Part shown: piece after piece, positions 1 through 31,193 of the stretch | Numbering within the stretch: the stretch's first letter is position 1 | Layout of the letters: each line of letters starts with the position of its first letter | Source of the DNA: a virus | Direction: 5' to 3' (one strand) | IMG/VR virus record: IMGVR_UViG_3300021962_000416 | Coordinates: 1 to 31,193 of that record | DNA: 31,193 nt | The notes under the pieces: model-generated | Told to the model about the DNA's origin: nothing | Databases searched by the model: none | What the model saw: the letters and a program-made list of their open reading frames with translations, nothing else | Made by a program: the position numbers and the translations under genes

Positions 1-166
1 GAGCTGTAGTAAACGTAAGTGTTGTTCCAGCACCATCTAAAGTATATGCTGTTACAACTACACCGTTAACTGTAGCTGACAAATCGTCAACACTACGGTA
101 ACTAAAAGGAATAGCGTATGCTGTAGTTGAACCGTTTCCAGTATATCTTACAAATGAATTAGCCAT
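1..166 (-). CDS. Tail fibre protein, N-terminal fragment (gp17-like), cut by window edge
   Basis: The first 55 codons are visible, starting MANSFVRYTGNGSTTAYAIP, and the rest lies left of the window. The N-terminus has the pattern of T7 gp17-type fibre heads: a short strand, a G-N-G-S-T turn, then an AYAIPFSY segment comparable to the DFNIPFEY segment of T7 gp17, followed by V-x-V-x-G-V-V-V. In T7 this domain anchors the fibre to the tail tube/portal region. It follows gp16 directly, which is the T7 position of gene 17. The start is supported by AGGA about 6 nt upstream, and a promoter-like element lies at 191-210. The identification as a fibre is based on position and the short visible region; receptor-binding parts are not visible. 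Confidence 0.75.
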   Translation of the reverse strand, partial: MANSFVRYTGNGSTTAYAIPFSYRSVDDLSATVNGVVVTAYTLDGAGTTLTFTTA

Positions 167-190
167 TATGTCCTATTTTGTGTTTATCTC

Positions 191-210
191 TTCTAAAAGG
201 GGTACTTTAT
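191..210 (-). promoter_or_regulatory. Candidate phage RNA polymerase promoter before tail fibre
   Basis: Read on the minus strand this is ATAAAGTACCCCTTTTAGAA, a member of the repeated nTAARGTnCCCnTnnTAGn family. It sits between the stop of the gp16-like gene and the fibre start at 166, reading toward the fibre. No GGGG tract precedes it, so it is not a hairpin stem. It would give late fibre mRNA independent of the long structural transcript. Confidence 0.65.
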
Positions 211-215
211 TGATA

Positions 216-3200
216 TTAGTAATTAATTAGATTTTGAAGCGTTTTTTCTTGTTGTATATAAACATTTCTATTTTGTTTAGCTTGTTTATAAGCTTCTCTT
301 TCAGTTATATTTAATTTTTTAACTTCATCCATAATTTGAGGAAATTCATCACTCATTTTCCAGTAAGCTACATTTTCTACAGCATGTACTGTTTTTAATA
401 TAAATTGCTGTTGTTTATCTTTTGTATTTAAAATACCAGTAGGCTCTAACCATAAAGAACTCTTTTTATCTGATATTATTTTTTCTATATATTGTTGTAA
501 TGTGTGTTTACCATTTTTACTTACAAGACCTTGGTCATTTAATTTGAGTTCTGATTTAATTTCAAGCCATCTATCATAAGCTGTTTGTCCATTAGGATTT
601 TTAATTGCTCTTAAATCTAATTCAGGAACATATTTATCCATGGAAGAAGGTTGTCTATAATCAATAGTTCTTTCTTCAAAGAATTTAGAAGTTGCACTAT
701 TTTTCCATTCTGTCATAGCAAACGGTGAAGACCATAAACCAGTCTCACCACCTAATCCAAATAACCATCCATTTTTTCTTTTTATTTTTTCACCAAACAT
801 ATTTCTTTTTGGCATTGGTTTTTCCATTGGATTATCAGGAAAATAAGTTGACATTCTATCTGCTAATGACCACAAATCTTTTTCCCACTCATCTGTAACT
901 CTGTCAACATATCTGACACCACCAGATAAAGGAAGAAATTTCATAGCTCCTCTTGATATTGTTGCTTCTATTTTTTGTTCTGGTTTTCTTGCTAATAAAT
1001 CACCACCATTCTGAAATGATGCAATGGTATCAATAATATTTTTTGTATAAAATTTAGAAGTTAAATTTCTTGTTAAAGACAATGTTAAACCAACAGATAA
1101 TTCAAGTGCCATTGATTCTAATTTAGGTGGCAAATCTTCATTAGTATTTAATACTTTATCTAACGTTTCTTTTATATCTGCAATAATAAAAAATGGAGTA
1201 AACACAGGGTCAAGTCTATTTAAAGAAATATACCTACCATCATCAGTAACATAAGAATATGGCTGCCAACCTGTTAATTGTTCTCTTTGTTGATTTTCTT
1301 TCCAATCTTTAGAGCCACCACCTGTAAATTTACCTGCCATCACAGCACCAACAGCTGTTGACATTAAAAGATAGCCAGCTTGTATTCTTGCATTTGCTTC
1401 AGCAGCTGCTTCAGGATTTAAATAATTTTTTCTTTTAAAAACTGGAAGTGAAGTAATTCCTGCACCAGCTTTTCTAACAAAACCTTTAAATGAACCTTGT
1501 TCAGCCATATCTTCAGCTTCTGCTAACATATGCCTCATTTGAAATTGATATCTACCAAATATTGGTAAATGTTGAAAATCCCATCTTAATAAATTTGATG
1601 GTGTATTAATAAAATGTAATCCAAAAACTCTTAACCATTTCCAATTAGGTTGTTGTGTGGCTTTTAAAACATCACCTGTAATTCCACCTTCTTCTAATCC
1701 TGTTACTGGATTTGTAGAATAAGCTGATTGTGTGTATGTTACTTCCCTAGCATATTGTAAAGGAGAATTAATTTGTTCTCCTACAGTTGTTCCAATAGCA
1801 TTAGCAACACCTTTTTCATTTACATACTGACTTTCAATAGCTTTAAATTTTTGTTTATAATCTTGTGAAAATAATTTTCCTTTTAAAAATATACCATAGT
1901 CAGGATTTTGACGCATAATTTCAGTATTGATAATAGAAGCTAATCTAGCTTTAAATGTCATTGTTTTAAGAAATTCATCACCAGCTGCAAGAATACGCAT
2001 AGGAATTGTTGTAGCAAATCCAGCAACTTCAAATGGAGTTTGTGCAACTTTACCTACAGCACTTCCAATAGCATCATTTGAAATTCTTGAAGATATATCT
2101 GCAAGTGGTTCTGTAAATAATTTAGCAGTCTCACTAATCCATCTTTGTAGTTGCCCTTGTCTTATATTACTATCAAACTTCATTTGCCCGCTATCTAAAG
2201 TGGCTCTTCCTTTTATTAAAGTTTTTCCAGCGGCTTTTAATGCATGTCCCATATAAACATATTGATAAACATATGTTTGAAAAGCTTCTCTAGCAATCTC
2301 AATTGCTCTTTGTTTATCAGCTCTAGCCATATTAGCTGCTCTTAATAACATAACAAAAGGTTTCCACTGAGTTTGTACTAATCCTGAAATCATGTTTATT
2401 ATATGTGTGTCAGGAGAAGAAAGTAAATTATTATTAACATATTCAGCTGCTAAATCCCATTTATTTACTTTTCTAGCATTTTGCAAAGCTAATATAACTT
2501 GTTCATTATCATCAAGTTTACCAATAGCTTCAATGAATTTTTGTTTATCACCCTTTTTTAATTCAATCATTTTAGGTTCTTCAGGGCTTGCAATTAACTC
2601 AGCTGCTCTAACTTTATCTTTTATAATTCTTCCAGCTGTTGTACTTCTAGCTGCTGCTGTACCTAAATCAGAATTAATTTTAACTAATTCATCAAGACCA
2701 GAACTAATATCATCCCATTGTTTTTCAAGTTTAATTCTTTCTTTAGAAGACAAATCTGTTCTGGATAATTTATTAGCAATTTGAACTAATTCATCTGCAT
2801 CTTTAGCTAACAAATCACCAGCAATAACTCTATAAGCAAATGCTTCTTTTGTTTTAGGGTCATCAGCCATTTTTTTAAGATTGTTTTTAATAACGGTAGG
2901 ATTACCACCCATTTCTATTTCACGCCTAGCAGCAATTTCAACCATTTCATCTAAACTAATTGGGTCAGCACTATCAACTTTATCTATTAATTCTTGTGCT
3001 CTTTGTTTAATAACATATTGATAAACACCTTTTTTATAGCGTGTTATATTAATTGGGATTGTTGGCGGTTTATCCGCACTTGTTATAGGAGAGATTTTAA
3101 TATTAAATCTGTTTTCAAACGTATCAGTAGAAATAGTTAAATCAGTTTCATCTGCTGCTTTTTGTGGTACGTTTTTGTATAGTTGAGATTCTTTCTTTGG

Positions 3201-4070
3201 AATTGCTAATGCTTCATATAATTGACGACCAGTAATTGTACTTTTTCCATATTCTTGTACATCAAGCAACTGTTTGACAGTTTGATTTTTTAAATTTTTA
3301 GTTGTCAAAGAAAAAGAACCAGCAGAAAACACACCACCAAATACAGTTCCAAAACCAAATCCAGCTGCTGTACTAAGAGCAGTTTGTTTTAAATCAAATT
3401 CATTTTGTATTCCTGATTGAATTGCAGTATTTTGCAATATAGAATCTTGAACACCATTAGTAATTGCACCAAAATAACCTTCATATAAAGCACCTTTAGT
3501 AACAGCCTGTCCAAGAGATGCTTTAGTAGATTGTCTTGCCAATTCTTCAATAGCCGCTTTATTTATTTCATTGGCCATTTTACCTTTTAATAATTCTTTA
3601 AGACCAATTTTAAAACTTTGTTTAGCCGCCTGTCCGCCAACGCCAACACCAATTAAATTAGCTGGGTCAGAAAGCATGGCACCACCATTATCAATTAACC
3701 AGCCACCAAAACTTCTATTAGGGTCATTCCAAAAAGATGGTAATGCTTCATAAGTTTGTTGTATGTATGCAAATTCTTTTAAACGTTTTTCATCTGTTTC
3801 CCCATATACATTTGCTAAATCCATTCCCATGGAAACAGTGTTGTTATTTCTCCATGACCTATCTTCATAGAAATATTCCAATAAGTCAGCTGCTGACATA
3901 GATTGAAATTTATCAGTGCCTTCTCTATATGAATAATAACTTTTTAAAGTATTATAGAAATTTTCAGTTTGAATTTCATTTAATGCTGCTTTTGCAGATT
4001 CTGCTTTTTTTAAATCATCTGTATTAACCGAAGAATAAATTGCTGGATTATCGGATAAAAATTCAGCCAT
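216..4070 (-). CDS. Internal virion protein D, gp16-like, large ejection protein
   Basis: A 1284-residue protein close to the 1318 of T7 gp16, encoded last in the internal core cluster just before the fibre. In T7 gp16 is part of the inner core that is ejected into the cell and spans the envelope while DNA enters. The protein is long, mostly helix-like and Lys/Gln rich, with a hydrophobic stretch near residues 890-915 (LLMSTAVGAVMAG). The N-terminus, starting MAEFLSDNPAIYSSVNTDD, does not show the lytic transglycosylase motif (catalytic Glu followed by the G-x-M-Q region) present at the start of T7 gp16. It begins immediately after the gp15-like stop with a 1-nt overlap. Assignment rests on size and gene order more than on residue identity. 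Confidence 0.85.
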   Translation of the reverse strand: MAEFLSDNPAIYSSVNTDDLKKAESAKAALNEIQTENFYNTLKSYYSYREGTDKFQSMSAADLLEYFYEDRSWRNNNTVSMGMDLANVYGETDEKRLKEFAYIQQTYEALPSFWNDPNRSFGGWLIDNGGAMLSDPANLIGVGVGGQAAKQSFKIGLKELLKGKMANEINKAAIEELARQSTKASLGQAVTKGALYEGYFGAITNGVQDSILQNTAIQSGIQNEFDLKQTALSTAAGFGFGTVFGGVFSAGSFSLTTKNLKNQTVKQLLDVQEYGKSTITGRQLYEALAIPKKESQLYKNVPQKAADETDLTISTDTFENRFNIKISPITSADKPPTIPINITRYKKGVYQYVIKQRAQELIDKVDSADPISLDEMVEIAARREIEMGGNPTVIKNNLKKMADDPKTKEAFAYRVIAGDLLAKDADELVQIANKLSRTDLSSKERIKLEKQWDDISSGLDELVKINSDLGTAAARSTTAGRIIKDKVRAAELIASPEEPKMIELKKGDKQKFIEAIGKLDDNEQVILALQNARKVNKWDLAAEYVNNNLLSSPDTHIINMISGLVQTQWKPFVMLLRAANMARADKQRAIEIAREAFQTYVYQYVYMGHALKAAGKTLIKGRATLDSGQMKFDSNIRQGQLQRWISETAKLFTEPLADISSRISNDAIGSAVGKVAQTPFEVAGFATTIPMRILAAGDEFLKTMTFKARLASIINTEIMRQNPDYGIFLKGKLFSQDYKQKFKAIESQYVNEKGVANAIGTTVGEQINSPLQYAREVTYTQSAYSTNPVTGLEEGGITGDVLKATQQPNWKWLRVFGLHFINTPSNLLRWDFQHLPIFGRYQFQMRHMLAEAEDMAEQGSFKGFVRKAGAGITSLPVFKRKNYLNPEAAAEANARIQAGYLLMSTAVGAVMAGKFTGGGSKDWKENQQREQLTGWQPYSYVTDDGRYISLNRLDPVFTPFFIIADIKETLDKVLNTNEDLPPKLESMALELSVGLTLSLTRNLTSKFYTKNIIDTIASFQNGGDLLARKPEQKIEATISRGAMKFLPLSGGVRYVDRVTDEWEKDLWSLADRMSTYFPDNPMEKPMPKRNMFGEKIKRKNGWLFGLGGETGLWSSPFAMTEWKNSATSKFFEERTIDYRQPSSMDKYVPELDLRAIKNPNGQTAYDRWLEIKSELKLNDQGLVSKNGKHTLQQYIEKIISDKKSSLWLEPTGILNTKDKQQQFILKTVHAVENVAYWKMSDEFPQIMDEVKKLNITEREAYKQAKQNRNVYIQQEKTLQNLINY

Positions 4071-6007
4071 TATTTATTACCTGTAGTTATCAATGCTTTA
4101 ACAGCTTTATCAACATCTTCAACTTTCATGCCAAATGTAGTTGATACATTTTTTAATAGTTGGTTATAATCTATTTGTTCCATCACTTTAATCATGTCAG
4201 GAGTTAATTGAATATCTTTTAATGCTGTTTTTAAATAATTAGTGATATAAGGAATTTGTTTTTCATTTATAAAACGTTTTTTATCTGTTTCATTTAGGCT
4301 AAACCAAGAAGCATCTTTTCCAAAAAATGATAAATCTGGTTGAGGCATTTTAGCAACACCTTTATCTATTTCTAATTGTTTATTGATTGTTTGTAAAACT
4401 TTAGAAACACCTGTTTCTGCATATCTTTTTTGTTTTTGTTGTTCTTTTTCTGTTTTAGCTTTAAGCTCTTCTTCATAATCTGTAACAGATTTCATAGTAG
4501 GATTTAAGCTGTCAGGATTAAATCTGTCTCTAACAACATCTCCTAATTTTCTTATAAATTCATTTTTATCAATTGTTGTAGGAGATTTACCACCATGTTC
4601 AGTTTTATATGTTGTTTCATAATCAATAATTTCTTTATTCATATAAAAGATTGCATTACGAATTGCTTCTCCTGAATTAGGTTTTTCTTGACCAATAACA
4701 CCTACATTAAAATTACCTTTAATAACTCCTATAATATTTTTTATTCCAGAAGTATAATTATAATCAGTTGCATAAACTGGTTTAGTTCCATTATTTTTAT
4801 CTGTATTATATGTGCTGTAATATGTTAGAGCTTTGCTCCATTCTGATTTTGCTACATTATTATCTAATAAAACTTTGAAAACATCTGACTGACTTTCATA
4901 TCTTCCTGAGAAAATATCACTAACTATTTTAGTAAATATTTGAGGGTCTGTATTTACATATCTATTAGTGTCCATCATTTTATCAAAAGAATCTAAAACA
5001 TATGGATTTATTTTTGCTAATTTATTTCTTAATTCTAAATTTTCAGTGTGTGTTCTATCTCTCTCAGCTCCATTTTCATCTTTTACTTTACCTGTTACAG
5101 CATCAATAAATATGTTTTTAGTGTCTTCTTTTGTTTTGTAATCTTTAGAAACTCTTTCTTGATTCTCTAAAGTAACTCTTTTTGTGTTTAATTTTTGAAC
5201 TAAATCATAAACATCTTTTCTTTTTGTATCAGTAAGAGAACCTCTCTGTGTACCATCTGTTCCAATTCCTCTATTATAAGTTAAGAAACTTAAAGCTTTA
5301 TCAATTTCTTGTGTAGAAGTTGCTGAACTATAAATATTTTCAACTTGTCTTAACATGCCTTTAATACCTTCTTCATTAGAAGCATAAGTGCCATTTGGCA
5401 ATTTAGTTTTAGTATATGAATCAACAACTCCCCAAGCTTCTTCCGCATTTTCAGCAACTGAAATTGTTTTTGCAATTCCTAATACTTTTTGTTCTCCAGC
5501 CCATTTGTTTCTTATTTCAGCATCTTGAATAGCATCTTTTGCTTTATATTGATTAAATACAGCAGCAAAACCAGCTGTATAAGATTTATCTTTAGTTGCA
5601 AAATCAGGATAAAATTGTTTATAGAATGCTGGTAAATTAGTTTTTTGAAAATCATAATCACTTTTATTTTTTTCAATTTCTGCAATTGTCTCGGCAGCTG
5701 CCTGTCTTCCTGTGTGATATGCAACTGTTTTTTCAACAAATACACCTTCTAATTCAGGATGTTGACCAGCTAAAATTTCTTCTTGTACTGTTTTAGAATC
5801 TTTAGTAGTTAATAATGAATTTACTTTATTTTTAGCTTCTTCTTTCTGCATGTCAATTTCTTGACCTAAAACTTTACTTAAAGCAGGATTAACTTCTCGT
5901 TGTAAAATATTTATTAAATCTGTTACATCACTTTTGCTAGATGAAGCTACTTGTCCAGCAAAAGCTGCACCCATATATTTATTACTAATTTTTGATTGAT
6001 AAGCCAT
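4070..6007 (-). CDS. Internal virion protein C, gp15-like
   Basis: A 645-residue, highly charged, Lys- and Asn-rich, helix-like protein. T7 gp15 is 747 residues and forms the middle ring of the internal core that is ejected with DNA. Order gp14-gp15-gp16 is retained and the stop overlaps the gp16-like start by one base, so translation is probably coupled. No enzymatic motif is seen. The region near residues 455-475 (NSGEAIRNAIFYMNKEIIDY) is one of many predicted amphipathic helices. The name follows from position and length; no residue signature of gp15 was recognised. Confidence 0.8.
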   Translation of the reverse strand: MAYQSKISNKYMGAAFAGQVASSSKSDVTDLINILQREVNPALSKVLGQEIDMQKEEAKNKVNSLLTTKDSKTVQEEILAGQHPELEGVFVEKTVAYHTGRQAAAETIAEIEKNKSDYDFQKTNLPAFYKQFYPDFATKDKSYTAGFAAVFNQYKAKDAIQDAEIRNKWAGEQKVLGIAKTISVAENAEEAWGVVDSYTKTKLPNGTYASNEEGIKGMLRQVENIYSSATSTQEIDKALSFLTYNRGIGTDGTQRGSLTDTKRKDVYDLVQKLNTKRVTLENQERVSKDYKTKEDTKNIFIDAVTGKVKDENGAERDRTHTENLELRNKLAKINPYVLDSFDKMMDTNRYVNTDPQIFTKIVSDIFSGRYESQSDVFKVLLDNNVAKSEWSKALTYYSTYNTDKNNGTKPVYATDYNYTSGIKNIIGVIKGNFNVGVIGQEKPNSGEAIRNAIFYMNKEIIDYETTYKTEHGGKSPTTIDKNEFIRKLGDVVRDRFNPDSLNPTMKSVTDYEEELKAKTEKEQQKQKRYAETGVSKVLQTINKQLEIDKGVAKMPQPDLSFFGKDASWFSLNETDKKRFINEKQIPYITNYLKTALKDIQLTPDMIKVMEQIDYNQLLKNVSTTFGMKVEDVDKAVKALITTGNK

Positions 6008-6015
6008 AATTTATT

Positions 6016-6537
6016 TTATTTTGTTGGAGATTGTGCTTTTTTATAATCAGAATAACCAGTAGCAGCTTGTGTTCCTATTTGGAATAATAATCCTGTTCTA
6101 CTAGGCATCACAACTGGAGCTATACTGTTATATCTTCTTAATTGTGCTGCGTATGCTTCTTTTTCTTGTCCAGAAGCTTTTGAAATATCTGCTTCATAAT
6201 CTCTTGTTATATCTAAAAATTGCATATCTGCTGTTCCAGCAATATCTTGTATAATTTTATCTGGATTACCAGCATTTAAATTTAAATTTTGTGCAGCTTT
6301 TTTGTTTGCCTCTTGTTGTAATTTAAATTCTTCAGCTTTTTTTTCTCTACTTGCAGATACAACTTCTGCATCTATTTTTGATAAATCATATAAATATGCT
6401 TGGTCGGAATTTTTTCTTGTCTGTTCATTTGCAGCCTCTTGATTTCTTGCAATAGCTTGTTTACTTTGAAAATCTTGAATCGTTGTACCTACTTTAAATA
6501 TTGCCATTGCAATCTGAGCACTTGCTAAATCACACAT
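6016..6537 (-). CDS. Internal virion protein B, gp14-like
   Basis: A 173-residue protein starting MCDLASAQIAMAIFKVGTTI. The start is a short apolar segment, followed by a long Ala/Gln/Glu/Lys-rich helix (about residues 25-90), the usual look of gp14 in T7-like phages, where it is 196 residues and forms the outer-membrane part of the ejection channel. Its start overlaps the end of the gp13-like gene by 8 nt and it precedes the gp15-like gene by 8 nt. The Cys at position 2 after Met is common in this family, but the sequence does not fit a lipobox because no signal peptide precedes it. Confidence 0.8.
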   Translation of the reverse strand: MCDLASAQIAMAIFKVGTTIQDFQSKQAIARNQEAANEQTRKNSDQAYLYDLSKIDAEVVSASREKKAEEFKLQQEANKKAAQNLNLNAGNPDKIIQDIAGTADMQFLDITRDYEADISKASGQEKEAYAAQLRRYNSIAPVVMPSRTGLLFQIGTQAATGYSDYKKAQSPTK

Positions 6538-7012
6538 TATTTGTTTCCTTTATCATTAATAAAAATGGCATTTTGCCAAAACCATATTCTCCTATTTCTG
6601 TTTTAGGTTCAAACCCTAAATATTGAAGCCATTTAAGTGACTTCCAATTTCTTTTATCTACAAAATTATATAAATATTTATAATCTTTTCCCATTTCTTT
6701 TATCCAATAAGGACATTCTTTCATAAATTGTTTAGTGTGTCTAAATAACTTTTCACTAGACAATAACCAAGCAACACCATAATCAGGTTCTGCACAAGCA
6801 GCTACACCAAACATTCCAATTACACCTTCTGATTCAGTGCCAACAATACTAAATATTTTATTTTTAGGCTGTGTAAATGGAAATACTAAAGCTTCTAACG
6901 GTGTTAAATTATTAGATGCTTTTATTTCAAGTCTATCATCTTTTCTTATTTTGGGTGCTAATTCCAAACAATCTTTTAATATAGCTGGTCTTACATAGTT
7001 TTCTTTAATCAT
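6530..7012 (-). CDS. gp13-like internal protein with GNAT acetyltransferase-type fold
   Basis: A 160-residue protein between tail tube B and gp14, the T7 position of gene 13. Its pattern follows T7 gp13 (138 residues): an N-terminal RPA/RPT strand, a glycine-containing strand (GVIGMFGVA, about residues 64-72), the W-L-L-S-S/W-F-V-T-S segment, and a C-terminal W-K-S-L-K-W-L-Q-Y-L-G-F motif (about 122-133) like the NxxxxxFLKxxGF end of GNAT domains. The fold suggests an acetyltransferase ancestor; T7 gp13 is a morphogenesis or virion protein with no known enzymatic role. Whether this copy binds acetyl-CoA cannot be told: the usual Q/RxxGxG/A loop is not clear. Confidence 0.8.
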   Translation of the reverse strand: MIKENYVRPAILKDCLELAPKIRKDDRLEIKASNNLTPLEALVFPFTQPKNKIFSIVGTESEGVIGMFGVAACAEPDYGVAWLLSSEKLFRHTKQFMKECPYWIKEMGKDYKYLYNFVDKRNWKSLKWLQYLGFEPKTEIGEYGFGKMPFLLMIKETNNV

Positions 7013-9520
7013 TTAAATCCTTCTTGAACGATTGTGGTAATATCCTTCTACTTCTGCACTAGCAATGTACATTGGTAAATGAGAATTACTTTTAATATCT
7101 AATGTAAAATCAGTATTTTTAGCAGATACAGGAACTCTTAATGTGCCTGAGTTAATTGCTGGAACTCCAACTTTACTTGTTGCAGTACCAATGATATAAC
7201 CATTCATAATTGAATTACTAACAGTTCTTCCTGTTGGTGTAACTTGAATTTCAAAATATCCAGAATTTTCATAATTAAAAGATATATTTCTAATTTGATA
7301 TCTTCCAGAAGTTATTGCAACTAATCCTCTACCAGAAGTTTCCCTTATATATTGAGGTGACAATCTATATTGAGAATAAAATGGAATACCAATATAAACA
7401 CTTGTGTGATTTCCTTCTAATGTGTAATTAGAACCTGTTGTATTTGTTAAAGAATAATTATTTCCATTAACTGCATCAACAGCTATTAAACCTGTTTTAA
7501 CACCATAAGGTGAAGTAATTGTTGTTAAATTAGTTCCTGAATCATATGTTCCTGTAACTAATTTTTTTAAATCTAAATAAACATTAAAACCTATTGTAGT
7601 ATCTTTTAAATTTCTTAAATCTAATCTTAATAATTTTGTAGTAGTTCCTTCCACAACCATTAAATAAATAAAACTTTCAAGAGATACACCACCTAATATT
7701 TTAGCATTAGGAAAATTCCATTTAGACCATGCTGTCTGCACTTTTTCACCTTTATCAAAAAAGTATTTATAAATATAAACATCAGCAGCATTAGTAGAAG
7801 TTATGTTTGAGCCAGCAACATAAGGTGCTGTTTGTGCATCATCAGCATCAGCTGCTAAAACAATTAAAGTGTCTTCTGTAGTATTACTTATTAATTGATA
7901 AGTATTAGTAGGTATTAAATCTTGTACTGAAACTGTAATGTCTAATCCATCATTTGTTAATGTATTATCATCAGCAAAATATTCTCTTAAAGCAGTGTTA
8001 TTGTTTCTTGCTTGTGAAAAATATGCAAATTTACCAGCAGATACAGGTCTAACATTCGGGTCATGCCCAAAACTAGAAACTTCATTTAACACAGCTGTTG
8101 TAGGAGTAATGGAAGTTTCGCCTGAACTTCCTAATCTATATTGTGCTGTTTCTGAAAATAATAATAAAGATTCATTAAATGAAACTGAGTTCCATAAAGT
8201 ATTAATTTGTATTCCTGAAGCAGCAATATCAATAGGGTCAGTATCTAATGATTGAGTTACAGTAATTGAATATAAATTAAAAAAACTTGCATTTTCTGTT
8301 AATATTAAATTTTGACCAGCTAAAAATCCAAGTCTATTTTTATGAAATGTTAAATTGTTAATTTTTCTACCAACAAAAGATGGGTCTGGATTTGAATCTG
8401 CGTCACCAACTTTTCTATCATCCCAATCTAATTCTTTAAATGTAAATGTACCATCATTATTATTTATTAATGCATGTGGCATAGTGGAATTATCTAAACC
8501 AAGACTTGTATCAGGTGCAATGCACTCTGACCAAGTACCATCAACTACAAACTCAACCCAATAATCAGTTAAAGCATCTCCTTCTGCACCAATGATTTTA
8601 ATTTTACTCCCAGTTAATGCATGATAAGGTAATTTTGTAAAATCATTTATTTCATCTCTAATAGCATAAAATGAATTATTGCCTTCACCATCTCCAGATT
8701 CAATGGTATAATTAGAATCATTATCTTTAGGTTCACCATAGATAACAGAGTTCATTAATTGAAAATCAAAATAAGTTGTAAAACCTGAATAATTATTTAA
8801 ACCTTGTGTTGTAGATAAAGTAGCATTTGTATCAGTTCTAACTATTTTAACAGAAGCTGAAGATGAACCATTCCAGTATTGACTAGAAGTACCATACATA
8901 ACAATATCGGCAATATGTTTAGTATCTCTATAAATTGTATCACTATTTGCACTTGAGCCATTAGGCATTTGTAAACGAAATTCCAAACCATATCCAAGTG
9001 CTGCTTGCATATCTGGATGTGTTAATTTAACTGTGTATTCTGAGCCCCAATTAGTAGTAACACAATTAATATAAAATTCTTCATTTTTAACTGGACTTTT
9101 ATTTGTATCAGCAGCAACTGTTACAGATTTATTTGTTATGAAAGTATAATCAGCTATATTAACTAATTTAAAATCTTTTCTAGGATGTGTAGAACTTAAA
9201 TAACCAGAACCACTAGCTATTGTAACTGTTTTTTCGTTGCCATTTAAATCCCAAACTCTAACACCACCGTTGTAAAAAGCAACAATATATTGATTGTTTT
9301 GGTCTCTTTGTATTTGCCAAAATTTAGTGGTATTTGGAAATACATTGGTAGCATCTAAAGTAGCGATATATTCAAATGAAGGTCTTTTAGATAATCCATC
9401 TACAATATTGTTTTGCAGATTAATTTGTATTTCACCTTGATTGATACCTCTTTGTGTTGGTGTTTGTTGTGAGATACCATTCAGAAAATTTGGAATACTC
9501 TGAGATACTACTCCACCCAT
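7013..9520 (-). CDS. Tail tubular protein B (nozzle), gp12-like
   Basis: An 835-residue protein; T7 gp12 is 794 residues. The N-terminus SIPNFLNGISQQTP is the typical start of this family (T7-type SIPNLLGGVSQQ). It forms the hexameric nozzle at the tip of the tail and contacts the fibres. The body is Ser/Thr/Asn/Gly rich with many short beta-type strands, and the C-terminus ends in basic residues RSRRI. The gene lies between gp11 and gp13 homologues, with a 1-nt overlap with gp11. Confidence 0.95.
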   Translation of the reverse strand: MGGVVSQSIPNFLNGISQQTPTQRGINQGEIQINLQNNIVDGLSKRPSFEYIATLDATNVFPNTTKFWQIQRDQNNQYIVAFYNGGVRVWDLNGNEKTVTIASGSGYLSSTHPRKDFKLVNIADYTFITNKSVTVAADTNKSPVKNEEFYINCVTTNWGSEYTVKLTHPDMQAALGYGLEFRLQMPNGSSANSDTIYRDTKHIADIVMYGTSSQYWNGSSSASVKIVRTDTNATLSTTQGLNNYSGFTTYFDFQLMNSVIYGEPKDNDSNYTIESGDGEGNNSFYAIRDEINDFTKLPYHALTGSKIKIIGAEGDALTDYWVEFVVDGTWSECIAPDTSLGLDNSTMPHALINNNDGTFTFKELDWDDRKVGDADSNPDPSFVGRKINNLTFHKNRLGFLAGQNLILTENASFFNLYSITVTQSLDTDPIDIAASGIQINTLWNSVSFNESLLLFSETAQYRLGSSGETSITPTTAVLNEVSSFGHDPNVRPVSAGKFAYFSQARNNNTALREYFADDNTLTNDGLDITVSVQDLIPTNTYQLISNTTEDTLIVLAADADDAQTAPYVAGSNITSTNAADVYIYKYFFDKGEKVQTAWSKWNFPNAKILGGVSLESFIYLMVVEGTTTKLLRLDLRNLKDTTIGFNVYLDLKKLVTGTYDSGTNLTTITSPYGVKTGLIAVDAVNGNNYSLTNTTGSNYTLEGNHTSVYIGIPFYSQYRLSPQYIRETSGRGLVAITSGRYQIRNISFNYENSGYFEIQVTPTGRTVSNSIMNGYIIGTATSKVGVPAINSGTLRVPVSAKNTDFTLDIKSNSHLPMYIASAEVEGYYHNRSRRI

Positions 9521-10128
9521 TAGTAAGTCCTTCTAGTTGGTCTGTTTATAATTGAATATGTATTGTAATCACCTTCTAAAATATTAACATCTGCTTCTTG
9601 ACTGTCAGCTTGATGAAATGCCATTAATGCTTCTTGTTCATCATTTGCTATCAATTCAACAATTCCTTTGTCTCCTAAAAATCTTGAAGCAAATCTTCTT
9701 GATGCTTTTGCTGTAATATATTGTCTAGCATATTCTGGAAGCTGTTCAAATTGTTGAACCAATACTAAATCAACAGAAGCAGGAGCACTTGTAAAAATAT
9801 CAGTGTGCCTGTCTAAATCATATAAATAACCATTTCTCATGGTATAATTTAAATGTCTATAATCATTACTTGCGTCAGCTTTAACACAGTTAGATGGTAA
9901 AGGTATTCTATTATCTTGGTCAAGAGCTAATGAAGTCCATTTGTAATGTGTGTTAAAATGCCATCCAAGACTTTGAATAGACATTGAAGTTTCATCTAAA
10001 ATATTTTTTGCTGTAGATACATCAACAGTTGTTGTCCCTGTAATAGAGTTAACTGGTGCTTCACCAATAACAGACAACATAATGTTTATCGCTTGTAGCT
10101 CAGTTGTGGGTGTAATTTGTGTACTCAT
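9520..10128 (-). CDS. Tail tubular protein A (adaptor), gp11-like
   Basis: A 202-residue protein; T7 gp11 is 196. The N-terminal segment T-E-L-Q-A-I-N-I-M-L-S-V-I-G-E-A-P-V is the family hallmark, followed by LDETSMSIQSLGWHFNTH (about 45-62). It forms the dodecameric ring that joins portal to nozzle. It is the first tail gene after a terminator-like hairpin (10158-10183) and overlaps the nozzle gene by one base. The start is supported by AGGAG about 7 nt upstream. Confidence 0.95.
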   Translation of the reverse strand: MSTQITPTTELQAINIMLSVIGEAPVNSITGTTTVDVSTAKNILDETSMSIQSLGWHFNTHYKWTSLALDQDNRIPLPSNCVKADASNDYRHLNYTMRNGYLYDLDRHTDIFTSAPASVDLVLVQQFEQLPEYARQYITAKASRRFASRFLGDKGIVELIANDEQEALMAFHQADSQEADVNILEGDYNTYSIINRPTRRTY

Positions 10129-10157
10129 AATCTCCTATAAATATATTTTAGATAAAA

Positions 10158-10183
10158 CTAGGGGACAGTTTCCCATCCCCTAG
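10158..10183 (-). terminator. Terminator-like hairpin after hsp20
   Basis: On the minus strand CTAGGGGA pairs perfectly with TCCCCTAG (8 bp, 10-nt loop), followed by TTTTATCT. It lies between the hsp20 stop at 10193 and the tail tube A start at 10128. The structure and the U-rich tail fit an intrinsic terminator acting on minus-strand transcription. Confidence 0.65.
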
Positions 10184-10192
10184 ACTTGTTAA

Positions 10193-10591
10193 TTAAGATA
10201 TTTTAACTTTCTTTTCTTGTTTTTCTTCTGGAAGTTTTTGTTCCACAGATACTTCAAGAATACCATCTTTGTAATCTGCTTTTACAACGTTTGTGTATTC
10301 AGCCAATTTGAAAGCTTGTTCAAATGACCTTTCCCCAATACCTTTGTATAAGAAATCACCTGTAGATGATTTATCTTTTTTACCTTTAATTTTTAAAACA
10401 TTTTCTTTAACAGTAACATCAATTTCAGATTTTCCGAAACCAGCTAATGCCATAGAAATTTTGTACTCACCATCTTTTACTTTTTCAATATTGTATGGTG
10501 GGTAACCAATTGTTTTAACTTTAGACAATTCATTAAATAGGTCATCAAAACCTATTGAGAATGCCTTAAACGGTGTAAAGTCTAGTGTCAT
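10193..10591 (-). CDS. hsp20: Hsp20/alpha-crystallin small heat-shock protein
   Basis: A 132-residue protein with an alpha-crystallin domain at about residues 33-120: PPYNIEKVKDGEYKISMALA opens it, then the V-K-E-N-V-L-x-I-K-G-K-K strand, and the family-defining A-x-Y-x-D-G-I-L-E-V segment at 105-114. The C-terminal tail carries V-K-I (129-131), comparable to the I-x-I motif that docks neighbouring subunits. Small heat-shock proteins hold unfolding proteins in a refoldable state without ATP. Hsp20 genes are known cargo of marine phages. It sits alone between the capsid and tail-tube genes, between two terminator-like hairpins, with AAGGAG upstream, so it can be read as an inserted cassette. 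Possible clients are capsid or tail proteins or host enzymes; this is inference. Confidence 0.95.
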   Translation of the reverse strand: MTLDFTPFKAFSIGFDDLFNELSKVKTIGYPPYNIEKVKDGEYKISMALAGFGKSEIDVTVKENVLKIKGKKDKSSTGDFLYKGIGERSFEQAFKLAEYTNVVKADYKDGILEVSVEQKLPEEKQEKKVKIS

Positions 10592-10627
10592 ATTTTCTCC
10601 TTTGTTAAGCGAGTTGATTTAAAGCAC

Positions 10628-10647
10628 CCACTAGAGGCGTACTTTAA
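10628..10647 (-). promoter_or_regulatory. Degenerate copy of the phage promoter element before hsp20
   Basis: On the minus strand the element begins TTAAAGTACGCCTCTAG. It keeps the left half of the family (TTAAAGTAC) but has CGCC where the others have CCC, and its TAG is shifted by one base. It lies 37 nt upstream of hsp20, just after the capsid terminator hairpin, in the direction of transcription. Activity is uncertain. Confidence 0.4.
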
Positions 10648-10667
10648 ATGTTTATTATTAGTAGAAA

Positions 10668-10687
10668 AGGGGAACCTAAGTCCCCCT
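10668..10687 (-). terminator. Terminator-like hairpin after the capsid gene
   Basis: On the minus strand AGGGGGA pairs with TTCCCCT (7 bp with one G-U, loop CTTAGG), followed by TTTTCTACT. It lies 25 nt after the capsid stop, the same place as the T-phi terminator after gene 10 in T7. The 10661-10680 part also resembles the promoter family (GGTTCCCCTTTT), but the hairpin explains this better. Confidence 0.65.
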
Positions 10688-10711
10688 AATCTATTGAGTG
10701 GTTATTAAAGA

Positions 10712-11695
10712 TTAAACTTCTTTAATACCAACTGCTGCTTCAGGTCTCAGAACTCCGTGACCCATAGCGTATTTAGCAACCATTAATGTTCCTTGTCTTC
10801 TGATATCGTATTCAGATTCAACAGCCAAGTCCATTAATTTTACAGTTCCAACCGCAGAAGGATGTGATACTAAACAAACATAGTTTGTTAAAGTCACAGC
10901 TTGTGGGTTTGAACCACCAGCAGTTGCAGAACCAGCCGCAGGGGCAGTAGAAATGGCAGCTGCAATCTCACTGAAGTGAGCAGTAGGAATTAGTTCAATT
11001 CCTGCAACTTTCATAACTTTACCATCTGCAATTGAACCTTGACCACTAAAGTCAACATTCACTACATTAGTTCCGTTTGCTAGTTTGTAGTATTCTTCCA
11101 ATTTAATGAAAGCTTTTCTACCTTCTTTTGGTACATAGTTAGCATCTAAAGCTTTAGCTGCATCAAACAATGAATCAATCATTGCATTTGCTGCTGTAGA
11201 AGCTGTAGCACTAGCGATACCAGTGTTAGTTATTACAGTTCCTGCTCCATAGCCTGAATCAGCTACGTTTGCAGAAGCTTGTGCTGCTTGACCAATAGTT
11301 TGTAAGATATGCTTATCTTTTTGGAAAGCAAGTGCTCTACCGATTTCAGTAGAATATGCACTTCTTACATCCCAGTGGTTTTTAGCTTCTTCAATATTTG
11401 ATAAAAATACCGAAGATAAAAGTAGGTCATTAATAGTAATAACCTTTTCGTTGTGGTTTACATCAGAACCGAGTATTTCGGCACCAGCAGTGTGGTATGC
11501 AGCTGCTACTCTACCCATTACTGGGAAAGTTGCAGATTTGCCAGAAGAGATACTTCTAACCATTTCTGCACCAGCTGTTACTGAAGCTCTATCAAATGAA
11601 GTAAGTACCTCACCTGCAAAAACTTTCAGAAACAATGCATCTTCACTACCAGAAGCGTTAACTCGACCTAATGATACAGGCGTTGCTGCTGTCAT
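10712..11695 (-). CDS. Major capsid protein, gp10-like
   Basis: A 327-residue protein (T7 gp10A is 345) in the position after the scaffold and two small genes. Typical features of the T7-type HK97-fold capsid are seen: an N-terminal arm with EDALFLKVFAGEVLTSFDRA, then G-K-S-A-T-F-P-V-M-G-R at about residues 52-62 (compare SFPVIGR in relatives), the ITINDLLLSSVFL segment, and a C-terminal YDIRRQGTLMVAKYAMGHGV. GC and codon use are richer here than in most of the window, as expected for the most expressed gene. The start follows AAGGAG with good spacing. No frameshifted longer form is evident. Confidence 0.97.
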   Translation of the reverse strand: MTAATPVSLGRVNASGSEDALFLKVFAGEVLTSFDRASVTAGAEMVRSISSGKSATFPVMGRVAAAYHTAGAEILGSDVNHNEKVITINDLLLSSVFLSNIEEAKNHWDVRSAYSTEIGRALAFQKDKHILQTIGQAAQASANVADSGYGAGTVITNTGIASATASTAANAMIDSLFDAAKALDANYVPKEGRKAFIKLEEYYKLANGTNVVNVDFSGQGSIADGKVMKVAGIELIPTAHFSEIAAAISTAPAAGSATAGGSNPQAVTLTNYVCLVSHPSAVGTVKLMDLAVESEYDIRRQGTLMVAKYAMGHGVLRPEAAVGIKEV

Positions 11696-11879
11696 GTTTT
11701 TTCTCCTTGTTGTGTTGTTATTGTTAAATAAAAGTCTCTACATTATTCTCAGCTTTTACCCAGATTGTCGCCCTCAAGCGGTCAAGTTATTACACTTACT
11801 TTTATGTATTGACAGTTGCCTTCTAATAAGAAAGCACAACTATAATGCCTTGTGGGTTTTATCCCACAAGACAAATTCT
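11696..11879 (-). other. Capsid gene leader with perfect hairpin, no gene
   Basis: This 184-nt gap lies between a 48-codon gene and the capsid gene. It holds a perfect 8-bp hairpin at 11849-11870 (CTTGTGGG paired with CCCACAAG, 6-nt loop). On the minus strand no U-tract follows, so it is more likely a processing or stability element for capsid mRNA than a terminator. No member of the promoter family is seen here. No open frame with a ribosome binding site is evident. Confidence 0.5.
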
Positions 11880-12026
11880 TTATTTTTTCTTAGCTGTCTT
11901 AGCAGCTCTTTTAAATTGCTTAGCAGTCGGTGCACCTTTGCTTCCAACTTTACGCATTTTCTCACCACTGCCAGCCGCTATTCTTTTACGTTTAGCATGT
12001 ATATTAGCGTATAAACCTTTTTTCAT
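11880..12026 (-). CDS. Small basic phage protein, 48 aa, function unknown
   Basis: The protein starts MKKGLYANIHAKRKRIAAGS and ends in TAKKK. It is about one third Lys/Arg, with no membrane segment. Similar very short basic proteins beginning MKKGLYANIHAKRKRI occur next to the capsid gene in many T7-like and other marine phages, which supports it as a real gene; I know no established function. Its ATG overlaps the TAA of the upstream 38-codon gene (TAATG), so translation is probably coupled. A nucleic acid-binding or capsid-associated role would suit the charge, but this is only inference. Confidence 0.8.
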   Translation of the reverse strand: MKKGLYANIHAKRKRIAAGSGEKMRKVGSKGAPTAKQFKRAAKTAKKK

Positions 12027-12142
12027 TATGCTTTCATTCCTCTTTTTTTAGCAGTTGCATAAAATACTTTAGTACCTTTTTTCTTACCATAACTTTTAGT
12101 CATAGCTTTTTTCATCTTACTTGCTTTTTTAGTTAGTGGCAT
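12026..12142 (-). CDS. Small basic phage protein, 38 aa, function unknown
   Basis: It starts MPLTKKASKMKKAMTKSYGK, is Lys-rich throughout and ends KKRGMKA. Short proteins of this type (KKxGKKKGTKVFYATAKK) often precede the 48-aa MKKGLYANIHAKRKR protein in phage head modules. It follows the scaffold stop by only 2 nt and overlaps the next gene by one base, so scaffold, this gene and the 48-codon gene form a tightly packed unit. Function unknown; the charge suggests binding to nucleic acid or to an acidic partner such as the scaffold protein. Confidence 0.8.
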   Translation of the reverse strand: MPLTKKASKMKKAMTKSYGKKKGTKVFYATAKKRGMKA

Positions 12143-12144
12143 AA

Positions 12145-12918
12145 TTATAAATTACTGTTTTGAAGTTTTTGTTTAACTTCATTTTGATATGCAATATCTT
12201 TAGCATATTTAGGGTTAGACATAGCTTCTGTTACTTGAGCCCAAGATTTAAAACCTTGTTCAACAGTAGGCGTAGCTTTTCCTGACATAAGTTTAGGCTC
12301 AACACCGTTTGCTCTTTCAAATTGTCCTTTAAGAGCATTGACAGCAAGCTTAACAGTTTCCATATCTCTACTATTGACTGCTTTATTATAAGCTACTTTC
12401 TCATTTTCTGTCATATTTTGAGAAGCCCAATCAACCATTTCTTTATAAACTTCATCACCACCAACAGTTGCTTTGATTTGATTTGCATGTTGTGTTGCCA
12501 ATGCTTCTTGACCAGCAATATAATTATCAACATAAGTTTTTGTTATACCTACTTTTTCAAGTGCTTCATATGATTTAGCATCTAGCTCACCTTTTTCTGA
12601 ATATTCATTTTGCAATGCTTCCATATTAAGGCCAGCAGCTTCAACTGCTTTTTCAGCAACTTCTAAAGTATTTTTATCATTTGACTTTTCTTTTAGAGAA
12701 GTTTTATTAATTGGGTCAACTTCTTCTTTTTGAGATTGTCCACCAAGTTTCTTTTCTAACTCAGCATATGATTTAGCCAGTTCTTCTACAGAATTAAATT
12801 TTTCTGGTAATCCTTCTGGTTTACTTTGTGTTGACTGTGTCTCGTTTGTTTGTGATTGTTCTTCTACAGGTGCTTCAGCCGTAGTTTCAGCTGCCTGTAT
12901 TTCTATTTTTTCTACCAT
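12145..12918 (-). CDS. Scaffolding (capsid assembly) protein, gp9-like
   Basis: A 257-residue, strongly acidic, Glu/Gln/Ala-rich protein between portal and capsid, the T7 gene 9 position (307 residues). The first 50 residues are a low-complexity acidic region, followed by EKFNSVEELAKSYAELEKKL (about 40-59), a motif seen in phage scaffold proteins. The remainder is helical, and the C-terminus contains FKSWAQVTEAMSNPKYAKDI, also a recurrent scaffold ending (SxPxYxxDxAY). It would direct procapsid assembly and leave before DNA packaging. Confidence 0.92.
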   Translation of the reverse strand: MVEKIEIQAAETTAEAPVEEQSQTNETQSTQSKPEGLPEKFNSVEELAKSYAELEKKLGGQSQKEEVDPINKTSLKEKSNDKNTLEVAEKAVEAAGLNMEALQNEYSEKGELDAKSYEALEKVGITKTYVDNYIAGQEALATQHANQIKATVGGDEVYKEMVDWASQNMTENEKVAYNKAVNSRDMETVKLAVNALKGQFERANGVEPKLMSGKATPTVEQGFKSWAQVTEAMSNPKYAKDIAYQNEVKQKLQNSNL

Positions 12919-12930
12919 GTGTTATTGTCC

Positions 12931-14490
12931 TTATCGTTGTTTCATAGCACCACTAATAGCTGGAGCAACTGCTTTTTCAGCCATCTGCATTATCTGTTGA
13001 TTTTGCATTTGTTGTTCCATAGCTGATTGTTCTTGTTGTAATTGTTCTGGAGACTTCATTAAGCCTTCAGTATCAATACCAAGACCAGTAGCGATACGTT
13101 TAACTAAATCATCAGTGTTCAAAGATTGAGCAATCTGAGGATTTACTTGTGCTAAGTTTCCTATCTCAGCTACAAATTCTCTTAATTTTTGTAAATCATT
13201 TCCTCTGCCTAAAGCTTCAATACCAGTAATAATAGTAGGCCTTACAGATTCTTTTGGTAAAGCTGGTATTTCTTTTGCTTGAGACATACGTTTCATTAAT
13301 ATAGTAACTAAAGGTAATTGAAATTCTTGAGACAATAAAGAATAAATACCACCCATAGCAGTTTCTAATTGTTCTGCCATATATCTAATTTCTTGTGCTG
13401 TAACTCTTTCAGCATCTCTTTGTATTGCTGTGTGTAATAAGAAAGCATAAGACATACGTTCTTCTAACTTAGCAATACTTCTTTCAACTACTTGTAAATC
13501 ATATTGTTTTTGTGCTTGTAATACAGAAACATCATCTTGTGTTCCTGTTATAATATCACCATTTCTAGTGTTAGCTAAATCTTTTTTTCTAGTAACAGAA
13601 TTAGGTCTAACCATAAATACAACTTTAGAAGATGCTGCCGCACTTTCCACAAGTGATTGAGACAATCCTTCTAATGATTTTAAATCACCAATAAATTCTT
13701 CTACATAACTTCTTCCATAATCTTCATTATCAACTCTAACCATTCTTAATGCTTGATATGGAAAATTATCAGTTGTATAGGTACCAATTGAAGAAGGTAT
13801 TTTAATTCCTTTAACTTCTTGACACACATAAAATTTGTCTTTGTTTATTTTATATATGTGAGTAAATAAATCTATATCTTCATCATCTTTATAATCAGAA
13901 TCTTTTGCAACCATCATCTTAACATCTTCATCTAAAGATAAAGGACTGATACATTCTTTAATAATAATTTCTAATATATTACCAGATTCATCTCTTCTGC
14001 AAACATAATTAGTAATTGGATAAACTCTCATGTTACCTTTTTTAGGTAAATAAGTTAAAACGTTTCCAGCTACAATTAAATGTTTAAGTGCTTCAAATAC
14101 AGAAACCCTTAAAGCAAGTTGTTCAATTTTATTTGAAACTTCTCTTTCAATAGTTGCCAATGATTTTTCAATTTCTGATTTTAATTCTTTTTGTTGTTCT
14201 AAATCTTTTTTTGCATTGCCTGCTATTGATAATCTAAAAAATGGGGAATTGGGTGGTAATAATAATAGTAACAATTTAGACGCTAAGTTATTAACGCCTC
14301 TTGCTCCTACTGATTGAAAGGGATTATATAAGTCTGTTGAGACATGAAAGCCATCTGGTGGCAATAAGGAAGGAATAGTTAACTCACTGCATTCTTGAGC
14401 TCTATCTAAAAAGTGTTCTCTTTTTTCTTTTAATTTTTCGTATCGTTGTTTAGCTGTTTCTCTTGTTAATTTGTTGTTGTCGCTGTCCAT
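12931..14490 (-). CDS. Portal (head-tail connector) protein, gp8-like
   Basis: A 519-residue protein (T7 gp8 is 536). The N-terminal RAQECSELTIPSLLPP, the N-x-L-A-S-K-L-L-L-L-L-L-P-P-N-S-P-F-F segment at about 69-87, and ERVTAQEIRYMAEQLETAMG near residue 360 are characteristic of T7-type portals. The C-terminus is Gln/Met rich. It forms the dodecameric ring at the capsid vertex through which DNA passes. It is 3 nt downstream of a 72-codon gene and precedes scaffold by 12 nt. Confidence 0.97.
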   Translation of the reverse strand: MDSDNNKLTRETAKQRYEKLKEKREHFLDRAQECSELTIPSLLPPDGFHVSTDLYNPFQSVGARGVNNLASKLLLLLLPPNSPFFRLSIAGNAKKDLEQQKELKSEIEKSLATIEREVSNKIEQLALRVSVFEALKHLIVAGNVLTYLPKKGNMRVYPITNYVCRRDESGNILEIIIKECISPLSLDEDVKMMVAKDSDYKDDEDIDLFTHIYKINKDKFYVCQEVKGIKIPSSIGTYTTDNFPYQALRMVRVDNEDYGRSYVEEFIGDLKSLEGLSQSLVESAAASSKVVFMVRPNSVTRKKDLANTRNGDIITGTQDDVSVLQAQKQYDLQVVERSIAKLEERMSYAFLLHTAIQRDAERVTAQEIRYMAEQLETAMGGIYSLLSQEFQLPLVTILMKRMSQAKEIPALPKESVRPTIITGIEALGRGNDLQKLREFVAEIGNLAQVNPQIAQSLNTDDLVKRIATGLGIDTEGLMKSPEQLQQEQSAMEQQMQNQQIMQMAEKAVAPAISGAMKQR

Positions 14491-14493
14491 GTA

Positions 14494-14712
14494 TTACTGT
14501 ATATTCAAACCTGAACCAGTAGGTATATTTAAACCAGATGAAGTTTGTAAAGACGAAGTGCCAGCTCTTCTTGTTTTTTTAGCTCTTGTTTCTGCTTTTT
14601 CAAGCGTTGCACCTGTTTGAACTGTAGGTGATATTTTTTCTCCCATAGGAGAAGGTGGAGCTGCTGGGGGTGCTTCCTGAACTTGCGGTGTTTTTGGTGC
14701 TGATAAACACAT
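14494..14712 (-). CDS. gp7.3-like small virion/tail assembly protein
   Basis: A 72-residue protein starting MCLSAPKTPQVQEAPPAAPP, Pro/Ala-rich in front and with a basic RAKKTRRAG segment in the middle. The C-terminus holds a repeat, S-G-L-N-I-P-T-G-S-G-L-N-I. T7 gp7.3 (99 residues) lies at the same place immediately before the portal gene and also starts MC with a Pro/Ser-rich region and a basic Gly-rich end; it is a tail protein needed for adsorption. The resemblance is of composition and position, so the assignment is moderate. Confidence 0.6.
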   Translation of the reverse strand: MCLSAPKTPQVQEAPPAAPPSPMGEKISPTVQTGATLEKAETRAKKTRRAGTSSLQTSSGLNIPTGSGLNIQ

Positions 14713-14713
14713 A

Positions 14714-14899
14714 TTATTTAGTTTCTGCCCTTTCTTTTAGTGTGTTGACAAATCTTACGACATCCCTTTGACCTGCTTTAAAGTATATTGTCTTAGTATC
14801 ATCAGATAAATTAGGTGATTTCTCAGGAAACACTTCATTTAATATCTTAACTAAATCAATCGCCAATACAGGCATTGTTAAATCTTCAGATTCATTCAT
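14714..14899 (-). CDS. Small conserved phage protein, 61 aa, function unknown
   Basis: It starts MNESEDLTMPVLAIDLVKIL and contains Y-F-K-A-G-Q-R-D-V-V-R-F-V-N-T-L near its end. It is soluble, with a likely C-terminal helix. It is the first gene after the promoter-like element at 14909-14928 and ends one base before the gp7.3-like gene, so it opens the structural operon. A second Met lies at residue 9, and the ribosome binding site is weak, so the start is uncertain. Similar small genes occur before the portal in related phages; no function is known to me. Confidence 0.65.
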   Translation of the reverse strand: MNESEDLTMPVLAIDLVKILNEVFPEKSPNLSDDTKTIYFKAGQRDVVRFVNTLKERAETK

Positions 14900-14908
14900 A
14901 TTTTATTC

Positions 14909-14928
14909 TTCTAAAAAGGGCACTTTAG
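14909..14928 (-). promoter_or_regulatory. Candidate phage promoter for the structural operon
   Basis: The minus strand reads CTAAAGTGCCCTTTTTAGAA, with all 12 invariant positions of the nTAARGTnCCCnTnnTAGn family. It overlaps the stop codon of nrdB and lies 10 nt upstream of the first head-module gene, where a late promoter is expected. Confidence 0.7.
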
Positions 14929-15875
14929 TCAAACAGTGAACCAGTTATAGTACCTTTATTATATTCTGTAGCTCTATTTTCAAAGAAATTAGCGTGTTCT
15001 ACACCATTTAAAACCCAGTCTAACCAAGGCAATGGATTGTTTTTTACATTGTAATTAGGCTTCAAAGCTAACTGTAATAGTCTTCTGTCAGCTATATATC
15101 TAATATATTGTTTAACTTCTTCTGGTTTTAATCCTCTGATGCCACCAAGTTCAAAAGCTAAATCAATAAACTTATCTTCAAGGTCAACCATATCACGACA
15201 TGTTTGATAGATACTGGCCTTAAATTTTTCTGTCCAAATATTTGGGTTTTCTTTCACTAAAGCATGAAACAATTTAATCATGTTTTCTACATGGTGCGTT
15301 TCATCTCTAATAGACCAAGTAACAATTTGGCACATACCCTTCATTCTTCCATATCTTTGAAAGTTAAGTAACATGACAAAAGATGCAAACAATTGTAAAC
15401 CTTCACCAAAAGCAGAAAAACAAGCCATATCTAAAGCTAATCCTTCTATTCCTTTACCTTTTGATTTAAATAAATAAGAATGTTTATCAGACATTTCTTT
15501 GTATTGTTGAAATGCTTTGTATTCGCTATCAGGCAATCCAATAGTATCGTTAAGTAATGAATAAGAATGTGCATGATTTGCTTCTGATGTAGCAATAGCA
15601 GACAACATCATCCTTATTTCAGGTGGTTTAAATTTAGGTATATATTTATCAAGATATGCTTGAGCTATATCCACATCACCTTGCGTAAAAAATTTCAAAA
15701 TTTGATTGATTAAATTCTTTTCTTCTACTGTTAATCTTTCATTCCAATCTCTTACATCTTCATGCAGCGGTACTTCACTTGGAAGCCAATGCATTTTTTG
15801 TTGCATGTCGTAAGCTTCAAAAGCCCAGTCATATTCAAATGGTTTATAGTGTACTCTTTCTTCAAACAACGGCAT
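14925..15875 (-). CDS. nrdB: Ribonucleotide reductase class I small subunit NrdB
   Basis: A 316-residue ferritin-like R2 subunit that holds the diiron-tyrosyl radical used by NrdA to make deoxynucleotides. The iron ligands and radical site fit E. coli NrdB: D67 (D84), E98 and H101 (E115, H118) in SEANHAHSY, Y105 at the Tyr122 position, E158 in FGEGLQ (E204), E192 and H195 in RDETHH (E238, H241). Retention of Y105 indicates a tyrosyl-radical enzyme rather than the Tyr-less types. It is translated with the upstream 38-codon gene through a TAATG overlap. Phage NrdAB supplies dNTPs for replication when breakdown of host DNA is not enough. Confidence 0.97.
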   Translation of the reverse strand: MPLFEERVHYKPFEYDWAFEAYDMQQKMHWLPSEVPLHEDVRDWNERLTVEEKNLINQILKFFTQGDVDIAQAYLDKYIPKFKPPEIRMMLSAIATSEANHAHSYSLLNDTIGLPDSEYKAFQQYKEMSDKHSYLFKSKGKGIEGLALDMACFSAFGEGLQLFASFVMLLNFQRYGRMKGMCQIVTWSIRDETHHVENMIKLFHALVKENPNIWTEKFKASIYQTCRDMVDLEDKFIDLAFELGGIRGLKPEEVKQYIRYIADRRLLQLALKPNYNVKNNPLPWLDWVLNGVEHANFFENRATEYNKGTITGSLFD

Positions 15876-15991
15876 TATATTCCTTTCATTAAAGCTGTGT
15901 ATTGTATTATAATTATAATTGCTAACTCAATAACGAGTATAGAATGATATACTGTCCATAGAACTGTTTGTTTTTCTTTTTTCTTTTTCAT
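15875..15991 (-). CDS. Single-pass membrane microprotein (38 aa) between nrdA and nrdB
   Basis: The frame encodes MKKKKEKQTVLWTVYHSILV followed by a strongly hydrophobic run (I-E-L-A-I-I-I-I-I-Q-Y) and ends LMKGI. The layout is a basic cytoplasmic head of about 8 residues and one transmembrane helix at about residues 10-32, so N-in topology is expected. Its ATG overlaps the nrdA stop and its stop overlaps the nrdB start (TAATG at both ends), which argues that it is a real, coupled gene. I do not recognise it. It could be a holin-like or membrane regulatory protein, or an anchor; nothing in the sequence decides. Confidence 0.65.
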   Translation of the reverse strand: MKKKKEKQTVLWTVYHSILVIELAIIIIIQYTALMKGI

Positions 15992-17751
15992 TATCCTTCA
16001 CATGCCAGACAACTATCAGCACTGGCTTCTGGTATTATAGTTCTTTTAATTTTACTAGACACTAATTCAGCTCTTTTAATAGCTTCTGAACGAGTGTAGT
16101 ATAACGTTTTTAATTTTTTCTTCCAAGCTAACATATGTAAATTATGTAAATCTTTTATATGTACATCAGCAGGAATAAAAATATTTAAACTTTGACTTTG
16201 ACAAATGTATTGTTGTCTATCAGCGGCATGCTCAATAATCCATTGCTGATTAATTTCAATTGCAGTTTTAAATATATCTTTTTCATAATCAGATAACTGT
16301 TTAATGTGTGCAACTGAACCTCTTTGTGAAACAATAGATGTCCAAATATCGTCATTGTTCAATCCTTTTTTCTCTAATAATTTTTCTAAATATTTATTCT
16401 TGACTAAGAATGAACCAGACATAGTTTTTTGAACATAAGCATTTGCTCTGTATGGTTCTATAGATGGAGATGTTGTACCACAAATAATAGAACTAGAAGC
16501 ATTAGGTGCAATAGCAAGTAAGTGTGCATTGCGTAATCCAGTACCTTCCATATCAGGTGCTTCACCTCTTTTAACAGCAAGTCTTCTAGATTCAGCAACA
16601 GCTTGTTCTTTAATACTTTTAAATATTTTCATATTAATAGATTTAGCTAATGCAGATTCAAAAGGAATATCTTTGGATTGTAAATAAGCATGAAAACCCA
16701 TAGCACCTAATCCAAGACTTCTTTCAGCAGCAGCACTAAACCTAGCTCTAAACAATTGTTCTGGAGCATAATCAATAAAATGTTGTAATACATTATCTAA
16801 GAATCTAATTAAATCAGGAATAAATAATGTATCGTTTTTCCATTCATCATATTTTTCTAAATTAACACTAGACAAACAACAAACTGCTGTCCTGTTTTCA
16901 TCAGTAGGTAATGTAATTTCAGAACATAAATTAGAATGATGTACTTTTAATCCTAAATTTTTTTGTGTTTGGGGTAATCCTTCATTGATAGTGTCAATAA
17001 AAGATATATAAGGCTCACCAGTATTAACTCTAACCTCTAATATTTTTAACCATAAATCTCTAGCTGAAACTGTGCGTATTACTTTTTTAGTATGCGGGTC
17101 AACAAGATTCCAAGTATCATCATAAGTAGGTTCTTTAATACATTTATCTATTAACTCCATAAAATCATTTGTTATATTAATTCCATGGTGTAAATTTAAA
17201 TTCTTTCTATGTGCATCACCCCCAGTAGGTTTACGCATTTCAATAAATTCTATAATTTCTGGATGTGATATATCCATGTAAGAAGCATAACTTCCTCTTC
17301 TAGTTTTACCTTGAGAAAATGCAAGTATCTCACTATCAACTACATGCATAAAAGGTATTGTACCTGAACTAGCACTACCACCAGAAGTGGCCACGCCATC
17401 AGACCTAACGTGTCCCCAGTAACCACCTATTCCACCACCAACAGAAGCAAGCCATGCGTTCTCTGTGTAATGTCCTGTTAATCCTTCTCTACTATCTCCC
17501 ACATAATTTAAGAAACATGAAATAGGCATTCCCCTTTTAGTACCACCATTAGACAAAATAGGCGTAGAGTACATGAACCAAAGTTTAGAAGAATAATCAT
17601 ATATTCTTTGTGCCATATTATCATTGTCTGAAAAAGCTTTTGCTGCTCTCATAAAAGCTTCTTGTGGTGATTTTTCTTCTGGCAACAAATATCTATCGTG
17701 CAATGTTTTCTTGCCAAAATGCGTTAATAAATCGTCTCTATTATACTCCAT
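15991..17751 (-). CDS. nrdA: Ribonucleotide reductase class I large subunit NrdA
   Basis: A 586-residue R1 subunit that reduces ribonucleoside diphosphates. Active-site residues are present: C79 (E. coli C225), N274-L-C276-S-E278 (N437, C439, E441), C291 (C462), the radical-transfer Tyr pair in TLYYTRS near the C-terminus, and the C-terminal redox pair C581-x-x-C584. The protein starts near the catalytic barrel and lacks the N-terminal ATP-cone of about 90 residues found in E. coli NrdA, so dATP feedback inhibition through that domain is probably absent, as in many phage enzymes. The start overlaps the end of the speD-like gene by 11 nt, which places both in one transcript. Confidence 0.97.
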   Translation of the reverse strand: MEYNRDDLLTHFGKKTLHDRYLLPEEKSPQEAFMRAAKAFSDNDNMAQRIYDYSSKLWFMYSTPILSNGGTKRGMPISCFLNYVGDSREGLTGHYTENAWLASVGGGIGGYWGHVRSDGVATSGGSASSGTIPFMHVVDSEILAFSQGKTRRGSYASYMDISHPEIIEFIEMRKPTGGDAHRKNLNLHHGINITNDFMELIDKCIKEPTYDDTWNLVDPHTKKVIRTVSARDLWLKILEVRVNTGEPYISFIDTINEGLPQTQKNLGLKVHHSNLCSEITLPTDENRTAVCCLSSVNLEKYDEWKNDTLFIPDLIRFLDNVLQHFIDYAPEQLFRARFSAAAERSLGLGAMGFHAYLQSKDIPFESALAKSINMKIFKSIKEQAVAESRRLAVKRGEAPDMEGTGLRNAHLLAIAPNASSSIICGTTSPSIEPYRANAYVQKTMSGSFLVKNKYLEKLLEKKGLNNDDIWTSIVSQRGSVAHIKQLSDYEKDIFKTAIEINQQWIIEHAADRQQYICQSQSLNIFIPADVHIKDLHNLHMLAWKKKLKTLYYTRSEAIKRAELVSSKIKRTIIPEASADSCLACEG

Positions 17752-18166
17752 ATAAATCTGCCAATGCTGCTGAAGTTGAATAACCTACTTCTTTAACTGA
17801 AGGAACAGTTATTAAACTATTGTTTCTATCTAATAATTTGTATTGAATTTTTTCTGGTTTAAATTGTTCAAGATGTTCAAAGACAACATTTTCATATAAT
17901 TTAGAACAACTGTAAACATCTAATTGTATTAATGATGGATTGTTTTCATCCCACACATGTAATGCTATATGAGATGTTTCAATCACAGCTACACAAGTAG
18001 CTCCTTTGTTTCCTTTTTTGTCACAATAAAAAGCTAAAGGCTCTCCCATCAATCTCATTTTAATTTTTGGCACTAAATCTTTGACCCATGTTTTAACTTC
18101 TTTTATGCTTTTAGGTGGCTGTGTTACCATAGCTCGCACAATTAAATGTTCGTGTGTAAGTATCAT
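17741..18166 (-). CDS. speD: S-adenosylmethionine decarboxylase-like protein (SpeD family)
   Basis: A 141-residue protein of the prokaryotic AdoMet decarboxylase type, which makes decarboxylated AdoMet for spermidine synthesis. The proenzyme normally cuts itself before a Ser that becomes the pyruvoyl cofactor. Here the key region is V-I-E-T-S65-H66-I-A-L-H70-V-W, which aligns with the A-E-S-H-I-S-I-H-T-W motif of Bacillus/Thermotoga enzymes; S65, H70 and C87 (in DVYSCS) match the pyruvoyl Ser, processing His and catalytic Cys. The residue before the Ser is Thr, not the usual Glu. The gene overlaps DUF3310 and nrdA neighbours. SpeD genes are frequent in cyanophages and other marine phages. Either polyamine production or a related decarboxylase role is possible. 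Confidence 0.88.
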   Translation of the reverse strand: MILTHEHLIVRAMVTQPPKSIKEVKTWVKDLVPKIKMRLMGEPLAFYCDKKGNKGATCVAVIETSHIALHVWDENNPSLIQLDVYSCSKLYENVVFEHLEQFKPEKIQYKLLDRNNSLITVPSVKEVGYSTSAALADLYGV

Positions 18167-18441
18167 TATATTTTTGTTCCAAATACAGAGTATTCTTTTT
18201 CTGGTTCGTAGTTTAAAGTTACGCCAACTGGTTCAGGAAATTCTTTAGCAATAATCATATCAATATATTGTTTTGCTTTTTTCAAATCTTCTAATTGTTT
18301 TTCAGCTGACAAATGTTTTTTATTCCAACGACAAATGTATTTAATTACATTGCCTTCTGCATATGGAATATTATTTTGCATAATAAAAGTAGCAGGTTCA
18401 ATTGCCATTGCGTAATGCTTTGGTTTTTTTATTGCATCCAT
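18166..18441 (-). CDS. DUF3310 protein, gp1.7-like nucleotide kinase family
   Basis: A 91-residue protein with the DUF3310 signature: P-K-H-Y near residue 7-10, I-E-P-x-x-F-I at 14-20, then N-N-I-P-Y-A-E-G-N-V-I-K-Y-I-C-R-W at about 23-39 and the E-D-L-K-K-A-K-Q-Y-I-D helix. T7 gp1.7 contains this domain and phosphorylates dTMP and dGMP, so a dNTP-supply role next to nrdAB makes sense. The start overlaps the exonuclease end by 13 nt. Whether this short form is active is unknown. Confidence 0.88.
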   Translation of the reverse strand: MDAIKKPKHYAMAIEPATFIMQNNIPYAEGNVIKYICRWNKKHLSAEKQLEDLKKAKQYIDMIIAKEFPEPVGVTLNYEPEKEYSVFGTKI

Positions 18442-19178
18442 AATTTTATCTCACCTGTATTTTTATTGTATTCACCGTGTCTTAATATCCTTGCAACCCT
18501 TGCTTGTTGTAAAGCTTCTTTCTCAGTGAATCCTTTGTCTTTATATAAACCTATAACTATTTTCCAGAGGTCTAAGATGGGTACATTAGTATATTTGCTA
18601 ATAAGTTTTTCAGCAGTTTTAACACCAACAGTTGGAAGTCCAGTGTAACCATCAGTTGCATCACCAGATAATGTTTGTATCATAAACCAATAATCAGCTA
18701 ATTTTAATGGCGTTTCTTTAATTGTGTAGCCATCAACAGATATTAAAGAAGGTATTTGTTTTAAATCTTTATCAATAGAAACAACAATTCTTTTTTCATC
18801 TGTTGGTTCAGTAGCCATTATTCCTAGCACATCATCAGCTTCTAAATTTTTCCAGATAACACCATTATGTTTTTCCATTACATATTGACGTAACGCATTT
18901 AACACCATTGGTTTTCTTTTATCTTTTCTATTTGCTTTATAAGTAGGCAACACATCTTTTCTAAAATTATTTGTATCAGTCAATGCTACAACATAATCAT
19001 CAGCTTCAAGTTGAGAACCTAAGTCTTCTATTTGTGCATCAACGTCTGCTTTACATTCATTCTCATCACAATGTAAAGTCCAAAAACCATTACCCCAATG
19101 AGTATCTACTTCATTTTGTGTAGCAATTTTATAAATTAAAATATCGCCATCAATTAGTAATATTCTTTTTTTAGCCAT
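18429..19178 (-). CDS. 5'-3' exonuclease (gp6-like, FEN family)
   Basis: A 249-residue FEN-type nuclease (T7 gp6 is 300). Metal-binding acidic residues are present: D10 and D12 in LLIDGDIL, E113/D115/D116 in NLEADDVLG, D136 and D138 in SIDKDLK, D173 and D176 in SGDATDG, followed by a helix-hairpin-helix type segment (LPTVGVKTAEKLI, 181-193). T7 gp6 degrades host DNA, removes RNA primers and helps recombination. It lies downstream of the DNA polymerase and PD-(D/E)XK-like genes, as in T7. Codons 197-203 (TNVPILD) also contain a copy of the phage promoter-like element. Confidence 0.95.
   Translation of the reverse strand: MAKKRILLIDGDILIYKIATQNEVDTHWGNGFWTLHCDENECKADVDAQIEDLGSQLEADDYVVALTDTNNFRKDVLPTYKANRKDKRKPMVLNALRQYVMEKHNGVIWKNLEADDVLGIMATEPTDEKRIVVSIDKDLKQIPSLISVDGYTIKETPLKLADYWFMIQTLSGDATDGYTGLPTVGVKTAEKLISKYTNVPILDLWKIVIGLYKDKGFTEKEALQQARVARILRHGEYNKNTGEIKLWMQ
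18570..18589 (-). promoter_or_regulatory. Intragenic copy of the phage promoter element within the exonuclease gene
   Basis: The minus strand reads CTAATGTACCCATCTTAGAC. All 12 positions invariant in the five intergenic copies are kept. It lies inside the exonuclease gene about 130 nt before the DUF3310 start, in the direction of transcription, and could drive the DUF3310-speD-nrdA-nrdB block. The site is constrained by coding (NVPILD), so chance cannot be excluded. Confidence 0.45.
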
Positions 19179-19201
19179 ATATTATTTTCCTTTCCTGTAA
19201 T

Positions 19202-19579
19202 TTACGTTAAATTTTTTGCCAAAAATATTTCGGATAATGGAATTAAAACAAACTTACTTCGCCATCCATCACCACCATTTTTAAGAGTGCCAATATATTT
19301 TTTAGTTAATTTCTTAATTGTTTTGATATCAAAAATTAATCTGCAATAATCTTTATCACCATTGGCAAGTATGTGCACCCAATAATCAGCTTTGGTTGCC
19401 ATGATGCCAGACGGTTTACCATTACATTCTATTTCAATTGCAATGTTACCAGTTTTAAACCACCAATCACGTTCTGTCTTTACTTCTAACTTTCCTTCTT
19501 TTAATATTTTTTCAATACGTTCTTCTCTATCTTGTCCGTATCTTAAATCAATATCAAATTTATTATTTGCTTTAATCAT
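19202..19579 (-). CDS. PD-(D/E)XK-like nuclease, T7-like phage type
   Basis: A 125-residue protein between DNA polymerase and exonuclease. It has the order of a PD-(D/E)XK core: an acidic opening F-D-I-D-L-R-Y-G-Q-x-R-E-E-R at 8-21, the E32-V-K34 strand (LEVKTERD), then the strand N-I-A-I-E-I-E-C with G-K-P-S-G-I, and A-D-Y-W-V-H at 64-69. Proteins with this pattern are common beside the polymerase in T7-like marine phages and are usually left hypothetical. A Holliday junction or host-DNA-cutting role is possible; substrate cannot be read from the sequence. The stop of the polymerase gene and this start overlap by one base. Confidence 0.7.
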   Translation of the reverse strand: MIKANNKFDIDLRYGQDREERIEKILKEGKLEVKTERDWWFKTGNIAIEIECNGKPSGIMATKADYWVHILANGDKDYCRLIFDIKTIKKLTKKYIGTLKNGGDGWRSKFVLIPLSEIFLAKNLT

Positions 19580-21312
19580 TAATGTGTCTCACTCCAATTG
19601 TCTCCTATTTTATATTCACCCGTTAATGGTATGCGTAAGTTAAAATGTTCACCTGTTTTTTTGATAGCTTCAACAGCTAACTTACCAACTATATCTGCCT
19701 CTTCTGTAGGGCATTCTATTTGTATTTCATCATGCACCCAAACAACTTGATGTACGTCTGGATAATGTGTTAGTGCTTTATCAAATTCTACTAACCATTG
19801 TTTACATATGATAGCACCACCTGATTGTAGCAATGTATTTAAAGCAGCATGTGTTGAACGTACTTTAATTTTTCTTTTATCAAGACCAATTAAATAACCT
19901 CTTTCAGCTGCCGACTGTACTTGTAAGATTAATTTATTTAATGCTGGTAAATTATTTAAAAAACGTTTTTTAATCTTAGACGCTTCTGCCATAGTTTTAC
20001 CAGTAACTAATCCTATTTTTTTAACACCGCCACCATATAGGAAACAGTAATAAAATCTTTTGGCTAAGTCTCGGCTATCTAATCCTGCTAATTTTTGTGT
20101 CTCTGAGTGTATATCACCTTCAAGAACAACTTTAGCATAATCGCCATTATCATACTTAGCCATATAGTGAGCCAACATTCTCACCTCTAAACCCGAAACA
20201 TCAACGCCTACGAGTTTTTTACCTGCTGGAACCGTAAATAACTTTCTACATTCTTTTCCATAAGGAACACCAACACTGGGTATTTGTGCCATGTTTGGAT
20301 ATGAATGAGTTGCCCTAGCTGTGACAGTTGAATTAGTATTGCAAGTGCCGTGTATTTTCCAATTGCGTTCATGTTTTAACCATGCTTGTGCACCTGTTGC
20401 TAGTTGGCCAATTCTTTTATCTAATAAAAAATGTTCACACAATATTTTAGCTTCTGGATAAGGTAAAGAAGCCAATACAGTTTCATCTAATTTTGGTTTA
20501 CCATCCTCAGTAAATTCAGTTGGTTTCCAATTATGAATAGAAATTAATTTATCAGCAATATCTTGTCTGCTAGATGGATTAAAAGTTTTTATTTGTTCTT
20601 TATAAAATATTTGTCCTTTAACATATCCTCTTGCTTTGTTATTTACTTTAGGAATAAATGGAATCTTAATTGTTTCAGGTGGAAACATTTTTTGAAACTC
20701 ATCTTCTAATTCTAATCTTCTAGCATTTAATTTTGAATACAATCTTTGAGCTGAATCAACATCAAATGTAAAACCATATTGTTCTTGTTTAAAAATAAGT
20801 TCTGCAACAGCATGTTCTAAAGATAAAGCTTCTTCTGAATAACCAGTTTCAACAATCATCTTATATAAATTATGTGTTACTTCAACATCTTGAATACAAT
20901 ACTCTAACATTTCTGGAGTAAACGTTTGCCAGTCTGTATCAAATGAAGATTTGTAATGTCCTATTCTATTCCCCCATGCTTTTAAACTGTGTCTGCCTAT
21001 ACAATCTTTAGGAAAATCTTTTCTTTGAAAGTCTTTTTCTTTTACGTCTGGATATAACAATCTTGTTGCCACCAAAGTGTCAAAAATTTTTCCCTCAATT
21101 TTAAAGTTGAAAAAAAGTTTTTTAAGTACAGGTAAATCATATTTAATAATATTATGACCTATAATTAATTCAGCTTTTCTTAGAAGTTTAACAGCTTCTT
21201 CATTTGTTAATTTTAAAATTTCATTTGTTTCTATATTTTTTAAAACAATACAATGAATTGTTGTGACATCTTCAAGCAAACCATTAGTTTCTAAGTCAAA
21301 TACATATTTCAT
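19579..21312 (-). CDS. T7-type family A DNA polymerase with 3'-5' exonuclease
   Basis: A 577-residue replicative polymerase (T7 gp5 is 704). Exonuclease motifs: D6 and E8 in FDLETNG, G-H-N-x-I-K-Y-D59, and Y138-x-x-Q-D-V. Polymerase motif A is V370-D371-V-S-G-L-E, motif B is R-D-L-A-K418-x-x-x-Y422-x-F-L-Y-G-G, and motif C is H527-D528-E. Tyr at 422 (T7 Y526) predicts poor discrimination against dideoxynucleotides. The region before N-P-S-S-R (245-249), which in T7 contains the thioredoxin-binding loop, is much shorter here. It ends G-D-N-W-S-E-T-H, like the G-x-N-W-A-I-C-H end of T7. Clear identification. Confidence 0.98.
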   Translation of the reverse strand: MKYVFDLETNGLLEDVTTIHCIVLKNIETNEILKLTNEEAVKLLRKAELIIGHNIIKYDLPVLKKLFFNFKIEGKIFDTLVATRLLYPDVKEKDFQRKDFPKDCIGRHSLKAWGNRIGHYKSSFDTDWQTFTPEMLEYCIQDVEVTHNLYKMIVETGYSEEALSLEHAVAELIFKQEQYGFTFDVDSAQRLYSKLNARRLELEDEFQKMFPPETIKIPFIPKVNNKARGYVKGQIFYKEQIKTFNPSSRQDIADKLISIHNWKPTEFTEDGKPKLDETVLASLPYPEAKILCEHFLLDKRIGQLATGAQAWLKHERNWKIHGTCNTNSTVTARATHSYPNMAQIPSVGVPYGKECRKLFTVPAGKKLVGVDVSGLEVRMLAHYMAKYDNGDYAKVVLEGDIHSETQKLAGLDSRDLAKRFYYCFLYGGGVKKIGLVTGKTMAEASKIKKRFLNNLPALNKLILQVQSAAERGYLIGLDKRKIKVRSTHAALNTLLQSGGAIICKQWLVEFDKALTHYPDVHQVVWVHDEIQIECPTEEADIVGKLAVEAIKKTGEHFNLRIPLTGEYKIGDNWSETH

Positions 21313-21602
21313 AATTTTATTTTTATAATTTTTATAACGTTGCTACTGGGAATTGTTGTTACATTACTGACATCAGCTATGGCTCCATCATCATCAAAAT
21401 TTAAATCAGCAGCCAATATATGTATTCCACCAGAATTTTTAATAAGCCATCCTGTTGAAACACAAATAGTTGGTTTAGATTTTACAGCAGAACCTAAGTG
21501 TTGCCAACCAGCGTCTGAATTTATATCAGACCACCAAAGCTGTACAAAATCAGCGTTTAATGTTTTCTTGTTCAGTTTTGGAAGTGTTATTTTCTTCGAC
21601 AT
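21309..21602 (-). CDS. Small phage protein, 97 aa, function unknown
   Basis: Starting at ATG 21602 the protein begins MSKKITLPKLNKKTLNADFV and contains QLWWSDINSDAGWQ and CVSTGWLIKNSGGIHILAADL. This type, with W-W-x-D and S-x-G-x-L-I/V segments, looks like a small beta-rich protein found in phage replication modules; I do not know its function. A longer reading from a TTG at 21632 is possible but would lie deeper in the upstream gene. The frame overlaps the preceding 51-codon gene by 53 nt and ends 4 nt inside the DNA polymerase start. Confidence 0.65.
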   Translation of the reverse strand: MSKKITLPKLNKKTLNADFVQLWWSDINSDAGWQHLGSAVKSKPTICVSTGWLIKNSGGIHILAADLNFDDDGAIADVSNVTTIPSSNVIKIIKIKL

Positions 21603-21705
21603 GTTTTTCTTCTTTGTTTTCTTTTTTACCAAATATTTCTAACCACCCTTGTTTGTAAGATTCATCTGGAATCATTTTTCCGTCTCTCATTTTTTTATCT
21701 ACCAT
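21550..21705 (-). CDS. Small charged protein, 51 aa, function unknown
   Basis: The frame from ATG 21705 to TGA 21550 encodes MVDKKMRDGKMIPDESYKQG, then WLEIFGKK and a Lys/Glu/Asn-rich tail ending ENIKR. It fills the otherwise empty gap after the 76-codon gene and overlaps the next gene by 53 nt in another frame. No clear ribosome binding site is seen, but coupling to the upstream stop 2 nt away would explain this. Composition is like the rest of the phage. No family recognised. Confidence 0.5.
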   Translation of the reverse strand: MVDKKMRDGKMIPDESYKQGWLEIFGKKENKEEKHVEENNTSKTEQENIKR

Positions 21706-21706
21706 A

Positions 21707-21937
21707 TTAATGTACCGTTATTATTTTAGTTTTTAATTGCCATGCATGATATGTTTGTTCACACAACTCAGCTATTGCATTATCAATAAAAGTTTTAATT
21801 TTTTCATTAGGAACTAATACTTGTATTTCCATATCAGGTTTTAATTGTGCTTTTATTAAATGTGCCATAACATACTCAGTCCAACTATATGCCATTTCTT
21901 CATTAGAAATCTTTTTGAGTTTCAGCTTGGACTTCAT
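21707..21937 (-). CDS. Small protein, 76 aa, function unknown
   Basis: It begins MKSKLKLKKISNEEMAYSWT and contains a TEYVMAHLIKAQLKPDMEIQ segment and FIDNAIAELCEQTYHAW. It appears soluble and helical. The start at 21937 is preferred because AGGAAC lies about 5 nt before it, although this overlaps the helicase gene by 35 nt; a non-overlapping alternative is Met15 (21895). It lies between primase-helicase and DNA polymerase, where T7 has several small genes of unknown role (4.3-4.7). Function unknown. Confidence 0.65.
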   Translation of the reverse strand: MKSKLKLKKISNEEMAYSWTEYVMAHLIKAQLKPDMEIQVLVPNEKIKTFIDNAIAELCEQTYHAWQLKTKIITVH

Positions 21938-23498
21938 TTAATGTTCCTGTTTCTAAATCATAACGCAATGTGCAAGCACTTCCTGTCTCACCGCTGAAAC
22001 GATTTTTAAGTATGTTAAGTTTTGCTAAATTATCTTCGGCTTTCAAATCTCTATTCATAGAAATAATCATATCAGCTAATTGTCCAATAGAAGCTGAGCC
22101 TCTAAGACTATTCATAGATACTTCAATGCCATCCTCATAGCCTTTATTTCCTTCTGGTCTTTTTAAATGTGATACTAATATTAAACCAATACCAGTTTCT
22201 TCAACCAAAGTTCTTAATTTAGAAACAAAATAATCTATAAGTTTACGTTCATCATTTGTTGTTTCATCACCGATAGCAGATAAAGCCATGTGTAAATGGT
22301 CTAAAACAACAAAATCAACAGAACAAGCTTTTGCTAAATATCTTATTTTAGACAATAAATTATCAGCAACGGTACTACCGAAGTGGTTATATAAATAAAA
22401 CTTACCATTACCAACAGTATTTTTAAATGTTTCCTGCAATTGAGAATCGGTGATGCCTTCTCTAGTTAAGTGTAAAGGTTTTTTAAGTTTAACACCCATA
22501 ATACCAAGTGCACTTCGTTTGATACTTTCCTCTAATGCAATATAACCAACAGTAAAATTTTGATTTAATAAATTTAATGCTAGATGTCTGCAAAAACTAG
22601 ATTTACCAACACCAGTACCTGCCGTTAAAACTACTAATTCACCTTTTCTTAATCCATGTGTTTTTAAATTTAAACATTCAAAAGGATAATCAGCAGTAAC
22701 ATGGTTATCTACTTTTTGTATTTCTTCCCATAAATCAGAGCCAAGAATAATCCCATCTGGCCTATACGCCTTGCTTGCCCATATGCAATTTGTTAACTCA
22801 GCTGTTTTACCAGCAATTAACATTTCATTTGCATCTTTTAATGGTAATGTACAAATCTTAGCTTTATTAGGCGAAAATAATTTAGCACATTCTACAGCTG
22901 CTTCTTGTCCGTATTTATCTTGGTCAAACATTAACACAACAGATTCAAAACTTTCAAGCCATTCTAATTCTTTTTGAATATCTTTTTTTGCACCTGCTGC
23001 ACCTGTTTTAATACTTACTACTGGGAATTTATTTTGATTAACTTTAGAAACTGAAAGTGCATCTATTTCACCTTCAGTAATAATAACCATTTTACCTTTG
23101 TCACGCCATAAATGTTGACCAAATAATGTTGCTTGTTTTGGGTCACCTAACCATTGAAAAGTTTTATCTGGGTATCTTAATTTTTGAGCTACTAATTTTT
23201 TATTTTTGTCATAGTAGTTGGCTATGTGGCATGGTCTTCCAAACCAAGAGCCTAATTGATAATTAAATTTTTGTACTGTATCATAATCAATTTTTCTTTT
23301 TGATAATTCTTTAACATCACCTGTTATAAAAGAAATATCATTGTCTGTTTGTGTTGGTTTCAAATCGTCTAATCCTCTCTTTGTTACTTTACATGAAAAA
23401 CAATGTGTATGTCCATCATCATAAACTGAATTTGCATCACTAGAACCGCACTCATCACAATGTGTATGATATAAAAAAATACTTTCCTGTTTATTCAT
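21903..23498 (-). CDS. Primase-helicase, gp4-like
   Basis: A 531-residue fusion (T7 gp4 is 566). The N-terminal zinc ribbon uses C14, C17, C33 and C36. The TOPRIM primase core shows E142-G-E in TEGEIDAL and D192-x-D194 in MFDQDKYG. The RecA-like helicase starts near 265, with Walker A G-T-G-V-G-K-S around 294-300, the Walker B strand VVLDHLHM, and R-G-S-A-S-I-G-Q-L-A-D near 470. The C-terminus ends in an acidic segment with a terminal Phe (KDF), like the T7 tail that contacts the polymerase. Its role is DNA unwinding and RNA primer synthesis at the fork. Confidence 0.97.
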   Translation of the reverse strand: MNKQESIFLYHTHCDECGSSDANSVYDDGHTHCFSCKVTKRGLDDLKPTQTDNDISFITGDVKELSKRKIDYDTVQKFNYQLGSWFGRPCHIANYYDKNKKLVAQKLRYPDKTFQWLGDPKQATLFGQHLWRDKGKMVIITEGEIDALSVSKVNQNKFPVVSIKTGAAGAKKDIQKELEWLESFESVVLMFDQDKYGQEAAVECAKLFSPNKAKICTLPLKDANEMLIAGKTAELTNCIWASKAYRPDGIILGSDLWEEIQKVDNHVTADYPFECLNLKTHGLRKGELVVLTAGTGVGKSSFCRHLALNLLNQNFTVGYIALEESIKRSALGIMGVKLKKPLHLTREGITDSQLQETFKNTVGNGKFYLYNHFGSTVADNLLSKIRYLAKACSVDFVVLDHLHMALSAIGDETTNDERKLIDYFVSKLRTLVEETGIGLILVSHLKRPEGNKGYEDGIEVSMNSLRGSASIGQLADMIISMNRDLKAEDNLAKLNILKNRFSGETGSACTLRYDLETGTLNEVQAETQKDF

Positions 23499-23521
23499 AT
23501 AAATTCCTTAGTTAAAATTAA

Positions 23522-23546
23522 CCTACTGGGCATAACGCCCAGCAGG
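23522..23546 (-). terminator. Strong hairpin between amidase and primase-helicase genes
   Basis: On the minus strand CCTGCTGGGC pairs with GCCCAGTAGG (10 bp with one G-U, 5-nt loop GTTAT). In transcript order the amidase gene precedes nothing here: the hairpin follows the amidase? No: minus-strand order is primase-helicase after amidase is reversed, so the RNA passes the amidase-proximal edge last. Reading the minus strand, the helicase gene (start 23498) lies downstream of the hairpin and the amidase stop (23557) upstream. The U-tract after it is weak (TTAATTTT), so it may be a partial terminator or an RNA processing site. Confidence 0.5.
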
Positions 23547-23556
23547 CACAAACAAA

Positions 23557-23988
23557 CTATCTCAACAATTCTTTTACATTGAAATGTGGAGATAAAGAGC
23601 TAGTCACATCTCTGTGACCAACAATCTCAACTTGATTGTATTCCGTCTTTAGTTTGTCAATCAGTTCTATAAGGGAACTATATTGTTTAAAGGTATAATT
23701 ACAATCAGGTTGTCCATCAGCTGCTTTGCCACCAATAAGACAAATGCCAATAGAATTTTTATTAGATAAAGTAATTGTAGTATCAATATGTGCACCAGCA
23801 ATTTGAATATCTCTACCATCTTGCACATCACCATTTCTGGTAATTACTTTATGAAAAGCACAAGAAAACAATCCTTCTTTTCTATGCTTAGTATCTAAAT
23901 CTTTTACGTTAATATTTTGTTCAGGGGTAGTTTCTGAAGAATGAATAACAATATATTTTGTTTCTTTTCTTATATTGTTCATAACCAC
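23557..23988 (-). CDS. T7 lysozyme-like (gp3.5) amidase with altered active site
   Basis: A 143-residue protein (T7 gp3.5 is 151) of the type 2 N-acetylmuramoyl-L-alanine amidase family. T7 lysozyme both cuts peptidoglycan and binds T7 RNA polymerase to damp transcription. Retained: H16 in IVIHSS and H125 in VGHRDV, two zinc ligands, plus N-S-I-G-I-C-L-I-G-G (78-87). Changed against the T7 sequence as I recall it: Tyr46 is Phe45, Lys128 is Ser131, and zinc ligand Cys130 is Ser133 in SSLSPHFNV. H135 might substitute as ligand. The cell wall activity is therefore doubtful; a regulatory role on the RNA polymerase could remain. It starts 10 nt inside the endonuclease gene. Confidence 0.88.
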   Translation of the reverse strand: MVMNNIRKETKYIVIHSSETTPEQNINVKDLDTKHRKEGLFSCAFHKVITRNGDVQDGRDIQIAGAHIDTTITLSNKNSIGICLIGGKAADGQPDCNYTFKQYSSLIELIDKLKTEYNQVEIVGHRDVTSSLSPHFNVKELLR

Positions 23989-24407
23989 TCCTTTGGAATA
24001 TGTTTATCAGCATATTTAAAACCATATTTATCACACCACATCCCATAAGTAGTATTTGATTTTTTACTTATCCTACTTTTTGAATTACTAAAAACAAATC
24101 TAATATCTAAATTAGGATGTTGTTCTTTAATCAATCTCATTTTTTGTCTGTCTTGAGTAGTAAACAAACCTTTAGTTTCAATAAATATTTTTTTATCTAT
24201 TAAATAAAAATCAGGTGTGTATGTATGAGCTTTTTGTGGCTTAGTATATTGCAACTTAGTTTTTTCAAACTCATACATCACATTCTGTTTATCTAATTCA
24301 GAAGCAATCGCTTCTTCTAAACCAGACCTAAATCCGTAAGTTAAACCTACAGATTTAGAAGTCTGTGTTTTCTTGTACAGGCGTCTTTGTTGCCACTTCA
24401 TCTTCAA
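23979..24407 (-). CDS. Endonuclease I (Holliday junction resolvase), gp3-like
   Basis: A 142-residue protein (T7 gp3 is 149). It closely follows the T7 layout: R-S-G-L-E31-E at 27-32, T-Y-T-P-D66-F, I-E77-T-K79-G and the R-F-V-F-S-N-S strand, ending H-I-P-K-E-W-L (T7 LIPAEWI). E31, D66, E77 and K79 match the T7 PD-(D/E)XK residues E20, D55, E65 and K67. It cuts branched DNA and helps degrade host DNA. The start overlaps the SSB gene by 53 nt; a start 6 nt later is also possible, and neither has a strong ribosome binding site. Confidence 0.95.
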   Translation of the reverse strand: MKMKWQQRRLYKKTQTSKSVGLTYGFRSGLEEAIASELDKQNVMYEFEKTKLQYTKPQKAHTYTPDFYLIDKKIFIETKGLFTTQDRQKMRLIKEQHPNLDIRFVFSNSKSRISKKSNTTYGMWCDKYGFKYADKHIPKEWL

Positions 24408-24981
24408 CTTCTGTTTCTGGTGCTACAAATCCACCTTCCACTTTATCAAAGCCATAGCCTTCTGCACTTCCAGCTCCGCCTTCAACAAGTTCTGTTATTT
24501 GAACTGCTCGTAATCTTAAAGATACGCCAGCTCCTGCCATTGCAGTGTACCAAGGAATTAACTCAGCACTAACTTTCATTTTACTGCCAGACCAAACGTT
24601 ACCATTCATCATTGGTTTTCCAGCACTATCAAATATAGCAACTTTAAATGGTATTACTTTACCATCAGCTGCAATTACTTGTGCTTTTCTTTTGAATTTA
24701 AACTCAATGTTTCCAGTTTCTTTACCTTCAACAAGTTCATTTTCATATGGTGCACTAGCCATTTTAATTGCTTTTCCTTTATTTTTTTCTTTAGCAATCT
24801 CTAGGCTTTTTTTCATCTCATCATCAATCTGTTTCATTAATGATTGAGCATTTTCTGTACTAATGACAAGATTAACTTTATAATGTCCATCCTTATCAAA
24901 TTTAGTATCAGGTTGTGTAAGCCAAGCGTATTTAGAAACACCTTCTGGACTTACTATTTTGACGTAACTATTCTTCGCCAT
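24355..24981 (-). CDS. Single-stranded DNA-binding protein, gp2.5-like
   Basis: A 208-residue protein (T7 gp2.5 is 232) in the position between RNA polymerase and endonuclease I. It has an OB-fold-like body with K-Y-A-W-L-T-Q-P-D-T-K near the start and VWSGSKMKVSAELIPWYTAM in the second half, then an acidic C-terminal tail rich in Glu (about residues 185-208) that ends in Asp-Phe. The acidic tail with terminal Phe is the hallmark of T7 gp2.5, used to contact polymerase and helicase. GAGGAG lies about 13 nt upstream of the start, inside a 36-codon gene that overlaps by 14 nt. Confidence 0.93.
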   Translation of the reverse strand: MAKNSYVKIVSPEGVSKYAWLTQPDTKFDKDGHYKVNLVISTENAQSLMKQIDDEMKKSLEIAKEKNKGKAIKMASAPYENELVEGKETGNIEFKFKRKAQVIAADGKVIPFKVAIFDSAGKPMMNGNVWSGSKMKVSAELIPWYTAMAGAGVSLRLRAVQITELVEGGAGSAEGYGFDKVEGGFVAPETEVEDEVATKTPVQENTDF

Positions 24982-25078
24982 TTTCTTTTTGCTCCTCTAT
25001 TATAAAACCTTTTTGCATATCAGCAACCGCTGAATCAATAGGTCTTGTTCTATACTCTTCAAAGTATTCTTCGTTCAT
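24968..25078 (-). CDS. Small acidic protein, 36 aa, between RNA polymerase and SSB
   Basis: The frame encodes MNEEYFEEYRTRPIDSAVAD followed by MQKGFIIEEQKENGEE. It is strongly acidic with no membrane segment. It starts 12 nt after the promoter-like element 25090-25109, with AAGGA before the ATG, and overlaps the SSB gene by 14 nt, so it would be the first gene of the middle transcript. The 36 codons also carry the SSB ribosome binding site. I do not recognise it; T7 has small inhibitors of host enzymes in this part of the genome (gp2), but no similarity is claimed. Confidence 0.65.
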   Translation of the reverse strand: MNEEYFEEYRTRPIDSAVADMQKGFIIEEQKENGEE

Positions 25079-25089
25079 AAGTTTCCTTA

Positions 25090-25109
25090 TTCTAGTATGG
25101 GTACTTTAA
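25090..25109 (-). promoter_or_regulatory. Candidate phage promoter after RNA polymerase gene
   Basis: The minus strand reads TTAAAGTACCCATACTAGAA, the copy closest to the family consensus. It begins 3 nt after the RNA polymerase stop codon and ends 11 nt before a small gene that leads into SSB, the place where T7 has its first middle promoters. Confidence 0.75.
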
Positions 25110-25112
25110 TGC

Positions 25113-27557
25113 TTAGGCAAAAAAGAACTCACTATTTGTTAATTGTTGAATATCTAAATTACCTTTTTCAGGTACTTCAGGTATTTTCTCATGTAGTTCA
25201 ACAGGTAATTGTTTAAGTACATCATTTCTAAAATTAGCTAATATGTCATGTTCAGTAAACATGGTAACAAAAGCTTCTCTTAAAGATTTGTTAAGCACTT
25301 CAACATCACCAGCAGTGGTACCAAAGCTGTCATGTACATTGCAGAAATTAGTAATACCATTTTTATATGCGATATTAACTGTTTCCATCATTGCAGCACT
25401 GTCAACACTGTGTACAACATTAGGTGCAACCCCATTGCCCATTCTTAGTTTGTCTGTTTTGTCTGTCTCTGTGTTAATTCTGGGTTTAATAACTTCACCC
25501 ATTAACATTGCCTTAACCCTTTTTGATTTCATTTCAGGATAAGATTGATACACAGGAAAACCAACAGGCGTTACCCAATGCACTGGCAATTGTTCTTTAG
25601 CCACTACTCTTGCAATAGTCTGTAAATAATTCATACCAATTCTCGCTGATTTTAAATTATCACCAATACTATCCCAAATTACACTAGCTAAATAACTAGC
25701 TGGCCTGAAAACATCATCAGTAAATGGATGGTCTTCACCTTTGTCTTTTCTTTTAGTTAAATCTTCAACAACAAAATCAGTGCATGAATATCTTGTTGAA
25801 CCATAACAAATAGTCATAATACTTCTTTTGGTAGTTGAACGTTTAATACCATAATCTAACCACTGTTTTGCATACAAGTTACCATCAGCAGCATCTACTT
25901 TTAATTTTTCAATTACAGCATCAGCAACTAATTGATAAATGTCTTGTGGTTTATCAGTAGGTATTAAATTAACTAACTTTCCAGCTTTTGCATCTCTAAG
26001 CATTAAAGAATAAATTTGAAGTCCATTACATGAACCATCAACGTTAACTGGAATTTGTGAAACAAATCCATAACCTTGTTCTTTAAATCTTTTCCACTCA
26101 TCACAAAATGCAAGAAATTGAAAAGCATTAGAAGCTTCTTCCCATTGTCTATTTGACATAGGGTCATTAGCACAAGCAATAATCATTTGCTCGTTATCTT
26201 TTACCCATTGTTCTCTGTCTTCAAGAGATATTTTATCTTCACCATACATGTTGGCACCATGTACAGCAAGCCAAAATGCACCTTTGTTTTCTTCTGTTAA
26301 AGGTTTGCCGTGTGCAAAAGACAATAAAGCTTTAGCACCAGATATACTCTGATAATTTAAAAATGCAGGCACACAATAAGCTCTTCCTCTAAAATCTAAT
26401 TGTAAAGGAAAATATAAAGTTGCATAATCTTTAAATTTATCAGCAAGCCACATAATTTTTGCGTACAATAAACGCTTAGAAAACATTCTAGCATTCTCTG
26501 TGTGTGCCATAACAGCCTGTTTCTTCCAAGCTTTACGACTTTCAACATTACTATCAATGTCATGTGGTTTGTTTGGTATTTCATAATTAGTAATAGGCGG
26601 CATACCACCAATTGCTAATCCTTTATCCCATGCTTCCTGCATAATTTTTAAAATAAACTTATTAATTTTAAAAGGCGTATTTTGCATAAGATTAACTGCA
26701 TTATACACTTTTGGCATATCAAAATTCTCAAGTTCTTTTTTAAATAACTTGTTTTTTTGTTTAACCAAATCCAACTCAGGAAGTTCTTTAGTCCAATATC
26801 CGCCGCCAGTTACTGTTGACCACATTTTAGGTGGCATAACTGTAGGTAAATATTCAGGATTTAATAATTCGTTAAATTGATTACGATTATTAATCCAGTC
26901 TCTGGTTTTTTGTGTTTGTTTTATAATTTTAGCTTTTTTATGGTTAATGGTTTCGGTACCAATTTCAATCATACCAGTAGCCATAATCATAAGCTCAACT
27001 AATCTAAGACCAACATGCAATTTAACAGGCGTACTCCATTCTTCCCAACTAACTACACTACGTTTTGCACTCTCTTTTAGTTTTCTTCTTTTGTATGTGT
27101 AATTAAATGACCTTTTATCTAAATCACTTTTAACTGTATCATATAATTCAGGATTCAAAAATTTGAAATTCCTCAAAGCTATTTCAGTCTCAACTTTACC
27201 GCCAAGCGATATGCAAGTGGCAGTTAAAGGTTTATACTGTGTAATAGTATTAATGATATGTTTACCAGTAATCAAAGCAAGTATTTCAGGCTCAACTTCA
27301 CACATTTTAGTAAACGCAATAGATGGTTTACCAATGGTTTGTTTTGATTGTTCTTCTACCCATTCAGCAATAGCCATTGCCAATGGTCTTATAGTGTTGG
27401 CAACCATGACTTTGCCATAACTGGTTACACTCTCTTCTTCACGTTCAATGTGTGAATGAAGTCTTTTATTTGTTCTATTCTTACCCAATGCAGCCATTTC
27501 TTTTTCATGTGCAAGCTCATCAGTATAAGTCGGCATACTCTCAATTAATTTAGCCAA
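25113..27557 (-). CDS. T7-type single-subunit RNA polymerase
   Basis: An 814-residue polymerase (T7 is 883). Catalytic residues: D507 in VDGSCNG (T7 D537), K577 and Y585 in TTKRSIMTICYGS (K631, Y639), and D743 in HDSFG (D812), with exactly 71 residues from the last Asp to the end, as in T7. D388-F-R-G-R matches the DWRGR segment. The protein ends E-F-F-F-A, like the F-A-F-A foot of T7. The specificity loop region (about 679-706) differs greatly from T7, which fits the non-T7 promoter family seen in this window. It is preceded by its own promoter-like site at 27596-27615, so it may activate itself. Confidence 0.99.
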   Translation of the reverse strand: MAKLIESMPTYTDELAHEKEMAALGKNRTNKRLHSHIEREEESVTSYGKVMVANTIRPLAMAIAEWVEEQSKQTIGKPSIAFTKMCEVEPEILALITGKHIINTITQYKPLTATCISLGGKVETEIALRNFKFLNPELYDTVKSDLDKRSFNYTYKRRKLKESAKRSVVSWEEWSTPVKLHVGLRLVELMIMATGMIEIGTETINHKKAKIIKQTQKTRDWINNRNQFNELLNPEYLPTVMPPKMWSTVTGGGYWTKELPELDLVKQKNKLFKKELENFDMPKVYNAVNLMQNTPFKINKFILKIMQEAWDKGLAIGGMPPITNYEIPNKPHDIDSNVESRKAWKKQAVMAHTENARMFSKRLLYAKIMWLADKFKDYATLYFPLQLDFRGRAYCVPAFLNYQSISGAKALLSFAHGKPLTEENKGAFWLAVHGANMYGEDKISLEDREQWVKDNEQMIIACANDPMSNRQWEEASNAFQFLAFCDEWKRFKEQGYGFVSQIPVNVDGSCNGLQIYSLMLRDAKAGKLVNLIPTDKPQDIYQLVADAVIEKLKVDAADGNLYAKQWLDYGIKRSTTKRSIMTICYGSTRYSCTDFVVEDLTKRKDKGEDHPFTDDVFRPASYLASVIWDSIGDNLKSARIGMNYLQTIARVVAKEQLPVHWVTPVGFPVYQSYPEMKSKRVKAMLMGEVIKPRINTETDKTDKLRMGNGVAPNVVHSVDSAAMMETVNIAYKNGITNFCNVHDSFGTTAGDVEVLNKSLREAFVTMFTEHDILANFRNDVLKQLPVELHEKIPEVPEKGNLDIQQLTNSEFFFA

Positions 27558-27595
27558 TGTTAACTCCTATATTTATCTTGGGTTAATATTATAAT

Positions 27596-27615
27596 ATCTA
27601 CTATGGGAACCTTAA
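27596..27615 (-). promoter_or_regulatory. Candidate phage promoter before the RNA polymerase gene
   Basis: The minus strand reads TTAAGGTTCCCATAGTAGAT. It lies between the stop of the 151-codon gene and the RNA polymerase start at 27557 and belongs to the nTAARGTnCCCnTnnTAGn family. If used by the phage enzyme, it makes a positive feedback loop. Confidence 0.7.
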
Positions 27616-27620
27616 TCAAT

Positions 27621-28076
27621 TTACCACCATTTTGGTGTTTCAGTCTTCCAAGTAGCAATATCTTTTTTATCATGTTTATAATACATTCTATAAGCCTCTA
27701 TTGGATTATCAGATTTGTATTCATCAGGCATAGCCATGGCAAAAGCAGTTAAGTCTTTACAATCATGCTCATAATCAGGTAAAGATTTAATAACGTCATA
27801 TGATTTATGATTTATATGTTTACCATATCTAAGTTTATATTCTTCATTTAAATATTTAGACAAATCACGCAGCCAATTAAAATTAGCAACACTTTGAGAT
27901 GCCCATATAGTACACGGATGTTTAGCGTGTGTTGGTTTATAAGGCACATCAATGCCTTTTTGAGACAACACAGTGCATAACATTTGAGCTGTTTCTAATA
28001 TCATTTTTACAACATGTTTATCACAATGATATTTAGCACAAGTTTTAGGGTCTTTATCTAATATAAAAATATTCAT
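27621..28076 (-). CDS. Conserved phage protein with CDKHVVKMI motif, function unknown
   Basis: A 151-residue protein beginning MNIFILDKDPKTCAKYHCDK and continuing H-V-V-K-M-I-L-E-T-A-Q-M-L. Proteins with this N-terminus (L-D-x-D-P, C-D-K-H-V-x-K-M) are widespread in phages, including cyanophages and T4-like phages, and are left hypothetical. Cys, His and Asp spread through the first 25 residues and W-x-x-x-x-W-x-L-R-D-L near 77-87 are conserved features; the C-terminus ends TWKTETPKWW. It may be an enzyme, but I do not know the reaction. Its ribosome binding site AAGGAG lies inside the end of the upstream 37-codon gene. Confidence 0.85.
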   Translation of the reverse strand: MNIFILDKDPKTCAKYHCDKHVVKMILETAQMLCTVLSQKGIDVPYKPTHAKHPCTIWASQSVANFNWLRDLSKYLNEEYKLRYGKHINHKSYDVIKSLPDYEHDCKDLTAFAMAMPDEYKSDNPIEAYRMYYKHDKKDIATWKTETPKWW

Positions 28077-28078
28077 AA

Positions 28079-28192
28079 TTACTCCTTGTTAGATAGTTTA
28101 TACGCAATTACTAAAATTACAATGCAAGTTAACATTATAAAAAGTTTTGTATCAACTGGTAATCCAGTTAAATACGCATTTATTGTATTCAT
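28079..28192 (-). CDS. Single-pass membrane microprotein, 37 aa
   Basis: The frame encodes MNTINAYLTGLPVDTKLFIM, then L-T-C-I-V-I-L-V-I-A-Y and a charged end KLSNKE. One transmembrane helix is likely at about residues 17-31, with the short tail basic/acidic. TAGGAG is about 8 nt before the ATG, and its last codons form the AAGGAG site of the next gene, so the two are coupled. It is an early gene, placed before RNA polymerase. It might act on the host membrane or on a host complex; a holin role is less likely so early. No family recognised. Confidence 0.65.
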   Translation of the reverse strand: MNTINAYLTGLPVDTKLFIMLTCIVILVIAYKLSNKE

Positions 28193-28200
28193 GTATGCTC

Positions 28201-28776
28201 CTATTTTTTAAAGTAATTTTTAAAGTATTGACCCTGAATAATAAAAGGTTTTGTTTTATATTTAGTATCAATTTCTAACACACGCAATTTAAGCAAGTTA
28301 TTAAGCTGCCTATTAATAGAACCAGCGTTAAACTGTGGGTATTTGTCTCTAAGTTTAGCCAATAAAGGTTTTTTCTTAAATGGCACATTCTCAAAAACAA
28401 ATCTCATTATACATTGTTGAATATCAATTTTATCATCCTGTTTAATTACTTTATTAGGAAGAAATTGAATATCAGACAATTTATATTTAAGATTTAAAGC
28501 AGCCCATCTGGCAACAGATGTTGTTTCACTATAATTAGTGTAAACAAACTTAGCCTCTTCATAATCTAAAACTTTAATAACAATGTTTTTATATTTGTTA
28601 AAATCAGCTTCAGATACGCCAGCAGCAGCATAATCACAAACATTTACATTCCAGTAATTAGATAGTTTTTTATTTACTGTATCATAAAAAATTATATCTT
28701 TATCAGACAAAAAACGCCGTCTAGTCTCTATATTATCTATAAATGCACTTCTAACATAAAAATCAGTAGAACTCAT
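28201..28776 (-). CDS. Early protein with winged-helix-like C-terminus, function unknown
   Basis: A 191-residue, Lys/Asn/Tyr-rich protein starting MSSTDFYVRSAFIDNIETRR. The last 65 residues look like a winged helix: L-L-A-K-L-R-D-K-Y, a turn, then FNAGSINRQLNNLLKLRVLE and a two-strand wing (about residues 137-180). It lies shortly before the RNA polymerase gene among early genes, with AAGGAG upstream, so a DNA-binding regulator of early transcription is possible, but this is inference. The N-terminal 120 residues resemble nothing I recognise. Confidence 0.75.
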   Translation of the reverse strand: MSSTDFYVRSAFIDNIETRRRFLSDKDIIFYDTVNKKLSNYWNVNVCDYAAAGVSEADFNKYKNIVIKVLDYEEAKFVYTNYSETTSVARWAALNLKYKLSDIQFLPNKVIKQDDKIDIQQCIMRFVFENVPFKKKPLLAKLRDKYPQFNAGSINRQLNNLLKLRVLEIDTKYKTKPFIIQGQYFKNYFKK

Positions 28777-28822
28777 GTATTTTACTCCTTGTTAAAATTA
28801 AATTGCCGTTTAGTCTTTTGAT

Positions 28823-28873
28823 GCAACAAACTAGGCACACCAATGGCGTACCTAGTTTATACCACAATGTTGC
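28823..28873 (-). ncRNA. Structured intercistronic RNA element with ribozyme-like outer stem
   Basis: On the minus strand GCAACA (starting within the TAG stop of the upstream gene) pairs with TGTTGC at the other end, the same stem sequence as in the hammerhead at 29144-29201. Inside is a long hairpin, AACTAGGTACGCC with a matching strand ending GTGCCTAGTT (about 12 bp with two G-U pairs), and a 10-nt unpaired stretch TTGTGGTATA on the 5' side. CTGATGA and GAAA are absent, so it is not a standard hammerhead. It could be a terminator, a processing hairpin, or another or decayed ribozyme. Confidence 0.5.
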
Positions 28874-29088
28874 TATTTGTTTTCTCTGGTGTCAATTGTC
28901 ACGGTAACCATGACAGACCCACAAAAGCGGTGGTGGTGGTCTTCATTCAAATTATCCAAAAATTTTGCAAAATCTCTGGCTGTTATACCGTCATTGAATT
29001 TGAACTCATGCGTTGTAATTGTAAAAGGCTTATTGTTTTTGTCGTATTCATCACCTAAAACGTTAATTACTGCATTGTCTATATACAT
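28873..29088 (-). CDS. Small early protein, 71 aa, function unknown
   Basis: Starting at ATG 29088 the protein begins MYIDNAVINVLGDEYDKNNK and ends TVTIDTRENK. It contains F-A-K-F-L-D-N-L followed by the His cluster E-D-H-H-H-R-F, and looks like a small alpha/beta protein. The start is chosen over an upstream ATG (29121) because GGAGC lies about 7 nt before it. The gene follows the hammerhead at 29144-29201, whose cleavage would give it its own 62-nt leader, and it is followed at once by another structured RNA. Function unknown. Confidence 0.7.
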   Translation of the reverse strand: MYIDNAVINVLGDEYDKNNKPFTITTHEFKFNDGITARDFAKFLDNLNEDHHHRFCGSVMVTVTIDTRENK

Positions 29089-29117
29089 AATTATTGCTCC
29101 TGTTTGTTTGTTAATTA

Positions 29118-29148
29118 GCAATATAAATTGCCAAGTTGCTTATGCAAC
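29118..29148 (-). other. Two small leader hairpins downstream of the ribozyme cut site
   Basis: After cleavage the RNA would start UGUUGC. The GTTGC of this end can pair with GCAAC four nt later (29148-29135), and a second hairpin GCAAT/ATTGC follows (29131-29118). Both lie before the ribosome binding site of the 71-codon gene. The first one uses the same strand that forms ribozyme stem I, so the two folds exclude each other. Confidence 0.6.
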
Positions 29149-29201
29149 AGACACCGCCTTTGTGACGGTGTTTCGACTATTAAAAGTCTCATCAGTGTTG
29201 C
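29144..29201 (-). ncRNA. Hammerhead ribozyme, type I
   Basis: On the minus strand: stem I strand GCAACA; core CTGATGA; stem II GACT-TTTAAT-AGTC; core GAAA; stem III from ACACCG to CGGTGT with an A-rich loop; cleavage triplet GTC; stem I strand TGTTGC. All invariant hammerhead core bases (C3, U4-G5-A6, G8-A9, G12-A13-A14, A15.1-U16.1, C17) are present. Ends lie in stem I, hence type I. Predicted cut is between the nucleotides opposite plus-strand 29150 and 29149. It starts 2 nt after the stop of the 132-codon gene and precedes the 71-codon gene. Confidence 0.92.
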
Positions 29202-29203
29202 TA

Positions 29204-29602
29204 TTAGTGGCCAGCTTTAGAGTAACCAGCATTTAACTTAATACGCTCAGCAAGCCTGCTGTTTCTGAACTCAGCGTCTTTTTTTTCTTTTAGGATGTCA
29301 TTAACAGCTATTACAGCGTTGCGGTGTCCTTGCTCCATTTGTAACAATTTTTCAGCAAACTGTTTTGAATTAACCCTCTTAGACTTTGCCAGCAAGTCTC
29401 CACCGTCAATTGCATTTAAGTGGGCTCCAGTGGTATTACCCCAAATATTATCTTGAATTACAAGGCCTGTACTAACTGAATTAAAAGCAATACAAGTATT
29501 ATAAGACATATAAAACGTTGTATTTAAGCTTTCAATATAAATTGCTTTATTGTTATTGCCTCTGGCATAATTCCAGATTTTAATAGGTGTTTCGTTTGTC
29601 AT
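29204..29602 (-). CDS. Early protein, 132 aa, function unknown
   Basis: From ATG 29602 the protein begins MTNETPIKIWNYARGNNNKA. It contains Y-I-E-S-L-N-T-T-F-Y-M-S-Y-N-T-C-I-A-F and NIWGNTTGAHLNAIDGG (about 55-71), then a Lys/Glu-rich helix near 90-118. The middle segment (strand, S-Y-x-T-x-I-A-F, W-x-x-T-T-x-x-H-L) resembles small uncharacterised proteins in cyanophages, but I cannot name a family with certainty. The start at 29602 rather than 29617 is favoured by GGAG 9 nt upstream. It lies between two hammerhead ribozymes, so cleavage would leave it as a single-gene mRNA. Confidence 0.75.
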   Translation of the reverse strand: MTNETPIKIWNYARGNNNKAIYIESLNTTFYMSYNTCIAFNSVSTGLVIQDNIWGNTTGAHLNAIDGGDLLAKSKRVNSKQFAEKLLQMEQGHRNAVIAVNDILKEKKDAEFRNSRLAERIKLNAGYSKAGH

Positions 29603-29628
29603 AGTATTTAACTCCATTGTTTGTTTGT

Positions 29629-29644
29629 TATTGCGTATGCAATA
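29629..29644 (-). other. 5'-end hairpin released by ribozyme cleavage
   Basis: The RNA left after cleavage starts UAUUGC-AUAC-GCAAUA, a perfect 6-bp hairpin beginning at the first nucleotide. The UAUUGC strand is also the 3' strand of ribozyme stem I, so the hairpin and stem I are alternative folds. The ribosome binding site of the 132-codon gene follows. Confidence 0.65.
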
Positions 29645-29694
29645 GACACCGCCGTGAAGCGGTGTTTCGGCCTGTTAGGCCTCATCAGTATTGC
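29639..29694 (-). ncRNA. Hammerhead ribozyme, type I
   Basis: On the minus strand: stem I GCAATA; core CTGATGA; stem II GGCC-TAACA-GGCC; core GAAA; stem III ACACCGC-TTCACG-GCGGTGT (7 bp); cleavage triplet GTC; stem I TATTGC. The core is complete and all three stems are perfect. Predicted cut is between the nucleotides opposite plus-strand 29645 and 29644. Its first base directly follows the TAA stop of the 45-codon gene. It shares core and stem III sequence with the copy at 29144-29201 but differs in stem II, with matching base changes that keep pairing. Confidence 0.95.
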
Positions 29695-29832
29695 TTAAAT
29701 GTTATAATTGTAACGTTTATTTAAAATAAATAATAAACGATAATAACGTTTTAAATCACTCACACCGTAACAGTCACTATCAATTATACATGAATGTAAT
29801 TGTTTATATTCTTTTAATATTTTTTTAAACAT
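29695..29832 (-). CDS. Small early protein, 45 aa, function unknown
   Basis: The frame encodes MFKKILKEYKQLHSCIIDSD, then CYGVSDLKRYY and ends LNKRYNYNI. It is basic and Tyr-rich with a short apolar stretch (RLLFIL) that is too short for a membrane helix. AAGGAG lies about 8 nt before the ATG and the start is 16 nt after the stop of the upstream 115-codon gene. The stop touches the hammerhead at 29639-29694. Small basic early proteins in T7-like phages often bind host enzymes, but nothing here identifies the target. Confidence 0.7.
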   Translation of the reverse strand: MFKKILKEYKQLHSCIIDSDCYGVSDLKRYYRLLFILNKRYNYNI

Positions 29833-29847
29833 TGTTTTTACTCCTTT

Positions 29848-30195
29848 TTAGGGTTTCGCTGGGCTTGGTCTCGATTGTACCGCAAACGGTGGCTTTACAT
29901 CATCAACAAAGGCCTTGCCGTCAATTGAATAATAAACGGCTAATTGTCCAGCCTCTAATGCGTATTTTTTTGCAATGTCAACTAATATGGACACCTTAGC
30001 ACCGTTTATAGCTGTTTCATAAATTTTTATTGGCTCATCATAAACAACGCCGTCACTGTACCAAACGCCTTGGCCGTCTGTTATTGTACAGCCTGAAAAA
30101 ACAGTTACAATTTCAGTTTTAAGACGTGCATGCAATGAAGTTAGTGCAACGCCGTCATTGTTATTAATAGGCATGTTTATTTTGCATATTATCAT
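29848..30195 (-). CDS. Early protein, 115 aa, function unknown
   Basis: From ATG 30195 the protein begins MIICKINMPINNNDGVALTS and contains W-Y-S-D-G-V-V-Y-D-E-P-I-K-I-Y-E-T-A and K-K-Y-A-L-E-A-G-Q-L-A-V-Y-Y-S-I-D-G-K-A-F. The pattern of strands around one helix suggests a small alpha/beta domain; the DxPxKxYE and AGQxAVYY parts look conserved but I cannot name the family. A longer start at 30303 is rejected because it would lie inside the 55-codon gene; the chosen start follows that gene's stop by one base, giving coupled translation. It is GC-richer than its neighbours. Confidence 0.72.
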   Translation of the reverse strand: MIICKINMPINNNDGVALTSLHARLKTEIVTVFSGCTITDGQGVWYSDGVVYDEPIKIYETAINGAKVSILVDIAKKYALEAGQLAVYYSIDGKAFVDDVKPPFAVQSRPSPAKP

Positions 30196-30196
30196 A

Positions 30197-30364
30197 TTAT
30201 AACCACCCTTCTTTGTTTGCTTTTCTAAGCATCTCAATTTTTTTGTTTTTGTCTGTTTCTTTTTGATAAGCATTAAAAAACGCTTGTTTTGCAGTATTGT
30301 CAATATATTGCTCTTTATGTCGTTGGGCGTACATATTTTGCACTGCTTTGTTAATTGTAGGCAT
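30197..30364 (-). CDS. Small early protein, 55 aa, function unknown
   Basis: The frame encodes MPTINKAVQNMYAQRHKEQY, then IDNTAKQAFFNAYQKETDKN and ends RKANKEGWL. It looks like one or two amphipathic helices rich in Lys, Gln and Asn, with no membrane segment. AGGAGC lies about 7 nt before the ATG, right next to the 3' strand of stem III of the hammerhead at 30382-30439. It is the first recognisable gene of the early transcript. No family recognised. Confidence 0.7.
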   Translation of the reverse strand: MPTINKAVQNMYAQRHKEQYIDNTAKQAFFNAYQKETDKNKKIEMLRKANKEGWL

Positions 30365-30381
30365 TGTTATTGCTCCTATAT

Positions 30382-30439
30382 TGTTTGTTTCGCTCTATGC
30401 TGTGAGCTCATCAGTCATATATGTAATATGAGACAAACA
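30382..30439 (-). ncRNA. Hammerhead ribozyme, type III
   Basis: On the minus strand: stem III strand TGTTTGT with cleavage triplet GTC; stem I hairpin TCATAT-TACAT-ATATGA; core CTGATGA; stem II GCTC-ACAGCATA-GAGC; core GAAA; stem III strand ACAAACA (7 bp). The core is complete and all stems pair perfectly. Ends lie in stem III, hence type III, unlike the two type I copies. Predicted cut is between the nucleotides opposite plus-strand 30432 and 30431, so the downstream RNA starts with the stem I hairpin. The ribosome binding site of the 55-codon gene follows stem III within about 5 nt. Confidence 0.92.
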
Positions 30440-30540
30440 GCACCCGTAACAGCTAAAAGCCCGCTGGTGCGTTCTATGTGGGTTTTCCAGTCGCTTAGAA
30501 ACTATCTCAAAGGTATTAAAACCTAAGGCGGTGGCACTAG
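30440..30540 (-). ncRNA. GC-richer island, possible structured leader RNA
   Basis: Roughly half G+C in a region otherwise very AT-rich, with no open frame. On the minus strand GCACC can pair with GGTGC about 20 nt later, with an inner CAGC/GCTG, and AGGT/ACCT forms a small hairpin. The composition suggests selection on RNA structure. It directly precedes the type III hammerhead. No known RNA family was recognised. Confidence 0.35.
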
Positions 30541-30680
30541 ATTTTTATATGTGTTTAAAGTCCGTAAAAATCAACAAAAATGAGACTTAAAAGCATAATA
30601 CATATTTAAAACTAATATGCAACAGTTATTACAAAGAAATAAACAATACTATTCAATTACTTATTGTCTATTTAAATAAT

Positions 30681-30719
30681 AAAAAAACAGGCATAACCAT
30701 TAAAACCATAGTTATGACC
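30681..30719 (-). terminator. Terminator-like hairpin in early leader
   Basis: On the minus strand GGTCATAAC pairs with GTTATGCC (8 bp with one bulged T, 13-nt loop) and is followed by TGTTTTTTTATT. It lies between the promoter-like site at 30881-30900 and the first early gene, so it could act as an attenuator. The stem is weak in GC. Confidence 0.35.
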
Positions 30720-30780
30720 ATTAATTATTACTAATAGATAATAATAAATAAGATAATAACAAATAGTTAACCAAGGTAAG

Positions 30781-30816
30781 ACCAGAGATAACCAGAGATA
30801 ACCAGAGATAACCAGA
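30781..30816. repeat. 10-bp tandem repeat, 3.6 copies
   Basis: ACCAGAGATA is repeated three times without change, followed by a partial copy ACCAGA. It lies in the noncoding leader about 65 nt from a promoter-like site. It could be a protein-binding array near the genome end; no function is evident. Confidence 0.9.
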
Positions 30817-30880
30817 ATAATACAAGTATATCACTTATCATTATTACTTATATACTATACACATAGCTTAACACTGTTTA

Positions 30881-30900
30881 CACTAATACGGGAACCTTAA
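30881..30900 (-). promoter_or_regulatory. Candidate phage promoter at the start of the early region
   Basis: The minus strand reads TTAAGGTTCCCGTATTAGTG, a full member of the nTAARGTnCCCnTnnTAGn family. It is the rightmost copy and would let the phage polymerase transcribe the early genes and the hammerhead elements as well. Confidence 0.65.
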
Positions 30901-30907
30901 TATATAT

Positions 30908-31007
30908 TGTATGTGTGCTGTGTGTATTATACCATATGTTGTATGCCTATATATTGTGTGTGTGCTTGTTTATATACCATATGTTGTATGTGTGTGCTGT
31001 GTGTATT
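30908..31007. repeat. GT-rich imperfect direct repeat
   Basis: Two copies of TATACCATATGTTGTATG (30928-30945 and 30973-30990) and two of GTGTGCTGTGTGTATT (30913-30928 and 30992-31007) are interleaved. The segment is strongly strand-biased in G and T on the plus strand. It does not encode a credible protein. Confidence 0.8.
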
Positions 31008-31075
31008 CTATGCGTAGGCTAAAGGTAAAAAAACAGACAAGCTCAAACACACGCCAAAATAAAATAAACCCTATG

Positions 31076-31146
31076 TTTGCCCTGTGTGCCCTGCGTTATG
31101 CCTATAATATGCCTTAATGTTGCCCTTTATGTCCCTGTGTGCCTTC
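31076..31146. repeat. Array of short TGCCYT-type words near the right end
   Basis: TGCCCT, TGCCTA, TGCCTT, TGCCCT, GTCCCT and TGCCTT occur at 8-18 nt spacing in about 70 nt. T7 carries arrays of short degenerate repeats beside its terminal redundancy, so this may mark proximity to the genome end. Evidence is limited to the sequence pattern and position. Confidence 0.5.
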
Positions 31147-31193
31147 ATTTTAGGCCACTTAAAGGGATGCCACGGGGGAAACCGCCCAGCCCG

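Follow-up and report, generated by a model that had tools for sequence, protein, structure and literature searches.

Hammerhead ribozymes at the early gene junctions of a T7-like, Pelagivirus-related phage probably (we would put it at about 0.64) belong to end-forming cassettes made only of RNA, which cut the early transcript into messages with hairpin-capped, decay-resistant ends. The motif, its placement, the hairpins, the covariation, and the enrichment on which this reading is built are properties of the sequences themselves.

What hammerheads do in phages is a question as old as their discovery there. A hairpin rule would supply a specific and testable answer, the forming of message ends, and would account both for types I and II sitting on stop codons and for type III keeping a gap. 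Such a rule can be checked in cultured SAR11 phages, and public RNA-Seq data exist for one of them, HTVC022P (PRJNA1253180). SAR11 and its phages rank among the most abundant marine life, and the synthetic RiboJ insulator has a natural counterpart in this layout.

Hammerheads in the early region

The DNA analyzed, here called the window, comprises the 31,193 nucleotides of IMG/VR record IMGVR_UViG_3300021962_000416. Its T7-like single-subunit RNA polymerase shares 85% identity with the polymerase of the pelagiphage Eistla. The genes of the window lie on the minus strand, and thus the early region is at the right end. Read from there, the ribozymes and genes are as follows.

30382 to 30439, minus strand: type III hammerhead, predicted cut 30432/30431 (RF00008, 42.6 bits, E 7.8e-8)
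30197 to 30364, minus strand: ORF of 55 aa, the first early gene, starting 67 nt past the cut, with GGAG upstream
29848 to 30195, minus strand: ORF of 115 aa, function unknown (phrog_3543, E 4.4e-10)
29695 to 29832, minus strand: ORF of 45 aa, its TAA directly adjoining stem I of the next ribozyme
29639 to 29694, minus strand: type I hammerhead, predicted cut 29645/29644 (RF03152, 27.8 bits, E 0.87)
29204 to 29602, minus strand: ORF of 132 aa (weak phrog_5643 match, E 1.9e-4), ending 2 nt before the third ribozyme
29144 to 29201, minus strand: type I hammerhead, predicted cut 29150/29149 (RF03152, 33.9 bits, E 0.04)
28873 to 29088, minus strand: ORF of 71 aa, its TAG overlapping the first base of a fourth element
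28201 to 28776, minus strand: ORF of 191 aa, without family match
25113 to 27557, minus strand: T7-like single-subunit RNA polymerase, the lineage marker (phrog_414, E 1.3e-261)

A preliminary description of this DNA had pointed to three hammerheads, one of type III and two of type I, and their cores, stems, and cut sites confirm them as canonical copies (in the order III, I, I, on the minus strand). The core was defined as CUGANGA ... GAAA, with U16.1 and with H17 not G. All three carry CUGAUGA, CGAAA, and GUC, and stems I/II/III around the core measure 6/4/7, 6/5/8, and 6/4/8 bp. Rfam scores fall below the gathering scores, at 42.6 bits versus 48.5 for Hammerhead_3 (RF00008) on the type III copy and, in a whole-window scan, at 33.9 and 27.8 bits versus 56.3 for RAGATH-1-hammerhead (RF03152) on the type I copies. 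A structural hammerhead descriptor gave no match in 300 Markov-randomized windows and none in 883 kb of SAR11 DNA. Judging from the motif, it is near certain that the three window hammerheads would cleave themselves. The order of stop codon, ribozyme, hairpin, ribosome-binding site, and start codon, previously described as recurring, fits both type I copies; the type III copy precedes the first early gene, and upstream of it no ORF reaches 60 aa. Scans for promoters and terminators in the early region yielded nothing exceeding shuffled background, and a search of genome contigs for prophage relatives of the phage RNA polymerase confirmed none.

Hammerhead arrays or copies are also found in related viral contigs and in the cultured SAR11 phages Eistla, HTVC142P, HTVC168P, HTVC031P, HTVC109P, and HTVC019P; across the whole genomes of Eistla, HTVC142P, and HTVC022P, the credible matches are located in the early region, and the cut predicted for HTVC022P (MH598798) falls at 2353/2354. 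Within the pelagiphage-type set, type III comes first in the array 43 times and later 5 times, all 5 being second after another type III. Most of those in first position have no ORF of at least 60 aa upstream, and those in second position are preceded by a small gene and then a GC-rich hairpin. That type III always comes first was rejected as a general rule, since it is first 6 times and later 7 times in a broad phage sample. Two arrays may be recorded here for their own sake: nine type II hammerheads stand in a row on the minus strand over about 4.5 kb of one phage contig (L364), and a tRNA gene lies downstream of the array in a pelagiphage-like contig (L108, 1442 to 1512).

Hairpins at the predicted message ends

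Hammerhead cleavage leaves a 2′,3′-cyclic phosphate on the upstream product and a 5′-OH on the downstream product. The preliminary description pointed to a hairpin at the 5′ end of the downstream product; the 3′ hairpin of the upstream product, which it did not mention, turns out to be the more constant of the two. For the two type I copies of the window, sequence and fold predict it as follows.

29646 to 29665, minus strand: closed stem III, which after cleavage would end the upstream message as a 3′-terminal hairpin plus a 1-nt tail
29151 to 29171, minus strand: closed stem III, after cleavage the 3′-terminal hairpin of the upstream message

Almost every type I and II hammerhead of the pelagiphage-type contigs begins no more than about 16 nt from an ORF stop, the stop often being inside stem I, and the distance from cut to ATG is mostly 29 to 65 nt for type I and 50 to 80 nt for type II. 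Because these types sit at the stop codon, the upstream message would end in their closed stem III, a 3′ hairpin followed by a 1-nt tail. Type III has an open stem III, and thus its own fold gives the upstream message no 3′ hairpin. Where type III follows a gene, a separate hairpin with a dG of −10 or lower lies between stop and ribozyme in 33/38 cases (24/28 in the set in which the pattern was noticed and 9/10 among other type III sequences fetched later), many of them in shared families, so that the independent cases are fewer. The same kind of hairpin occurs in 63 of 600 post-stop segments (10.5%), an approximate control drawn from mixed phages with terminators included. Neither the first nor the later sets contain a type III copy with an ORF of at least 60 aa ending within 10 nt of it. 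We considered and rejected the possibility that the hairpins before type III are intrinsic terminators, as most of their tails are not U-rich; the exception is one family (L563 and L574), in which the hairpin is terminator-like and has a U run. As far as these sequences go, the 3′ hairpin on the upstream side is a near-constant element of the cassette design.

One might object that these are simply phage hammerhead arrays of the known kind, which cut the transcript and whose hairpins are mere by-products of the fold or of repeats. Closed stems are indeed inherent in the hammerhead fold, and passages of an earlier paper (PMC3088659) already described clusters flanking single genes and proposed a role in processing in 2011. 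Closure of stem III belongs to the type I and II fold regardless of its use, which leaves the type III comparison as the one test of the 3′ rule; there, the excess of an additional hairpin not required by the fold speaks against the objection. The downstream products bear on it as well.

Each of the three predicted 3′ products folds into a hairpin from nucleotide 1 or 2 onward, and the type I products of the window do so by using a third stem I strand copy just downstream; both points were noticed previously and hold up. For the type III product, the hairpin UCAUAU-UACAU-AUAUGA is its own closed stem I (30431 to 30415), at the 5′ end of the first message. Those of the type I products are listed below.

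29629 to 29644, minus strand: 5′-terminal product hairpin UAUUGC-AUAC-GCAAUA of the first type I copy, formed with the additional stem I strand downstream
29115 to 29148, minus strand: product hairpin GUUGC-AUAA-GCAAC and a second hairpin, from the fold

The GUUGC-AUAA-GCAAC hairpin (29148 to 29135) begins at product nucleotide 2 (U-GUUGC), and the second hairpin comes directly after it (29134 to 29115).

With a product hairpin of at least 5 bp as the criterion, the downstream copy is present in 20 of 59 distinct type I products from relatives and pattern matches, compared with a mean of 2.9 and a maximum of 10 for shuffled tails; the sample was partly fetched by a pattern that fixed the stem I strand and not the downstream copy. 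Changes in stem I are mirrored by the copy in several families (GCAATA/TATTGC/GCAATA, GTAACA/TGTTAC/GTAACA, and GTAACA/TGTTGC/GCAAC). Stem I of one locus, L072, contains a G-U pair, and there it is the 3′ strand that the 5′ copy matches, which is again at odds with a by-product. Many type I copies standing last in their arrays in relatives have no downstream copy, and in the broad sample it accompanies 6 of 81 type I hammerheads against a null of 2.3, which is near background and is what the by-product view would lead one to expect outside the lineage. A survey of relatives, as had been called for, therefore finds the copy enriched and not general. One locus of the broad sample (L297) has a separate, clear downstream copy with a different stem I. 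Taking both ends together, we consider it unlikely that the hairpins are mere by-products.

Before cleavage, the hammerhead and the switched fold of both window type I copies are nearly isoenergetic, about 1 kcal/mol apart (for example, −24.1 and −25.2) in an energy model that excludes tertiary contacts, and a strand switch after cutting is therefore plausible. The same near-equality could point to a timer, in which competition between the downstream copy and stem I would silence molecules not cut soon after transcription, leaving a kinetic or translation-dependent period for cutting. Stop codons do lie in or beside stem I, and in 15 of the 81 type I hammerheads of the broad sample the position of the upstream ORF stop fits the UGA of the catalytic CUGAUGA; a ribosome terminating at such a stop should block folding. 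However, stem I is transcribed before the copy, cleavage by natural hammerheads can be fast, no comparable competitor exists in types II and III, and the energies come from a model omitting the tertiary contacts. We regard a timer as improbable.

Message decay and possibly exchangeable junctions

Under the end-forming reading, we envision that the cassette at a gene junction would cut itself during transcription or soon afterwards. The upstream message would be left with a terminal hairpin, a short tail, and a 2′,3′-cyclic phosphate; the hairpin would be the closed stem III for types I and II, and the separate one ahead of the ribozyme for a type III that follows a gene. The downstream message would be left with a 5′-OH, in many cases at the foot of a hairpin, which would be inherent in types II and III and, in type I of this lineage, would come from the extra downstream copy of stem I. 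The strand switch should free the product and hinder religation. In general, decay from the 3′ side is hindered where a message ends in a hairpin and a phosphate. The likely purpose would be to divide a single early polycistron into individual messages that have defined ends and resist decay from both of them; a second would be to free a structured leader RNA at the first junction. Cleavage in vivo, stabilization, and timing are what we infer from the layout.

The host decay enzymes that such ends might resist have genes in SAR11: RNase E/G, RNase J-like enzymes (6 of 8 genomes), RNase III (7 of 10 genomes searched), and PNPase. The ribozymes are thus no stand-in for an absent RNase III, an idea that we rejected on this count; the motif does support the earlier proposal that ribozymes cut the early mRNA between genes. 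It had also been suggested that a 5′-OH within a hairpin would resist RNase E. Host RNases against which such hairpins could matter are encoded, but a 5′-OH alone would be unsafe where RNase J exists, given that the 5′-OH product of the glmS ribozyme is degraded by RNase J1 (PMC3997798). Like glmS, the window ribozymes are self-cleaving RNAs in mRNA that would leave a 5′-OH; unlike them, glmS is controlled by a metabolite and has no hairpin rule, and its cleavage leads to decay.

RiboJ, composed of the sTRSV hammerhead and a 23-nt hairpin, has the same order of ribozyme, hairpin, and ribosome-binding site as both window type I copies; it gives a defined 5′ end and raises transcript abundance about twofold in E. 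coli (PMC6206723). Unlike the window copies, it is engineered and makes use of the 5′ side only. The type I copies reuse the stem I strand and would also form the 3′ end of the preceding gene; the resemblance is one of analogy, not derivation.

The closest natural precedent is the work of Perreault et al. (2011), passages of which (PMC3088659) describe prophage hammerhead clusters that include all three types and place several copies around single genes or short blocks, and report that an Agrobacterium array cleaved both in vitro and when cloned in E. coli. In the window, too, several hammerheads of the same orientation flank individual genes; unlike those clusters, they lie in the early region of T7-like SAR11 phages. 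Those passages contain no end-hairpin rules, downstream strand-switch copy, or conserved leader RNA. The claim that the system had not been described must therefore give way as far as processing by phage hammerhead clusters is concerned, and for the hairpin layout it stands within the open literature covered. The open papers, a scope that leaves most subscription journals aside, gave no account of hairpin-capped ends, of a strand copy downstream, of arrays in pelagiphages, or of the leader, and on hammerheads in SAR11 phages or Autographiviridae they held one passing co-mention and no relevant paper.

The fourth junction, which the preliminary description passed over, carries a related element.

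28823 to 28873, minus strand: degenerate, core-less type I hammerhead that folds as a long hairpin (dG −25.7, z −6.1)

Stems I and III are retained, with about 10 nt in place of CUGAUGA, stem II, and GAAA. At the homologous junction, type I is intact in L004 (aligned with L007 and L008) and core-less in L005 and L006. Since the window has no core at this junction, cutting there would not be essential. In HTVC022P, HTVC131P, HTVC304P, HTVC201P, and Ran, a long imperfect hairpin occupies the type III position, and Eistla and HTVC105P have other long hairpins there; Rfam gave no convincing match on these elements of HTVC022P, Eistla, and HTVC105P. In cultured pelagiphages that lack a type III hammerhead, the long imperfect hairpins at this junction (L170, 510 to 580; L174; L164; L173; L175; L158, 8160 to 8290; L172, 475 to 625) have dG values of −23 to −48 and z of about −5, and they resemble RNase III sites. 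Such junctions suggest, without proving it, that ribozymes and RNase III-type hairpins may replace one another.

In T7, RNase III cuts the early mRNA between genes, with hairpins near the new ends. The early transcript would be cut between genes in both cases, here by the RNA itself. Three junctions of the window have hammerheads instead, long hairpins occur at the fourth junction and in sister phages, and the host enzyme is encoded. One can imagine that phage hammerheads in general are RNA-only gene-end devices, providing a 3′ hairpin and in some lineages a 5′ strand-switch hairpin, interchangeable with RNase III-type hairpins, and releasing an undescribed leader at the first junction. This wider proposal is tentative, and we lean slightly against it.

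The early leader RNA

The type III ribozyme would release a leader RNA at the first junction.

30432 to 30548, minus strand: early leader RNA of roughly 115 nt (the 5′ end is an estimate), which group alignments show to be conserved in relatives

In the 3′-terminal domain of a second leader group (nine related sequences), 9 of 9 pairs are changed on both sides and 100% of cells are paired; the domain boundaries and helices were chosen by the analyst on the sequences counted, which favors these figures, and the window sequence is outside the count. Shuffled and slid controls fall far below this pairing. The window leader carries what looks like a variant of the domain, GCACC-AGCGG-P3b-UGUUACG-GGUGC. 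RNAalifold returned weak consensus folds for whole-leader groups, and Rfam returned no match in 30380 to 31193 beyond the ribozyme, leaving the leader without an Rfam family.

These features invite the view that the released leader, or some other defined RNA end, is the main product and that message stabilization is secondary. A structured leader with covarying helices in relatives upstream of the first ribozyme fits that view, as does the scarcity of ORFs of at least 60 aa ahead of first-position type III copies. It leaves the later intergenic ribozymes and the post-stop hairpins unexplained, and we think it very improbable; the forming of message ends remains our preferred reading, with the leader as a further product.

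Two smaller observations concern the leaders. In the second group, an AAGGCGG/AGUAGGU internal loop lies between the covarying helices (L015, L035, L048, L072, L090, L097, L121, L134, and L139; also L174 at 509 and L175 at 6193). In others (L101, L102, L104, L114, L115, L040, L143, L095, L117, and L129), the type III stem III strand UGUUUGU has a potential pairing partner in an ACAAACA or ACAGACA copy lying upstream, an arrangement that mirrors the strand switch of type I.

What the first reader, a model, noticed from the sequence alone, without database searches (positions are those of the whole stretch)
29144..29201. Second type I hammerhead with covarying stems
Same core and the same stem III region as the 29639 copy, but stem II is GACT/AGTC instead of GGCC/GGCC and stem I is GCAACA/TGTTGC instead of GCAATA/TATTGC. 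The differences keep pairing, which is internal covariation evidence for a selected RNA structure. It begins 2 nt after a stop codon.
Basis: partly seen in the sequence, partly recalled or inferred. Interest (0 to 1): 0.85.

Follow-up and report, generated by a model that had tools for sequence, protein, structure and literature searches.

The report
Self-cutting RNAs in ocean phage operon
A T7-like virus of the ocean bacterium Pelagibacter carries three self-cutting RNAs (hammerhead ribozymes) between its first-expressed genes; its relatives carry one to five each in fixed types and places, suggesting that these phages use RNA catalysis to cut their early message into separate mRNAs.

Summary
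The hammerhead at 29144-29201 is real. It is a type I hammerhead on the minus (coding) strand, predicted cut between 29150 and 29149. It is one of three in the window: a second type I at 29639-29694 and a type III at 30382-30439. A fourth site (28823-28873) has lost its catalytic core.

The window is a T7-like pelagiphage (genus Pelagivirus). Related contigs and isolates gave 183 hammerheads (126 distinct) of all three circular permutations, in the early region on the coding strand. Dinucleotide shuffles gave none. Covariation is overwhelming. Type III precedes types I and II in 38 of 38 distinct loci. Type I starts within -4 to +3 nt of a stop codon in 42 of 53 distinct copies (0.9 expected).

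Best explanation: the ribozymes cut the early polycistronic RNA into gene-sized mRNAs, the job RNase III does for T7. Clustered hammerheads flanking prophage genes are already known (Perreault 2011). What appears new is the T7-like early-operon setting, the type-by-position rule, and a duplicated stem I arm that could refold after cleavage. No cleavage was measured. Public infection RNA-seq for HTVC022P, which carries one, could test it.

The parts
29144..29201 (-). Type I hammerhead ribozyme (the finding). Stem I 29201-29196/29149-29144, core CTGATGA 29195-29189, stem II 29188-29185/29178-29175, GAA 29174-29172, stem III 29171-29164/29158-29151, C17 at 29150; predicted cut 29150^29149
29135..29148 (-). 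Possible 5' hairpin of the downstream product after cleavage: GTTGC-ATAA-GCAAC, re-using the stem I 3' arm (inferred)
29639..29694 (-). Type I hammerhead ribozyme, first copy in transcription order; predicted cut 29645^29644; starts directly behind the stop codon of the 45-aa ORF
29629..29644 (-). Possible 5' hairpin of the downstream product after cleavage: TATTGC-ATAC-GCAATA (inferred)
30382..30439 (-). Type III hammerhead ribozyme in the leader of the first early gene; predicted cut 30432^30431
28823..28873 (-). Decayed type I hammerhead site: stem I arms and long stem III kept, CTGATGA-stem II-G lost; intact at the same place in L003:223-285
30197..30364 (-). First early gene (55 aa, AGGAG), directly behind the type III hammerhead; homologues lie behind type III copies in 14 loci
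29695..29832 (-). 45-aa ORF with AAGGAG; its stop codon abuts the 29639-29694 hammerhead
29204..29602 (-). Early gene (132 aa from ATG 29602; weak phrog_5643 match) lying between the two type I hammerheads
28873..29088 (-). Early gene (71 aa, AGGAG) between the 29144 hammerhead and the decayed site
25113..27557 (-). T7-like single-subunit RNA polymerase gene, downstream of all the hammerheads

Best explanation
The element is a cis-cleaving type I hammerhead ribozyme. It is one of a set (types I, II and III) that cuts the early polycistronic transcript of T7-like pelagiphages into gene-sized mRNAs, the job that host RNase III does for T7. Shown here: motif, covariation, strand, early-region restriction, type-by-position order and stop-codon adjacency. 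Inferred: cleavage, and its use in mRNA processing. The position of each type fits the ends it would make. A type I ribozyme starts at the upstream gene's stop codon, so after cleavage the ribozyme and its stem III hairpin would cap that mRNA's 3' end with the stop codon intact. A type III ribozyme sits in the 5' leader just before a ribosome-binding site, so the downstream mRNA would start with a 5'-OH and the stem I hairpin. Type II would cap both ends. In about half of the type I sites, including both in the window, a repeat of the stem I 5' arm lies just behind the cut and could re-pair to give a 5'-terminal hairpin, which would also hinder re-ligation.
For: Covariation in types I and III: 0 of 500 shuffles reach the score, and slid controls fall to 27-48% paired; type II covaries too. 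Of 45 hits to a core-only pattern in 651 kb, 44 have the full fold although stems I and III were not used for selection, and the 45th is an overlapping false start at a real copy. In 19 whole phage records the hammerhead core matches lie on the coding strand in the early region, including at record ends just before gp01. All 50 loci with two or more hammerheads have them on one strand; type III precedes I/II in 38 of 38 distinct loci. Type I starts at -4 to +3 of a stop codon in 42 of 53 distinct copies (0.93 expected), type III in 0 of 59. Tight 5' re-pairing hairpins occur in 10 of 21 distinct type I products (0.49 expected, maximum 6 in 200,000 simulations). Tandem prophage hammerheads cleave in vitro, and the A. 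tumefaciens triple also in E. coli (PMC3088659). [quoted passage not shown]
Against: No cleavage, transcript-end or activity data were available. One site in the window and its nearest relatives (28823-28873) has lost the core, so cleavage there is dispensable. HTVC031P-like phages have a second type III behind an annotated gene (gp01), so the idea that type III only follows a non-coding leader is not absolute. The re-pairing hairpin is missing in 11 of 21 distinct type I products. Related T7-like phages without detected hammerheads (HTVC120P, HTVC200P, HTVC119P, CRP-171) manage without them. Loci are related, so nominal probabilities overstate independence.
Confidence: 0.78

Rival explanations
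1. Paired hammerheads release a gene-containing RNA that is then circularised (retrozyme-like or viroid-like circular RNA), rather than making linear mRNAs.
For: Two type I hammerheads flank one gene with cuts 495 nt apart in the window. Hammerheads release circularising units in eukaryotic retrozymes (PMC4918200, listed).
Against: The two copies have different stem I arms (GCAATA/TATTGC and GCAACA/TGTTGC), so the two ends of the excised piece would meet with a C-A mismatch. Many loci mix types I, II and III. Perreault et al. looked for circular or spliced products and found none.
Confidence: 0.07
2. The ribozymes are regulatory switches: cleavage is controlled by translation, since a ribosome ending at the stop codon inside or next to stem I would block folding, or by the repeated arm competing for stem I. 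Processing would then be a way to sense translation rather than a constitutive cut.
For: Stop codons lie at -4 to +3 of type I starts in 42 of 53 distinct copies, most often inside the stem I 5' arm. A repeated arm that could compete for stem I is present in 10 of 21 distinct type I products.
Against: Stop-codon adjacency is also expected if the ribozyme simply caps a minimal 3' UTR. Type III and most type II copies are not placed this way. No regulation data exist.
Confidence: 0.1
3. The elements are relics or DNA-level hairpins (terminators, recombination sites) without ribozyme activity, kept by chance or for another reason.
For: One of four sites in the window is decayed while its stems are kept. 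Activity was not measured.
Against: Unpaired core positions (CTGANGA, GAAA, NUH) stay fixed while stems covary, in three circular permutations. No terminator-like T-run follows the window copies. None were found on the opposite strand.
Confidence: 0.05

Closest known systems
Clustered hammerhead ribozymes flanking genes in prophages (Perreault et al. 2011, PMC3088659; A. tumefaciens ardA triple, C. scindens, A. caulinodans)
   Same: Several hammerheads on the coding strand between small phage genes; the proposed role is cutting long phage RNA into mRNAs; all three types occur
   Different: Here the setting is the T7-like early region of free marine phages with cultured isolates, with a fixed order (III before I/II), type I placed at stop codons, and a possible refolding arm. 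The section read reports no such rules
RAGATH-1-hammerhead (Rfam RF03152) and Hammerhead_3 (RF00008)
   Same: Core and stem layout; best Rfam matches of the window copies
   Different: All window copies score below the gathering cut-offs; the extra 5' hairpin of RF03152 is not convincingly present here
RNase III processing sites of the T7 early transcript
   Same: Cut points between early genes of a T7-like phage, making gene-sized mRNAs (PMC4858673)
   Different: T7 uses a host protein on stem-loops; here the RNA would cut itself, leaving a 5'-OH and a 2',3'-cyclic phosphate
Retrozymes and viroid-like RNAs with hammerheads
   Same: Paired type I hammerheads that could excise a unit RNA
   Different: Here the units are ordinary phage genes, with mixed hammerhead types and mismatched stem I arms; no sign of RNA circles or repeats of the unit

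Membership tests
Hammerhead ribozyme, type I | Core CUGANGA ... GAAA ... NUH in the right order around three stems, stem I open | tested here: met
   Window 29144-29201 and 29639-29694, cut-site triplet GUC
Hammerhead ribozyme, type I | Stems covary while core positions stay fixed | tested here: met
   13 of 17 pairs with changes on both sides, 0 of 500 shuffles reach the score
Hammerhead ribozyme, type I | Self-cleavage after H17 | not testable with these tools
   No RNA or biochemical data
Hammerhead ribozyme, type III | Same core with stem III open (window 30382-30439) | tested here: met
   Rfam Hammerhead_3, 42.6 bits; covariation
Rfam RAGATH-1-hammerhead (RF03152) | Score at or above the curated gathering cut-off | tested here: not met
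   33.9 and 27.8 bits against 56.3
Clustered phage hammerheads that process polycistronic RNA | Several coding-strand hammerheads flanking phage genes | tested here: met
Clustered phage hammerheads that process polycistronic RNA | Transcript ends at the predicted cuts | not testable with these tools
   RNA-seq for HTVC022P exists (PRJNA1253180) but could not be read here
Retrozyme or circular-RNA element | Unit flanked by compatible type I hammerheads, with circles detected | tested here: inconclusive
   Stem I arms of the window pair would meet with one mismatch; no RNA data
T7-like pelagiphage (genus Pelagivirus) | T7-like RNA polymerase close to Pelagivirus isolates | tested here: met
   84-85% identity over 814 aa to Eistla, HTVC142P, HTVC168P and HTVC031P

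The most novel reading that the evidence does not exclude
A T7-like phage genus has replaced protein-based early mRNA processing with a ribozyme toolkit in which the circular permutation is chosen by position: type III makes 5' caps, type I makes 3' caps placed at stop codons, type II makes both. A duplicated stem I arm refolds after cleavage to protect the new 5' end and make cutting irreversible.
Probability: 0.4. Interest if true: 0.87.

Novelty: new variant of a known kind. Interest (0 to 1): 0.76.

Why it matters
What hammerheads do in phages has been called an open question in the field (PMC6155905). Here they occur in marine phages with cultured isolates (HTVC031P, Eistla, HTVC168P, HTVC142P, HTVC109P, HTVC019P, HTVC022P and others), with position rules strong enough to predict the RNA ends. 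Public infection RNA-seq exists for one carrier, so the question becomes directly testable. It would also be a natural case of RNA catalysis organising a viral operon. Rfam at its default thresholds found none of them in the window or in ten related loci, which may explain why they went unnoticed.

Tried and rejected
Genome-contig scans with the HTVC019P RNA polymerase and integrase found no proviral relatives, so integrated copies and the host's RNase III could not be examined. Rfam at gathering thresholds gave nothing in the window or in ten relatives. My first refolding score (any hairpin within 40 nt, G-U allowed) was uninformative (Fisher p 0.45); a strict Watson-Crick hairpin with a loop of 3-7 gave the reported excess, so that criterion was chosen after looking. 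The idea that type III is used only after a non-coding leader was weakened by HTVC031P-like phages with two type III copies in a row. Treating the differing stem I arms as barcodes between copies was dropped because some phages reuse the same arm. A consensus promoter scan of the early region was little better than shuffles (25 against 19.8, sd 4.6). Literature searches found no paper that, by title and abstract, links pelagiphages to hammerheads, but only open-licence papers are held.

Full report
What was checked. The finding lies on the minus strand, the coding strand of the phage genes here. The hammerhead is the minimum-energy fold of both copies (z -3.7 and -4.4). Rfam matches both to RAGATH-1-hammerhead and a third element at 30382-30439 to the type III hammerhead, all below gathering cut-offs. 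A descriptor for the three permutations found exactly these three in the 31-kb window and none in 1.7 Mb of shuffled sequence.

What the genome is. The RNA polymerase is 84-85% identical to those of Pelagibacter phages Eistla, HTVC142P, HTVC168P and HTVC031P (Autographiviridae, Pelagivirus). The hammerheads lie upstream of the polymerase gene, in the early region.

How widespread it is. Loci encoding relatives of the polymerase, isolate genomes and a pattern scan of viral contigs gave 183 hammerheads, 126 of them distinct: 53 type III, 46 type I and 27 type II. The pattern scan was seeded with type III, so numbers by type are not a census. A pattern using the core only, with stems I and III left free, gave 45 hits; 44 have the full fold and the other is an overlapping false start at a real copy. 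In 19 whole records the hammerhead matches lie on the coding strand in the early region; HTVC031P, HTVC168P, HTVC142P and HTVC109P also have one at the record end, just before gp01. A single reverse match to the type II pattern in Roseobacter phage CRP-171 was not followed up. HTVC120P, HTVC200P and HTVC119P had no match. Some loci carry five in a row (III III I II I). HTVC121P carries a type III whose stem II holds a 60-nt nested insert (49.6 bits).

Covariation. On type I, all 306 cells pair, 13 of 17 pairs change on both sides, and the score is 0.70 against 0.22 in shuffles. On type III, 96.4% pair and the score is 0.47 against 0.14. Slid controls fall to 27-48% paired. Type II gives the same picture. 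The alignments were taken from descriptor hits, which require some pairing; the core-only test above answers that concern for stems I and III.

Position rules. Type III precedes I and II in all 38 distinct loci that have both. Type I copies start within -4 to +3 nt of a stop codon in 42 of 53 distinct cases, where 0.93 would be expected; the commonest case puts the stop TAA inside the stem I 5' arm (GTAACA). Type III never does (0 of 59) and sits in the 5' leader, 10-26 nt before a start codon with a ribosome-binding site in most loci. In the window the 29639 copy directly follows the stop of a 45-aa ORF and the 29144 copy follows a stop by 2 nt. In annotated isolates the hammerheads avoid coding sequence (combined p 0.001), apart from two start codons in HTVC109P that look annotated too far upstream.

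Reading. By the established chemistry of hammerheads, type I cleavage would leave the ribozyme and its stem III hairpin at the 3' end of the upstream mRNA. Type III would leave it, with stem I at nucleotide 1, on the downstream mRNA. Type II would leave a hairpin on each side. The positions match what each permutation would protect. In 10 of 21 distinct type I products, including both in the window, the released stem I arm can re-pair with a nearby copy of its partner (0.49 expected). These end-protection and refolding steps are inferences.

A natural loss. At 28823-28873 the window, L002, L004 and L050 keep stem I and the long stem III but have lost the CTGATGA-stem II-G segment, while the closely related L003 keeps an intact type I hammerhead at the same place. 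So the hairpin may serve without cleavage, or the site is decaying.

Known and new. Perreault et al. (PMC3088659) described clustered hammerheads flanking prophage genes, showed cleavage, and proposed mRNA processing. Individual copies here are ordinary hammerheads. The T7-like early-operon setting, the type order, the stop-codon placement and the refolding arm were not found in the held literature, which is open-licence only. T7 itself uses RNase III at five early sites (PMC4858673). Whether Pelagibacter has RNase III was not tested. HTVC022P, whose infection transcriptome is public (PMC12753301), carries a type I hammerhead at 2297-2359 (67.3 bits), so the prediction can be tested on existing data.

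Noticed in passing
window 28716-28726 and 28805-28815 (minus); 60 distinct contexts in pelagiphage loci: An 11-nt motif GACTARACGGC recurs in pelagiphage early regions, in the listed cases on the coding strand, both inside genes (often in frame as RLDG) and between genes before a T-run and leader. It is absent from the rest of the window (2 found, 0.16 expected with one mismatch allowed). Some copies have an upstream complementary arm like a terminator. Function unexplained.
   Followed up: partly
L059 (HTVC121P) 658-780: Type III hammerhead with a 60-nt hairpin-forming insert inside stem II, core intact.
   Followed up: partly
window 28823-28873; L004:6950, L050:6694, L003:223-285: A hammerhead site that has lost its core but kept stems I and III in some close relatives and is intact in another.
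   Followed up: yes
window 30781-30816 and 30900-31010: Short direct repeats at the left end of the genome: overlapping copies of a 10-nt unit (ACCAGAGATA) and ATACCATATGTTGTATG repeats next to TATAAT-like sequence, perhaps early promoters or the terminal region.
   Followed up: no
window 27621-28076 (minus): Gene with a weak Pfam match to pyrimidine dimer DNA glycosylase and a strong phrog_624 match.
   Followed up: no
leaders behind type I sites, e.g. window 29100-29120 and 29605-29628 (minus): Leaders before the ribosome-binding site are A/C-rich (AACAAACAAACA) in many of these phages, and the 5'-GAAA side of type III stem III has the same sequence, so cleavage there would free this leader.
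   Followed up: partly
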